Part shown: positions 1 to 49,428 of the stretch, one piece after another | Layout of the letters: the number at the start of each line of letters is the position of its first letter | How positions within the stretch are numbered: position 1 is the stretch's first letter | Origin: Prevotella sp. | GTDB taxonomy: Bacteria > Bacteroidota > Bacteroidia > Bacteroidales > Bacteroidaceae | Assembly (NCBI GenBank): GCA_017449495.1 | Contig: JAFTFO010000011.1 | Location: 1-49,428, forward strand | Reading direction: 5' to 3' | Length of the DNA stretch: 49,428 nt | Made by a program: the position numbers and the translations under genes | Notes under the pieces: model-generated | The model's input: the letters and a program-made list of their open reading frames with translations, nothing else | Databases searched by the model: none | Told to the model about the DNA's origin: nothing

Positions 1-21
1 ATTCCCCTATCGACTACCTGA

Positions 22-57
22 AGAGAGTTAGGAATAGTTCCTGACTCTCTTTCTTTT
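22..57 (+). terminator. Rho-independent terminator of an upstream gene outside the window
   Basis: A 13-bp stem with one mismatch (AGAGAGTTAGGAA at 22-34, TTCCTGACTCTCT at 38-50) and a 3-nt loop is followed by a T-rich run at 51-57. It points rightward and should end transcription from a gene before the window. Bases 1-21 may hold the last codons of that gene, since a TGA lies at 19-21 in frame 1, but this cannot be decided from so little sequence. Confidence 0.75.
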
Positions 58-100
58 ATGTCCTTTGTATCGTGCTGATAGGGAGCCATTTAGCAAATTC

Positions 101-200
101 AGTGAATTTGGTCACCAAATTCAGTGAAATTGGTCGGCAAATTCACTGAATTTGCAAAGCAATTACAGTGAATTTGTAAAATAAACACGGTGAATTAATG
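101..200. repeat. Array 1 of 22-bp-period dyad repeats
   Basis: The core AGTGAATTTG or a close variant starts at 101, 123, 145, 167 and 189, exactly 22 bp apart. Each junction is a small dyad: a 5-nt arm (AATTC), three bases (AGT or ACT), then the complementary arm (GAATT). The last unit is the most degenerate and ends just before the promoter of the HU-family gene. The same period and layout recur at 14118-14205 and 35779-35847 with other sequences. The spacing of about two helical turns suggests stacked binding sites, but the role is unknown. Confidence 0.8.
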
Positions 201-210
201 GAGAAAAAGC

Positions 211-242
211 TTGGCGGTATCAAAATAAATGCTTATCTTTGC
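211..242 (+). promoter_or_regulatory. Vegetative promoter of the HU-family gene
   Basis: The -7 box TATCTTTGC lies at 234-242 and a TTGG element at 211-214, 19 nt upstream. The predicted transcription start near 248 places the ATG at 258 as the real start and excludes the longer reading frame from 198. Confidence 0.75.
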
Positions 243-257
243 ACCAAAAAAGAGACT

Positions 258-671
258 ATGGCTATCAAGTACAGACTGATCCAGAACAGGATCAAGGGCA
301 GCAAGAACTACAACAAGTACTATGCCCACACGGTGAAGAAGGGAACGATTTCGCTGGAAGAGATCGAGAAGATGATCGAAGAGAACTGCACGGCAAAGGC
401 CTCAGACGTGAGGCTCGTGCTGCGCGAACTCTTCGACACAGTGAAGTACTACATGCAGAACGGCTACGTGGTAGACCTCAAGGAGATGGGTAAGTTTTCC
501 ATCTCCGTGAAGAGCATCTGCGTGGACGACCCGAAGGAGTTCCGTCGCGACCGTCATATCACCGGCTTCAAGTGCAACTACACCCCCGAGGGCAAGCGCT
601 ACAACTCCGACGCAAACCTTCGCGGACGCATCCACCGCGGCTTCCTCGACGGCTGCGAGGCCGAGGAATAG
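258..671 (+). CDS. HU-family (HU-HIG type) DNA-binding protein
   Basis: A 137-aa protein starting MAIKYRLIQNRIKGSKNYNK, typical of the Bacteroidota branch of HU-like nucleoid proteins. The order is N-terminal strands, helices around residues 30-70 (EEIEKMIEEN, VRLVLRELFD), a G-rich strand (LKEMGKFSIS) and a basic tail (FRRDRH, RGRIHRGF) suited to DNA contact. The start at 258 was chosen because a vegetative promoter sits at 234-242, inside the longer open frame that begins at 198. The gene is monocistronic and convergent with ettA, with one base between the stop codons and no terminator there. The array of 22-bp repeats ends just upstream and might be an operator. Family assignment is firm; the physiological role is inferred. 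Confidence 0.85.
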   Translation: MAIKYRLIQNRIKGSKNYNKYYAHTVKKGTISLEEIEKMIEENCTAKASDVRLVLRELFDTVKYYMQNGYVVDLKEMGKFSISVKSICVDDPKEFRRDRHITGFKCNYTPEGKRYNSDANLRGRIHRGFLDGCEAEE

Positions 672-672
672 C

Positions 673-2403
<1,731 letters not shown>

Positions 2404-2445
2404 ATCTATAGATATTATATATAATGTGTAAGCATATTGAAAAAA

Positions 2446-2865
2446 GAAAGCACTGCCCCTGTAAGCCGGGTTCTGTACCGTTTGCACGGCGCCTGTCATT
2501 TATCTAATCCACGAGTCACCCCGTGGCTTAAGCGTTCTACCCTCCGCCGCATGAGCCCCGGCCCTGTTGCATTGCTGCTCAGACCTTCGTCACCTCGGGC
2601 GGGCAACCCTCTCTCGGACGGTTTACATGAACTTGCAGCCCCCAGTGGACACAGCCCAATGATCACCCATTGGCTGGTGGTCTCTTACACCACCTTCTCA
2701 CCCTTACCCCACAAACTGACCGTAAACAGCTGTGAGGCGGTTGTTTTCTTCTGCCCTTACCTACTGTCACCAATAGCTTCTACTTTCGGAAGTGGGGCGC
2801 CCTGTGCTGCCCGGACTTTCCTCTCGTGCCTGGCGGCACCAGCGACAGACCGTGGCAGTGCTTTC
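2446..2865 (-). ncRNA. rnpB: RNase P RNA, bacterial class A
   Basis: On the minus strand the 5' core GAGGAAAGTCCGGGC (complement of about 2812-2826) and the 3' core ACAGAACCCGGCTTA (complement of about 2461-2475) form the conserved P4 region. The ends pair as P1: GAAAGCACTGCC at the 5' end with GGCAGTGCTTTC at the 3' end (2854-2865 and 2446-2457). The length of about 420 nt is normal for class A. The RNA processes the 5' ends of tRNA precursors together with RnpA. It has its own promoter at 2870-2878 and lies directly upstream of ettA on the same strand. The open frames across this interval on either strand are artefacts. Confidence 0.95.
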
Positions 2866-2869
2866 GGTT

Positions 2870-2878
2870 GCAAAGGTA
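2870..2878 (-). promoter_or_regulatory. Promoter -7 box of rnpB
   Basis: Minus-strand TACCTTTGC (TAnnTTTGC consensus) ends about 5 nt before the P1 helix of the RNase P RNA, which fits transcription starting at the mature 5' end. Confidence 0.75.
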
Positions 2879-3049
2879 AGCATTTTAGTTGAGATACGAA
2901 AGCACAAGAATGGGATAATTCAAATATAGCAACCAAAAATAATGTTTTTCCTTAATTTTGTCAGTTATTTAAGATTTGAAGTGTTAATCGCAAAAGGCCG
3001 TTAAGCTTTTTGTCGGAATTGTTAAATTGGGACAAATATTCACGACAAA

Positions 3050-3083
3050 TTGTCACTATCCCAAAAAATGCACCTATATTTGC
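3050..3083 (+). promoter_or_regulatory. Vegetative promoter of the htrA-like gene
   Basis: The -7 box TATATTTGC lies at 3075-3083 with a TTG at 3050-3052. The leader to the chosen ATG at 3147 is about 55 nt and contains short ACATTAAAACATTAAAC-type repeats but no clear structure. Confidence 0.65.
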
Positions 3084-3146
3084 ACCCGAAAACGTGTTGT
3101 GACAAACATCAGACATCGAACATTAAACATTAAAACATTAAACAAA

Positions 3147-4643
3147 ATGACTGAGAATATGAAAAAGATCGTAAATGTGGCAACGCCCGCCATCTGTGTC
3201 GTTGCCTTGGTACTCTCGGTAGCAGCCATCAACAAGACCAATGCTGCCAATCCCTCATCCCCCACCCCCGTCGTTGCATCGGCTCCCGCAGGCCAACCCG
3301 TCGACCTGACCTATGCCGCCGAGAAGTCACTGCCGTCGGTGGTGTATATCAAGAACACACAGAACTCAAAGGTACAGACCGTTGAGTACAGCGATCCGTT
3401 TGAGGATTTCTTCTCCGATCCCTTCGGTGGTTTCTTCGGTCGCGGCCAAGGTAACAACGGTCGTCGCCAGCGCCAGGTGCAGACACCGAAGCGCACGGCT
3501 GCCGGTAGTGGCGTCATCATCTCAGCCGACGGCTATATCGTGACCAACAACCACGTCGTCGACGGTGCAGACGAACTGACTGTGACACTGAATGACAACA
3601 AGGAGTACTCTGCCCGCATCATCGGTGCCGACGCCACGACAGACCTGGCCCTCATCAAGATCGACGGCAAGAACCTCCCCGCCATCCAGATTGCCAACTC
3701 CGACGATGTGAAGGTCGGTGAGTGGGTGCTGGCTGTCGGCAACCCCTTAGGACTGAACAACACCGTGACCGCCGGTATCGTCTCGGCCAAGGCCCGTTCG
3801 ATGGGTTCCGGCGTCTCTTCCATGATCCAGACCGACGCAGCCATCAACCAGGGTAACTCGGGCGGTGCTCTCGTCAATACCAACGGTGCCCTGATCGGCA
3901 TCAACGCCATGATCTACTCTCAGACAGGCTCAAATATCGGCTACGGCTTCGCCATCCCCACCACAATTATGAATAAGGTGGTGGCCGACATCAAGCAGTA
4001 CGGCAACGTGCAGCGCGCCATGATCGGCATCAAAGGCTCCGACGTGAACGTGTATGTCGACTCTGAGAAAGAGAAGGGTAACGAGGTCGACCTTGGCACG
4101 ATGGAAGGTATCTACATCGCTGAAGTCGTGGAAGACGGTGCTGCCGCTGACGGCGGCCTGAAGAAGGACGATGTGATCACTCACATTGACGGACAGAAGG
4201 TAACGAAGTTCGGTGAGTTGCAGAACATCATTGCACAGAAGCGGCCTGGCGATAAGGTCACCGTGACCTATCTGCGTAACAAGTCGAAGAAGACCGCTAC
4301 GCTGACGCTGAAGAACGAGCAGGGCAACACGAAGGTGGTGAAGAATGCCGACCTCGACGTGCTTGGCGGTAATTTCCGTGCCATCACCGACGGCCAGAAA
4401 GAGCAGCTGAACATCGGCTACGGTCTGGAAGTGATGAAGGTGAGCGGTGGTAAGCTGAAGGATGCCGGTGTACCGAAGGGCTTCATCATCCAGCGTGTCA
4501 ACGACCAGAGCATCAAGTCGATTGAGGATCTGCAGAACGTCGTGAAGGAAGCTTCGACAAGCAAGGAACCCGTGCTCTACATCCAGGGCATCTATCCTAC
4601 AGGCAAGAAGGGCTACTTCGCCGTACCGCTCGAAAATGATTAA
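3147..4643 (+). CDS. Periplasmic serine protease/chaperone of the DegP/HtrA family
   Basis: A 498-aa protein. An N-terminal membrane or signal segment (about residues 5-28) is followed by a Gly/Arg/Gln-rich loop (GRGQGNNGRRQRQ) and a trypsin-like domain. The catalytic triad is visible: His136 in TNNHVVDG, Asp166 in TTDLALIK and Ser238 in GNSGGAL. Two PDZ domains follow (about 275-370 and 400-498), as in DegP. The family degrades or refolds damaged envelope proteins. The start at 3147 (MTENMKKIV) or at 3159 (MKKIVNV) is possible; the frame opening at 3027 is excluded because the promoter lies at 3075. The gene is monocistronic with a strong terminator downstream. Confidence 0.92.
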   Translation: MTENMKKIVNVATPAICVVALVLSVAAINKTNAANPSSPTPVVASAPAGQPVDLTYAAEKSLPSVVYIKNTQNSKVQTVEYSDPFEDFFSDPFGGFFGRGQGNNGRRQRQVQTPKRTAAGSGVIISADGYIVTNNHVVDGADELTVTLNDNKEYSARIIGADATTDLALIKIDGKNLPAIQIANSDDVKVGEWVLAVGNPLGLNNTVTAGIVSAKARSMGSGVSSMIQTDAAINQGNSGGALVNTNGALIGINAMIYSQTGSNIGYGFAIPTTIMNKVVADIKQYGNVQRAMIGIKGSDVNVYVDSEKEKGNEVDLGTMEGIYIAEVVEDGAAADGGLKKDDVITHIDGQKVTKFGELQNIIAQKRPGDKVTVTYLRNKSKKTATLTLKNEQGNTKVVKNADLDVLGGNFRAITDGQKEQLNIGYGLEVMKVSGGKLKDAGVPKGFIIQRVNDQSIKSIEDLQNVVKEASTSKEPVLYIQGIYPTGKKGYFAVPLEND

Positions 4644-4655
4644 AGATTTTATCTG

Positions 4656-4728
4656 ACACAGATGGCACTGATTTCTTAGGCCACTAACGGTCTTTCAAAG
4701 AAAATCAGTGCCATTTGTGTATTTTTTT
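4656..4728 (+). terminator. Strong terminator after the htrA-like gene
   Basis: A stem of about 20 bp (4656-4675 with 4700-4720, core ATGGCACTGATTTC) is followed by a T run at 4722-4728 and a second T run at 4733-4740. It isolates the protease gene from the sigma factor gene. Confidence 0.88.
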
Positions 4729-4741
4729 AGTCTTTTTTTTG

Positions 4742-4770
4742 GTTGTTTCATGAAAATGCCATAACTTTGC
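4742..4770 (+). promoter_or_regulatory. Vegetative promoter of rpoD
   Basis: TAACTTTGC lies at 4762-4770 with a GTTG-like -33 element at 4742-4745. It places the start codon at 4794 and makes the primary sigma gene a likely target of its own product. Confidence 0.7.
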
Positions 4771-4793
4771 AATTTACTACAAATACTCAACCG

Positions 4794-5654
4794 ATGAGAC
4801 AACTGAAAATCATAAAATCGATTACTAACCGCGAGAGTGCCTCGCTGGAGAAATATCTGCAGGAAATCGGCAAGGAGGAGATGATCTCCGCCGAAGAGGA
4901 AGCAGAACTCGCTCAGCGCATCCGCAAAGGGGACCAGAAAGCCCTCGAACGGCTGACCAGGGCCAACCTGCGATTCGTTGTCTCAGTAGCCAAGCAGTAT
5001 CAGAACCAGGGCATGAGCCTGCCCGACCTTATCAACGAAGGTAATCTGGGACTGCTAAAAGCGGCAGAACGGTTCGACGAGACCCGCGGTTTCAAGTTCA
5101 TCTCCTACGCCGTGTGGTGGATTCGGCAGAGTATCCTACAGGCCATCTCGGAACAGAGCCGTATCGTCAGACTGCCCCTGAACCAAGTGGGATCGTACAA
5201 CAAGATCAACCGCGAGATCAGTAAGTTTGAGCAGTTGAACGAGCGCCGTCCGTCGCTGGATGAGATTGCAGAGAACGTCGACCTGCCAACAGAGAAGATC
5301 GACGAGGCTATGAGCATCAGCGGACACCACGTCTCGGTAGATGCGCCGTTTGCAGAAGGTGAAGACAACAGCCTGCTCGACGTGATGGTGAATGAAGACA
5401 TCCCGTCGACAGACAAGGATCTCGTCATGGAGTCTTTGAAGTCTGAGATACAGCATGCCCTGACAATCCTCTCCGAGAGGGAGCGGAAAGTTATAGAGGA
5501 CTCCTATGGCATCAATGGTCAGGAACTCACGCTCGAGGAGATCGGTGCAAAATACGGCCTTTCGCGAGAGCGTGTCCGCCAGATTAAAGAGAAGGCGATC
5601 CGCAAGCTGCGCACCTGTACAAAGAATAAAATATTAAAGACATATTTAGGATAA
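4794..5654 (+). CDS. rpoD: Primary sigma factor (RpoD/SigA) of RNA polymerase
   Basis: A 286-aa sigma-70 factor of the short Bacteroidota type, without the long N-terminal region 1.1 and non-conserved insert of E. coli RpoD. Region 1.2 ([10 protein letters not shown]) is followed by region 2 ([33 protein letters not shown]), region 3, and a C-terminal helix-turn-helix ([20 protein letters not shown]). It recognises the TTTG/TAnnTTTGC promoters seen throughout this window. The start [15 protein letters not shown] is the family start and follows the promoter at 4762. The stop codon overlaps the next ATG by one base, so the exported protein downstream is probably translationally coupled. Confidence 0.95.
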
Positions 5655-6103
5655 TGAAACCCATCAGACACTTAGCAATTGGAACAGCCCTAACGGCGCT
5701 GCTCACGTTGACATATTCGTCCACACAGGCAAAGAATGTCGTTGAGAAGAAAGCATACATGTTCGGATTCTCAGCCTCATTCAACGACTCAATCATTTAC
5801 TTCACGAACATCCAGGAGGTAGACAGTGTATGGTTCACGCAAAAGAAAGGCATGCTCGCCGGGCGTAGAGAGTATTCGGGCCAGTTGCGTGACTATTGCA
5901 AGGACAAGCTTAACCAGCCACAGCGTACCTGTATCGTCATCGGCGATAAGCAGTTGAAGAAAGTAGAGAAGAAATATGAGAAGATGAAGAAGATGTACAG
6001 TCAAAGTAAGAAAACGACCTATGACGTACGATTCATCCCAGACGAAGAGTTCAAGTTTTCAGCCGTCAATATGAGTGAAGGCGGAGAAGGAACAAATAAA
6101 TAA
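5654..6103 (+). CDS. Small exported protein of unknown function, coupled to rpoD
   Basis: A 149-aa protein with a signal peptide ([20 protein letters not shown], predicted cleavage after TQA). The mature part is lysine-rich (KKVEKKYEKMKKMY around residues 97-115) and I recognise no family motif. Its ATG overlaps the rpoD stop codon (TAATG), so it is probably co-translated with the primary sigma factor, although an exported protein has no obvious link to transcription. It ends in a hairpin that also serves the convergent aminotransferase gene. Confidence 0.75.
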   Translation: MKPIRHLAIGTALTALLTLTYSSTQAKNVVEKKAYMFGFSASFNDSIIYFTNIQEVDSVWFTQKKGMLAGRREYSGQLRDYCKDKLNQPQRTCIVIGDKQLKKVEKKYEKMKKMYSQSKKTTYDVRFIPDEEFKFSAVNMSEGGEGTNK

Positions 6104-6122
6104 TCCTCGGTTACCGAGGATT
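6102..6122. terminator. Bidirectional terminator containing a stop codon in its loop
   Basis: A 9-bp perfect stem (AATCCTCGG with CCGAGGATT) has the 3-nt loop TTA at 6111-6113. The loop is the complement of the TAA stop of the aminotransferase, and the stem starts at the TAA of the upstream plus-strand gene. It serves both convergent transcripts. Confidence 0.7.
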
Positions 6123-7424
6123 ATTTATTTCAAAGAGTCTCATGCGATCCTCAAGGAGTGCATACTGATGATCCTCGATAAAGGAGGTGCAGACACGCAG
6201 TCCCTCTTGTTCTGAGCCACAGGTAATCAGACAGATTGCCGACACACCATAATACATCAGCTCATGAGCCAACTCACCAGATGTCATTCCCGGATAGCCA
6301 ATGGTGAAATAGAAACCGTCGGCGATAGGCTCGTCAAGGTCTTTATCGTACACCACGTAGAAGTTATGACGGCAGAAGATGTCCTTCAACTTCTTGGCCC
6401 GTTCACCATAGACAGAAATCTCCTTCCGGAAGTCATAGCGCCCCTCATAGGCAGCGGTCAGCATGGCAGCCAACGCATACTGGGCACTGTGGCTCGTCCC
6501 GGAACTCAGCGCATAGAGCATACGGGTGGAGAATACAGGGCCAAACGGCAGTCCTTCATAACGATTGGCTAAATCGTCGAAATGACGATGGAACAGCGCA
6601 TCGGAAATGCAAGTGACACCGATACGCTCACCAGCATAGCTGAAGGCCTTAGAACCGCTGATCAACAACATGTAATTGTCAGTATAACGGGCTACTGTAG
6701 CCTGGTATGGCGGCTGGAACGGCGTAGAGAGATCCTTGCGGAAGTCCATGGCGAAGTAAGCCAGGTCTTCCATCACGATGGCATCGTACTTCGTGGCCAG
6801 TTCACCAATCACCTTCAGCTCCTCCTCTCGCAGGCAGATCCACGAGGGGTTGTTGGGATTGGAGTAGACGATGGCACAGATATTCCCCTGAGAGAGATAG
6901 CCCTCAAGTTTGGCGCCGAGTTTATCACCACGATAGTCATACACGTCGAAGGTCTCGTACTTCACACCCATCACCTGCAATTGCATCTTCTGCACAGGGA
7001 AGCCTGGGTCGATAAAAAGGACGGTGTCCTTACGGTGATCACACTGTGAACAGGTGAGGAACGAGGCAAACGTTCCCTGCATGGAGCCGCTGACGGGCAC
7101 ACACCCCTCGGGCTTGATATCAATGCCAATAAAGGCCTTGACGAATTGTGAGGCAGCCTGTTTCAACACTGGAGCGCCCTGAATGTCGGGATAGGAATGG
7201 GCGATGCCGTCTTCGAGGGCCTTGATCTGGGCGTCGACACCTACCTGAGCAGCCGGGAGTCCCGGTATGCCCATCTCCATCTTGATGAACTCAACGCCTG
7301 AGGCAGCCTCTGACTTTGCTGCCACCTGTTTCACCTCACGGATCGTAGCCTCGGCAAAGTCCTTGATGCCAAGTTCTGCCACAAGGCCGTCGACAATCTC
7401 TTTCTTAATCGGAGTCTCTGTCAT
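6111..7424 (-). CDS. PLP-dependent class I/II aminotransferase linked to iorAB
   Basis: A 437-aa fold-type I aminotransferase. The Schiff-base lysine is in SGSKAFSYAGERIG (about residues 258-271), with an upstream NPNNPSW segment and a YPDIQGAP substrate motif. The gene overlaps iorB by 4 nt (ATGA), and iorA precedes iorB on the same strand, so the three form one operon. Known logic: IorAB interconverts aryl pyruvates and arylacetyl-CoA with ferredoxin, and an aminotransferase makes or consumes the amino acid. The enzyme therefore probably acts on aromatic or branched 2-oxoacids. The exact substrate cannot be read from the sequence. Confidence 0.85.
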   Translation of the reverse strand: MTETPIKKEIVDGLVAELGIKDFAEATIREVKQVAAKSEAASGVEFIKMEMGIPGLPAAQVGVDAQIKALEDGIAHSYPDIQGAPVLKQAASQFVKAFIGIDIKPEGCVPVSGSMQGTFASFLTCSQCDHRKDTVLFIDPGFPVQKMQLQVMGVKYETFDVYDYRGDKLGAKLEGYLSQGNICAIVYSNPNNPSWICLREEELKVIGELATKYDAIVMEDLAYFAMDFRKDLSTPFQPPYQATVARYTDNYMLLISGSKAFSYAGERIGVTCISDALFHRHFDDLANRYEGLPFGPVFSTRMLYALSSGTSHSAQYALAAMLTAAYEGRYDFRKEISVYGERAKKLKDIFCRHNFYVVYDKDLDEPIADGFYFTIGYPGMTSGELAHELMYYGVSAICLITCGSEQEGLRVCTSFIEDHQYALLEDRMRLFEINNPR

Positions 7425-7993
7425 TTCTGTGCCTCCCTTCCAATAGCCAATGCCTTGATATTCGCCTCAACTATGGCCTCACCCTTTCGACCGAATACGC
7501 GACGGATGGCATCCTCGAGCTTATCGTACTCTATGCCGAGAGCCTTCTGTGCTGCTCCCAGCAGGATGACGTTCGCACTGCGGGGCACACCGTTATCCTT
7601 AGCAGCCTGCTCAATATCAAGCACTATCACATTCTTGATCTGATGGAGGTCTTGCTTGATCTTCTCAATATCAGGATAGTTAGGGATGTTGACGAACGGT
7701 GTACTCGACGTGATGATCCATCCATCTTTTGCGAGGAACGGCAGATAGCGCAGGGCCTCCATAGGCTCCATCGAGATAATGACATCGGCACCACCAAGGG
7801 GAATCAGGTCACTGGCGATAGGATTGCTGGAGATGCGCAGGTTCGACTGCACATCACCGCCTCGCTGACTCATGCCGTGTACTTCGGCCTGCTTGATATA
7901 GAGGTTCTCCTTCATGGCAGCCTCGCCAATGATGGTGGCAATAGAGAGGATACCCTGTCCTCCTACACCGCAAAGAATAATATCTGTTTTCAT
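7421..7993 (-). CDS. iorB: Indolepyruvate:ferredoxin oxidoreductase beta subunit
   Basis: A 190-aa protein with the 2-oxoacid:ferredoxin oxidoreductase gamma-type fold. The N-terminal glycine motif is CGVGGQGILS and the signature AEVHGMSQRGGDVQSNLRIS spans about residues 37-56. It partners IorA in oxidative decarboxylation of aryl pyruvates, or in the reverse reductive synthesis. Its last 4 nt overlap the aminotransferase start. It is separated from iorA by 114 bp containing inverted repeats based on TTAAGTAGTTAAG. Confidence 0.92.
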   Translation of the reverse strand: MKTDIILCGVGGQGILSIATIIGEAAMKENLYIKQAEVHGMSQRGGDVQSNLRISSNPIASDLIPLGGADVIISMEPMEALRYLPFLAKDGWIITSSTPFVNIPNYPDIEKIKQDLHQIKNVIVLDIEQAAKDNGVPRSANVILLGAAQKALGIEYDKLEDAIRRVFGRKGEAIVEANIKALAIGREAQK

Positions 7994-8015
7994 AACTTCA
8001 ATGTAGTTATGTAGT

Positions 8016-8104
8016 CAGAAATTAAGTAGTTAAGCCTAATGACTGGCCGCAGAATTTCACCATGTAATGGCTTAACTTCTTTAACTACTTAACTTCTTAA
8101 CTAC
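8016..8104. repeat. Inverted and direct short repeats in the iorA-iorB gap
   Basis: AAGTAGTTAAGCC in the left part of the gap is complemented by GGCTTAACT and CTACTT in the right part, and CTTAACT/TAACTACTT motifs repeat there. The minus-strand transcript can form a hairpin between iorA and iorB. There is no T run, so it is more likely a processing or stability element than a terminator. Confidence 0.5.
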
Positions 8105-8107
8105 TTG

Positions 8108-9706
8108 TTACTTGTTCTTTTTCTGTTTCAAATGTCTCTGCAATGTCTGCATACACTCACGGCGTGGGATGATAACGCTCACACCATGATAGTTGATCTC
8201 CTCACGGATGGCTTGCGTGATCTCCGGCATATTCTTTGGAATGGGGTTCACCACCTTCAGGTGGTCCTCTGAGAGGCCAAGTCCCTTGCAGATAGCCTCG
8301 AACTTATTCGTACCAGCCGAGTCCTGTCCGCCTGTCATCGCCGTCGTCAGGTTGTCGGAGATGATCACCGTGATATCGGCATTCTCATTGATGGCATCAA
8401 GCAGACCCGTCATACCAGAGTGGGTAAACGTTGAGTCGCCGATGATGGCGAGGGCTGGCCACTGGCCTGCGTCGGCAGCACCCTTGGCCATGGTGATAGA
8501 AGCACCCATATCGACACATGAGTGAATGGCCTTATAGGGAGGCAAGAAACCTAAGGTGTAACAGCCGATATCACCAAACACACGGGCATTGGGATACTCA
8601 CGCAGTACCTCATTGAGTGCCGTATAGACATCACGGTGACCGCATCCCTGGCAGAGTGCCGGTGGACGAGGCGTCACATCTTCACAAGGCGCATAGCTCT
8701 CACCATTCTCAATGCCCAAGGCCTTCTTCAGAAGGTCTGGGTTGAGTTCACCTGTACGAGGCAGCTCACCAGTGAGGCGTCCCTTGATAACAGCATTGCC
8801 CGGCATGACACCACGCACCTGATCCTCGACGAAAGGCTGGCCCTCCTCGGCTATCAGCACATACTCACAGTCGTCTGTCATCTGACGGATCAGCTTCTTG
8901 GGTATCGGATACTGCGAGATCTTCAACACGGGATAAGGACATCCGTCGGGATAGCACTCCATCAGATAGTTAAAGGCGATACCACTGGCAATAATACCTA
9001 ACTTGTGGTCAGTGCCATCGATATACTGGTTATATTTGCTATCGACAGCCATCTGCTCCAACAGAGGCTGCTGGGCAGTAACGATATTGTTTCGCTTACG
9101 GGCGAAAGCAGGCAGGAGCACCCAGTTACTGGCCGGTGCATCGTAGTTCAACTCGTTCTGCTGACGTGGCTCATCAGCAATCTCAACGACAGCACGGCTG
9201 TGAGCCATACGGGTGGTGACACGCATCAGGATGGGGAGTTTCAGCTGCTCCGACAGGTCGAAGGCCTCCTGCATCATATCATAGGCCTCTTGTTGTGAAC
9301 TGGGCTCCAAGGTTGGGATCATGGCGAACTTGCCATAGAAACGGCTGTCCTGCTCGTCCTGAGAGGAGTGCATCGAGGGGTCGTCGGCCACCAGCACCAC
9401 CAGACCACCGTTCGTACCAGTCATTCCAGAGTTAACGAAAGGATCGGCACAGACATTCAGTCCCACATGTTTCATACACACCAGCGCCCGTTTGCCCATA
9501 TACGACATACCGAGTGCTGCCTCCATAGCCGTCTTTTCGTTGGTAGACCAGCGGCGATGGATGTTTCTCTCCTTAGCAATGGGCGACTCTTGGATATACT
9601 CCGTAATCTCCGTAGAGGGAGTACCGGGATAGGCATACACGCCACTCAGGCCAGCATCGATGGCACCCTGGGCTATCGCCTCATCGCCTAACAATAGTTT
9701 TTTCAT
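8108..9706 (-). CDS. iorA: Indolepyruvate:ferredoxin oxidoreductase alpha subunit without the C-terminal ferredoxin domain
   Basis: A 532-aa thiamine-diphosphate enzyme. The N-terminal pyrimidine-binding region carries YPGTPSTEITEYIQ, the middle contains ALCQGCGHRDVY, and the TPP/Mg motif is GDSTFTHSGMTGLLDAINEN. It decarboxylates aryl pyruvates to arylacetyl-CoA with ferredoxin. The protein ends at RRECMQTLQRHLKQKKNK, where long homologues continue into a domain with two [4Fe-4S] CxxCxxCxxxC motifs, so electrons must leave through a separate ferredoxin. Its promoter lies at 9743-9751. It is first in the operon with iorB and the aminotransferase. Confidence 0.92.
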   Translation of the reverse strand: MKKLLLGDEAIAQGAIDAGLSGVYAYPGTPSTEITEYIQESPIAKERNIHRRWSTNEKTAMEAALGMSYMGKRALVCMKHVGLNVCADPFVNSGMTGTNGGLVVLVADDPSMHSSQDEQDSRFYGKFAMIPTLEPSSQQEAYDMMQEAFDLSEQLKLPILMRVTTRMAHSRAVVEIADEPRQQNELNYDAPASNWVLLPAFARKRNNIVTAQQPLLEQMAVDSKYNQYIDGTDHKLGIIASGIAFNYLMECYPDGCPYPVLKISQYPIPKKLIRQMTDDCEYVLIAEEGQPFVEDQVRGVMPGNAVIKGRLTGELPRTGELNPDLLKKALGIENGESYAPCEDVTPRPPALCQGCGHRDVYTALNEVLREYPNARVFGDIGCYTLGFLPPYKAIHSCVDMGASITMAKGAADAGQWPALAIIGDSTFTHSGMTGLLDAINENADITVIISDNLTTAMTGGQDSAGTNKFEAICKGLGLSEDHLKVVNPIPKNMPEITQAIREEINYHGVSVIIPRRECMQTLQRHLKQKKNK

Positions 9707-9742
9707 TGAATATTACTTTTTGATGATTTTCTCTTTAATTGC

Positions 9743-9751
9743 GCAAAGGTA
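9743..9751 (-). promoter_or_regulatory. Promoter -7 box of the iorA operon
   Basis: Minus-strand TACCTTTGC, 36 nt upstream of the iorA ATG, fits the TAnnTTTGC consensus. Confidence 0.65.
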
Positions 9752-9773
9752 CGACTTTTCTGCCGAATAAACA

Positions 9774-9811
9774 AAAAAATGCGGCTCTATTTGCATAAAG
9801 CCGCATTTTTA
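9774..9811. terminator. Terminator after the FadL-like gene
   Basis: A stem of about 12 bp, AAAAATGCGGCT (ending 9786) with AGCCGCATTTTTA (9799-9811), has T runs on both strands. On the minus strand it follows the outer-membrane protein gene, and it lies just upstream of the iorA promoter. Confidence 0.82.
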
Positions 9812-9851
9812 TTCGTTCCTTATTCATGATTCAATTCCCATGCTTCACTTC

Positions 9852-11462
9852 TTAGAAGGAATAGCCGACAGTCAGGAGCACCTGATGGCGCTTGAAGTCG
9901 ACATTAGTCATACCCACATCTTGTCCAGACTCGAACTTCTGCATGGGATAGAAGTCACCCTTCGTCATATTGTACTGATAGGCGAGGTCGAAGTTCCATC
10001 CACCCACCTTATAGCCAACGCCACAGGTGACGCGATGGGTATCCTTCCAGTTCACGTAGTCGGTCGTCGAGGAATAAGCCACACCAGGAGAGTCAAGCAT
10101 CATGTCGCGCACACTATTCTCCTCATAGGCAGCTGACTGATAATTGTACCCGAAGCGGAGAGCAAGGGCTGGATCGGGTTTGTACTCGATACCGGCTTTC
10201 AGCAGATGGACGGCTTTCAGAGTGTTCTCGGTATGATTCTCCATCACGGCATCAGAATAGGAGCGATCGTTACCATAGTAGTCCGTCCCATCATCAATGA
10301 TGCGGTTCACGGCAGAGCCATAGTCGGAAATCTCGTAGCTGAGTCCCAGGGCAATATTGTTGCCAATGGTATGTCCGAGGCTGGCGCCAAACTTCCACGG
10401 GGTATAATAACGGAAGTCATAACCCTCACCCGAATACCAAGAATCCTCGAGGCCGTATTCGGAGTCGTTATTGAAATCAGTACCATTGTCAGTGGTCAGT
10501 TCATACCACGTAGGCGTTGAGATATAGAGGCCAATACGGAAGGGAGAGGTTTCAACAGGACGGAAGATGATACCAGCCTTCACATCAATACCTGTTCCTT
10601 CAATCCTTCGGTCATCCAGATAGTCGACATAATCTTCATTGCCGTCATAACCTGTGTTGATGTCCGCAGAATTCACCAAGCGCTCGGTATGGATAGAGAA
10701 ACCTTTATAGTTCACATCATGAATGCCAACCGTCACACCCCAATAGAAACGGTCGTTCTGGTTACCGCTCACATTGAAGTCGTACTCATTGATCCAACCG
10801 CGTTGAGAACGGTCGAACATGTAATAGTCGGCGGTATTGTAATTCATCCAGGAGTTCTCACCGTCTGTCTCAAGATTCAGGGCGTTCAGGTTCAAATAGT
10901 CCGACTGGCTGAATGTCTGGGCCCTATTTGGACTCGTCTCACTCTCATAGCCAATCACGTCACCTTGATTGTTGAAGTCCCAATAATAACCACCCCGTCT
11001 GACATTTTCAAGATCAGCCTTATGATACGACAGATAGTTCTGTGACACATTACGCAGACTATTAGCCGCAGAAAGGATCTGGTTGAAGTTACGGCTCTTG
11101 TGGAAGTTGAAGCCCACATTAACGAATGAATTACGACTGACACGAGAAGAATAGACGACGCCCAACTGGTCGAAACTCATCTTCGTGCCATTCTTGCCAT
11201 CGAACTCCTTTGCCCCTTGCTGTGATACCAACCCCGCCGAGGCACTCACTGTGGAATGGCGGAACAAGCCGATACCGGCAGGGTTCGAGGAAATGGTCGA
11301 GATGTCGGCACCCAGCGCCTCCATAGCACCACCCATACCCACATAGCGGGCCGTACCATTCAAGTCGCTACCCAACAGACGGGCACTCTCATACGTATCC
11401 TGTGCAACTGCCGGCAGTACTGCTGCCAAGGCCAATGCTGCTATATAAAACTTCTTCATCAT
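9852..11462 (-). CDS. Outer-membrane transport protein of the OMPP1/FadL/TodX family
   Basis: A 536-aa beta-barrel precursor with signal peptide MMKKFYIAALALAAVLPAVAQ. The N-terminal hatch region has the typical LNGTARYVGMGGAMEALGAD and ISSNPAGIGLFR motifs. Alternating aromatic strands follow, and the protein ends in an aromatic residue (VLLTVGYSF), as BAM substrates do. The family transports hydrophobic compounds; the specificity here is unknown, and such genes are sometimes labelled hemin receptor without evidence. No promoter is visible in the 62-bp gap to the upstream Tyr/Trp-rich protein gene, so the two are probably co-transcribed. Confidence 0.85.
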   Translation of the reverse strand: MMKKFYIAALALAAVLPAVAQDTYESARLLGSDLNGTARYVGMGGAMEALGADISTISSNPAGIGLFRHSTVSASAGLVSQQGAKEFDGKNGTKMSFDQLGVVYSSRVSRNSFVNVGFNFHKSRNFNQILSAANSLRNVSQNYLSYHKADLENVRRGGYYWDFNNQGDVIGYESETSPNRAQTFSQSDYLNLNALNLETDGENSWMNYNTADYYMFDRSQRGWINEYDFNVSGNQNDRFYWGVTVGIHDVNYKGFSIHTERLVNSADINTGYDGNEDYVDYLDDRRIEGTGIDVKAGIIFRPVETSPFRIGLYISTPTWYELTTDNGTDFNNDSEYGLEDSWYSGEGYDFRYYTPWKFGASLGHTIGNNIALGLSYEISDYGSAVNRIIDDGTDYYGNDRSYSDAVMENHTENTLKAVHLLKAGIEYKPDPALALRFGYNYQSAAYEENSVRDMMLDSPGVAYSSTTDYVNWKDTHRVTCGVGYKVGGWNFDLAYQYNMTKGDFYPMQKFESGQDVGMTNVDFKRHQVLLTVGYSF

Positions 11463-11524
11463 TGCTATATATCTATAATCTAATCCGAAAACTATAAACT
11501 ACTATACAACCTGTATTGCTTCAG

Positions 11525-12517
11525 TTAGCGTCTTCCACCCATACGGGCGCCACCGCCACCACCGCTGCTGCCGCCACTACGAGAGCCGCCGCTGAAGCCA
11601 CCACTGCTACTGCCACTGATGCGCGAGCCACTAAAACTACCAGAGCTACGAGAGCTGCTATAGCTGCCTGAATTATTATAACTGCCATTGTAACGGGAGT
11701 TACCAGAAGTGGTGCGCGATGAAGTACTACGGTTCGCCCTACCATTACGGCTGTTGCCATTGACGGTTCTGTTACGCAGTTCACTCATGCGGCTGGCATT
11801 ACGGGCAGATGTTCCTCCCCGGTAGCCAATGTAATTAGAGCCGTCTCTGCGGATGGTACCGGCACCGATGGTCGGGGCTGTGCGATAGTGACCACCACCG
11901 CCAATAGCATAGAAGGGATAATAACGGTCGTAGTACCAAGAGTTAAATTCCCAGGGACCATACCAAGGATCATACCAGCCATAGCTCCAAGGCGAATGCC
12001 AGCCATAGTAGCCATAATATCCCCAACTGCCATAGAATATGGGATCGTAATAATACCAAGGATCATACCAGCCACTGTAGAAACCATATCGGCCATAGTA
12101 CCAGGGCGAATGCCAGGCCCAGTCGTAGCGTCCGGCATTGTAGCCAGCCCAGAAGGCGGCATTATCGGAAATCTGGTAATCGTCGAAACGGCTCATCTCC
12201 TTCGTCAGCTGGAAGTCCTCAGCCATGATGGAGTCACTGGGATAGACACCCTTCTCAGCGCTGAAACTGATGGTATCGCTGACCGTCGAATCGTTAGCAA
12301 TGGGTTCGTAGTGACTCAGAACTCTACGGTTATAGTCGTCTACGCTACGGTTGCTGCCAGCATAGTAAGTGTCTCGCGGCATGCCATAGTTATCCGTCAC
12401 CTTCTCCACCGTCTTCTTTTTGGGGACGAAATAGAGATCGTCAACCTGAGCTGCCACAGTCATGGGCAGAACTCCAAGGATCATTGAAATCAGTAACAGT
12501 CTTTTCATTTTCTTCAA
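11525..12517 (-). CDS. Exported protein with a Tyr/Trp/Gly-rich core and a Ser/Gly/Arg-rich tail
   Basis: A 330-aa protein with a signal peptide (MKKMKRLLLISMILGVLPMTVAA). Residues about 20-110 are ordinary polar sequence with a VPKKKTVEKVTDNYGMPRDT segment. Residues about 125-205 consist almost only of Y, W, G, P, D and S in variants of YDPWYYGSWGYYGW. The C-terminal 110 residues are Ser/Gly/Arg-rich and end GGARMGGRR. I know no catalytic family; such proteins are recurrent but uncharacterised in Bacteroidota and may be aromatic or adhesive surface material. Two possible promoters lie at 12536-12544 and 12559-12567. The FadL-like gene follows on the same strand. Confidence 0.78.
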   Translation of the reverse strand: MKKMKRLLLISMILGVLPMTVAAQVDDLYFVPKKKTVEKVTDNYGMPRDTYYAGSNRSVDDYNRRVLSHYEPIANDSTVSDTISFSAEKGVYPSDSIMAEDFQLTKEMSRFDDYQISDNAAFWAGYNAGRYDWAWHSPWYYGRYGFYSGWYDPWYYYDPIFYGSWGYYGYYGWHSPWSYGWYDPWYGPWEFNSWYYDRYYPFYAIGGGGHYRTAPTIGAGTIRRDGSNYIGYRGGTSARNASRMSELRNRTVNGNSRNGRANRSTSSRTTSGNSRYNGSYNNSGSYSSSRSSGSFSGSRISGSSSGGFSGGSRSGGSSGGGGGARMGGRR

Positions 12518-12535
12518 GTTTTAATGATTCACGAT

Positions 12536-12567
12536 GCAAAAATACATCGAATTTACATGCAAAAGTA
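12536..12567 (-). promoter_or_regulatory. Two tandem -7 boxes upstream of the Tyr/Trp-rich protein gene
   Basis: On the minus strand TATTTTTGC (12536-12544) and TACTTTTGC (12559-12567) both fit TAnnTTTGC. Either could drive the gene starting at 12517; the nearer one would give a leader of about 14 nt. Confidence 0.55.
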
Positions 12568-12609
12568 CGGAAAAACCCTAACTTATGATAGGATTTTCCC
12601 TATTTTTTG

Positions 12610-12618
12610 TAATTTTGC
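12610..12618 (+). promoter_or_regulatory. Promoter -7 box of prmA
   Basis: TAATTTTGC, 19 nt upstream of the ATG at 12638, supports that start and excludes the longer frame from 12524. Confidence 0.65.
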
Positions 12619-12637
12619 CTCAAAAATTAACATCCTT

Positions 12638-13564
12638 ATGAAATATTTCGAGGTTAAATTCACGCTTTCGCCCTACTCCACCGATGCCAGCGACGTATTG
12701 TCGGCTATGGCTGGAGAGGCAGGATTCGAATCCTTTGAAGAGACGTCCGACGGTCTCTTGGGCTATGTCCAGCAACAACTCTACTCAGCCGAAGCGCTGC
12801 AGGAAGTCCTGTCAGACTTTCCCTTCGAGGAAGTTTCCATCACCTACGATGTTCGTGAAGCCGAGGACCGTGACTGGAACGAGCAGTGGGAGCAAGAAGG
12901 TTTCGAGCCGATTGTTATTTCGAGGAAAGAGGAAGGATATTCGAGGAGTGAGGAATGTGGAGTGAAGAGTGAGAATACCTTCGAGGGTATTATCATTCAC
13001 GACGGCCGCCATCTACCGACAGAACTTTCCTCACTCCACACTCCACACTCCTCGTTCCTCGAGATAGAGATCGACGCCCGTCAGGCCTTCGGCACAGGCA
13101 CCCATGAGACCACCCGCATGATCTGCGCTGAGATAATCCAATATGCGAGCGGTGCTCGCATATTGGATTGCGGAACAGGCACGGGCATCCTCTCCATCTG
13201 TGCCCTGAAGCTGGGAGCCTCAGAGGCCATCGGCTACGACATCGACGAGTGGAGTGTCGACAATGCCCGCCATAATGCCGTCATCAATCACGTGGACGAC
13301 CGCTTCACCTCTCTGCTCGGTGATGCTACTATATTAAATAAGGTGGAAGGCACGTTCAACCTCGTGTTGGCCAACATCAATCGCAACATCCTGCTCAACG
13401 ACCTACCCCAGTTCCGCCAAAAGATGGCTCCTGGTGCCTGCCTCATCCTCAGCGGTTTCTACACCGCCGATACTCCCCTGCTCATCGAAAAGGCCGCCAC
13501 CCTCGGCCTCACCCTCCAGCAGCAGAAAGAAGAAAACGACTGGGCCTGCCTCATCTTCAAATGA
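12638..13564 (+). CDS. prmA: Ribosomal protein L11 methyltransferase with an expanded linker
   Basis: A 308-aa class I SAM-dependent methyltransferase. The N-terminal substrate domain (MKYFEVKFTL, WNEQWEQEGFEPI) is followed by AFGTGTHETTRM, motif I LDCGTGTGILSI (about residues 178-189), the acidic loop GYDIDEWSVDNAR and the catalytic-site motif VLANINRNILL. The family trimethylates ribosomal protein L11. The linker at about residues 98-142 is unusually long and is encoded by two inverted-repeat arms (12941-12976 and 13027-13062) flanking the more normal IIIHDGRHLP segment. A second, perfect 15-bp inverted repeat sits at motif I. The frame stays open throughout, so the gene is probably functional. 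Confidence 0.9.
   Translation: MKYFEVKFTLSPYSTDASDVLSAMAGEAGFESFEETSDGLLGYVQQQLYSAEALQEVLSDFPFEEVSITYDVREAEDRDWNEQWEQEGFEPIVISRKEEGYSRSEECGVKSENTFEGIIIHDGRHLPTELSSLHTPHSSFLEIEIDARQAFGTGTHETTRMICAEIIQYASGARILDCGTGTGILSICALKLGASEAIGYDIDEWSVDNARHNAVINHVDDRFTSLLGDATILNKVEGTFNLVLANINRNILLNDLPQFRQKMAPGACLILSGFYTADTPLLIEKAATLGLTLQQQKEENDWACLIFK
12941..13062. repeat. Imperfect inverted repeat pair inside prmA
   Basis: Left arm 12941-12976 and right arm 13027-13062 are complementary at about 29 of 36 positions (shared core TGTGGAGTG and GAGTGAG) around a 50-bp middle. The arms are rich in GAGTG-type triplets, like those around the porin start at 19101-19214. The element is in frame and adds residues to PrmA. 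It resembles a short palindromic element tolerated in a coding sequence. Confidence 0.7.
13136..13168. repeat. Perfect 15-bp inverted repeat with 3-nt loop inside prmA
   Basis: ATCCAATATGCGAGC (13136-13150) and GCTCGCATATTGGAT (13154-13168) are exact complements around GGT. They encode residues up to and into the SAM-binding motif (IIQYASGARILDC). The mRNA would form a very stable hairpin within the gene. Confidence 0.85.
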
Positions 13565-13599
13565 AGCATTCCTGCTCGAAGTAAAAACTTCATCAAATG

Positions 13600-13632
13600 T
13601 TTGCAAGTTTCAGGAATTCTCCGTATATTTGC
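13600..13632 (+). promoter_or_regulatory. Full vegetative promoter for a candidate small RNA
   Basis: TTTG at 13600-13603, a 20-nt spacer and TATATTTGC at 13624-13632 form a complete consensus promoter with no annotated gene behind it. Confidence 0.7.
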
Positions 13633-13638
13633 ACTCGA

Positions 13639-13770
13639 ATTAATTATTAGAATAGAATCAAATGGAACAAACTATGGTGCTCGTCTGTTGATGTTTTCCA
13701 AATTCAATGTGTTCATAGTTTGATAGATTTAAAGGCGGGCAGTTCTATACTAATCCTGCCAGCCTTTTTT
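13639..13770 (+). ncRNA. Candidate small RNA of about 130 nt
   Basis: The transcript predicted from the promoter at 13600-13632 ends at the hairpin and T run at 13734-13770. It can form a 9-bp stem (CAAACTATG 13668-13676 with CATAGTTTG 13714-13722). The only frame in the middle is the 9-residue MEQTMVLVC from 13662, so it is either a regulatory RNA or a leader peptide mRNA. It faces a 46-aa gene on the other strand and shares its terminator. Confidence 0.45.
13734..13770. terminator. Bidirectional terminator shared by the candidate sRNA and the 46-aa gene
   Basis: GGCGGGCAG (13734-13742) pairs with CTGCCAGCC (13756-13764) except for one mismatch, followed by six T residues at 13765-13770. 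On the minus strand the stem overlaps the last codons of the small gene and is followed by TTTAAA. Confidence 0.75.
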
Positions 13771-13885
13771 GGTGATACAATTCAAGTCTGATTTCTGCAG
13801 CCTTTCTCTCTTCTTCTTTTTCACGCAAGAAGGCCCTGAAGGCTGCGCGGACTTCCTCGCGTAATCTTTTCTTTGATGTTTCCAT
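13745..13885 (-). CDS. 46-residue highly charged helical protein, not recognised
   Basis: The sequence starts METSKKRLREEVRAAFRAFL, continues REKEEERKAAEIRLELYHQ and ends KRLAGLV. It is rich in Arg, Lys, Glu and Ala and should form one long amphipathic helix, perhaps a coiled coil. Support for a real gene: a full promoter (TTTG-N20-TACCTTTGC on the minus strand, 13920-13952), a short leader of about 27 nt, and a terminator over the 3' end. A cytoplasmic regulatory or nucleic-acid-associated small protein is possible, but nothing shows a function. It faces a candidate sRNA on the opposite strand. Confidence 0.65.
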   Translation of the reverse strand: METSKKRLREEVRAAFRAFLREKEEERKAAEIRLELYHQKRLAGLV

Positions 13886-13919
13886 ATCGATAAAAAGTTA
13901 AGTTGATACTATTACGGCG

Positions 13920-13952
13920 GCAAAGGTACGAATAAATTCTGTAAATTCCAAA
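13920..13952 (-). promoter_or_regulatory. Full vegetative promoter of the 46-aa gene
   Basis: On the minus strand TTTG (complement of 13949-13952), a 20-nt spacer and TACCTTTGC (complement of 13920-13928) match the Bacteroidota consensus exactly. Confidence 0.75.
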
Positions 13953-14117
13953 CTTTATTCCGCATTTTTTGTGCGGATAGTCTTTGGGACAATTGACGTG
14001 TACTGAATGTAACAACGTGTAACGGAGGGACGGTTCTTTTGTTATATTGTTATGTCGATATAGCTAGGAGGAATTTTAGCAAAAAACTTTACATAAAAAA
14101 GGGCAATAAGCCGTTCT

Positions 14118-14205
14118 GGGAGAAAGGTGGCTGATTTCTGGGAGAAAGGTGGCAGGAAAGTGGGAGTTTCCTTAGCCCAAAGTCCCAGTTTCCTTAGCCC
14201 TTCGT
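14118..14205. repeat. Array 2 of 22-bp-period dyad repeats
   Basis: Four contiguous 22-bp units start at 14118, 14140, 14162 and 14184. The first two share GGGAGAAAGGTGGC; the last two carry AGTTTCCTTAGCCC instead. Junctions show the 5-3-5 layout (TTTCT GGG AGAAA; AAAGT GGG AGTTT; AAAGT CCC AGTTT). The AGAAAGGT core reappears in the array at 35779-35847. Phase is kept although the core switches, which is unusual for simple tandem duplication. Confidence 0.85.
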
Positions 14206-14300
14206 TTGGGACACAAACAAGCCTAATTATCAGCAAGTTACAATTTTCAAAACGGTTGCGAAATATATTTACACAACAAATAGTGTGTTAATTAGCAATA

Positions 14301-14335
14301 GAGGGTGTGTCAAAATAGGCACACCCTCATTTTTG
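14301..14335 (+). terminator. Terminator-like hairpin
   Basis: A perfect 9-bp stem GAGGGTGTG (14301-14309) with CACACCCTC (14320-14328) is followed by ATTTTTG. It points rightward although no plus-strand gene precedes it closely. It may insulate the DUF4293 gene from antisense transcription or end an unannotated transcript across the repeat array. Confidence 0.6.
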
Positions 14336-14366
14336 TTTCCAGACGAGTAAGATACAGACCTGTTGC

Positions 14367-14828
14367 TTATCTGATGCGGTCGAGAGAGCGGACGAGCTTT
14401 TCGTCGGCACGGATGGCACGACGCGCCATCAGATAGAGGATGAGAGCAACGGCAGGCAGGACGGCAGGCCAGGAAGGAACGAAGTCGACAGCTCCCCAGG
14501 TCTTGTGGTCAACCGTCTGCGCCACCACGAAGAAGCAGATATACCATCCTATAATCAACAGGACATTGAGGGCACAGAAGAGTGCCTGAATCTTCCTATT
14601 ACGATAGATGAAGATGGTATAGGTGCCAAGTGCCGCCGTGGGCAGCAGGATGGCAAACAGAGGCCACGTGTCGAAGTGCCGATGCCCCAGAGGGTCGGTA
14701 AACCAGAGGTTATACACCCGAGCCACATCGAGTCCTGCTGCATGATAGGAGCCTATCTGCGAACAAAGGCAGAGGACAGTCAGGATGACTGCCACCAGAA
14801 GGAAGAGGGTCTGTTTACGCTGCCACAC
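14367..14828 (-). CDS. DUF4293 family membrane protein
   Basis: A 153-aa protein with four predicted transmembrane segments (about residues 6-26, 53-73, 83-103 and 121-140) and a basic C-terminus (RRAIRADEKLVRSLDRIR). The start MWQRKQTLFLL is characteristic of DUF4293. The function is unknown. In Bacteroidota it sits next to rpoZ and bamD, as here, with 27 bp to rpoZ, so it is the last gene of a bamD-rpoZ-DUF4293 operon. Confidence 0.87.
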   Translation of the reverse strand: MWQRKQTLFLLVAVILTVLCLCSQIGSYHAAGLDVARVYNLWFTDPLGHRHFDTWPLFAILLPTAALGTYTIFIYRNRKIQALFCALNVLLIIGWYICFFVVAQTVDHKTWGAVDFVPSWPAVLPAVALILYLMARRAIRADEKLVRSLDRIR

Positions 14829-14855
14829 GGTAATAACTGATTACGGATTAACGAT

Positions 14856-15188
14856 TTAGTTCTCCTGATTCTCACGAGAGGGGTCGCGCCAGTAGACCTT
14901 GTCCTCGATGAACTCCTGGGTAGCCAGCAAAGTAGCCTTCGGAAGTTTCTCGTAGTAACGTGATATCTCAATCTGCTCACGGTTCTCGAATACTTCCTCC
15001 AAAGAGTCATTATATGAGGCGAACTCTGCGAGTTTCTTGCTCAGGTCGTCCTTGATCTGGACGCTAATCTGGTTGGCGCGCTTGGCGATGATTGCCACAC
15101 TCTCATAGATGTTACCTGTATCACGGCAAAGGTCCATGATGTTACGCGACACGGTGTTAATGGGTGCTTTTGATTTCTTGTAATCCAT
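14856..15188 (-). CDS. rpoZ: RNA polymerase omega subunit, Bacteroidota type
   Basis: A 110-aa Rpb6/omega-like protein. Recognisable parts are NIYESVAIIAKRANQISVQI (the conserved helix that clamps the beta' C-terminus) and the acidic C-terminal half (SLEEVFENREQIEISRYYEKLPKATLLA). It helps assemble and stabilise RNA polymerase. It lies between bamD (36 bp) and the DUF4293 gene, in an arrangement typical of the phylum. Confidence 0.88.
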   Translation of the reverse strand: MDYKKSKAPINTVSRNIMDLCRDTGNIYESVAIIAKRANQISVQIKDDLSKKLAEFASYNDSLEEVFENREQIEISRYYEKLPKATLLATQEFIEDKVYWRDPSRENQEN

Positions 15189-15224
15189 GATGATATATAC
15201 GATTTGCTAAATTTTGATATCTTA

Positions 15225-16052
15225 TTAATCTTTTATCACTTTCTTGCACTTGACGATATACTTCTCAGCCAGGGCGACATTCTTCGAGTCGGGGAACTCG
15301 TTGATAAAGCCATAGCACTCATCCTCGGCATCCCTATAGCGGTCGAGGCGCTTCTCGTCGGAACTGTTCTCTGCCAGCTGGAACTTGCTCTTCATAATCA
15401 ACAGCATAAATTCCTCACGGAGGCTGCAATAAGGATAGTTCTTCAGGGTGTTCTGTGCCGTGATGATGCTGGCAGTATAGTTACTCTCCTCATTGGAGTT
15501 GATATTGCCAAAATAGCCGCCAAGGTTATAGTAGAGCTGCGCCGAGAGGAACTCTTTCTGAATCAGTTTGTCTGACAGCTCATACAGTCGTTCCTGAGCT
15601 TGGGGACGCAGATGAGAGTCAGGGAAGAGATCCATGAACTGCTGATAGGCCGTGATAGCACCATTCGTTGGCGACTGGTCCAGACGCGGCTCCGGAGAAC
15701 TCTGATAAAGCGACTGTCCGACATAGAAGTAGGCGGGCTCCACGTAATGGCCACGAGGGTAGCTCGACGTATATTTCCTGAAAGTCTCCGAGGCAACGTC
15801 ATAGTCCATGTTGCAATACTGCGCCATAGCCAGCATGTACAGGCACTCCTGCGCCTCGTCGCTTCCCTTCTTCATCGTCACCAACTCCTGCAACAGTGTG
15901 GATGCCTGCTGGTACTTGCCACGGGCAAAGGCTTCCTTGGCATATTCGTACTTCGCCTCGTTATCACCGTACTTATAGACAGCGTTGAACTCCGATGCAC
16001 AACTGCACATCAGCAGGGTCGAGATAGATGCTATGATGACTGTTTTCTTCAT
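15225..16052 (-). CDS. bamD: Outer-membrane assembly lipoprotein BamD
   Basis: A 275-aa lipoprotein precursor. The lipobox LLMCSC has its cysteine at about residue 17. TPR-like helical repeats follow (YEYAKEAFARGKYQQASTLLQEL, ETFRKYTSSYPRGHYVEPAYFYVGQSLY, AITAYQQFMDLFPDSHLRPQAQERLYEL). BamD works with BamA in inserting outer-membrane barrels. The start at 16052 (MKKTVII) was chosen because the promoter -7 box lies at 16061-16069; this leaves a leader of only a few nucleotides. It heads the bamD-rpoZ-DUF4293 operon and is divergent from uvrB. Confidence 0.92.
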   Translation of the reverse strand: MKKTVIIASISTLLMCSCASEFNAVYKYGDNEAKYEYAKEAFARGKYQQASTLLQELVTMKKGSDEAQECLYMLAMAQYCNMDYDVASETFRKYTSSYPRGHYVEPAYFYVGQSLYQSSPEPRLDQSPTNGAITAYQQFMDLFPDSHLRPQAQERLYELSDKLIQKEFLSAQLYYNLGGYFGNINSNEESNYTASIITAQNTLKNYPYCSLREEFMLLIMKSKFQLAENSSDEKRLDRYRDAEDECYGFINEFPDSKNVALAEKYIVKCKKVIKD

Positions 16053-16060
16053 ATCGGGGT

Positions 16061-16069
16061 GCAAAGTTA
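16061..16069 (-). promoter_or_regulatory. Promoter -7 box of bamD
   Basis: Minus-strand TAACTTTGC with the bamD ATG only 9 nt downstream, so the transcript should be nearly leaderless. Confidence 0.7.
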
Positions 16070-16143
16070 CGACTTTTCGGCCAAATAACAAAGTTTTTTA
16101 TAAAAATTATGTATTACTGCGGTCTAATTATGAATTATTTGTG

Positions 16144-16152
16144 TATCTTTGC
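16144..16152 (+). promoter_or_regulatory. Promoter -7 box of uvrB
   Basis: TATCTTTGC is followed five bases later by the ATG at 16158. Transcription would start at or next to the start codon, implying a leaderless mRNA. Confidence 0.75.
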
Positions 16153-16157
16153 ACCCC

Positions 16158-18185
16158 ATGAGCAAATATAAGTTGATTTCTGATTACAAGCCCACGGGTG
16201 ACCAGCCCGAGGCCATCCGTCAGCTGACGGAAGGTCTTGAAAGGGGCGATAAGGCACAGGTGCTGCTCGGTGTGACAGGATCAGGCAAGACCTTCACGAT
16301 GGCAAACGTCATCGCCAACTGGAACCGCCCCACCCTCATCCTCAGCCACAACAAGACGCTGGCACACCAGCTATATGTGGAGATGAAGGAGTTCTTCCCT
16401 CAGAACGCCGTTGAATATTATGTCAGCTATTATGACTATTACCAGCCAGAGGCTTATCTGCCGACAACGGATACCTATATCGAGAAAGACTTGGCCATCA
16501 ACGATGAAATTGACCGTCTGAGACTCTCTGCGGTATCAAGCTTATTATCAGGAAGAAACGATGTCATCATTGTATCATCGGTTTCATGTATCTATGGCAT
16601 GGGAAGCCCTGTTGCATTACAAGAGAATGTCATTGAATTGCAGGTAGGTCAGAAATTGAGTCGCAATGCGTTGTTAAGGAAATTAGTGCAGTCTCTGTAT
16701 GTCCGCAATGACTTGGATCTGCAACGCGGCAACTTCCGTGTAAAAGGGGATACGGTCGACATAGCCATGGCTTACTCCGAAGTGGTGCTCCGTGTCACGT
16801 TCTGGGACGACGATATCGACGCCATCGAAGAACTCGACGGCGTGACCTTCGACCGTATTGCCAGTTTCAAGGACTACAAACTCTACCCTGCCAACCTCTT
16901 TATGACCTCTCAGGAACAGACGAACATCGCCATCCATGACATCCAGGACGATCTTATGAAACAGGTCGCCTACTTCGAGGAACTAGGCGACGGCATCAAG
17001 GCGCAGCGCATCAAGGAGCGTGTGGAGTACGATATGGAGATGATCAAGGAACTGGGTCACTGCTCCGGCATCGAGAACTACAGCCGATACTTCGACGGAC
17101 GGAAAGCAGGAGAGCGTCCCTATTGCCTGCTCGACTTCTTCCCTGACGACTATCTGCTCTTCATCGACGAGAGTCATGTCTCTGTGCCACAGATCAACGG
17201 CATGTATGGTGGTGACCGCAGTCGCAAGCAGAACCTCGTGGAATACGGCTTCCGACTGCCGGCTGCCTTCGACAACCGCCCCCTGCGCTTTGAGGAGTTT
17301 CAGAAGGAAGTGCACCAGGTTATCTACGTCAGCGCCACACCGGCAGACTTTGAACTAAGCGAAGCTGAGGGTATCGTTGTGGAGCAGGTCATCCGTCCTA
17401 CGGGACTCCTGGACCCTGAGATAGAAGTGCGCCCCAGTGAAAACCAGATAGACGACCTGCTCAATGAGATACAGATACGTAAGGAACGCGGTGAGCGCGT
17501 ACTTGTCACCACACTCACCAAGCGCATGGCAGAAGAGATGGCAGACTATCTGCTGCAGCACGGCGTACAGACGAACTACATCCACAGTGAAGTCAAGACA
17601 CTCGAACGGGTGCAGATTCTCAATGACCTCCGTCTGGGCAACTACGATGTATTGGTAGGTGTGAACCTTCTTCGCGAAGGACTGGACCTGCCAGAAGTAT
17701 CACTTGTAGCCATCCTTGATGCCGACAAGGAAGGGTTCCTCCGTAGCCATCGCAGTCTGACACAGACCGCAGGACGTGCAGCACGAAACGTGAACGGCAA
17801 GGTCATCATGTATGCTGACACCATCACAGCCTCGATGCAGCTCACCATCGACGAGACACTGCGCCGTCGTGAGAAGCAGATTCGCTATAACGAGGAGCAC
17901 GGTATCACGCCACGGCAGATTGTCAAGAATATCAGTCAGGCTGCCCTCCAACAGGACAACCGTGCCGATGCGAAGGAACTCCGTCGGGAGTTTGGCATAT
18001 CCGATACAGGTATCTCAATGGCTGCCGATCCTATCGTGGCCCGTATGACCAGACCACAGATGGAGAAGTACATTGCCGAAATCCAGCAGCAGATGAAGGA
18101 AGCCGCCAAGCGACTCGACTTCATCCAGGCTGCACAATATCGCGATGAAATCGTCCGTTTACAAAAGGAATTGGAATTAAAATAA
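16158..18185 (+). CDS. uvrB: Excinuclease ABC subunit B
   Basis: A 675-aa nucleotide-excision-repair helicase of normal length. The Walker A motif GVTGSGKT lies at residues 38-45, followed by the damage-probing beta-hairpin YYVSYYDYYQPEAYLP (about 92-107), the DEAD-like box DESHVS, helicase motifs VNLLREGLDLPEVSLVAILD and QTAGRAARN, and a C-terminal UVR domain (RLDFIQAAQYRDEIVRLQ) that contacts UvrC. The ATG at 16158 sits immediately after the promoter, suggesting a leaderless transcript. A 10-bp inverted repeat follows the stop codon. It is divergent from bamD. Confidence 0.97.
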   Translation: MSKYKLISDYKPTGDQPEAIRQLTEGLERGDKAQVLLGVTGSGKTFTMANVIANWNRPTLILSHNKTLAHQLYVEMKEFFPQNAVEYYVSYYDYYQPEAYLPTTDTYIEKDLAINDEIDRLRLSAVSSLLSGRNDVIIVSSVSCIYGMGSPVALQENVIELQVGQKLSRNALLRKLVQSLYVRNDLDLQRGNFRVKGDTVDIAMAYSEVVLRVTFWDDDIDAIEELDGVTFDRIASFKDYKLYPANLFMTSQEQTNIAIHDIQDDLMKQVAYFEELGDGIKAQRIKERVEYDMEMIKELGHCSGIENYSRYFDGRKAGERPYCLLDFFPDDYLLFIDESHVSVPQINGMYGGDRSRKQNLVEYGFRLPAAFDNRPLRFEEFQKEVHQVIYVSATPADFELSEAEGIVVEQVIRPTGLLDPEIEVRPSENQIDDLLNEIQIRKERGERVLVTTLTKRMAEEMADYLLQHGVQTNYIHSEVKTLERVQILNDLRLGNYDVLVGVNLLREGLDLPEVSLVAILDADKEGFLRSHRSLTQTAGRAARNVNGKVIMYADTITASMQLTIDETLRRREKQIRYNEEHGITPRQIVKNISQAALQQDNRADAKELRREFGISDTGISMAADPIVARMTRPQMEKYIAEIQQQMKEAAKRLDFIQAAQYRDEIVRLQKELELK

Positions 18186-18255
18186 AGAAACGATGCCCCA
18201 TCATTGACCATAATTATTATGGATAATTACAATTTATTACGGGAAATCGTTTCTT
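18185..18255 (+). repeat. Inverted repeat after uvrB, possible terminator
   Basis: AAGAAACGAT (18185-18194) and ATCGTTTCTT (18246-18255) are exact complements. The 51-nt loop is large and contains its own ATAATTATTAT palindrome. It may act as a terminator or as an mRNA 3' end stabiliser. Confidence 0.5.
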
Positions 18256-18273
18256 AATGTCGAATATTCTTTG

Positions 18274-18282
18274 TACTTTTGC
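18274..18282 (+). promoter_or_regulatory. Promoter -7 box of the DUF4468 gene
   Basis: TACTTTTGC, 24 nt before the ATG at 18307, fits TAnnTTTGC. Confidence 0.65.
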
Positions 18283-18306
18283 ACCCAAAATCAAACACAT
18301 TAGGCA

Positions 18307-18927
18307 ATGAAGAAGCAGTTTATAATCGTACTGATGATGCTGGTGCCCATGCTGGCTATGGCACAGGACAACACATGGGAACGTATCGAAGTGGAAGAAC
18401 AGCCAAAGGATAATCCTGACGCCAAATACCTGGTACCTGATGCCGTTCCAGAGGTAGACGGCAAGGTCGTTTGGAAGACAACCCTCTACGCTGAGGGCAA
18501 GACTGCCGATGAAATCTACGATATACTCCTTGAACAGATCACAAAGATGACCAAAGAGCCTAATCAGATTGCCAATAGTCTGGTGGCTTTGCAGGATCGC
18601 GAAAGCCATGAGATAGGAGCTGTCTTCCACGAATGGCTGGTGTTCAAGGATGTCACCTTCTCCCTTGATCGCACACGGATGAACTACCAGCTGCATGTCG
18701 CTACCCGCAACGGTGAGGCTGATGTCGCCATGCAACATATCAGTTATGACTATGAGCCAGAACGTTCGAAAGCCCATTATACCGCAGAAGAATGGATCAC
18801 CGACAAGTATGCTGTGAATAAGAAGCACACAAAGCTATACCCTATTTCAGCGAAATTCCGTCGTAAGACTATCGACCGTAAGGATTTCATATTCAACAAG
18901 TTCAATAGTTTGATTAACAGTAAGTAA
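18307..18927 (+). CDS. Exported DUF4468 domain protein
   Basis: A 206-aa protein with signal peptide MKKQFIIVLMMLVPMLAMAQ. The body has the DUF4468 pattern (VVWKTTLYAEGKTADEIYDI, LQDRESHEIGAVFHEWLVF, YQLHVATRNGEADVAMQHIS), thought to adopt a TBP-like fold. No enzymatic role is known; it is probably periplasmic. Its stop codon overlaps the ATG of a 57-aa membrane protein, so the two are likely coupled. Confidence 0.85.
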   Translation: MKKQFIIVLMMLVPMLAMAQDNTWERIEVEEQPKDNPDAKYLVPDAVPEVDGKVVWKTTLYAEGKTADEIYDILLEQITKMTKEPNQIANSLVALQDRESHEIGAVFHEWLVFKDVTFSLDRTRMNYQLHVATRNGEADVAMQHISYDYEPERSKAHYTAEEWITDKYAVNKKHTKLYPISAKFRRKTIDRKDFIFNKFNSLINSK

Positions 18928-19100
18928 TGAATAAGGATAAGATACGCAATTGGTTGAACATCATCTTCATGATTGGTGCCGTCGTGGGGGTGATTCTGTA
19001 CCTCCAGAAGAATGAGCAGACACACATGTTGGGCCTTTACATCATCCTTTGTTCGATGGTCGTGAAGGTTGCAGAGTCGTCACTCAGAATGATGAAGTAA
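18927..19100 (+). CDS. 57-residue membrane protein coupled to the DUF4468 gene
   Basis: The ATG overlaps the preceding stop codon (TAATG). The product begins MNKDKIRNWLNIIFMIGAVV and ends VKVAESSLRMMK. Two hydrophobic segments are separated by a short polar turn (QKNEQTH): about residues 10-26 and 34-48. The hairpin topology suggests a small inner-membrane protein. Function is unknown; coupling to DUF4468 suggests a shared envelope role. Repeats rich in GGTGAG begin immediately after its stop codon. Confidence 0.72.
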   Translation: MNKDKIRNWLNIIFMIGAVVGVILYLQKNEQTHMLGLYIILCSMVVKVAESSLRMMK

Positions 19101-19214
19101 AAGGTGAGTAATGAGAGGTAAGTGGTGAGAGGTATGTTTCAAACACATCATATGAGACCCGGAATGAAAGTGATAGCGATACTATTCACTCTTCACTTAT
19201 CATTTTTCACTTCC
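19101..19214. repeat. Inverted repeat pair around the porin start codon and signal peptide
   Basis: The left arm (19101-19136) has units GGTGAGTAATGA, GAGGTAAG and GGTGAGAGG. The right arm (19185-19214, TTCACTCTTCACTTATC and on) is its imperfect complement. The right arm codes the hydrophobic core of the porin signal peptide (FTLHLSFFTS). The arms resemble those in prmA. Confidence 0.6.
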
Positions 19215-21515
19215 ATCCCCACCCTTGCTCAGGATACCTTCAACCAGATAGACGAGTACGGTAACGTCTCACAGCGCAGCGACAACAACAACTTCAATAA
19301 GCACAATAACGATACGACGCGTAACAAGGAGATTCCCAAAGGCATCTATACCTGGACCATCGATCGTACCTATGGCGATATGACGCCCGCAGAGCCCGAT
19401 ACCGTACCACACCTCTTCATGAACACGACGTTCAACAACGGTATGTACGGGGAGTACAATCACACGGGCAGCAACTACACCGCCCGTCAGAGCCGTATCT
19501 TCTTCAACCGTCCCACTACCGACATTTATTTCTTCTCCCAGCCCTATAGCTTTGTTGAGAAGCGGCCCGAGAAGTTCCTCTTCATGAATACACTCTCGCC
19601 CTACACGACCATTCTCTACGACAACTGTGGTGATAAGGTCAGTGGCGAGGATCATATTGACGCGAAGTTTGCCATCAACGCCAACAAGCGCCTCAACCTC
19701 GGCTTCGACCTCGAATATGCCTACGCCCGTGGCTACTTCCAGAACCAGAACCAATCGCACTTCAACGCCACGCTCTTCAGTTCCTATATTGGCGACAAGT
19801 ACAACATGCATGCCTTCTTCACCACCAGTCACCAAAAGGTGGAAGAGAACGGAGGTATTGAGAATGACAACTATATCGTCCATCCAGAGCTCTACACCGA
19901 GTCCTTCAGCGAGAACGAGATTCCAACCGTTCTATCACAGACATGGAACCGTAACGACCACCAGCACCTCTTCTTCACCCACCGTTATAACATCGGTTTC
20001 TATCGCAAGGTAAAGATGACCGACGAAGAGATCAAGGCCCGACAGTTTGCTGAGGCATCCAAGAAGGATAAAGAGAAACGAGAGGCCCGTGAGAAGCAGG
20101 AAGATGGTGACGGCGATAAGCCATCGCGTTCCCAAGAGGAGAAGCGCCCCAGTGGCCGTCCCGACAATGCCCGTATCATAGGGGCAGAGCCGAAGACCAT
20201 GCTCGACTCGTTGGCTGCACAGGCTGTCGACACTACACGCATCAAGATCGATGACCAAGCCACGCTCGACAGTCTGATGCGCGTCCAAGCCATCCAGGAC
20301 TCTATCGACGCCACGATGAAAGATGAGTTCGTACCTGTCACGAGTTTCTTCCACACCCTCGAATGGAACAACTACCGCCATATCTATCTGGCTTATGATG
20401 CACCAGAGAACTATTATCGGGAACGTTATCTCGATGTCGCACGGTTAGGGAATGACTCCATTAATGACCTGACGAATCATCGCATGCTGAAAAACATTTT
20501 CGGCATTGGCCTGCTCGAAGGATTCAACAAATACGTGAAGGCAGGACTCAAGGCTTTCATCTCCCATGAGAACCGCCATTATGAGATGCCAGACACTATC
20601 GGAAGCCTCACCACCCGTAGCAGCTGGAATGAGAATGACATCACCATCGGTGGACTGCTCAGCAAGACGCAAGGGCGTACCCTCCACTTCAATGCCGGCG
20701 TAGAGGCATGGGTGGCAGGCGACAACGTCGGACAATTGCATCTCGACTTCAGCACCGACCTCAACTTCGCCCTTTTCGGCGATACCGTGCGACTGGCAGC
20801 CAACGCCTACTTCCACCGAGACAACCCAGGCTTCTTCCAGACTAAATACCACGGCAAGCACGTATGGTGGGACCATGACGATCTCTCTGCCGAAACCCGT
20901 ACCCGCATTGAGGGTGTCTTCTCCTATGCTAAGACGAAGACCACACTTCGAGTGGGTATCGAGGAGATGCAGAACTACACTTACTTCGGCATGAGCTACG
21001 ACAATACCGACAACAAACGTACGAACCTCACCACAGGCGTCTTTCAGGAGTCAGGGAACATCAATGTCATGATGGCTCAGCTCCACCAGAACTTCCGTCT
21101 CGGGCCTCTGAACTGGGAGAACGTCATCACCTATCAGAACTCCAGTAATAAAGAAGTATTGCCTCTGCCTACATGGAATATCTTCTCCAACCTCTACCTG
21201 AAGTTTAAGATAGCAAAAGTGCTGGGGGTAGAACTCGGTGCCGACGCCATCTGGTTCAGTAAATACTATGCACCAGACTTCTGCCCAATCATCAACCAGT
21301 TTGCCGTGCAGCAGAATACGGCAAGCCGTGTCGAACTTGGCGGCTATCCTTTTATCGATGTCTATGCTAACATGGTGTTGAAAAAGGTGCGCTTCTTCGT
21401 CATGATGAGTCATGTCAATGCCCAGTCAGGCAGCAGGATGCAATTCCTCACGCCCCACTACCCCACAAACAACTCCGTGCTTCACTTCGGCGTATCGTGG
21501 ATATTCTACAATTGA
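19152..21515 (+). CDS. Putative porin (Porin_10 type) with a charged insert
   Basis: A 787-aa outer-membrane barrel precursor if translation starts at 19152 (MRPGMKV); 19134 and 19164 are alternatives. The signal peptide ends TLAQ. The start of the mature part, YTWTIDRTYGDMTPAEPDT and RQSRIFFNRP, is typical of this Bacteroidota porin family. Aromatic strands alternate to the end, with a terminal aromatic (SWIFYN). A hydrophilic insert at about residues 305-345 is rich in Lys, Glu and Arg (KDKEKREAREKQED), larger than an ordinary loop. The stop codon directly abuts the stop of menA on the other strand. Confidence 0.85.
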   Translation: MRPGMKVIAILFTLHLSFFTSIPTLAQDTFNQIDEYGNVSQRSDNNNFNKHNNDTTRNKEIPKGIYTWTIDRTYGDMTPAEPDTVPHLFMNTTFNNGMYGEYNHTGSNYTARQSRIFFNRPTTDIYFFSQPYSFVEKRPEKFLFMNTLSPYTTILYDNCGDKVSGEDHIDAKFAINANKRLNLGFDLEYAYARGYFQNQNQSHFNATLFSSYIGDKYNMHAFFTTSHQKVEENGGIENDNYIVHPELYTESFSENEIPTVLSQTWNRNDHQHLFFTHRYNIGFYRKVKMTDEEIKARQFAEASKKDKEKREAREKQEDGDGDKPSRSQEEKRPSGRPDNARIIGAEPKTMLDSLAAQAVDTTRIKIDDQATLDSLMRVQAIQDSIDATMKDEFVPVTSFFHTLEWNNYRHIYLAYDAPENYYRERYLDVARLGNDSINDLTNHRMLKNIFGIGLLEGFNKYVKAGLKAFISHENRHYEMPDTIGSLTTRSSWNENDITIGGLLSKTQGRTLHFNAGVEAWVAGDNVGQLHLDFSTDLNFALFGDTVRLAANAYFHRDNPGFFQTKYHGKHVWWDHDDLSAETRTRIEGVFSYAKTKTTLRVGIEEMQNYTYFGMSYDNTDNKRTNLTTGVFQESGNINVMMAQLHQNFRLGPLNWENVITYQNSSNKEVLPLPTWNIFSNLYLKFKIAKVLGVELGADAIWFSKYYAPDFCPIINQFAVQQNTASRVELGGYPFIDVYANMVLKKVRFFVMMSHVNAQSGSRMQFLTPHYPTNNSVLHFGVSWIFYN

Positions 21516-22424
21516 TTACAGGATAAGTCCCACGGCGACGCAGAGACCGTAGATAAAGATATTCCTTGCCGTCTCACCTAAGCAGAGGTTCAGCGCCTTT
21601 CCCTGATAGATTTTTTTGATTCGCAGATATGTGAATACGTGCAGCACAAAATACAACAGCGGGAAGACTGTTGCCAGTAAATGACCGTTCATCCAGAACG
21701 TACCTCCTAATATCATCGCGCCAACGCCAACACCCAGATACAGTTGCAATCCCGCCTCTGGACCTAACCGCACGATGAGCGTCTGCTTCCCCGCAAGTCG
21801 GTCGTTGTCTCTATCCCTGAAATTATTCACGATCAGTAACGCATCAATTACAAGCCCGCAGGCGATGGCGGCAAGCACTACCTCCCATGTGATGTCATGT
21901 ATCTGAACATAATACGTACAACATACAGGTACCAGCCCGAAGAACACAAGTACGAGTATGTCTCCCATTCCCCGATACGAGAACACCGTCGTATACAAGA
22001 ATGCGAACACGACGCAGGCAGCACCCACCAAAATCATCTCCAGTCCACCATACCACGCCAAGGGCAGCCCGATGACACAGGCCACACACGTCGTAGCAGC
22101 GATGGCTTGCTTCATCGCACTCAGCGTCACCCACCCCTGTGCACAGGCCCTTCTCGGCCCTAAGCGCGTCTCTGCATCGTCTGAACCATTCACGAAATCG
22201 AAGAAATCGTTGATCAGGTTCGCATCGATCTGCATGGCAAAGGCGAAAAGCAGGCACAACAGTGCTGCCGTCCAGTTGAACACGTCGCCCTCATACAACT
22301 GCGCATCGGTATAGGCCAGTGCCGATCCTATCACAACGGGCACCGCTGCTCCAGAGAGGGTCTTGGGCCTTGCTGCCAGCAACCATGCCTTCAACGAATT
22401 GGTCTTGATTCTTGCTTCTTCCAT
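21516..22424 (-). CDS. menA: 1,4-dihydroxy-2-naphthoate polyprenyltransferase
   Basis: A 302-aa UbiA-family membrane enzyme with eight or nine hydrophobic segments. The first Asp-rich prenyl-diphosphate motif is LINDFFDFVNGSDDAET (about residues 72-88, matching NDxxDxxxD) and the second is VNNFRDRDNDRLAGKQTL. The segment LAARPKTLSGAAVPVVIGSA marks the MenA branch. It attaches the isoprenoid tail to DHNA in menaquinone synthesis. The start at 22424 was chosen because the -7 box lies at 22445-22453, inside the longer frame. It is convergent with the porin gene without any gap and divergent from the HD gene. Confidence 0.93.
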   Translation of the reverse strand: MEEARIKTNSLKAWLLAARPKTLSGAAVPVVIGSALAYTDAQLYEGDVFNWTAALLCLLFAFAMQIDANLINDFFDFVNGSDDAETRLGPRRACAQGWVTLSAMKQAIAATTCVACVIGLPLAWYGGLEMILVGAACVVFAFLYTTVFSYRGMGDILVLVFFGLVPVCCTYYVQIHDITWEVVLAAIACGLVIDALLIVNNFRDRDNDRLAGKQTLIVRLGPEAGLQLYLGVGVGAMILGGTFWMNGHLLATVFPLLYFVLHVFTYLRIKKIYQGKALNLCLGETARNIFIYGLCVAVGLIL

Positions 22425-22444
22425 CTTTTTTCCTTTAATTATTT

Positions 22445-22453
22445 GCAAAAGTA
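22445..22453 (-). promoter_or_regulatory. Promoter -7 box of menA
   Basis: Minus-strand TACTTTTGC, 21 nt upstream of the chosen ATG. A purine-rich AAAGGAAAAAAG precedes the start. It is 13 bp from the divergent -7 box of the HD gene. Confidence 0.65.
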
Positions 22454-22465
22454 CGGAGAAATTTG

Positions 22466-22474
22466 TAAATTTGC
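22466..22474 (+). promoter_or_regulatory. Promoter -7 box of the HD-domain gene
   Basis: TAAATTTGC, 21 nt before the ATG at 22495. With the menA box it forms a compact divergent promoter pair whose -33 elements must overlap. Confidence 0.65.
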
Positions 22475-22494
22475 AAACATAAACTCAACTTTTT

Positions 22495-23142
22495 ATGATA
22501 CAAAACGTTCCAAGCCTTGATTTGGTAGAGTTCATCGAGACGAAGATCCTGCCTCAATATGCTGCTTTCGACGCTGCCCATAACATGGAGCACGTCACCC
22601 GCGTCATCCGTCATTCCTTAGAACTCGTCAAGGTGACGGGTGCCGACGTGAACATGGTCTACACCATCGCAGCCTATCATGACCTCGGCATGTCGGGCCC
22701 TCGCGCCGTCCATCATATCACAGGCGGTAAGATCCTGGCTGCCGACGCCAGACTGAAGAAGTGGTTCTCGCCCGAACAACTAAAGGTGATGCGCGAGGCT
22801 GTCGAGGACCATCGTGCCTCCGCCTCCCACTCTCCGCGAAGCATCTATGGAAAGATTGTGGCAGAAGCCGACCGTGACATCGAGACAGATGTCGTCATTC
22901 GCCGTACCATCCAGTATGGCCTCGCCAACTATCCACAACTCGACCACGAAGGACAATGGAAGCGTTTCAAGGAACACATGGACAATAAATACTCAAAAGA
23001 CGGGTATATCCGCTTATGGATACCTAACTCGCCCAATGCCCAGCGACTGAACGAATTACGCAATCTCATTGCCCAGCCTGGAGAGCTCAGAAAAGCTTTC
23101 GACCGGATATATAAGGAGTTAGAGGAAGATAAAAGAAGATAA
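22495..23142 (+). CDS. HD-superfamily phosphohydrolase
   Basis: A 215-aa protein. The metal-binding HD pattern is visible: His in DAAHNMEHVTRV (about residue 33), the HD pair in AAYHDLGMSG (about 62-63), His in EDHRAS and Asp in VAEADRDIE. Such proteins hydrolyse nucleotide or other phosphate esters; the substrate is unknown. The last third (FKEHMDNKYSKDGYIRLWI) is helical. It has its own promoter and ends in a hairpin shared with the convergent rluA transcript. Confidence 0.82.
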   Translation: MIQNVPSLDLVEFIETKILPQYAAFDAAHNMEHVTRVIRHSLELVKVTGADVNMVYTIAAYHDLGMSGPRAVHHITGGKILAADARLKKWFSPEQLKVMREAVEDHRASASHSPRSIYGKIVAEADRDIETDVVIRRTIQYGLANYPQLDHEGQWKRFKEHMDNKYSKDGYIRLWIPNSPNAQRLNELRNLIAQPGELRKAFDRIYKELEEDKRR

Positions 23143-23170
23143 AGGACTCTTCCTCTATCTTCTTCTTTTT
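23134..23170. terminator. Terminator after the HD-domain gene
   Basis: AGAAGATA (23134-23141) pairs with TATCTTCT (23156-23163), with further AGGA/TCCT pairing in the loop, followed by TCTTTTT. The stem overlaps the HD gene stop codon, and its T run overlaps the stop of the 50-aa gene on the minus strand. Confidence 0.65.
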
Positions 23171-23321
23171 ACCTCAAATAAAAATAATAGATGTACGCGA
23201 GGACGGCAATGAGCACTAACGTAACAACCGTTCTCACCATACACGACACCACACGCTTAATAATCAGAAAGGCGATGATGATAGCTGCAAGCATTGCAGC
23301 ATAATAACCAATATTACCCAT
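23169..23321 (-). CDS. 50-residue membrane protein downstream of rluA
   Basis: The ATG immediately follows the rluA stop codon (TAAATG on the minus strand). The product begins MGNIGYYAAMLAAIIIAFLI and ends VLAYIYYFYLR. Two hydrophobic segments (about residues 5-21 and 32-48) flank a basic turn (KRVVSCMVR). It is almost certainly an inner-membrane hairpin protein translated together with rluA. Function is unknown. Confidence 0.68.
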   Translation of the reverse strand: MGNIGYYAAMLAAIIIAFLIIKRVVSCMVRTVVTLVLIAVLAYIYYFYLR

Positions 23322-24218
23322 TTATCTAAACATTTTCCTAAACACTGTTGGTACAGGGGTCTCGAACTCCATCGCCTCACCCGTCACCGGATGATGGAAG
23401 CAGAGCAGCCAGGCATGCAGACAGAGACGTCCTAACGGATCATCCCCATTGCCATACTTGGGATCGCCACACACAGGATGCCCCATGTCCGCCGAATGTA
23501 CACGTATCTGGTTCTTACGGCCTGTCTCTAACTTGAACTCCACGAGCGAATGTTCCGTTGTACGGGCCATCACGTGCCAGTGTGTCACAGCATACTTGCC
23601 ACCGTTATCCACAGGCGACGAATAGGTCACATACGCCTTGTTATCTTTCAGCCAGTTGGCCACAGTACCCTCATCCTCGACAATCTCACCCGAACACACG
23701 GCCACATAGCGACGATCATACACAATCTGGTGCCAGTTATGCTCCAAAATCTGCTCCGTATCCATGTCCTTGGCGTAGACCATCAGTCCGCTGGTATCGC
23801 GGTCGAGGCGATGCACCACATGGGTCCGGCATTTCTGCCCAGACTTCTTGAAATAGTCGTCGAGCACCGACTTCACGTTCAGGCTGGAGTGTCCTGCCGC
23901 CATTGATAGGATGCCGGGCTCCTTCTCCACCACGATGAGCCACTTGTCTTCATAAACAATCTTCACATAACGGCTCTTGAAGCCCCGCTGATTACGCTTG
24001 GAGTTGCTCACCGACACCTTCATGCCCCGCTCCAATGGGAAGTCAAACTGCGACACGGTCTTACCGTTCACCTTGATACCTCTCCCCTGCAGCGTCGCCT
24101 TGATTTTTGTCCGCGACTGTTTCACGTTCTTCAACATCCACTCTAACAACGGCATCGACTCCTCCACAGTATAGTGCGAATAGTCGCCCTCGCGGTTTAT
24201 ATCTGAATTATATCTCAT
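23322..24218 (-). CDS. RluA-family 23S rRNA/tRNA pseudouridine synthase
   Basis: A 298-aa protein. The N-terminal S4-like domain (about residues 20-75: MPLLEWMLKNVKQSRTKIKA, GRGIKVNGK) binds RNA. The catalytic motif HRLDRDTSGLMVYAK (about residues 137-151) carries the nucleophilic Asp, and LETGRKNQIRVHSADMGHPV is the conserved C-terminal motif. It converts uridines to pseudouridines in rRNA or tRNA; the RluA/C/D branch cannot be settled here. The -7 box at 24226-24234 lies 8 nt from the ATG, so the transcript is nearly leaderless. A 50-aa membrane protein is coupled downstream. Confidence 0.9.
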   Translation of the reverse strand: MRYNSDINREGDYSHYTVEESMPLLEWMLKNVKQSRTKIKATLQGRGIKVNGKTVSQFDFPLERGMKVSVSNSKRNQRGFKSRYVKIVYEDKWLIVVEKEPGILSMAAGHSSLNVKSVLDDYFKKSGQKCRTHVVHRLDRDTSGLMVYAKDMDTEQILEHNWHQIVYDRRYVAVCSGEIVEDEGTVANWLKDNKAYVTYSSPVDNGGKYAVTHWHVMARTTEHSLVEFKLETGRKNQIRVHSADMGHPVCGDPKYGNGDDPLGRLCLHAWLLCFHHPVTGEAMEFETPVPTVFRKMFR

Positions 24219-24225
24219 ATCGGCT

Positions 24226-24234
24226 GCAAAATTA
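24226..24234 (-). promoter_or_regulatory. Promoter -7 box of the rluA-family gene
   Basis: Minus-strand TAATTTTGC only 7 nt before the ATG, implying a very short or absent 5' leader. Confidence 0.6.
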
Positions 24235-24235
24235 A

Positions 24236-24275
24236 TAAAAAAACCGCAGACTGCAAAAGTCTGCGGCTATTTTAT
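24236..24275. terminator. Terminator downstream of uxaC
   Basis: A perfect 9-bp stem CCGCAGACT (24244-24252) with AGTCTGCGG (24258-24266) has an A7 run on the left and TATTTTATT on the right, so it can act in both directions. For the minus-strand uxaC transcript the T run is in the right place. Confidence 0.82.
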
Positions 24276-24355
24276 TAATAGAACTTGACTTCGTCGAGTT
24301 CCACGGCGCTCGGCAATTCATATGAATATGATTGCGCTCGCTTAATAGAACTTGA
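24275..24355. repeat. 14-bp direct repeat bracketing a short insert at the end of uxaC
   Basis: TTAATAGAACTTGA occurs at 24275-24288 and again at 24342-24355, where it contains the stop codon and last codons of uxaC. The 53 bp between them carry GCGCTCG twice and a near-palindrome around CATATGAATATG. This looks like an insertion with duplication of its target, or a slipped duplication of the gene end. Confidence 0.6.
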
Positions 24356-25748
24356 AGTAGCGGCGGGCGTTGTTGTAGGAGATGTCCTCGACCATGCGGG
24401 CGAGCACTTCCTGATCGTTGGGCAGCAGACCCTTCTCTACATCGTTGCCGAGAATGTTGCAGAGGATGCGACGGAAATACTCATGACGAGGATAGCTCAG
24501 GAACGAACGGCTGTCGGTAAGCATACCCACGAAGCGGCTCAGCAGGCCGAGCACCGAGAGGGCATTCATCTGACGGATCATGCCATCCATCTGATCATTG
24601 AACCACCAGCCACTACCGAACTGGATCTTGCCAGGCTCACCACCCTGGAAGTTACCGAGCATCGTGGCGATCACCTCATTGGCGCAGGGGTTCAACGTAT
24701 ATAATATGGTACGCGTAAGCTTGCCCTTCATGTTCAGGCGGTTCAGGAAGTTCGACATAGCCTTGGCAGTGTTGAACTCACCGATAGAGTCGAAACCTGT
24801 ATCAGGGCCCAGCTGGTTGTACATCTTCGTATTGTTGTCGCGGATAGCACCATAGTGGAACTGCTGTGTCCAGTCGGCATCGGCATCCATCTCAGCCATC
24901 ACGCTGAGGAAGCAATTCTTATACTGACGGGTCTCCTCAACAGACAACTGCTGTCCGCGGAGAGCCTTGGAGAAGATGGTCTCTATCTGAGAATCAGTGT
25001 AAGGCTCATCGTAGAACTCCTCGATACCGTGGTCAGAGAGCTTACAACCATTGGCAGCAAAGAAGTCGTGACGCTTCTGAAGGGCATCGACCATATCGGC
25101 AAACTTCGTGATCGTCACACCGCTGACCTGAGAAAGCTGCTCGACGTACTTGGAGAACTCGGGCTTCTCGATGTTCATGGCCTTGTCGGGACGCCAGGCG
25201 GGGATCATGATGGGATCATCGGCGGCCTTATGCTTGGCATACTCGATATGGTTGTGCAGGTCATCAACGGGATCGTCGGTGGTGCAGACGCACTCCACAT
25301 TGTAGTGCTTCATCAGGCCACGAGCAGAGAACTCAGGCTTCTGAAGTTTCTCGTTACATTCGTCGAAGATCTCGCGGGCAGTCTTCGGAGAGAGTTGCTT
25401 GGTGATGCCAAAGGCGGTCTTCAGTTCCAGATGGGTCCAGTGATAAAGGGGGTTACGGAAGGTATAGGGTACCGTTTCTGCCCATTTCTCGAACTTTTCC
25501 CAGTCGGAAGTGTCCTTGCCTGTGCAGTACTTCTCGTCGACACCGTTGGTGCGCATGGCACGCCACTTATAGTGGTCGCCGCCCAGCCACAGCTCGGTGA
25601 TAGACTTGAAGCGATGATCGTTAGCCACCATCTCGGGGATGAGGTGACAGTGATAGTCGATGATGGGCATCTTAGCCGCATGGTTGTGATACAGGTCCTG
25701 GGCTACCTGAGTGTCCAGAACGAAGTTATCGTCATTGAAAGCTTTCAT
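24342..25748 (-). CDS. uxaC: Glucuronate isomerase
   Basis: A 468-aa amidohydrolase-superfamily enzyme of normal length. The metal-binding start MPIIDYHCHLIPEMVANDH (about residues 27-45) and the later PAWRPDKAMNI, AELLD-type core and DSRSFLSYPRHEYFRR motifs mark UxaC. It interconverts D-glucuronate/D-fructuronate and D-galacturonate/D-tagaturonate, the first step of hexuronate use. No other hexuronate genes are adjacent. The promoter is at 25780-25788. The last codons are duplicated 67 bp downstream. Confidence 0.95.
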   Translation of the reverse strand: MKAFNDDNFVLDTQVAQDLYHNHAAKMPIIDYHCHLIPEMVANDHRFKSITELWLGGDHYKWRAMRTNGVDEKYCTGKDTSDWEKFEKWAETVPYTFRNPLYHWTHLELKTAFGITKQLSPKTAREIFDECNEKLQKPEFSARGLMKHYNVECVCTTDDPVDDLHNHIEYAKHKAADDPIMIPAWRPDKAMNIEKPEFSKYVEQLSQVSGVTITKFADMVDALQKRHDFFAANGCKLSDHGIEEFYDEPYTDSQIETIFSKALRGQQLSVEETRQYKNCFLSVMAEMDADADWTQQFHYGAIRDNNTKMYNQLGPDTGFDSIGEFNTAKAMSNFLNRLNMKGKLTRTILYTLNPCANEVIATMLGNFQGGEPGKIQFGSGWWFNDQMDGMIRQMNALSVLGLLSRFVGMLTDSRSFLSYPRHEYFRRILCNILGNDVEKGLLPNDQEVLARMVEDISYNNARRYFKFY

Positions 25749-25779
25749 AAGTTTAACTGTTTATAAGATTAAAATTTCT

Positions 25780-25788
25780 GCAAAGATA
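25780..25788 (-). promoter_or_regulatory. Promoter -7 box of uxaC
   Basis: Minus-strand TATCTTTGC, 31 nt before the uxaC ATG. Confidence 0.68.
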
Positions 25789-25811
25789 GTGATAATCTCG
25801 GAGAAAAGTGC

Positions 25812-25820
25812 TATCTTTGC
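25812..25820 (+). promoter_or_regulatory. Promoter -7 box of ansA
   Basis: TATCTTTGC, 30 nt before the ATG at 25851; divergent from the uxaC promoter. Confidence 0.68.
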
Positions 25821-25850
25821 ACAAAATAACCACGTAAACGTTTGCTTTCC

Positions 25851-26891
25851 ATGCGCAGCAAAGTACTACTTATCTACACCGGCGGCACCATCGGCATGAA
25901 CCGCAACCCGCAGACGGGAGCCCTGGAGCCCTTAGACTTCGAGCACTTACTCCACAACGTGCCCGAGTTAGAGCAGTTCGACACCAGGATCGACACCTAC
26001 CAGTTCAATCCCCCACTCGACTCCAGCGACATGTCGCCGAGGCACTGGACAGACCTCTCCCACTGCATCGCCGACCGCTATGAGGAGTACGACGGCTTCG
26101 TCGTGCTGCACGGCACCGACACGATGGCCTACACCGCCTCGGCCCTATCCTACATGCTGGAGAACCTGACCAAGCCCGTTATCTTCACGGGGTCGCAACT
26201 GCCCATCGGGCAATTGCGTACCGACGGCAAGGAGAACCTGATTACGGCGGTGGAGATAGCGACGGCAAAGGATGAGGAAGGCCATGCGCTGGTGCCCGAG
26301 GTGGGCATCTACTTCGGCGGTCACCTGCTGCGTGGCAACCGCACGACCAAGCAGAGCGCTGAGGAGTTCAATGCCTTCGAGTCGTTCAACTATCCCCATC
26401 TGGTGGATGCCGGCGTGAACATCACCTACCACCGTGAGCGCATCCTGAAGCCTGACTGGTCTAAGCCGATGACGCCCCACTTCCGTTTAGACAACAACGT
26501 GATTATCTTCTCCCTCTTCCCTGGTATCCGGGAGGACCTGATACGTCACATCATCCACACACCCAACCTGAAGGCCATCGTCATGCGCACCTTCGGTAGC
26601 GGCAACGCCCCACAGAGTCCCTGGCTGCTCAGCGCCCTCCGCGAGGGCACCAAGAACGGCAAGGTGATCGTGAACATCAGCCAGTGCATGCAGGGGGCCG
26701 TAGAGATGAGCCGTTACGACTGCGGCTACCACCTGCAAGAGGCAGGCGTCATCAGTGGCCGCGACATGACGGTAGAGAGTGCAGTCACCAAACTGATGTT
26801 CCTGCAAAGCCACCACAAAGACAACCCGCAGGCCGTGCGCCAACTGATGACACAGAGCCTGCGGGGTGAAATCACAGTCAAAAGTAACTAA
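25851..26891 (+). CDS. ansA: Type I L-asparaginase
   Basis: A 346-aa cytoplasmic asparaginase. The first catalytic Thr motif is LIYTGGTIGM (about residues 7-16) and the second is FVVLHGTDTMAYTASALSYM (about 83-102). There is no signal peptide, which supports type I. It hydrolyses asparagine to aspartate and ammonia. The ATG at 25851 was preferred over the TTG at 25842 by family start. Its stop codon abuts the stop of the convergent secreted protein gene with no spacer. Confidence 0.94.
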   Translation: MRSKVLLIYTGGTIGMNRNPQTGALEPLDFEHLLHNVPELEQFDTRIDTYQFNPPLDSSDMSPRHWTDLSHCIADRYEEYDGFVVLHGTDTMAYTASALSYMLENLTKPVIFTGSQLPIGQLRTDGKENLITAVEIATAKDEEGHALVPEVGIYFGGHLLRGNRTTKQSAEEFNAFESFNYPHLVDAGVNITYHRERILKPDWSKPMTPHFRLDNNVIIFSLFPGIREDLIRHIIHTPNLKAIVMRTFGSGNAPQSPWLLSALREGTKNGKVIVNISQCMQGAVEMSRYDCGYHLQEAGVISGRDMTVESAVTKLMFLQSHHKDNPQAVRQLMTQSLRGEITVKSN

Positions 26892-27803
26892 TTACCTTAT
26901 AACTTTCTTGCCGTTCTGGATGAAGATGCCCTTTCGGGTTGGCTGACCGTTGAGGCGGCGACCGCCGAGGTCGAACCACTGGCCATCGGCCTTGTGCAGC
27001 CTCATACCGTTGATAGCCGTCTGGCCGTCCTTGCTCCAGAAGTAGTAAGTCGTCTCATCTTCCTTACCGTTATAGAACTGGGTCGCCGTCAGGATGTTAC
27101 CATTGGCATCGTAGGTGTTCACGTAGGTTTCCTCGCTCGAACCGAAATCTGAAGTACTCACCTCTTTGGTTGGGTAGCCGTGATCGTCGTACTCGTAAGT
27201 CGTTGTTGAGACATACTTCACTCCGAAGAGTTCTGAAGTGTCGGTCTGCTTGGTAATCAAGCCCTGATCGTTAACCTCCGAGACAGTGGTGCTATATAAG
27301 TCCCAACTGCCGAAGTCGGGCTGGTAGAGTTTGTAATCGGCGGGCTCTGCCTTTGCCCACTTCGTCACCTCCCACTTCGCTGAAGGCAACAACTGTCCCT
27401 CATCGTCCTCATCGACTTCGTAGTAGATAACTGTCGCAGGATTGCCATTGGCATCAAAGTCCGACAACTCTTCCTTACTCTCAATCAGCCAGTCGGCACC
27501 ATTCTCAAGATAGGTTTCTATCGCCACCAGTCGTCCACCATCGTAAGTGAATACCGACTTGTACTTTTCCAAGACTCTGCCCTCGAACAAGGCGCTGTCG
27601 TCCCAGCTCTCAGAATACATGACGGCTATGGTTCCGTCACCGTTGTACTCATACCTGTCGGTGGTCATACGTTCGCCGGACTCAAAGTCGACAGTGTACG
27701 TGCTGTCGATCTGCCACTCGCCGCTACGATAGCCCAATTCAAACTGTGCACTGGCTCCCAGTGCGAAACATGCTCCGAGGAGCGTTAAGTAAATTTTCTT
27801 CAT
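26892..27803 (-). CDS. Secreted protein with a GRR/KGI-type C-terminal tail
   Basis: A 303-aa protein with signal peptide MKKIYLTLLGACFALGASAQ. The body has repeating strands of the form YDANGNILTATQFYNGKEDE and YEYNGDGTIAVMYSES, reminiscent of YD-type repeats. The C-terminal stretch FDLGGRRLNGQPTRKGIFIQ and KKVIR matches the short tail common on exported Prevotella proteins and resembles type IX sorting signals. It is probably surface-exposed or released; the biological role is unknown. No clear promoter was found. It is convergent with ansA. Confidence 0.75.
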   Translation of the reverse strand: MKKIYLTLLGACFALGASAQFELGYRSGEWQIDSTYTVDFESGERMTTDRYEYNGDGTIAVMYSESWDDSALFEGRVLEKYKSVFTYDGGRLVAIETYLENGADWLIESKEELSDFDANGNPATVIYYEVDEDDEGQLLPSAKWEVTKWAKAEPADYKLYQPDFGSWDLYSTTVSEVNDQGLITKQTDTSELFGVKYVSTTTYEYDDHGYPTKEVSTSDFGSSEETYVNTYDANGNILTATQFYNGKEDETTYYFWSKDGQTAINGMRLHKADGQWFDLGGRRLNGQPTRKGIFIQNGKKVIR

Positions 27804-27848
27804 GTAATAGTTTTGTTATATGTGAAACAATAGTTTTTCCCGAATTGC

Positions 27849-27893
27849 ACAAAAGGGACAGCCCCCTTTGTGCGGGGACTGTCTTTTCTGAGG
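27849..27893. terminator. Terminator after the lipoprotein gene
   Basis: GACAGCCCC (27857-27865) pairs with GGGG-A-CTGTC (27874-27883) with one bulge, flanked by AAAAGG on the left and TTTTCTG on the right. On the minus strand it directly follows the lipoprotein stop codon. Confidence 0.75.
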
Positions 27894-28820
27894 TTACTTA
27901 TTGCTTGGCATGAAGCGGTAGTCGATGTGGCCGCCGAAGTCGCCGATGCGGTCGTCGGTCATAGCCATCATCAGGAACTTCTTGCCGTCCTTCTCAACCG
28001 TATAACTACGCACCTTGTCGGCCTTCAGTTGTTCAGCCGTCATCTCCTTGCCGCTGAAGGTATGTGAGCACTTCACGCCCTTGGCCTCCATCACGTCGGC
28101 CAGTTTGTTGTGGATGGCGTCCATGTCACCCTCTGCCAACTGGTGGTCGCCATAGAAGCCCACGGAGATGGTGCCGCCTGTAGCGCCGGAACTGATGTTC
28201 ACCCTTCTCACGTTGGGGATGCCGCCGAGGTCTTCAGCCTTGATGCCGAGGGCATCGAACGAACCCTCCGACTCCTGCTTGTTCGTTAACTGTCCGAGCG
28301 ACACGGCGAAGTTATACTCGATGTAATACTGCTCGTCGCGCTCCTTCACCTCGAAGGCGGGGTTGGGCTCGTCGACCCAGTAGTCGAACTCCATGGGGCG
28401 CTCGAAGTCGAAACTCATCCTCAGGAACTTGTCTTTCTTCTCCTCTGGCTGGTAGAGGATGGCGTCCAAGTCGCTGCGGCCATTGTTGATACGCTCCTGC
28501 GTGTACTTCGGCACACGGAAGCCCTTCCCCTGCAGCGTCTTCACCCAGGCCTGCATCTCCTCGGCGGTCACGCCATTATAGTAGACCCTATACTGGTACG
28601 ACTGGTCTTCGCCGTTAAGCTCTGTGAAGACGATGCGCCCTTTGGTCTCGATCTCAGGGATGCCGTACTTGTCGTAGATGGCTGCGGGCCACTTGCCGTC
28701 GGGCAGTCCGCCAGCGTTGCTGCTTGATTCATCACTTGAGCTGCTGCCGCTGCTCTTTCCACCGCAGGCCGCCATTGCGAGGGCTGCGAAGCACATCAGT
28801 GCGATACTTAGTTTCTTCAT
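27894..28820 (-). CDS. Lipoprotein of unknown function
   Basis: A 308-aa precursor. The signal peptide ends in lipobox LAMAAC (Cys at residue 19), followed by a Ser-rich tether (GGKSSGSSSSDESSSN). The mature part has mixed strands and helices (KWPAAIYDKYGIPEIETKGR, YYNGVTAEEMQAWVKTLQGK, GFRVPKY) and I recognise no catalytic motif. No vegetative promoter lies just upstream, so it may be transcribed from the OmpA-type gene across a 267-bp gap full of strong palindromes. Confidence 0.72.
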   Translation of the reverse strand: MKKLSIALMCFAALAMAACGGKSSGSSSSDESSSNAGGLPDGKWPAAIYDKYGIPEIETKGRIVFTELNGEDQSYQYRVYYNGVTAEEMQAWVKTLQGKGFRVPKYTQERINNGRSDLDAILYQPEEKKDKFLRMSFDFERPMEFDYWVDEPNPAFEVKERDEQYYIEYNFAVSLGQLTNKQESEGSFDALGIKAEDLGGIPNVRRVNISSGATGGTISVGFYGDHQLAEGDMDAIHNKLADVMEAKGVKCSHTFSGKEMTAEQLKADKVRSYTVEKDGKKFLMMAMTDDRIGDFGGHIDYRFMPSNK

Positions 28821-28957
28821 AAATGTTTGTTTAGTTGGTGTTAATATTGTCTTTAATGAGTACTTGCGTGAAGCGGACAGGCAGTTCCCCTGGATTCCGA
28901 AGAGACTAAACAGGGAAAGAGCACCGTTTAAACAGGGAGTTTACAGGGGTTAAAGTT

Positions 28958-29041
28958 AATCAGGGCGGCCGCCCGCATTAATGCGGCCTCTCGCCCTGAT
29001 TGATGTGAGCGGGCGCCCGAATCAATGTGGGCGAGAGGCCG
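28958..29041. repeat. Nested GC-rich palindromes between the OmpA-type and lipoprotein genes
   Basis: Three structures overlap: AATCAGGGCG (28958-28967) with CGCCCTGATT (28992-29001); the perfect palindrome CCGCATTAATGCGG (28973-28986); and CGGCCTCTCGCCC (28984-28996) with GGGCGAGAGGCCG (29029-29041), extended inside by ATTGAT/ATCAAT and GGGCGCCC. The first and third stems share bases, so they exclude each other. Confidence 0.8.
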
Positions 29042-29087
29042 AATCCTGATTTTCATATATCTGAGTGTCTGTGTGACAAGGCTGCGC

Positions 29088-30401
29088 TCACTTCTTGATG
29101 AACTCTACGCGGCGGTTCTTGGCGCGGCCCTCGTCAGTGGCGTTGCTGGCCACAGGCTCGTGGGAACCCTTGCCGACAGCGCGCAGGTTGAAGCCGTCGA
29201 CGCCTAAGCCCTCGAGGGCCTTGACTACGGCCTCAGCACGCTGTTGAGAGAGCGGGTCGTTGACGGCGTCAGAGCCTTGGTTGTCGGTATGGCCCTGCAC
29301 CTCGAAGCGCACGCTCGGGTTCTTCTTCATATACTCAGCCACCTTCTGAATCTCCTCCATCGACTCAGGTTTCAGCGTCGCCTTGCCCGTCTCGAAGAGA
29401 ATGTTGTTAGTCACGAACTTACCCGTCTCGGCAATGGCCTTCTCAACAGCAGCAACCTTAGCGTCGATGTCTGTAGCATTACGCTCATAGAGTTCTACAG
29501 CACCCTTGGCAATTACGACGTTCTTCACGTAGGTGGGGCGCTTTTCCATGCCACCTGACCATATTGTCATCCAGCCTGCACCTGCCTTACAGTTTGGCAC
29601 ATTGACCACGCGCTTGCCATCGACATAGAACTTGATGGCGCGCTTGTTGAACGACAGAGCGAAGTGGTGCCAGCGGCCATCGTTGATGACGCAACATTCG
29701 CGGGCCGATGTATGACCTTCCTTGCTTGTCCACCCTTCATCGGTAGGACGTACAAAGTCACAGTTAATCGTCTGCTTGTCATAGCCCATATGGTAGTGGA
29801 TGGTAAAGATTTCGTTGTCGTGTCGCTGACTCTCGTGCATAAAGTCAATCTCAATGCTGGGTGCTCCGTCCTTGGCACGGTCATCGAAGAGCATGTCGTA
29901 CTCCACGGTAAAGACATCGCCCAGATAGTTCTTGATGCCACCCTTTACCAACGGGGTGATCCATCCGTCGCCATCGATAAGGGCGATACACTTCTGACCC
30001 TGTATGGTTGCAATCTCGGCATTACCGCGAACGAGGTCCCACTTAGAGGGGAACTCACCGACCTGCTCACCCTGCATATTGTCTTCGAACATGATGACAC
30101 CACCACGCACGAAGTCGCTTTTGGCAGCACCTGCCTGGGGATCGTAGGTATCCTCGACTTCCTCATCCTCGTAGTCAGCATCGTTCGACTTGGAACTCTT
30201 GCTCTTCTTGGACTTCTTGCCATCGAACACATCGTCCATTGCATCGTCAGTCTCACGGTGCACCTTGCTCTCCACTTTGTTCGACACAGCGTTTTCGGCT
30301 GCGTTGATAGCTCTGTCCTTCAGGCGCTTCAGGAAGCCCTGGGCGTCGGCAGTAACGGCAAAGGCCACTGCCATCATCATGAATAAAACAAATCTTTTCA
30401 T
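29088..30401 (-). CDS. OmpA-family envelope protein with a laminin-G-like domain
   Basis: A 437-aa exported protein. The signal peptide is MKRFVLFMMMAVAFAVTADA, followed by a charged linker (KKSKKSKSSKSNDADYEDEE). A central domain at about residues 98-290 looks concanavalin/laminin-G-like (FTVEYDMLF, NDGRWHHFALSFNKRAIKFY, VDGKRVVNV). The C-terminal OmpA peptidoglycan-binding domain carries the motif FEVQGHTDNQGSDAVNDPLSQQRAEAV and ends AKNRRVEFIKK. It probably links the outer membrane or surface to peptidoglycan. The promoter was not identified. Confidence 0.83.
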   Translation of the reverse strand: MKRFVLFMMMAVAFAVTADAQGFLKRLKDRAINAAENAVSNKVESKVHRETDDAMDDVFDGKKSKKSKSSKSNDADYEDEEVEDTYDPQAGAAKSDFVRGGVIMFEDNMQGEQVGEFPSKWDLVRGNAEIATIQGQKCIALIDGDGWITPLVKGGIKNYLGDVFTVEYDMLFDDRAKDGAPSIEIDFMHESQRHDNEIFTIHYHMGYDKQTINCDFVRPTDEGWTSKEGHTSARECCVINDGRWHHFALSFNKRAIKFYVDGKRVVNVPNCKAGAGWMTIWSGGMEKRPTYVKNVVIAKGAVELYERNATDIDAKVAAVEKAIAETGKFVTNNILFETGKATLKPESMEEIQKVAEYMKKNPSVRFEVQGHTDNQGSDAVNDPLSQQRAEAVVKALEGLGVDGFNLRAVGKGSHEPVASNATDEGRAKNRRVEFIKK

Positions 30402-30436
30402 CTTTAATATGTTTTAGGTAAGTAACTACAAACGAT

Positions 30437-30491
30437 GGAGGCTGTATCAAAAACCGCAGAGTTATCTCGTTGCTTTTTCGATACAGCCTCC
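30437..30491. terminator. Terminator after the small barrel protein gene
   Basis: A perfect 12-bp stem, GGAGGCTGTATC (30437-30448) with GATACAGCCTCC (30480-30491), encloses a loop with AAAAACC and GCTTTTTC. It lies in the gap before the OmpA-type gene on the same strand and should separate the two. Confidence 0.65.
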
Positions 30492-30499
30492 TTAATTAA

Positions 30500-30976
30500 T
30501 TAGAGGGCTACCAACACACCGATGGTGGGAATGAAACGCCCCCAGTCTTCTACAATCTGATACTTGGCATCGAGGAAGATCTTCCACTTGTCGTTGACGG
30601 GCAACTCTGCGCCAGCACCGACGTTAAAGCCAACCTTCAGTGAATTGAGGAAGCCGAAGCTGTTTCCGCTATGACCCACAAGAGCCAGTCCGGCAAGCGG
30701 ATAGACGTTGATAGCATCGGACACAGGGAAAGCATACTCCAGGTTTACGTTGACGTCAGAGATCTGAACACCCTCGTGCAAGAAGAAATGATCTACCTGA
30801 GCGTCGGCCCGGAAGTTGTCAAGAATCTCATACTGACCCTTTACACCTATACCAAAGTTCTTGTAGTCAGAGTGAATACCATAACTGAGACCACCGCCAA
30901 TCCATGTGTCACCCTTTTCAGCAAACATGGCTGTCGATAACAGCATCATGCATGCAATCATCATTAACTTTTTCAT
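30500..30976 (-). CDS. Small outer-membrane beta-barrel protein
   Basis: A 158-aa protein with signal peptide MKKLMMIACMMLLSTAMFA. The mature part has about eight alternating amphipathic strands (TWIGGGLSYGIHSDYKNFGI, VNVNLEYAFPVSDAINVYPL, KVGFNVGAGAELPVNDKWKI, FLDAKYQIV), the pattern of OmpA/OmpX-like 8-stranded barrels. Promoter -7 box at 31031-31039. The role is unknown; structural or adhesin-like functions are common for such barrels. Confidence 0.78.
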   Translation of the reverse strand: MKKLMMIACMMLLSTAMFAEKGDTWIGGGLSYGIHSDYKNFGIGVKGQYEILDNFRADAQVDHFFLHEGVQISDVNVNLEYAFPVSDAINVYPLAGLALVGHSGNSFGFLNSLKVGFNVGAGAELPVNDKWKIFLDAKYQIVEDWGRFIPTIGVLVAL

Positions 30977-31030
30977 ACTGTTTGATTTTTATTAATGTTA
31001 AGTTTAATCCGTTGAATGATATTTATCGCT

Positions 31031-31039
31031 GCAAAGTTA
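31031..31039 (-). promoter_or_regulatory. Promoter -7 box of the small barrel protein gene
   Basis: Minus-strand TAACTTTGC, giving a leader of about 45-50 nt before the ATG at 30976. Confidence 0.6.
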
Positions 31040-31100
31040 AGAAAATAATTGTAATTACACCATCTTTTATGATTTTTTTTGCATTTTAGGTGCATTTATC

Positions 31101-32162
31101 TTATGAAAGGAGTATCTGGAGGATACGTTCAGCGGTGCGTCCGTCCCATCTGTCGGGCAAAGCGCAACGCTTCCACTGGCCTCCAACAAGCTGGGTTACA
31201 GCCTCGCGCAGCTTGTCGGCATCCTCCCCTACCAACACGTTAGAGCCTACAGTCACCGTCTCTTGGTGTTCGGTATAGTTATTCAACGTGATGCAAGGTA
31301 CTCCGTTGAAGGTAGCCTCCTCAGCTACATTGCCCGAGTCGGTGATGACACCCTTGGCATGAGCCGTCAGCCAGCCGAACTCCAAGTAGCTGAGCGAACC
31401 GGTGATCGAGAGCCGGGCGTTGAGCGACGATACCACCTTAGCCGATTCCGAGCGGAGGGGAGCGATGACGGGCACGTCACCAGCGGCCTCGGTCATCGTC
31501 TGGAGCATCTTCTGAAGGTTCTCCTTGTCTGCCAGCAAAGCCTTGCGGTTAAGGGTGAAGACGATATACTCGCCCTCTTTCAGGTCAGGGAGGGAGGCGG
31601 GTTTCTTCAGTCTGTCGTGGTTGAAACGCAACGTGTCCATCAGGATATTACCTACCATGAAGGTCTGCGACTGCTCCGACTGCTCCCGTGTTGCCACCCC
31701 CGTACTGCGCACTCCTGCCGTGAAGAGGTAGTCGGAGAGGGCGTCGATGACCAGACGATTGATTTCCTTCGGCATGTTGATGTTAAAGGAACGTGTGCCA
31801 GCCACCAGATGTGCCAGGCGGATGCCGCGCTTCTTCGTCACAATGGCAGCAGCCATCGTCGAGGCGAGATCGTCTACCACGATCACCACATCGATAGGGT
31901 GCTCGTCAAGGAAACGGTCGAACTGGGCCATCACCTGACTGGTGATCTCGTTCAAACTCGAACTGACAACACCAAGATAGTATTGAGGACGGTCTATTTG
32001 CAGATCGTCGAACAGCGAGGGCTCCAGCGTCGGGTCGTCAGCACTGCCGGCATAGACCAGCAGACAGGTGGCCTCGGGGCGCTGGCTGATGGCTCGCACT
32101 AAGGGAGACACTTTGATGAAATTGGGGCGTGCACCAGCCAGAATACAGATGTTCTTTGTCAT
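31101..32162 (-). CDS. UDP-GlcNAc 2-epimerase-like protein lacking key catalytic residues
   Basis: A 353-aa protein with the WecB/MnaA two-domain fold: start ICILAGARPNFIKVSPLVRA, nucleotide site ITDSGNVAEEATFNGVPCIT and end DGRTAERILQILL. Compared with the family, the HGDT motif reads VDDL (Asp kept), HVEAGLR reads HLVAGTR (catalytic Glu replaced by Val), EENR reads KEINR (Glu kept) and THREN reads TLNRKA (His lost). RDTTERPE is NNYTEHQE. It may be inactive, regulatory, or act on another UDP-sugar. No glycan cluster surrounds it; promoter at 32181-32189. Confidence 0.8.
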   Translation of the reverse strand: MTKNICILAGARPNFIKVSPLVRAISQRPEATCLLVYAGSADDPTLEPSLFDDLQIDRPQYYLGVVSSSLNEITSQVMAQFDRFLDEHPIDVVIVVDDLASTMAAAIVTKKRGIRLAHLVAGTRSFNINMPKEINRLVIDALSDYLFTAGVRSTGVATREQSEQSQTFMVGNILMDTLRFNHDRLKKPASLPDLKEGEYIVFTLNRKALLADKENLQKMLQTMTEAAGDVPVIAPLRSESAKVVSSLNARLSITGSLSYLEFGWLTAHAKGVITDSGNVAEEATFNGVPCITLNNYTEHQETVTVGSNVLVGEDADKLREAVTQLVGGQWKRCALPDRWDGRTAERILQILLS

Positions 32163-32180
32163 ATTTTCCTCATTTTTTGT

Positions 32181-32189
32181 GCAAAGATA
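32181..32189 (-). promoter_or_regulatory. Promoter -7 box of the WecB-like gene
   Basis: Minus-strand TATCTTTGC, 18 nt upstream of the ATG at 32162. Confidence 0.68.
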
Positions 32190-32231
32190 TATATTTTTCC
32201 CCGAATATTTGGATGTTTTAAAGAAAAAATG

Positions 32232-32240
32232 TATCTTTGC
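32232..32240 (+). promoter_or_regulatory. Promoter -7 box of the propeller sensor gene
   Basis: TATCTTTGC, 27 nt before the ATG at 32268; it overlaps the ATG at 32229 and thereby excludes that start. Confidence 0.68.
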
Positions 32241-32267
32241 AAGGTAATTCCTGAAACTACTGAAATT

Positions 32268-34880
32268 ATGAGTTGCAAGACAAACTACAGACTACTCTTC
32301 CTGAGTGCCATTCTGATGCTTGCCAGCCAAGCCGTATCAGCCCAGCAGCTGCAAGCTTCGCGTTCTCACCTGTCGACAGAAGACGGCCTGTGCAGTAATG
32401 CCGTCTCCATGATCAGCCAAGACGACCTTGGCTTCATCTGGCTGGCCACTTGGAACGGCCTGTCGCGCTTCGACGGCTATGATTTCTATAACTACAAGAC
32501 GGGCAACTCCAGTCGTATTAAGAACCTGCACAACCGCATCCTCGACATTGTGATAGACCAGTCGCAGAATGTATGGATGCACATGTACGATGACCGGGTG
32601 TTCGTACTGAACCGCCATACCGACCAGATCATCAATCCTTTCGAGGGGTACGACGGGTATGAGGAGTTCAGAACCAACTCACCACTGCTCGTCACCAGCT
32701 CAGGAGAGGTACTTGTCAGCATCGCTGGCAGCAACCTCTTCATGATGACATTAGACCGTCGGGGGCTGAAGAGTGAGCAGATGTCGGCAGGAGACCTCAG
32801 CATCACCAGCATGGCCGAGGGGTACCAGAGTGACATCTGGTTAGGTACGAGCCAGGGCATCCACCGCCTGGACCGCAGCAACTTGGCACTTGAGAAGAAA
32901 GCCATCCTGCCAGACCAGCACATCTCATGCCTGCACTCCAACGGATACAACATCTATGCCGCCACCAACGATGGCTGCATATACTCCTTTGCCTACGGTC
33001 AGGAGCCCAAACTCCTTAGGAGACCTACCGGTATGGGCATCTTCAGCATCTACGTTGACAGTCATGGTCTCATCTGGTTCTGCGATGACCGTATGGGCGT
33101 ATCGCGTCTGAACCCTGAGACGGGCAACGAGAAATTCTTCCAGCAGACCGTACTCGTGCCAGAGCAAGACGGACGTGGCGGAGAGTTCAACGAGCATAAC
33201 GGTACCGTCTGGATTCGCATGAACCACGGCGGATATGGCTATTATAACCGGGAGACGGACGTCGTGGAGTACTTCCACAACGACCCCAGCAACCCTTGGA
33301 ACCTCTCCAACACCGTCAACGCAGCCTTGGTGATCTCGGAGGGTGTCGTATGGGAATCGACCAGTAGGCGTGGTTTGGAGAAGCTCGATATCCTCAAGGA
33401 CAACATCGTGCGCATCCGCCCCATCCCTGATGCCGTATCTACACTCGAGAACGAGATACGTGCCCTCTATTACGACAGTCAGGAGAAGCTGCTGTTGCTC
33501 GGCAATAAGAACAGCTGCGTGTTCCTCTATTACGATGACGGAAGGCGAGCTACCATCACTCACGACTCCCAGGGGAAGACCTTCGGACGCCTCTATGGTA
33601 TCTCGAAAGACTCGAAGGGCAACTACTGGCTTTGCTCCAAAGACGAGGGACTCTTTAAGATGACTGCCAACGGACATGGCGGGTGGGACATCAAAAACTA
33701 CTGCCATGAGGATGGCAACAAGCAGAGCCTCAGCGACAACAATGCCTACTACGTGACTGAAGACAAGGGCGGAAACATCTGGATAGCTACCTATGGCGGT
33801 GGTGTGAACCTCCTGACGAAGGACGCCAAGGGGGAGATCGTCTTCCTGCATCCAGGCAATGGCATGAAGGACTACCCTAAGAACAACACCTATATGAAGG
33901 TCAGAACCATTGAGACCGACAATGCAGGGAACGTGTGGGCAGGCACTACAGACGGCATTCTCATCCTATCGTACAAGAACAAGGAGGTGAAGATCGAGAA
34001 GATGAAGATGCCCGAAAGCGGTGAGCACATGCTGATGAGCAATGACATCATTTGTCTGAAGCACGACCATAAAGGCAACATGTGGGTGGGCTCCAATGGC
34101 GGCGGCATCGCTTACACCCTCGGGCAGGACGAGGAAGGCAACTGGCTGTTCGAGAGTTATGGCTCGAAAGACGGTCTGCCCTCAGAGGAGATCCGCAGCA
34201 TCACCTTCGACAAACGCGATAATGCATGGTTCGCTACCGAACATATCATCTCCATGCTCGATATGGAGAAGAAGGTATTCACCACGTTCTCCAACCTCGA
34301 CGGTGTCGACGAGACCATGATGTCAGAGGGTGGAGCCACGACGATGGACAACGACGACATCATCTTCGGTACCATCAACGGCTTTTATGTCGTCGACCGC
34401 AATAAGCTGATGACGACGAAAGGCTCACTGCTGAAGCTGCAGATCACCGACTTCTTCATCAACGAAGAGCAGCAGAGTCCGCGACTCAACGATAACTACG
34501 ACTTCTATGTACCCATGTCGCGGAAGGTCGAACTGCCAGCCAGCAGCGCAAACTTCGCCTTCCGCTTCGCAGCGCTGAACTATGCTTTGCAGCACCGAGT
34601 GCACTACCAGTACATGCTGGAGGGCTATGACAAGGATTGGCAGAGTGCCGGCAAGGACCGTATCGCCTTCTACGACGACGTGCCAGCAGGTACCTACACC
34701 TTCAAGGTGAAGGCCTTCCTATTGGAGTCACCGGACAAGTTCGACCAGAGATCGATAGAGGTCGTCGTGCCTGCCTTCTCGTTCATCGCCTCGGCAGCAG
34801 TCTATTGGATCGGTGCCATCATCCTGCTTGCAGCGGTGGCAGCCTTCGTGTTCTTCTGGTGGAGAAAAGTTAAAAAATAA
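32268..34880 (+). CDS. Two-component-type propeller sensor without kinase or output domain
   Basis: An 870-aa exported or membrane protein. The signal peptide is SCKTNYRLLFLSAILMLASQ. About fourteen Reg_prop propeller motifs follow (STEDGLCSNAVSMISQDDLG, FIWLATWNGLSRFDGYDFY, NIWIATYGGGVNLL, NVWAGTTDGILIL). A Y_Y_Y domain lies near residues 770-840 (YQYMLEGYDKDWQSAG, PAGTYTFKVKAF). One transmembrane helix (about 843-866) precedes the terminal RRKVKK. Hybrid two-component sensors continue here into kinase, receiver and AraC domains, but this protein stops. It looks like a sensor half needing a partner, or a decoy or binding protein. A structured RNA gene follows. Confidence 0.85.
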   Translation: MSCKTNYRLLFLSAILMLASQAVSAQQLQASRSHLSTEDGLCSNAVSMISQDDLGFIWLATWNGLSRFDGYDFYNYKTGNSSRIKNLHNRILDIVIDQSQNVWMHMYDDRVFVLNRHTDQIINPFEGYDGYEEFRTNSPLLVTSSGEVLVSIAGSNLFMMTLDRRGLKSEQMSAGDLSITSMAEGYQSDIWLGTSQGIHRLDRSNLALEKKAILPDQHISCLHSNGYNIYAATNDGCIYSFAYGQEPKLLRRPTGMGIFSIYVDSHGLIWFCDDRMGVSRLNPETGNEKFFQQTVLVPEQDGRGGEFNEHNGTVWIRMNHGGYGYYNRETDVVEYFHNDPSNPWNLSNTVNAALVISEGVVWESTSRRGLEKLDILKDNIVRIRPIPDAVSTLENEIRALYYDSQEKLLLLGNKNSCVFLYYDDGRRATITHDSQGKTFGRLYGISKDSKGNYWLCSKDEGLFKMTANGHGGWDIKNYCHEDGNKQSLSDNNAYYVTEDKGGNIWIATYGGGVNLLTKDAKGEIVFLHPGNGMKDYPKNNTYMKVRTIETDNAGNVWAGTTDGILILSYKNKEVKIEKMKMPESGEHMLMSNDIICLKHDHKGNMWVGSNGGGIAYTLGQDEEGNWLFESYGSKDGLPSEEIRSITFDKRDNAWFATEHIISMLDMEKKVFTTFSNLDGVDETMMSEGGATTMDNDDIIFGTINGFYVVDRNKLMTTKGSLLKLQITDFFINEEQQSPRLNDNYDFYVPMSRKVELPASSANFAFRFAALNYALQHRVHYQYMLEGYDKDWQSAGKDRIAFYDDVPAGTYTFKVKAFLLESPDKFDQRSIEVVVPAFSFIASAAVYWIGAIILLAAVAAFVFFWWRKVKK

Positions 34881-34932
34881 CAAGAGTCTGTATTTTCTTA
34901 GCTCTCACCTCTCGCATGTGACTTCTTTTTCG

Positions 34933-34941
34933 TATCTTTGC
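34933..34941 (+). promoter_or_regulatory. Promoter -7 box of the 6S-like RNA
   Basis: TATCTTTGC, about 7 nt before the predicted 5' end of the structured RNA; shows that the RNA is transcribed on its own. Confidence 0.7.
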
Positions 34942-34946
34942 ACCCA

Positions 34947-35138
34947 GTAAACGGGTCGTGCCGCATAGATCGGGATACTCTACAATAAAAATTCATTGGG
35001 ACTGTTTCCCTTGCCAATGGCGGGCCACAGTTATCCTTCGGGAGAGCAGTAATGCCGGTGGATTACAACAGCAGGGAGCACCCTTATCGTGTGAAACAGG
35101 AGTTTTCACCAAATCATCGGCACGTACCCGCTTTTTCT
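34947..35138 (+). ncRNA. Structured non-coding RNA, candidate 6S RNA (Bacteroidales-1 type)
   Basis: An RNA of about 190 nt lies behind its own promoter. The ends pair over 12 bp, CGGGTCGTGCCG (34952-34963) with CGGCACGTACCCG (35118-35130), and a T run follows at 35132-35136, so the closing stem doubles as terminator. Inner pairings include CATTGG/CCAATG (34994-35019), TTTCCCT/AGGGAG (about 35005-35079), GTAAT/ATTAC (35049-35066) and GTGAAA/TTTCAC (35091-35109). A long rod with a central open region is the 6S layout; Bacteroidales-1 RNA is another known Bacteroidales RNA with its own promoter and terminator. A riboswitch for ribE is less likely. Confidence 0.55.
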
Positions 35139-35177
35139 AATTGATAATTGATAATTGACAATTGATAATTAATAATT
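35139..35177. repeat. Tandem AATTGATAATTGA-type repeat before ribE
   Basis: Several copies of the 7-9-bp unit AATTGATA/AATTGACA run directly into the ribE start codon. A nearly identical stretch lies at 39193-39230 next to the malQ promoter. Confidence 0.7.
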
Positions 35178-35777
35178 ATGTTTTCTGGAATTATTGAAGA
35201 GTTCGCTACCGTCGTAGCCATCAAGAAAGACCGCGAGAATATCGATTTCACCCTGACCTGCTCGTTCGTCGATGAGCTGAAGATAGACCAGAGCGTCGCT
35301 CACAATGGCGTTTGCCTCACTGTCGTAGCCATCAACGGCCAACAGTATGTGGTGACGGCCATGAAAGAGACGCTTGATCGCACAAACCTCGGACTGCTGA
35401 AGGTGGGTGATAAGGTGAACGTGGAGCGCTCGATGCTGATGAATGGACGGCTGGATGGTCACATCGTACAAGGCCATGTAGACCAGACTGCCCGATGTAT
35501 CGCGATGGACGATGCCGACGGCAGTACCTACTTTACCTTCGAATATCCGGAGAACCGCGAGATGGCCAGGAAGGGTTACTTCACTGTCGACAAGGGTTCC
35601 GTCACCGTCAATGGCGTCAGCCTCACTGTCTGCAACCCTACCAACAACACTTTTCAGGTAGCCATCATCCCCTATACCTTTGAGCACACCAACTTCTGTG
35701 ATATCAAGGTCGGCACCGTTGTCAACCTCGAGTTCGACATCCTCGGCAAGTACATCGCCAGACTACAGCAACTGTAG
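35178..35777 (+). CDS. ribE: Riboflavin synthase, alpha subunit
   Basis: A 199-aa protein made of two lumazine-binding repeats: MFSGIIEEFATVVAIKKDRE to about residue 95, and the second from about 96. Each has the substrate-site pattern (VAHNGVCLTVVAI; VTVNGVSLTVCNPTNNTF), and GHIVQGHVDQTA lies between. It dismutates two 6,7-dimethyl-8-ribityllumazine molecules to riboflavin. No FMN riboswitch precedes it; the 6S-like RNA with its own terminator does. No own -7 box is visible, so transcription may start in the AT-rich repeats or read through. It is convergent with a HAD phosphatase gene. Confidence 0.94.
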   Translation: MFSGIIEEFATVVAIKKDRENIDFTLTCSFVDELKIDQSVAHNGVCLTVVAINGQQYVVTAMKETLDRTNLGLLKVGDKVNVERSMLMNGRLDGHIVQGHVDQTARCIAMDDADGSTYFTFEYPENREMARKGYFTVDKGSVTVNGVSLTVCNPTNNTFQVAIIPYTFEHTNFCDIKVGTVVNLEFDILGKYIARLQQL

Positions 35778-35778
35778 T

Positions 35779-35847
35779 CGGAGAAAGGTCTAACCTTTCT
35801 GGCAGAAAGGTTACTGGTTTCTCGGAGAAAGGTTAGCCCTTTCTCCG
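35779..35847. repeat. Array 3 of 22-bp-period dyad repeats, forming a terminator-like hairpin
   Basis: Three units start at 35779, 35801 and 35823, each with AGAAAGGT in the same phase (35782, 35804, 35826). Junctions TTTCT GGC AGAAA and TTTCT CGG AGAAA repeat the 5-3-5 layout. TAACCTTTCT-GGC-AGAAAGGTTA is a perfect 10-bp dyad, and CGGAGAAAG/CTTTCTCCG (35823-35847) forms a 9-bp hairpin that may terminate ribE or the HAD gene. Confidence 0.82.
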
Positions 35848-35871
35848 TGTCTGTCTTTGCCCTAAAAAGAA

Positions 35872-36516
35872 TTATAAGAGTTCTTTAGGTGTGGAAACGA
35901 ATTGACGGGCTCCATGCTGAAGCAGGAAGTCGCGGTCGCGGAAGCCCCAGAGGACAGAGATACAGGGGATTCCTGCGTTGCGGGCGGTCTCAATGTCTAC
36001 ATCGCTGTCGCCTACGTAAACGGCCTCATCCTTTCCCACTCCCAGTTCATGCAGGGCAGCAAGCACCGTGTCTGGCGCAGGCTTCTTGCGGATACCCTCT
36101 GCTTCATGCTCACCAATAGCTACCTCGACAGTGTCGGGGAAGAAATGGTGGCAGAGTTCCCGGGTGGCTGCCATCATCTTATTGCTGACCACCGCCATGT
36201 GACAACCCCGTCTGCGGAGTTCTGCAAGTGTCTCCGGAATACCGTCATAGGGACGGGTTGTATCGAGTGCATGATCCATATAATACCGACGGAAGGTTGC
36301 GAAAGCCTCTTCAAAGAGAGGGTTAGCTGCACCATCAGGCACTGCACGCTCCATCAAGAGACGGACACCATTGCCCACAAAACGACGCACATCGTCGAGT
36401 GAGTGCTCTGGCATCCCATGCTGACGAAGGGCATAGTTGACAGAAGCTGCCAGATCGCCAAGCGTATCTAACAGCGTCCCATCCAGATCAAAGATATATG
36501 TGCTATAGGTTTTCAT
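35872..36516 (-). CDS. HAD-family phosphatase, phosphoglycolate phosphatase-like
   Basis: A 214-aa haloacid dehalogenase-type hydrolase. Motif I is FDLDGTLLDTLGD (nucleophile Asp at about residue 10), motif II VVSNK, then Lys in GIRKKPAPDT and motif IV YVGDSDVDIETARNAG. A helical cap lies between motifs I and II. Likely substrates are small phosphoesters such as 2-phosphoglycolate or sugar phosphates. It overlaps malQ by 4 nt (ATGA) and is therefore the second gene of a malQ operon, which might point to a sugar phosphate. Confidence 0.86.
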   Translation of the reverse strand: MKTYSTYIFDLDGTLLDTLGDLAASVNYALRQHGMPEHSLDDVRRFVGNGVRLLMERAVPDGAANPLFEEAFATFRRYYMDHALDTTRPYDGIPETLAELRRRGCHMAVVSNKMMAATRELCHHFFPDTVEVAIGEHEAEGIRKKPAPDTVLAALHELGVGKDEAVYVGDSDVDIETARNAGIPCISVLWGFRDRDFLLQHGARQFVSTPKELL

Positions 36517-39164
36517 CTCTTACTGCGGGTAATCATCGTGCGTACCTTATTATTATATTTAGAGGCGGCAATGAGATCCTCTAAAGGTAAGTGCATACGA
36601 TACTTCCAGTGGTTGTATGGATCGCTGGGCACATTGATGCGCTCCTCACGAGGATGCTTACCACGAAGTTCCGTATCCATCGCCAGCCAGTCCTGCAACG
36701 AGAGGATGCAGAGCATTGACGGACAATAGAGATGTCGGGCGATGATCTCCTCGGCCAGATGGGCAGGCAGGTGCTCAGGGGCTCGGCCCTGCTTCTGAAG
36801 CATGGATACATAGTAGCGCTGCGAACGCTCTGGACTCTCCTCCCACCAAAGTCGTAGGGGTGACATGTCATGTGTGGAGATAGTGGCCACACTGCGATAA
36901 GGGTTACCACCCAGGTGGGTGAACTCGAAACCGCTCTGCTTCGGCATCGACTGAATCTCAAGCGTCAGGATGCGGAGGTGGTCGAGGACAGGCTGCACGC
37001 AGTCGGGCAACATGCCGAGATCCTCAGCACAGCAGAGCATGCGAGTATGGCCGAACACCTCTGAGAGGCGACGCATGGCCGTAGTACCCCAGAACATATT
37101 GTGACGCTGATAGAAGTAGTTGTTATATAACCGCATGTAAGCATCCTTCTCCTCGGCAGTAAGTGCCTCATAAACAGGATCCTGCCAGGCTCCGATACGT
37201 GGATGGTACATCTCCGGCTGGCGCGGGTCTTCGAGGAAGAGCACATTGCTGACCAGTCGATAGAGGCCATCACGAATCCACAAGCTGTTCTCATCACCCT
37301 TCCCTTCGAAAGCCTCACGTATCTTTTGCTGGGTATCGTACTCAGCCTTCAGGTCGTAGAGCCCGTAACTGCGGGGAATGAGGAAGTGTTCTCTGACGTA
37401 AGGAACATGGAGGCCGAAAAGTCGTTGAAGGACACGGTCATTAATGAACGGACGAGTAAACAAGTCCTTACGGAAGGGCAGCCCGAAGTACTCTATCTCA
37501 CCCTGCGTCATGGGCAACGCCGGGGAGAAATGGCCAAGCAGTCCGAAGATGGCATCAGCAGGGATCTCCCATATACGGAAGAAGCCCAGCACGTGGTCGA
37601 TACGGATGGCATCGAAATATTGCTCCATCCACGTCAACCGCTTCTGAAACCAATCGACAATCTCTTTGCTCTCCCAATTATAGGTGGGGAATCCCCAATT
37701 CTGCCCGTTTTGGGAGAAGGTATCAGGCGGTGCACCTGTAGAAGCGTCAAGGCAAAACATATCGGGATGAGATGCAGTCTCAACACTGTCACGGTTAACG
37801 CCGATAGGCACGTCACCCTTCAGAGCCACCCCATGCTGGCGGGCATAGTCGGCAGCACCTTTCAGTTGCAGGTGCAGATGATACTGAAGATAGGAGATGA
37901 AAGGTAAGACGTCAGAGACAGGCGCGTCAGCAGGAATGGTGAGAGAATGGTCTGCCTGCCACTTTGCATAGGGTTCCAGCCAGTCACGGTTTTGTTCAAA
38001 CCACTGCTTGAAGTCCTTACTGTCGAGTGTCTGCTGCCCTCGTTCCTCAAAGACAGCACGGACATAATCCATCTTCACCCGTTGCACCGCCTCATAGTCC
38101 GTATAGCTCAGGGCATTCAACTCTCCCTGCTGTCGCAGGAAAGCCGTCATACGTTTCTTGTCACGCAGCGGTCCAAGTGCCTGAAGGTCAAGATACTGAG
38201 GATGCAGGGCAAAGGCCGAGACGATATTATAAGGATAGGAGTCGCTCCAAGAACGTGCATAGGTTGTGTCATTGACGGGAAGGAGCTGGATGACTTTCAT
38301 CCCCGTAGCCACCGCCCAGTCTACCAACAGACGGAGATCGCCAAAGTCCCCCACCCCACAGGAATGACTGCTACGGAGTGAGAATACAGGGACACAGACA
38401 CCAGCAGCCCGCCAAGTGTCTTCCTTGACACGCAGGCTCTCGCCATAGACCACCAGCACCGTACCATCAGGGACAGCAGTCTGCTCAGGGGGAAGCATGC
38501 CCTCGATAGTGCGGTTGTCACCTTCCTCCCAGGCAACAAGGGCATGTGTGGCATCATCGACAATCACGTACTTGAACTCCAACGGCATCAGGATGGCATC
38601 AACATTCACCGACAGCAACCACTCACACAGTCCCATCGGCTCCATGCGAAGATACCGGGCGGGACTCCAACTGCCTAAAGCGGGATGGCTGCCTAAGATG
38701 GCAACGGACTGTCCCTGACGTAATTGTGGGGCAGAGACCCGGAAGATGATCGTCTTGCGATAGAGCGGCACTCGCTGGACATTGAGTGTGTCTTCAGATG
38801 ACAGCCCAGACGTCACCTGACATGCCTTACTGTAGAGGTGATACTGCAAGGGCACCTCCCGCCAGAGATCAGGCATGATATAGTTCTTCGTAGCATCGAA
38901 GAAGTAAGTCCGGGGTACGCCTGTCCACTCTCGTCTCAGTTCATGACCCTCGGCATCAGCCACATAATAATAATAGGTAATGGTCTCCACAGGATGTTGG
39001 CGCGACTCCACAGCCGACGTTTCCAGTTCCCAGTGCCATCCGTCATCCGTTGTCATAGGCAGACGACGCACCTTTTTCGTGGTGTCCTTACTCTGATAGG
39101 TGATAGCCACATAAAGGTTCTCACCCCACTGCGTACCGTATTGAATGGTAAATTTAAGCTTCAT
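36513..39164 (-). CDS. malQ: 4-alpha-glucanotransferase with N-terminal starch-binding domains
   Basis: An 883-aa GH77 enzyme, longer than E. coli MalQ because of two N-terminal CBM20-like modules (about residues 1-110 and 125-240; LYVAITYQSKDTTKKVRRLP, VAILGSHPALGSWSPARYLR). The catalytic core carries PIGVNRDSVETASHPDMF, the nucleophile region AIRIDHVLGFFRIWEIPAD, the acid/base region MLCCAEDLGMLPD and VATISTHDMSPLRLWW. It transfers glucan segments between alpha-1,4-glucans, like plant DPE2. No signal peptide, so it acts in the cytoplasm. Promoter at 39181-39189; the HAD phosphatase gene follows with overlapping codons. Confidence 0.93.
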   Translation of the reverse strand: MKLKFTIQYGTQWGENLYVAITYQSKDTTKKVRRLPMTTDDGWHWELETSAVESRQHPVETITYYYYVADAEGHELRREWTGVPRTYFFDATKNYIMPDLWREVPLQYHLYSKACQVTSGLSSEDTLNVQRVPLYRKTIIFRVSAPQLRQGQSVAILGSHPALGSWSPARYLRMEPMGLCEWLLSVNVDAILMPLEFKYVIVDDATHALVAWEEGDNRTIEGMLPPEQTAVPDGTVLVVYGESLRVKEDTWRAAGVCVPVFSLRSSHSCGVGDFGDLRLLVDWAVATGMKVIQLLPVNDTTYARSWSDSYPYNIVSAFALHPQYLDLQALGPLRDKKRMTAFLRQQGELNALSYTDYEAVQRVKMDYVRAVFEERGQQTLDSKDFKQWFEQNRDWLEPYAKWQADHSLTIPADAPVSDVLPFISYLQYHLHLQLKGAADYARQHGVALKGDVPIGVNRDSVETASHPDMFCLDASTGAPPDTFSQNGQNWGFPTYNWESKEIVDWFQKRLTWMEQYFDAIRIDHVLGFFRIWEIPADAIFGLLGHFSPALPMTQGEIEYFGLPFRKDLFTRPFINDRVLQRLFGLHVPYVREHFLIPRSYGLYDLKAEYDTQQKIREAFEGKGDENSLWIRDGLYRLVSNVLFLEDPRQPEMYHPRIGAWQDPVYEALTAEEKDAYMRLYNNYFYQRHNMFWGTTAMRRLSEVFGHTRMLCCAEDLGMLPDCVQPVLDHLRILTLEIQSMPKQSGFEFTHLGGNPYRSVATISTHDMSPLRLWWEESPERSQRYYVSMLQKQGRAPEHLPAHLAEEIIARHLYCPSMLCILSLQDWLAMDTELRGKHPREERINVPSDPYNHWKYRMHLPLEDLIAASKYNNKVRTMITRSKR

Positions 39165-39180
39165 AAATCACGATTTTAGT

Positions 39181-39189
39181 GCAAAGATA
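39181..39189 (-). promoter_or_regulatory. Promoter -7 box of malQ
   Basis: Minus-strand TATCTTTGC, 16 nt before the malQ ATG. Confidence 0.68.
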
Positions 39190-39192
39190 CAA

Positions 39193-39230
39193 AATAATTG
39201 ATAATTGACAATTGATAATTGATAATTATT
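39193..39230. repeat. Second copy of the AATTGATA tandem repeat
   Basis: AATTGATAATTGACAATTGA followed by TAATTGATAATTATT; the same units in slightly different order precede ribE at 35139-35177. Confidence 0.7.
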
Positions 39231-39289
39231 TCGTAATTTTGGAAGAAAAAGCAATCTTTCTTTATTTAAAGGCAGTTCGAGGGATTGAG

Positions 39290-39397
39290 AAAAAACAGGG
39301 TTACGAATAAGAGACCGTTCTCAATTCCACGTTCTGCATCAAATTGCTTTCAAAGAACTCCCGACTTTGAGCCATCAGCCTTTTAATGACTCATTGT
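39290..39397 (-). ncRNA. Candidate small RNA or leader upstream of malQ
   Basis: A full promoter (TTTG-N20-TACCTTTGC on the minus strand) predicts a start near 39397. The 5' end forms a hairpin from CCCGAC (39360-39365) and GTCGGG (39396-39401) with GAG/CTC inside. GTTCT/AGAAC pairing follows, and a T6 run on the minus strand lies at 39290-39295. Only tiny frames occur. It could instead be a distal leader of malQ, which has its own nearer promoter. Confidence 0.35.
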
Positions 39398-39402
39398 CGG
39401 GT

Positions 39403-39435
39403 GCAAAGGTATAACAATAATTTGAAAATACCAAA
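39403..39435 (-). promoter_or_regulatory. Full vegetative promoter without an annotated gene
   Basis: On the minus strand TTTG (complement of 39432-39435), a 20-nt spacer and TACCTTTGC (complement of 39403-39411) match the consensus exactly. Confidence 0.7.
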
Positions 39436-39457
39436 TTATTTGTTGGTTTTATGACAC

Positions 39458-39497
39458 AATAGTCGGCGCAATAGTCTCACGACTGTGCGCCACTATT
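39458..39497. repeat. Long near-perfect hairpin
   Basis: AATAGT-C-GGCGCA (39458-39470) pairs with TGCGCC-ACTATT (39486-39497), one bulge, and AGTC/GACT pairs inside the loop. It lies downstream of the ECF operon on the minus strand; no T run follows. Confidence 0.7.
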
Positions 39498-39560
39498 CTA
39501 ACATCATGCTTCAAAGCATGAAAAAAAGCAAGTTTCTTTTTTACGGCAACTCTATTTCGT

Positions 39561-40169
39561 CTAGTTTTCAAACTCTCGCAGCTCCTGCAAACCACTTTCT
39601 ATCTCCAACATCTGCTGGGCGTGGCGGCGACGCTGCCAAAGGCCTATCACGTAGGCCAAGGCAAAGGTGAGTAGTGTCATGCCGACTGTCAACAGGATTT
39701 TGGGGCCTACAACGTATGTTACAGCATCGTTGAAACAAAGTTCGGAGATATAGAATGCCACAAAGGTCAGGGCTACTAAAGCGATGCCCCATACGGACTC
39801 ATTGTGGCGTATCTGTTTATATCGGAGCACCAGACAACTCAGTTCTTTGCATTTCTTCTCCTCCAGGTTAAATTTGGAGAGTAGCGTGAGTTTCCAAATC
39901 TGAGGAATGAGGCCTATCACCATCGCTACTTCAACAATGACAAACGACATAGTAGATATAGGTGTATGCATGCAAATCCAGGGGAATAATCCGGCAATGA
40001 TGACGAATGTCACCACGAAGCTGTGTAGATTCTGGTTGAAGAGATGGTCAAAGGCCGTCTTGGTCTTCTGCGAAATCATCTCCTTTACGACGCGCAGGTT
40101 TACCACCTCGCTGTCGTCCAAGCGCTTATTTAGCACGTTCCAACTATTTTTCAATTCGTCAAGTTCCAT
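39561..40169 (-). CDS. Membrane protein of the ECF sigma operon, possible anti-sigma factor
   Basis: A 202-aa protein with a cytoplasmic N-terminal helix region (MELDELKNSWNVLNKRLDDS), then two pairs of transmembrane segments (about residues 50-68, 73-92, 126-144 and 155-174) and a charged C-terminus (QRRRHAQQMLEIESGLQELR). I recognise no named domain. It starts 13 nt after the ECF sigma stop codon. Membrane proteins in this position often hold the sigma factor at the membrane, so an anti-sigma role is an inference. Confidence 0.75.
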   Translation of the reverse strand: MELDELKNSWNVLNKRLDDSEVVNLRVVKEMISQKTKTAFDHLFNQNLHSFVVTFVIIAGLFPWICMHTPISTMSFVIVEVAMVIGLIPQIWKLTLLSKFNLEEKKCKELSCLVLRYKQIRHNESVWGIALVALTFVAFYISELCFNDAVTYVVGPKILLTVGMTLLTFALAYVIGLWQRRRHAQQMLEIESGLQELREFEN

Positions 40170-40182
40170 ATTATTTACGTTT

Positions 40183-40677
40183 TTAACTGTTTGACATTTG
40201 CTTTAATTTCTCTTTCGTGCGATTGAGTTTCACGGCGACATTGGCCTTCGATATGCCGAGGATGTCTGCCATCTCCTGGTAACTCCGCTCTTCCAGCCAG
40301 AGGAGGATCAGCGCACGTTCCAATTTCCCCAGTTGGTTGATGAGTCGGTAGAGTTCCTTCAACTGACCTGCACGACTCTCCTCTTCTGCCAACTGACTGG
40401 CCACGTCCAGCGTCAGCGGAATGGTCTGGGGCCTACTGTTCGAACGGCGCAGGAAGGTAATGCAGGTGTTCATCGCAATGCGATAGACCCAGGTTGAGAT
40501 TTTGCTGTCGCCCCGATAGCGGGGGAAACTCTTCCACAGGTTGAGCACCACCTCCTGGAACAGATCGTTCAGGACATCCTGGTCTTTGGCGTAGATGTAA
40601 CACACCTTGAATACGGTACGTTGCTGCGCCGCAATCATTTCCAGGAATTCTTTCTCCAGTGGATTCGTCTCCATCAC
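40183..40677 (-). CDS. ECF-family RNA polymerase sigma factor
   Basis: A 164-aa sigma-70 factor with only regions 2 and 4. Region 2 has VFKVCYIYAKDQDVLNDLFQ and KISTWVYRIAMNTCITFLRR; region 4 ends with the helix-turn-helix RSYQEMADILGISKANVAVK, LNRTKEKLKQ. Its ATG overlaps the stop of the 65-aa membrane protein upstream. The operon promoter (40915-40945) is nearly identical to the promoter of the TonB-type receptor gene (45197-45227) and unlike the vegetative consensus, so both are probably recognised by this factor. A membrane protein downstream is the candidate anti-sigma factor. Confidence 0.92.
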   Translation of the reverse strand: MMETNPLEKEFLEMIAAQQRTVFKVCYIYAKDQDVLNDLFQEVVLNLWKSFPRYRGDSKISTWVYRIAMNTCITFLRRSNSRPQTIPLTLDVASQLAEEESRAGQLKELYRLINQLGKLERALILLWLEERSYQEMADILGISKANVAVKLNRTKEKLKQMSNS

Positions 40678-40871
40678 TCCTTGCTCTTCTTTAGTGCGTT
40701 ATAGATGCAATCAACTCCAACAAGAATCAGAATAAACGGGGCTAAATAGGTTGCCCACGGTTCCTCAGCTGCTCTTTCGAGCCAGGTGATGTGGAAGAAG
40801 CCCCAGAGCGTTGCGAGTTTCAGAAGACTTGCCACTACCAAAATGATTCCGATAAATAGTCTTAGTTTCAT
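40674..40871 (-). CDS. 65-residue membrane protein at the head of the ECF operon
   Basis: Two transmembrane segments (about residues 4-26 and 42-58) with the short loop HITWLERAAEEPW and a basic tail (NALKKSKE). It overlaps the ECF sigma start by 4 nt (ATGA), so both are translationally coupled. It could be part of the signal path that controls the sigma factor, but there is no motif to support that directly. Confidence 0.78.
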   Translation of the reverse strand: MKLRLFIGIILVVASLLKLATLWGFFHITWLERAAEEPWATYLAPFILILVGVDCIYNALKKSKE

Positions 40872-40914
40872 AATTCCGATGTTTTAATTGTTCAACTTCT
40901 TTGTTTCTTTACCC

Positions 40915-40945
40915 TATTAGTCGCACGAACATCAGAATAATTACA
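40915..40945 (-). promoter_or_regulatory. Predicted ECF-dependent promoter of the ECF operon
   Basis: On the minus strand TGTAATT (complement of 40939-40945), a 15-nt spacer and CGACTAATA (complement of 40915-40923) form a -35/-10 pair unlike TTTG/TAnnTTTGC. About 38 bp around it match the promoter at 45197-45227 at 34 positions. It lies 43 nt before the 65-aa gene and implies autoregulation. Confidence 0.72.
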
Positions 40946-40961
40946 GAGAAACGAAAATAAA

Positions 40962-42077
40962 CTATATCCAAGTCAGTTTCCGCCAGAGACCTTCCAACGG
41001 ACCGCGCTGATGGCTGCTAAACCAATAGCGGCAAAAGGCGTATTGGGCAATCACCATCATCAGGCCGATAAGTACGGCGTAAGTAACGCCCACTTTATAA
41101 TAACAGCCCAGTCCGTAGCCGCAGAATATGAAACTGCCGATGATGGACTGCTGCAGATAGTTTGTCAGACTCATACGGCCAAAGATGCACAAATGATGGA
41201 GCACACGGCGAACACCCTCAAAGGCATACCAAGCCGAGACCGCAGCCGATACAATCATCAAGAGAATCACGAGATTGTAGATGGGCGAGAGCCACGTCGT
41301 GAGGTTGCCGAAATCGACGAAACTGAGGGTGATGACGACTATTGCCGATACGCATAGGATGGTGTGCCATATCTGCAGATTCCGCCCCTCTTTATAAAAC
41401 AATCGTTGCCTACCCAACTGCATACCGAGGATAAAGAGGCAGAGCAACTGAGTCAGGCGCCCACTAAACACGTTGAAGCGGAAGTTTAGTTCAAACCCAT
41501 ATCGCAGATTCACAAGCGTGTTCTCCCCAAACGTACCATGCTCATGTGCACTCACAATCTTGCCGTAGATGTCCCAGAGTGTAGAATGGTTCATCGTGGT
41601 GCCCGTCAGCAGGCAAAACAGTTCTACGGGCTGGATGGCCAACAGAGCGATGATATACCAGACGACTCGCGACGGCAGATAACTGATGGGGATGAGCAGC
41701 AGACCATAGACGGCATAGAGCATTAGGATGTCTCCATCGTAGAACGCCACATTGACGATGCCGAACATGAAAAGCAGACACATCCGCCAGGCGAAGCGAC
41801 CAGAGAAGCACTTGCCCTTCTGCTGCTGGTTGTCTTTCATGATGAAGAAACTCAGTCCGAAGAGCATGGCGAAGATGCCGTACATCTTGCCAGAGAGCAG
41901 CCAGGTCAGAAGGTCGGCCACCGTCTGATCTGATGGCAGTGTGTGGAGAATCGGCTCTTCCGTGAAGATGTTGAAGTGCTCTACAGAGTGATACAATATG
42001 ATACCAGCGACGGCGATACCTCTCAAAGCATCAGCCACGTCGATTCGGGTGTTGGGAAGGTTGCGGGTTTTATACAT
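40962..42077 (-). CDS. DUF418 family membrane protein (YeiB-like)
   Basis: A 371-aa polytopic protein with about nine or ten hydrophobic segments. The N-terminal RIDVADALRGIAVAGIILYH and C-terminal FGRMSLTNYLQQSIIGSFIF are typical of DUF418. The family is distantly related to membrane acyltransferases, and its function is unsettled. It starts 4 nt after the DUF3667 gene and is the last gene of the receptor-DUF3667-DUF418 unit. It ends just before the ECF operon promoter. Confidence 0.86.
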   Translation of the reverse strand: MYKTRNLPNTRIDVADALRGIAVAGIILYHSVEHFNIFTEEPILHTLPSDQTVADLLTWLLSGKMYGIFAMLFGLSFFIMKDNQQQKGKCFSGRFAWRMCLLFMFGIVNVAFYDGDILMLYAVYGLLLIPISYLPSRVVWYIIALLAIQPVELFCLLTGTTMNHSTLWDIYGKIVSAHEHGTFGENTLVNLRYGFELNFRFNVFSGRLTQLLCLFILGMQLGRQRLFYKEGRNLQIWHTILCVSAIVVITLSFVDFGNLTTWLSPIYNLVILLMIVSAAVSAWYAFEGVRRVLHHLCIFGRMSLTNYLQQSIIGSFIFCGYGLGCYYKVGVTYAVLIGLMMVIAQYAFCRYWFSSHQRGPLEGLWRKLTWI

Positions 42078-42081
42078 AAAT

Positions 42082-42978
42082 TTACGAATTTTTTACGAGA
42101 TGGACGTAAGCAAGGACAAGAGCGCCGATGACTATCACAGTAAAAAGGAAGATAAAGCCCGTCAGCACGATATACCACAGCAGCCGGCGCTTGGAGTAGC
42201 CCGTCAATTGTTTGAGGGCCACGAAAATCATGATGATAGAGAGCAACTTTAGAATGTCAGACAGGAGGCCAAAGGGCATTATGGCGGCCAGCATACGATA
42301 AATACTATACGTATTAGAGGTATAGACCAACGCCACCAGATGTTCGGAATATCTCAGGTCTGGTATGGCCGGACTCCGACGGAAAAAGATGTATAGCGGA
42401 GCAGATATCAGCACGAGGATGGCAAAGGAGAACAGTGAAGGATTCTTCTTTTCGAGGGCAGTGATTGTCTTTGGAATCTTCTGTACGAATCGCATGGTCT
42501 TGACGTCTCTCTCGTCACCTTCTATTTTCCAGTTATCCGCTGCCTCCTCTTTTGCGGGTAAAGTCTGTTCCTCAAAGTCAAGACTGATGCCGTGTGAAAA
42601 CAAGAATGAGAAGGTTGCCAGGATGAAGAACATCTTAAACGGTGGGAAATATGCCGACTGACATCCGCCGATATAGTCGCGAATCATGTAGCCCGGCCTC
42701 AGCAGCAGGTCACGGATGGTGCGGAACATGCCGCGATTGCCAATGCCCCAGATATCGAGAAACAGAAAGAAGGCGGTCTTAATCGAGAACCGCCCAACAC
42801 GAGCCGACTGTCCGCAACGAGGACAGAAATTGCCCTGAAACTCCGTGCTGCACGACTGGCACGTGTGTGTCATGTCTGACTGCGGAGCCACCTTGTGCGG
42901 TGTCTGCTGCCAGATGCTGAAGGCCCGCTTCTTCACAGCCCAACTCCTTTTGTCTCTCAATAATGCCATCATTGCCAT
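42082..42978 (-). CDS. DUF3667 family zinc-ribbon membrane protein
   Basis: A 298-aa protein. A zinc ribbon near residues 39-57 (CQSCSTEFQGNFCPRCGQ) is followed by KTAFFLFLDIWGIGNRGMFR and the conserved TIRDLLLRPGYMIRDYIGG, then four or five transmembrane segments. This is the DUF3667 pattern; its function is unknown. The start at 42978 or the internal Met at 42873 are both possible; the latter would begin right before the zinc ribbon. A weak -7-like box (AATCTTTGC) is at 42992-43000, but the receptor gene is only 37 bp upstream and co-transcription is likely. Confidence 0.85.
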   Translation of the reverse strand: MAMMALLRDKRSWAVKKRAFSIWQQTPHKVAPQSDMTHTCQSCSTEFQGNFCPRCGQSARVGRFSIKTAFFLFLDIWGIGNRGMFRTIRDLLLRPGYMIRDYIGGCQSAYFPPFKMFFILATFSFLFSHGISLDFEEQTLPAKEEAADNWKIEGDERDVKTMRFVQKIPKTITALEKKNPSLFSFAILVLISAPLYIFFRRSPAIPDLRYSEHLVALVYTSNTYSIYRMLAAIMPFGLLSDILKLLSIIMIFVALKQLTGYSKRRLLWYIVLTGFIFLFTVIVIGALVLAYVHLVKNS

Positions 42979-43015
42979 TTTCTTTGATAGTGCAAAGATT
43001 CAAAAAAAATTTTAC

Positions 43016-45166
43016 TTATGATCCCATTCTTGCCTGTGTTTCCTTACCAGCTCCAGTGCCTTTATACTTGCTGCGGGTGGCATTCAGGCGATAGTTGAGC
43101 GATAGCATCAACTTATGGGTTGAAAAGCGGTTGTTCTGCTGAATCTGGTTAAAGCCGTAATCTGAAAACTCGTTCATGCGGTTGCGCTGCAGACAGTCGA
43201 GTACCGCAGCACGCAGGGTGAGCGAATTGTCACGGAGCAAGCTCTTCTGCGCTACAAGGCCTAGGCGCAGATTATAGGTGTTGTTATAGAACACATACGT
43301 ACACCCGCTCGAACGGTACATCAAATTGACATCGAACCGCCAGCCATGCTTCAGCGTAAACGTATTAAAGGCATTAAGCGTATATTTTGGCTTGTCGTAA
43401 TAAACACGATAAATGCCCTGAGGGCCTTCAACATCGAGATACAGGTCTTGTTTTTCTACACCAGCAGTTGCATTGAGCGACCAGAAACCAATACGAGGTG
43501 TTACGGCGAGATAGGCACTCAATGTGTTGATGGGCTTATCGAGATTGATGTGTTTACAGAGCGAAGCGCCTGTTGATGTAGGGAAATTCCATTGGGTGAT
43601 GGGATTCGACAGATGCTCGTAAGAAGCCGTAAGGGTAACCCACTTGTAGGATGCGTTAAAGGTGAGATCGCGAACGCGTTCATTCAGCAACTGAGCACTA
43701 CCAGCCTGCTGCATATAGCGGCTGATATAGGTTATGGCATCGTTCATGGCGAAGAAGCTGGGGCGGTAGGTCTTCATGCTGTACGACAGAGCCGTCTGAA
43801 CCTTACCCAATGTCACAGAATAGGCAGCAGTAGGGAACCACTCGTCCATTGAGCGGTGATGCCGTTTGTCTTTATCCATTATATCATCGTAATCCATAAG
43901 GGTATGCTCATATCGCAAACCCACAGATGCACTGCCATACTTCTTGAAGTCACAACAATATTCGGCAAAGGCAGCGACGTTGTTCTCTGTTACATCGGCA
44001 TCACTATTGGCAATCGCCTCCTTTTCGATCCAATAGGTGTTGTTGCGATTGACGAAGGTCATCTCTGTACCAGCCTCTACCTCGCCCTTCCATACGGGAT
44101 AAGAGAGCACCAGCTTTGTGGCATAGAGACGACTCCTGGTGCCCGACTTACTGAGCACATAGTCATCCTGAACCTGACTCCGCTCTACATTTTCCCTATC
44201 AGTATCTGTTCCGTTCCTCATGAAATCGAAGTTGAAATCAATGCCCAACTTGCCCACCTTACCATTATAATAGGTATTGATAAGCCAACCCAGCGGTTTC
44301 GACTCCTTGCTGGTTTGATGAGAATAGAGATGATCCGTCAATACATCATTCGTAAAGACATCCTCATCGTATATCACCTGATTGGTGCCACTCTTAGGAC
44401 GATGTGTCAAGTCGGCTCGCACACCCAGCGAGTGATTGTCCGACAACTGCCAATTTACACCAGTCGTATAGGTCAGGCTATTGTATTTCCACGTCATCGT
44501 ATAGGGACCATACTGACGGAATACCTTATCTTCTGTTTTCATAATCTCTTCGAGTGTGCTGTACTGCCGATAATCCTGGTGGAAAGCATAAACGGAAGCA
44601 AACACATCGACACCATTCTTGCGATAATTGACATCGAAAGTGCCTTGTGGACGATCAAAATCGTAGCGCAGGTCGTGCTCATCGGCCAATGTCAGTCCAA
44701 GACCGAGCCCCTCTCCCTGCTGCTTACGAGTGCGGATTCTAACCACAGCCCTCACTTGGGCGTCATATTTTGCACCGGGGTTATTGATTACCTCCACATC
44801 GCGGATATCCTCGCTGCGCAGTCGTTTCAACTCGTTACCGTCGCGCATCAGTCTGCCGTTGATGTATATAAGCGGTGTCCCTTTGCCCAATACCTCAGGT
44901 GCTTCGTCAGTACCCGTCATGCCAGGAACCTTCACCAGCAACTCGCCGAGTGTGCCAGAACCAGCCAGTGGTGTCCCCTGAATCCGGGTAATCATCGCGT
45001 TGCCCTTCAGACGGGTATTGGGGAGGTTGCCCTTCACGACAACCTCCCTCAACTCCAACAACTTGTTTACAGATTCTATGGAGTCCTGCGGCTCCTGTGC
45101 ATTAGCCGTTAACGCCATCATCATCACAGCCATCACGGCTGTCATCCTAAAAACAATCTTCTTCAT
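43016..45166 (-). CDS. TonB-dependent receptor-like outer-membrane barrel protein
   Basis: A 716-aa protein with signal peptide MKKIVFRMTAVMAVMMMALT. A plug-like domain follows at about residues 35-150 (LREVVVKGNLPNTRLKGNAM, TLGELLVKVPGM, PLIYINGRLM, IRDVEVINNPGAKYDA), then a barrel of the OMP_b-brl_3 type. The usual N-terminal carboxypeptidase-like domain is missing, so the plug starts right after the signal peptide. The substrate is unknown. It is expressed from a promoter almost identical to that of the ECF operon (45197-45227) and is followed by the DUF3667 and DUF418 genes on the same strand. Confidence 0.88.
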   Translation of the reverse strand: MKKIVFRMTAVMAVMMMALTANAQEPQDSIESVNKLLELREVVVKGNLPNTRLKGNAMITRIQGTPLAGSGTLGELLVKVPGMTGTDEAPEVLGKGTPLIYINGRLMRDGNELKRLRSEDIRDVEVINNPGAKYDAQVRAVVRIRTRKQQGEGLGLGLTLADEHDLRYDFDRPQGTFDVNYRKNGVDVFASVYAFHQDYRQYSTLEEIMKTEDKVFRQYGPYTMTWKYNSLTYTTGVNWQLSDNHSLGVRADLTHRPKSGTNQVIYDEDVFTNDVLTDHLYSHQTSKESKPLGWLINTYYNGKVGKLGIDFNFDFMRNGTDTDRENVERSQVQDDYVLSKSGTRSRLYATKLVLSYPVWKGEVEAGTEMTFVNRNNTYWIEKEAIANSDADVTENNVAAFAEYCCDFKKYGSASVGLRYEHTLMDYDDIMDKDKRHHRSMDEWFPTAAYSVTLGKVQTALSYSMKTYRPSFFAMNDAITYISRYMQQAGSAQLLNERVRDLTFNASYKWVTLTASYEHLSNPITQWNFPTSTGASLCKHINLDKPINTLSAYLAVTPRIGFWSLNATAGVEKQDLYLDVEGPQGIYRVYYDKPKYTLNAFNTFTLKHGWRFDVNLMYRSSGCTYVFYNNTYNLRLGLVAQKSLLRDNSLTLRAAVLDCLQRNRMNEFSDYGFNQIQQNNRFSTHKLMLSLNYRLNATRSKYKGTGAGKETQARMGS

Positions 45167-45196
45167 AACTCTAACTGTTTTAATGTCTCTTTACCC

Positions 45197-45227
45197 TATT
45201 AGTCGCAAGAATATCAGGAAAATTACA
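45197..45227 (-). promoter_or_regulatory. Predicted ECF-dependent promoter of the receptor operon
   Basis: On the minus strand TGTAATT (complement of 45221-45227), 15 nt and CGACTAATA (complement of 45197-45205), 31 nt before the receptor ATG. It is the twin of the promoter at 40915-40945, including the identical CTTTACCCTATTAGTCGCA on the plus strand. The -35 element overlaps the stop codon of the upstream hydrolase gene. Confidence 0.72.
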
Positions 45228-47040
45228 AATGGCTCAAATATTCCATGATTCCTTTGCGATATAACTCTGAGGGATTTTTGATATCAATCACAGAGAGGCG
45301 GTCATAAATCTGGCAGAACGTCTCCACGTCGGCCTCGCTGAAGTTGCGGTAATCCTCTGTCCCTTGGCCAGCAATCTTGCAATTATACCAGCAGGCAAGG
45401 CTCTCGAAAGCACTCCAGGGCACGAAGGTCAAATCCTTCTCGCTATTCAAGCTTCGGGTGTATGCCTTCATCTCTTCCATGATGGGGCTGATGCTGTCCA
45501 TCATTAGGAAAATGCCGAACTCATGGCTGAACATCGCCAACTGATAGTCTATCGACTGATTGTAGTAGACGGTATTGGTGTTCTCGTTCAGGTTGTTGTA
45601 AGATGGGCCTTTCTCCCCTGCCCGATACAGCAGCCAGTGGTAGTCGCCGTGCGTCCAAGTATATCCCGTCACGCGTTCCCAATCCCTGACGAATGAGTTT
45701 TCTTTCAACCGCTGAGTCAATTCCTTCTGACGATTCTCCATATCCTTCTTCACCTGCGGATAGACCTGTGCCAGATAGTTGTCGTAGTTATCGACATACA
45801 CTTTGGCGATGGCGTGAACAGCATTCATGACATCCTCAGAGGCTTTCGCATTTTCGCCTTCGGCGATGATGGCGTTCATTCCTAATTGCAAGGAATCTGC
45901 ATTGGCAAACGACTCTCTCGATACGCCAAAGAAGAATGGCCCGGCCAGCATACCACCCTCGCCTTGCCCAAACACCAGGTATTCCTTGTACTTTTGTAAG
46001 GTGTCAACAGCAGCCTTGGGTAGCGTGTTTCCATACTTCGCAGTATATTCCTCGTCAGTAAATCCTAATCCTGCCAGCGTATAAAGGTGAGTCACGTAAT
46101 TCACCTCAGGACGGATCTCGAAGAGAATCTTTGCTTCCTTGTTATGACTCATAGCACTAGCAATGAATGTCTGGAGTTTCTTGTTGAACATCTCAGACTG
46201 TTCCATGTGGACGAAATGACCGCAACTGGTCAGTTCCGTATAGTCGAGGTTAGGATACAGACATCGCATCTTCTGCTTGTTGTCAGGATCAAGTCCGCTA
46301 TTCTGTGTACAGATGACCATTACAGGCTGAGTTATAGGAAAATGTGACCACCACTTCTTGTCTATCAGATTTCGCATCGTGCTCGATGCCACGTACTGGG
46401 GCGTTTTGGGCATCACCGACATAGCATAGTCCGTAACCTCCTGTGGGGTTTCTTTTCCAGCCAATGATGACACAAAACCCGTTATGACATCGCGACAATC
46501 AGGACCATCGAAAGCATGGCCAAACCGATTGACTGCCTCTACATATTCTGGTGTTTCCGTGCCGTCGTAGAAGCAATAAACACCATCCACATCAATTAAG
46601 GCACCTTTATGTCCAGTCATCATCAGCACCTGGCGACAAACAGGCGTGCCAAGACTATGACCTACAAAGACCGCATCCTTGATGTCGTTTTCATTCAGCA
46701 CTTCATCAATGGCTTGGGCAAAGAAGTCGAGCGTATATTCCACGTGTGGTTTGTCACTCTGTCCATAGCCGGGCAGGTCGATGAACACGAGTTGCAGGCC
46801 TTCGTCATCATGGAAAGTCTCAAACTGTTTCACCCAGGTATTCATATCACAGCCAAAGCCGTGAACAAAACAGATGGTCTTCACATCAGGATTAGTCGTC
46901 TTATTCCATATTTTATAATGAACACGTATACTATCATCAATAGTAACATATTCAGACTTCACTTCTCTAAGCGCCTGCGGCTGGCTGCTACAGCCTACCA
47001 GCAGTAATGCGAATACAAAATATAATATTGCTCTTTTCAT
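45223..47040 (-). CDS. Lipoprotein alpha/beta hydrolase fused to a 300-residue C-terminal domain
   Basis: A 605-aa protein. The lipobox LLVGC puts the lipidated Cys at residue 17. The hydrolase domain (about 30-300) has oxyanion motif VHGFGCDMNTW, nucleophile elbow GHSLG (Ser129), FIDLPGYGQSD and the catalytic His in CGHFVHMEQ. Residues about 305-605 form a second, mostly helical domain (EAKILFEIRPEVNYVTHLYT, WTHGDYHWLLYRAGEKGPSY, FSHEFGIFLMMDS) that I do not recognise. The start at 47040 overlaps the upstream stop codon (ATGA) and follows an internal promoter (47062-47070). The substrate is unknown; the location is envelope. Confidence 0.82.
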   Translation of the reverse strand: MKRAILYFVFALLLVGCSSQPQALREVKSEYVTIDDSIRVHYKIWNKTTNPDVKTICFVHGFGCDMNTWVKQFETFHDDEGLQLVFIDLPGYGQSDKPHVEYTLDFFAQAIDEVLNENDIKDAVFVGHSLGTPVCRQVLMMTGHKGALIDVDGVYCFYDGTETPEYVEAVNRFGHAFDGPDCRDVITGFVSSLAGKETPQEVTDYAMSVMPKTPQYVASSTMRNLIDKKWWSHFPITQPVMVICTQNSGLDPDNKQKMRCLYPNLDYTELTSCGHFVHMEQSEMFNKKLQTFIASAMSHNKEAKILFEIRPEVNYVTHLYTLAGLGFTDEEYTAKYGNTLPKAAVDTLQKYKEYLVFGQGEGGMLAGPFFFGVSRESFANADSLQLGMNAIIAEGENAKASEDVMNAVHAIAKVYVDNYDNYLAQVYPQVKKDMENRQKELTQRLKENSFVRDWERVTGYTWTHGDYHWLLYRAGEKGPSYNNLNENTNTVYYNQSIDYQLAMFSHEFGIFLMMDSISPIMEEMKAYTRSLNSEKDLTFVPWSAFESLACWYNCKIAGQGTEDYRNFSEADVETFCQIYDRLSVIDIKNPSELYRKGIMEYLSHL

Positions 47041-47600
47041 TTCACTTTTATGTTTGACGGTGCAAAGGTACGGATAGTAGCTTTCAGTTTCCCATTCAGA
47101 ATTCTGTTCCTGACGCATTTCACAGCGGGCTTGTAATAGTCTGTCTCCATCGCTTCGAGCGTGCGTTCCAGTTCGTCCATCAGTTCAGGATAGAATTTGC
47201 ACATGCGGAAGGCGAGTTTCATGCAGACTGACTGAATGCCAGGGAACTCTTCTACATCCATCATGTGCTCGAAGCAGAAATCAAGAAAGTCGGTCCGCAA
47301 GTCTTCTTCCTTCATATCCAGTTGCTCGATGATGTTCAGCGTCAATCGCCTGACGGATGAGTTATCTGTAGTCATAGCCTGCTCAATAAGTTCATTGAGT
47401 ATCACTTGCAATTGCGACAGCTCCTCTGTGCTGGCTTTGGTCAGTCCCCACAAGGCACTTCTTGCCACCCGATAATCCTCACCGAACGCATACTGACGGG
47501 CAAAGCCAAGGAAATCACCAATTGCCTTTACCTCCTGGTAAATCTCCTGTGCACCACCTTCGCTGAATGTCTGTTTTAGTCTATCTTCTGTTATTACCAT
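47037..47600 (-). CDS. Helical (HEAT-like) protein of unknown function
   Basis: A 187-aa protein made almost entirely of amphipathic helices: VARSALWGLTKASTEELSQL, LNELIEQAMTTDNSSVRRLT, LNIIEQLDMKEEDLRTDFLD and ELMDELERTLEAM. The spacing resembles HEAT or DNA-alkylation-repair-type helical repeats, but no family motif is certain. It overlaps the GNAT gene by 7 nt and the hydrolase gene by 4 nt, so the three are translated together. Confidence 0.75.
   Translation of the reverse strand: MVITEDRLKQTFSEGGAQEIYQEVKAIGDFLGFARQYAFGEDYRVARSALWGLTKASTEELSQLQVILNELIEQAMTTDNSSVRRLTLNIIEQLDMKEEDLRTDFLDFCFEHMMDVEEFPGIQSVCMKLAFRMCKFYPELMDELERTLEAMETDYYKPAVKCVRNRILNGKLKATIRTFAPSNIKVK
47062..47070 (-). promoter_or_regulatory. 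Internal promoter -7 box before the hydrolase gene
   Basis: Minus-strand TACCTTTGC inside the last codons of the helical protein gene, 21 nt before the hydrolase ATG. It would allow the hydrolase to be expressed separately from the operon. Confidence 0.6.
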
Positions 47601-48112
47601 TCTAATCTTAATACCCTTATTGGCCTGTCCTTGCCTCCATAGAGAGTTTCGTCAAAACACTCTTCGCCTGTAGGGAAAAAGCCACATTTCTCCATCACAC
47701 GGCCAGAGGCAGGATTATCGACGAAGTGACCGCAGCAGAGCGACGGGATGTCTGTTGTTTTGCGAATATGGTCAAGCATCAGTTGCAATGCCTCTGTGCA
47801 ATAGCCATTATTCCAATAAGGCTTTGCCACCCAATAACCAACAATAGGCTCTCCCTCGCGGATAGGCAACTTACAGTCGCATGACGCGCCATACCCCATA
47901 GCACCAATAACCTCATTCGTTTCTTTGAGAACGATGGCCCAAGTGGTGGTGTCTCGATTGAACACGTTACGAATTATCTCCAGACTTTCCTCCACCGACT
48001 TGTGTGGTGGCCAGCCAGCGCGAGGGCCAACCTCTGGATCACTTGCGTATTTAAACAACACCTTGGCATCACTATCCAGCCAAGGACGTAATAGTATTCT
48101 TTCAGTTTTCAT
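47594..48112 (-). CDS. GNAT acetyltransferase, RimJ/RimL-like
   Basis: A 172-aa acyl-CoA-dependent acetyltransferase. It has the RimJ/L start TERILLRPWLDSDAKVLFKY, the central VIGAMGYGAS strand, and the YWVAKPYWNNGYCTEALQLM segment in place of the acetyl-CoA pyrophosphate loop. CGHFVDNPASGRVMEKCGFF is the C-terminal motif. The acceptor may be a protein N-terminus or a small amine. It overlaps both neighbours (4 nt with the Ntn-type hydrolase, 7 nt with the helical protein). Confidence 0.87.
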   Translation of the reverse strand: MKTERILLRPWLDSDAKVLFKYASDPEVGPRAGWPPHKSVEESLEIIRNVFNRDTTTWAIVLKETNEVIGAMGYGASCDCKLPIREGEPIVGYWVAKPYWNNGYCTEALQLMLDHIRKTTDIPSLCCGHFVDNPASGRVMEKCGFFPTGEECFDETLYGGKDRPIRVLRLEW

Positions 48113-49191
48113 TCTTTGTTTTCTTTATCTTTAAGCTCAAAACGGAATGGCTTGTCGAAATGCCTTCGTGAGTAATACGTAACAGAAGGATGCGTCAAGT
48201 CCATAACCATCGTCCAAAGGGTACCACCGACGACTGCGCCTTTCCCTGGAAGTTGAGTAACAGAAGCGATGGCATCAGTCAGTTCTTTCTCGTTCATCAC
48301 GCCGCCAGTCTTTTCGTATTGCTCCATGAGCTTCTCGTGGCGATGATCACCCTCATTCAATCCCACCAGAAACTTCTCCTCACAAAGGTAGTGGTTCGTA
48401 ACGAAAGGCGACTCCGTCACCACCATTTTGTTGTCCACATATTCCACAGCAACGCTTCTGCCCGATGCGTCGGCCATCGAATAGTGATAGGCCGAACCAG
48501 GGTCGGAGTTCATGTCGATGCTACGAAGTAGCTCCAAGGCCTCGTCAACGTTGGCTGCATTCTTCAGTAGGTATTGCGTAGCCGAGGTGGTGGCGAGGTC
48601 GGGTTTGGAAGTATTCTGACTGGTTACCACTTTGTCTCCTGCATCAAGCACGGCAATAGCAAAGCCCTTCTCATTGATACCGTCAAGAGCAAGGAACAGT
48701 CCAGCCAACGCCATGTATTGGTTCTTGAAACCTTCGGGCTTGTAATCTTCGCCGAAGCCGTAGAAATCGGTGGAGAAGGTGGTAATGGATTCGTAGCCCT
48801 CATCGGGTGTGACATGCATAATCATGGCTGTACCGTATGGATAATCGAAGTTGCGGGCCATCATCACGCCCCCTTCTGGCGTTCTGACAGTTAGCGTAGA
48901 ACAGCCTACAGGCATGACCGGGCAGTCAATCTTGGCCGTCTTGAAATATCCCTTTGACAGGAATTCGACCGTGTAATCGGCCATTTCCTTGATGCCTTTA
49001 CTGCCACCACGTGCCATCAATTCTTTGAATCCGTCGTCGCCCTTGTACTCCATGTAGTACATGCCGTCGTCCAATTTCTCAGCCGACAGGGTTCCCTGAA
49101 TGATGGCCCCAAACTGAATCCACGTCAACAAGCCTGCGACTACAATAAGTCCCAGCATGCTCAACAGTGTAATCTTTATCCACTTCTTCAT
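48109..49191 (-). CDS. Membrane-anchored Ntn-type linear amide (C45/choloylglycine-like) hydrolase
   Basis: A 360-aa protein with an N-terminal transmembrane anchor (about residues 6-27). The hydrolase domain has Cys in MPVGCSTLTVRTPEGGVMMA (about residue 89) followed by RNFDYPYGTA, the core of cysteine Ntn amide hydrolases such as penicillin acylase or bile-salt hydrolase relatives. Other marks are LDGINEKGFAIAVLDAGD and VAVEYVDNKMVV. These enzymes cleave linear amides; the Cys is not near the N-terminus, so processing or a non-autocatalytic variant must be assumed. The frame also opens at 49242 with an ATGA overlap to the upstream gene; MKKWIKITLL at 49191 looks more like an anchor start. 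Confidence 0.82.
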   Translation of the reverse strand: MKKWIKITLLSMLGLIVVAGLLTWIQFGAIIQGTLSAEKLDDGMYYMEYKGDDGFKELMARGGSKGIKEMADYTVEFLSKGYFKTAKIDCPVMPVGCSTLTVRTPEGGVMMARNFDYPYGTAMIMHVTPDEGYESITTFSTDFYGFGEDYKPEGFKNQYMALAGLFLALDGINEKGFAIAVLDAGDKVVTSQNTSKPDLATTSATQYLLKNAANVDEALELLRSIDMNSDPGSAYHYSMADASGRSVAVEYVDNKMVVTESPFVTNHYLCEEKFLVGLNEGDHRHEKLMEQYEKTGGVMNEKELTDAIASVTQLPGKGAVVGGTLWTMVMDLTHPSVTYYSRRHFDKPFRFELKDKENKE

Positions 49192-49238
49192 AATTACCAC
49201 ATTTTTGAATATAAATATGACGCAGAAATTTTCCAACC

Positions 49239-49428
49239 TCATTCTGGCTTAGCCCAGAAGAAATCGGGATCGGTGGTGGTGTCGCATTTCCAGTTGTCGT
49301 TCACGAATCCTGCGGGAATGAGGCGGATGTCATCCTCAGGAGGATTGTTGCGATAGACGCTCTCAGGGTTGAAGCGGCTGATCTTCTTGCAGACGAAATA
49401 GTAGAGGTTCTTCGCCATATATTCGTCC
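49239..49428 (-). CDS. 3' end of an unidentified gene, truncated by the window edge
   Basis: The last 62 codons on the minus strand include YMAKNLYYFVCKKISRFNPE, DDIRLIPAGFVNDNWKCDTT and DPDFFWAKPE before a TGA at 49239-49241. The frame is open to the window edge. The stop overlaps the ATG at 49242 (ATGA), the same pattern as between the other genes of this operon. I do not recognise the family. Confidence 0.65.
   Translation of the reverse strand, partial: DEYMAKNLYYFVCKKISRFNPESVYRNNPPEDDIRLIPAGFVNDNWKCDTTTDPDFFWAKPE

Follow-up and report, generated by a model that had tools for sequence, protein, structure and literature searches.

Does a pair of nearly identical promoter-like sequences tie an ECF sigma factor to the outer-membrane receptor operon next door? 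The question comes from one stretch of Prevotella sp. DNA (GCA_017449495.1, contig JAFTFO010000011.1, positions 1 to 49,428 of the forward strand; here called the window), in which the two sequences, P1 and P2, precede the receptor operon and the sigma operon respectively. We hold with considerable confidence that they are promoters of one widespread ECF subfamily, whose partner-restrained sigma factor would be freed by envelope disturbance to fire five sites in the genome.

A repeated two-box motif

The longest direct repeat between positions 38500 and 49428 pairs 40902-40945 with 45184-45227 on the minus strand, 44 nt with 39 identical (89%), which agrees with the match of about 34 in 38 positions reported in the first-pass annotation. 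Each copy carries TGTAATT-N15-CGACTAATA without a mismatch, and the predicted promoters stand where that annotation had put them, before the sigma operon and a receptor-DUF3667-DUF418 operon. P2 (40915..40945, minus strand; TGTAATT at 40939-40945, CGACTAATA at 40915-40923), an element also present before orthologous sigma genes, starts 16 nt past the DUF418 stop codon and lies 43 nt upstream of the gene that opens the sigma operon. P1 (45197..45227, minus strand; TGTAATT at 45221-45227, CGACTAATA at 45197-45205) lies 30 nt upstream of the receptor gene, and its TGTAATT contains the TAA (45223-45225) with which an upstream hydrolase gene stops, so that the earlier description of both sites as intergenic holds for P2 and only partly for P1. 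Directly past the -10 box is a block, GGGTAAAGAAACA (40902..40914, minus strand, in the P2 copy), common to P2, P1 and the promoter of a BamE-like gene on contig C15, with 12-13 of 13 positions identical among the three.

With up to three mismatches allowed, P1 and P2 are the sole matches in the window, both exact, while 100 shuffles of the window gave a mean of 0.27 matches and reached two matches in 3 cases. No RNA element was matched in Rfam within 39200-47200. Counts of sigma-70 consensus sites (16 vs 11.3, sd 3.5, in shuffles) and of terminator-like sites (6 vs 6.6, sd 2.2) were uninformative; no terminator-like site lies from the end of the DUF418 gene to P2.

The sigma operon

P2 would drive three minus-strand genes encoding a 65-aa LiaI-like protein, the sigma factor and a 202-aa partner. 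The two small membrane partners earlier ascribed to the sigma factor are recognizable in the first and last of these. The 65-aa protein (40674..40871) resembles the LiaI/LiaF membrane region (PF18917, 19.7 bits, under the family cut-off of 27), and its homologues sit directly past the partner gene in six loci. Its stop codon is overlapped by the start codon of the sigma gene (40183..40674; 163 aa from the ATG at 40674). The profile matches of the sigma factor cover region 2 (PF04542, 54.5 bits) and region 4 (PF08281, 43 bits) with none to region 3, and TIGR02937 scores 95.3 bits against a cut-off of 42.9; by its domains, and by a length within the range of about 160-200 aa, it classifies as an ECF sigma factor.

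The 202-aa protein (39561..40169), with conserved ends, has no Pfam or NCBIfam family match at E 0.001. Its predicted structure is all helical with four long helices, a model of moderate confidence only (pLDDT 72). A partner gene lies within 100 nt downstream of the sigma gene in 50 of 54 locus rows; none is seen in the other 4. The protein is probably an anti-sigma factor: polytopic in the inner membrane, it would most likely keep the sigma factor inactive until a disturbance of the envelope releases it.

Conservation before orthologous sigma genes

Presence of the motif beside orthologous ECF genes had been set beforehand as one of two tests of the proposal, and the motif was found there in relatives across several genera. 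A locus was scored positive when at least 13 of the 16 motif positions, with N15, matched within 130 nt of the sigma match. At sigma identities of 70% or more all 10 loci were positive, and the proportion fell with identity: 10/13 at 50-69%, 11/18 at 45-49%, 4/17 at 40-44% and 3/21 below 40%. Control genes reached the same score in 5 of 839 cases. Even when spacers of 12-18 nt were allowed, 38 of 39 high-scoring sites kept 15 nt, and in 9 of 10 close relatives the motif lies 20-25 nt before the sigma gene. A genus draw of 119 genomes yielded 11 exact sites in 9 other genomes, 9 directly before a sigma start, one before a receptor-sigma-partner cluster and one running off a contig end; a set of 14 related genomes holds 16 sites with no more than one mismatch, and 12 of these precede a sigma gene.

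Kept before orthologous sigma genes and rare in controls, the motif very probably marks the promoter through which the ECF subfamily in the window regulates itself, supporting the autoregulation first proposed for the sigma operon. As far as conservation of sequence goes, it has the autoregulatory two-box layout of ECF promoters.

Could another regulator read the motif, the sigma operon being just one of its targets? The motif alone does not name its reader, and boxes of LytTR type stand beside two of its five sites in the genome. Against this, two boxes at a near-fixed spacing and at a set distance from the sigma gene are promoter anatomy, conservation of the motif drops as sigma identity falls, and the LytTR-type box forms an element distinct from the motif, with a -7 box of its own. 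We consider a different reader very unlikely.

Five sites in the genome

In the 2.24 Mb assembly, which is 68% complete, the exact motif occurs five times with spacers of 14-17 nt allowed; the reversed control has none, and about 0.0075 sites are expected at an assumed 46% G+C. All five have a 15-nt spacer, and the early claim that the similarity exceeds chance is well founded on these counts. The three sites other than P1 and P2 lie upstream of another sigma/partner pair, of a pair encoding a LiaF-like and a barrel protein, and of the gene for the BamE-like protein, and the freed sigma factor would fire all of them. The genome has two sigma paralogues, about 88% identical and both with the motif, and either may be the one that uses P1, which we counted against the main reading. 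A wider regulon by relaxed matching was rejected: up to three mismatches gave 13 sites in the genome against 20 in the reversed control, so the exact sites alone stand out. The same holds for relatives, where up to two mismatches gave 64 sites against 66 in the control across the 14 related genomes, and a wide regulon is therefore not general. The set of five is known from the source genome only; in other genomes, little beyond autoregulation is clear.

Two of the five, on contigs C10 and C15, lie directly behind LytTR-type/sigma-ABfr promoters, an arrangement that suggests dual control. The C10 protein carries a LiaF-like_C domain (PF09922, 40.1 bits over a cut-off of 29) and classifies as a LiaF-like protein. 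In relatives, a membrane LytTR protein adjoins a LiaF-like protein and the box keeps a fixed distance from the promoter. The window holds no genes of a LytTR regulatory system, and the 68%-complete genome gave two weak partial matches to a LytTR protein (E 6e-5 and 4e-4). Upstream of receptor genes at four loci (L084, L232, L234, L235), sequences of the pattern TGTAATTTTG-N-AGCGTC..CRACAAATA match 14-15 of 16 positions. They were dropped as ECF candidates because the sigma-ABfr -7 box TAATTTTG, belonging to a LytTR-type promoter, makes up their first half, so that the likeness may be chance.

The receptor operon as a probable target

P1 would drive three minus-strand genes: an outer-membrane barrel of the TonB-receptor kind (OMP_b-brl_3, 716 aa, 43016..45166), a DUF3667 protein (42082..42978) and a DUF418 (YeiB-like) protein (40962..42077). 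With 16 nt between this operon and P2, transcription from P1 probably feeds the sigma gene too. Upstream of P1 lies the alpha/beta hydrolase gene (45223..47118, minus strand), from which transcription might run on into the receptor operon; such read-through is likely, given that P1 overlaps the hydrolase stop and all genes stand in tandem. Parts of this neighbourhood recur elsewhere: a DUF418 homologue, 79% identical, directly precedes motif, sigma and partner in G092, and a hydrolase homologue, 64% identical, occurs in a LiaF-OMP cluster of G144.

The proposed link between receptor operon and sigma factor is supported by the motif at P1 and by repeated adjacency of OMP_b-brl_3 receptors to sigma/partner genes elsewhere. 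A receptor lies within 1.5 kb of the sigma gene on the same strand at 8 distinct loci of 52, where 0.49 would be expected (Poisson p 5.6e-8), with the 1.5-kb limit picked after the table had been seen, and the G094/G144 receptor has its own motif site with one mismatch. A receptor tree of 51 rows (39 of 40 fetched stretches gave a row, L195 being the exception; it samples part of each genome's receptors, and long branches are flagged) places 8 of the 11 sigma-linked receptor rows in one clade of 9. The window's receptor belongs to the sister clade; the L088 and L107 receptors fall elsewhere. The 11 do not form one clade, with 5 label changes against a shuffled mean of 10.2, and none of 500 shuffles was as low. 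The nearest orthologue located for the receptor in the window (G063, 75% identical) is without the motif, and conservation of the receptor as a target is not supported there.

That orthologue also fits the idea that P2 alone works and that P1 is a recently copied cassette that regulates nothing, transcripts of the receptor operon coming from the hydrolase promoter. The spacer and the 13 bases downstream are common to P1, P2 and the C15 site and the DNA upstream is not, as would be expected of a copied segment, and P1 overlaps the hydrolase stop codon. However, P1 is intact at 16 of 16 positions, and such receptors are linked to the sigma factor in several genomes, one of them with a near-exact site of its own; we regard an inert P1 as unlikely. 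Another proposal gives the receptor more to do, as a sensor that signals to the sigma factor in the manner of FecA-type surface signalling. ECF circuits with TonB receptors are common, which counts for this proposal, as does the linkage itself. Yet no STN domain is among the Pfam matches obtained when the window's receptor and six more were scanned over their full length, and the partner has no FecR-like match, making a sensor role quite unlikely. The reading of the receptor operon as a target of the ECF subfamily is the probable one.

Comparison with known systems

EcfO-Reo and Das-Dma of Bacteroides/Phocaeicola resemble this circuit in joining a Bacteroidota ECF sigma factor to a membrane partner, there an anti-sigma factor, here a putative one; the two known pairs are thought to answer outer-membrane stress (PMC9308784, PMC13114119, PMC13088901). 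Reo and Dma are single proteins that run from the cytoplasm to a C-terminal outer-membrane barrel, whereas the 202-aa partner has no such barrel in its all-helical model and the barrel here is a separate large gene. FecI-FecR-FecA likewise links an ECF sigma factor to a TonB-type receptor, but its STN receptor and FecR-like anti-sigma factor have no counterpart in the Pfam matches obtained here. LytTR regulatory systems (LRS), including the Bacteroides LRS-like operons with DUF2154, share with the relatives studied here a LytTR-LiaF-like pair and a fixed-distance box (PMC6193735), and as described include no sigma factor; unlike in LRS, an ECF-type promoter here stands behind a LytTR-type promoter at two genes. 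To the LiaI/LiaF envelope-stress proteins of Firmicutes the likeness is twofold, the 65-aa protein resembling the membrane region at the N terminus of a LiaF-like protein and the C10 protein carrying the LiaF-like C-terminal domain.

We offer a two-layer envelope-stress circuit as a tentative possibility. A membrane LytTR/LiaF system would set how strongly sigma-ABfr promoters express LiaF, barrel and lipoprotein-like genes, the autoregulated ECF sigma factor and its four-helix partner would act on those genes as a second layer through tandem promoters, and the regulon would have grown here by copying of a promoter-plus-leader cassette.

Implications

Circuits of this type are familiar; the set of components in this one and the way in which it overlaps with another regulator seem not to be. 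Among titles, abstract openings and some passages of the literature, no paper was found on the sigma/partner/LiaF/receptor combination or on ECF-LytTR overlap. A 2020 paper states that none of the alternative ECF sigma factors of B. thetaiotaomicron had a known motif at the time (PMC7366714). Promoter recognition and signals are unknown for most Bacteroidota ECF sigma factors. The motif described here can be traced together with the sigma factor across Prevotella, Parabacteroides, Dysgonomonas and Bacteroides, giving a testable regulon for an apparently uncharacterised ECF subfamily. That the circuit senses the envelope, as first suggested, we infer from its gene content, and the LiaF and barrel genes that it would share with a LytTR-type box point to a function in envelope maintenance.

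A duplicated, probable ECF promoter and its conservation

Two putative minus-strand promoters, P2 (40915-40945) before the sigma operon and P1 (45197-45227) before the receptor operon, lie within the longest direct repeat of the interval 38500-49428 (40902-40945 and 45184-45227, 39/44 identity), and both copies carry TGTAATT-N15-CGACTAATA perfectly. The first-pass annotation had described the sites as matching beyond what chance would readily give, and this stands: with up to three mismatches allowed these are the only matches in the window (shuffles average 0.27), and the whole source genome (2.24 Mb, 68% complete, the window being its contig C19) has five exact sites against none in a reversed control and about 0.0075 expected from composition, 46% G+C being assumed. 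The spacer is N15 at all five, 14-17 being permitted in the search. Beyond the window, exact sites precede a second sigma/partner pair on contig C9 (sigma 89% and partner 87% identical by BLAST), a LiaF-like gene on C10 that has a 731-aa OMP_b-brl_3 barrel gene after it, and a 105-aa BamE-domain protein on C15 with a lipoprotein-like signal, judged by eye. A relaxed search at up to three mismatches gave 13 sites versus 20 in the control, no excess, so for this genome no claim is made below exact matches. A TGTAGTT..CGTCTAAT site with three mismatches to the motif lies in the source genome at L012 1501-1531 (minus strand), and a similar one just before 6990 in L156, ahead of that locus's second sigma pair; the two may represent a sister ECF promoter type.

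The annotation had pointed to the DNA beside orthologous ECF genes in related genomes, and there the motif recurs. Exact sites are found in 10 of 120 genus genomes, the source genome included, with none in the control and never more than two in any of the others. The other nine genomes hold 11, nine of them directly before a sigma start, one before a receptor-sigma-partner cluster (genome G063) and one at a contig end. Genome contigs were also scanned for the sigma factor and the best 80 named loci taken, of which 79 had 130 nt of upstream DNA (L132 was left out). Counting sites of at least 13/16 positions with N15, the motif precedes sigma at 10/10 of these loci with identity of at least 70%, 10/13 at 50-69%, 11/18 at 45-49%, 4/17 at 40-44% and 3/21 below 40%, against 5 sites before 839 other ORFs of the same loci. 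With lengths of 12-18 permitted among the best 80 loci, the spacer measures 15 nt in 38 of 39 sites reaching that score and 16 nt in the remaining one, and in the ten closest loci the gap from site to sigma match is 20-25 nt in nine and 99 nt in one. Carriers named among the listed loci include Parabacteroides gordonii, Dysgonomonas and Massilibacteroides, and several Bacteroides carry a TGTGATT version. Across 14 of the listed genomes, 16 sites deviate from the motif at no more than one position, and 12 of these precede a sigma gene; at up to two mismatches there is no excess (64 versus 66 in the control). One of the 12, a TGTGATT-N15-CGACTAATA site (L168 1501-1531), belongs to an additional sigma/partner pair of Massilibacteroides vaginae that lies 22 kb away from the first. 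More distant pairs, with sigma about 41-43% identical, occur at L228 2860-4330, L061 9278-10377 and L156 6990-8157; the DNA inspected ahead of them showed no exact site. These pairs lie near the main system or a LiaF-receptor pair.

The putative anti-sigma partner is a 202-aa membrane protein. Of 54 loci rows, 50 have a gene of its family no more than 100 nt downstream of sigma (two loci counted twice; no partner in L094, L106, L110 and L111). Partner matches occur in 11 of 100 genus genomes, 10 of them strong, so the system is missing from most of the genus. The partner model has four long helices (pLDDT 72), and of 29 invariant residues 12 fall within the first 35 positions and 7 within the last 20; from these residues the conserved ends are read as cytoplasmic and sigma-binding.

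The receptor operon as a probable target

Is the neighbouring receptor operon a true target, as first proposed? A receptor-sigma linkage in general is supported: a same-strand OMP_b-brl_3 gene lies no farther than 1.5 kb away at 8 of 52 distinct sigma loci, versus 0.49 expected (p 5.6e-8), the limit having been chosen after the table was seen. Two repeats were removed from these loci and the near-copies L076 and L077 count as one match; the background is 328 matches in 51.9 Mb from 12 genomes, all selected for having the sigma gene. In a receptor tree of 51 rows, 11 are linked (adjoining sigma or behind the motif), and one clade of nine rows (support 100/100), which includes the LiaF-linked barrel of C10, holds eight of these. 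The window receptor falls in the sister group of that clade, beside a G063 receptor 75% identical to it. The G063 receptor, also behind a LiaF-like gene, is without the motif, so support for the window's particular target is limited to the source genome.

Among P2, P1 and the C15 site (L070 7835-7880), 11-13 of 15 spacer bases agree, as do 12-13 of the 13 bases directly downstream, whereas over the 30 bases upstream the agreement is only 6-11; the sites on C9 and C10 agree less well. The pattern points to the copying of a promoter-plus-leader segment to positions before new genes in the source lineage.

The minus-strand order is hydrolase, P1, OMP_b-brl_3 receptor, DUF3667, DUF418, P2, 65-aa protein, sigma and partner. 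The hydrolase stop codon TAA falls within the P1 -35 box, 16 nt separate the DUF418 stop from the start of P2, and the stop of the 65-aa gene is overlapped by the sigma ATG. Because no terminator-like site was found between the two operons, P1 transcripts probably continue into the sigma operon. Alpha/beta hydrolase genes are repeatedly found near sigma/partner genes (window 45223-47118; L066 4487-5476; L063 7190-8620; L061 10466-11200, the last identified by a weak BLAST match only), and in genome G142 one follows an exact motif.

A possible second, LytTR-like layer

In the source genome and its relatives, a box CATTCGTCAC-N8-GCAGAATATCCCAG precedes LiaF, receptor and BamE-like genes (L070 7758-7789 and 8227-8258; L071 3032-3063, minus strand; also many relatives). 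Of 47 distinct boxes counted at up to three mismatches, 44 lie exactly 27 nt before a TAnnTTTG (the sigma-ABfr -7 box), one lies at 26 nt and two have no TAnnTTTG. In L228, L229 and L234 the LiaF-like gene has a membrane LytTR gene as its divergent neighbour, and PF04397 was present in 4/4 membrane LytTR proteins tested. The neighbouring genes and the spacing point to a putative LytTR box. Boxes occur in 33 of 100 genus genomes (control 0), in 8/10 with a strong partner match versus 25/90 others (p 0.002); most box-bearing genomes are thus without the sigma pair. The source genome, in which no clear LytTR gene was found (68% complete), has only three boxes at up to three mismatches: two just upstream of the ECF sites of the LiaF and BamE-like genes, and a third before a transglutaminase-like gene. 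The box is absent at P1 and P2.

Within the limits of sequence evidence, the reading first proposed stands: a putative autoregulated ECF promoter together with a probable neighbouring target. The kind of circuit is known, its parts list is apparently undescribed, and an overlap with a LytTR/LiaF regulon is likely.
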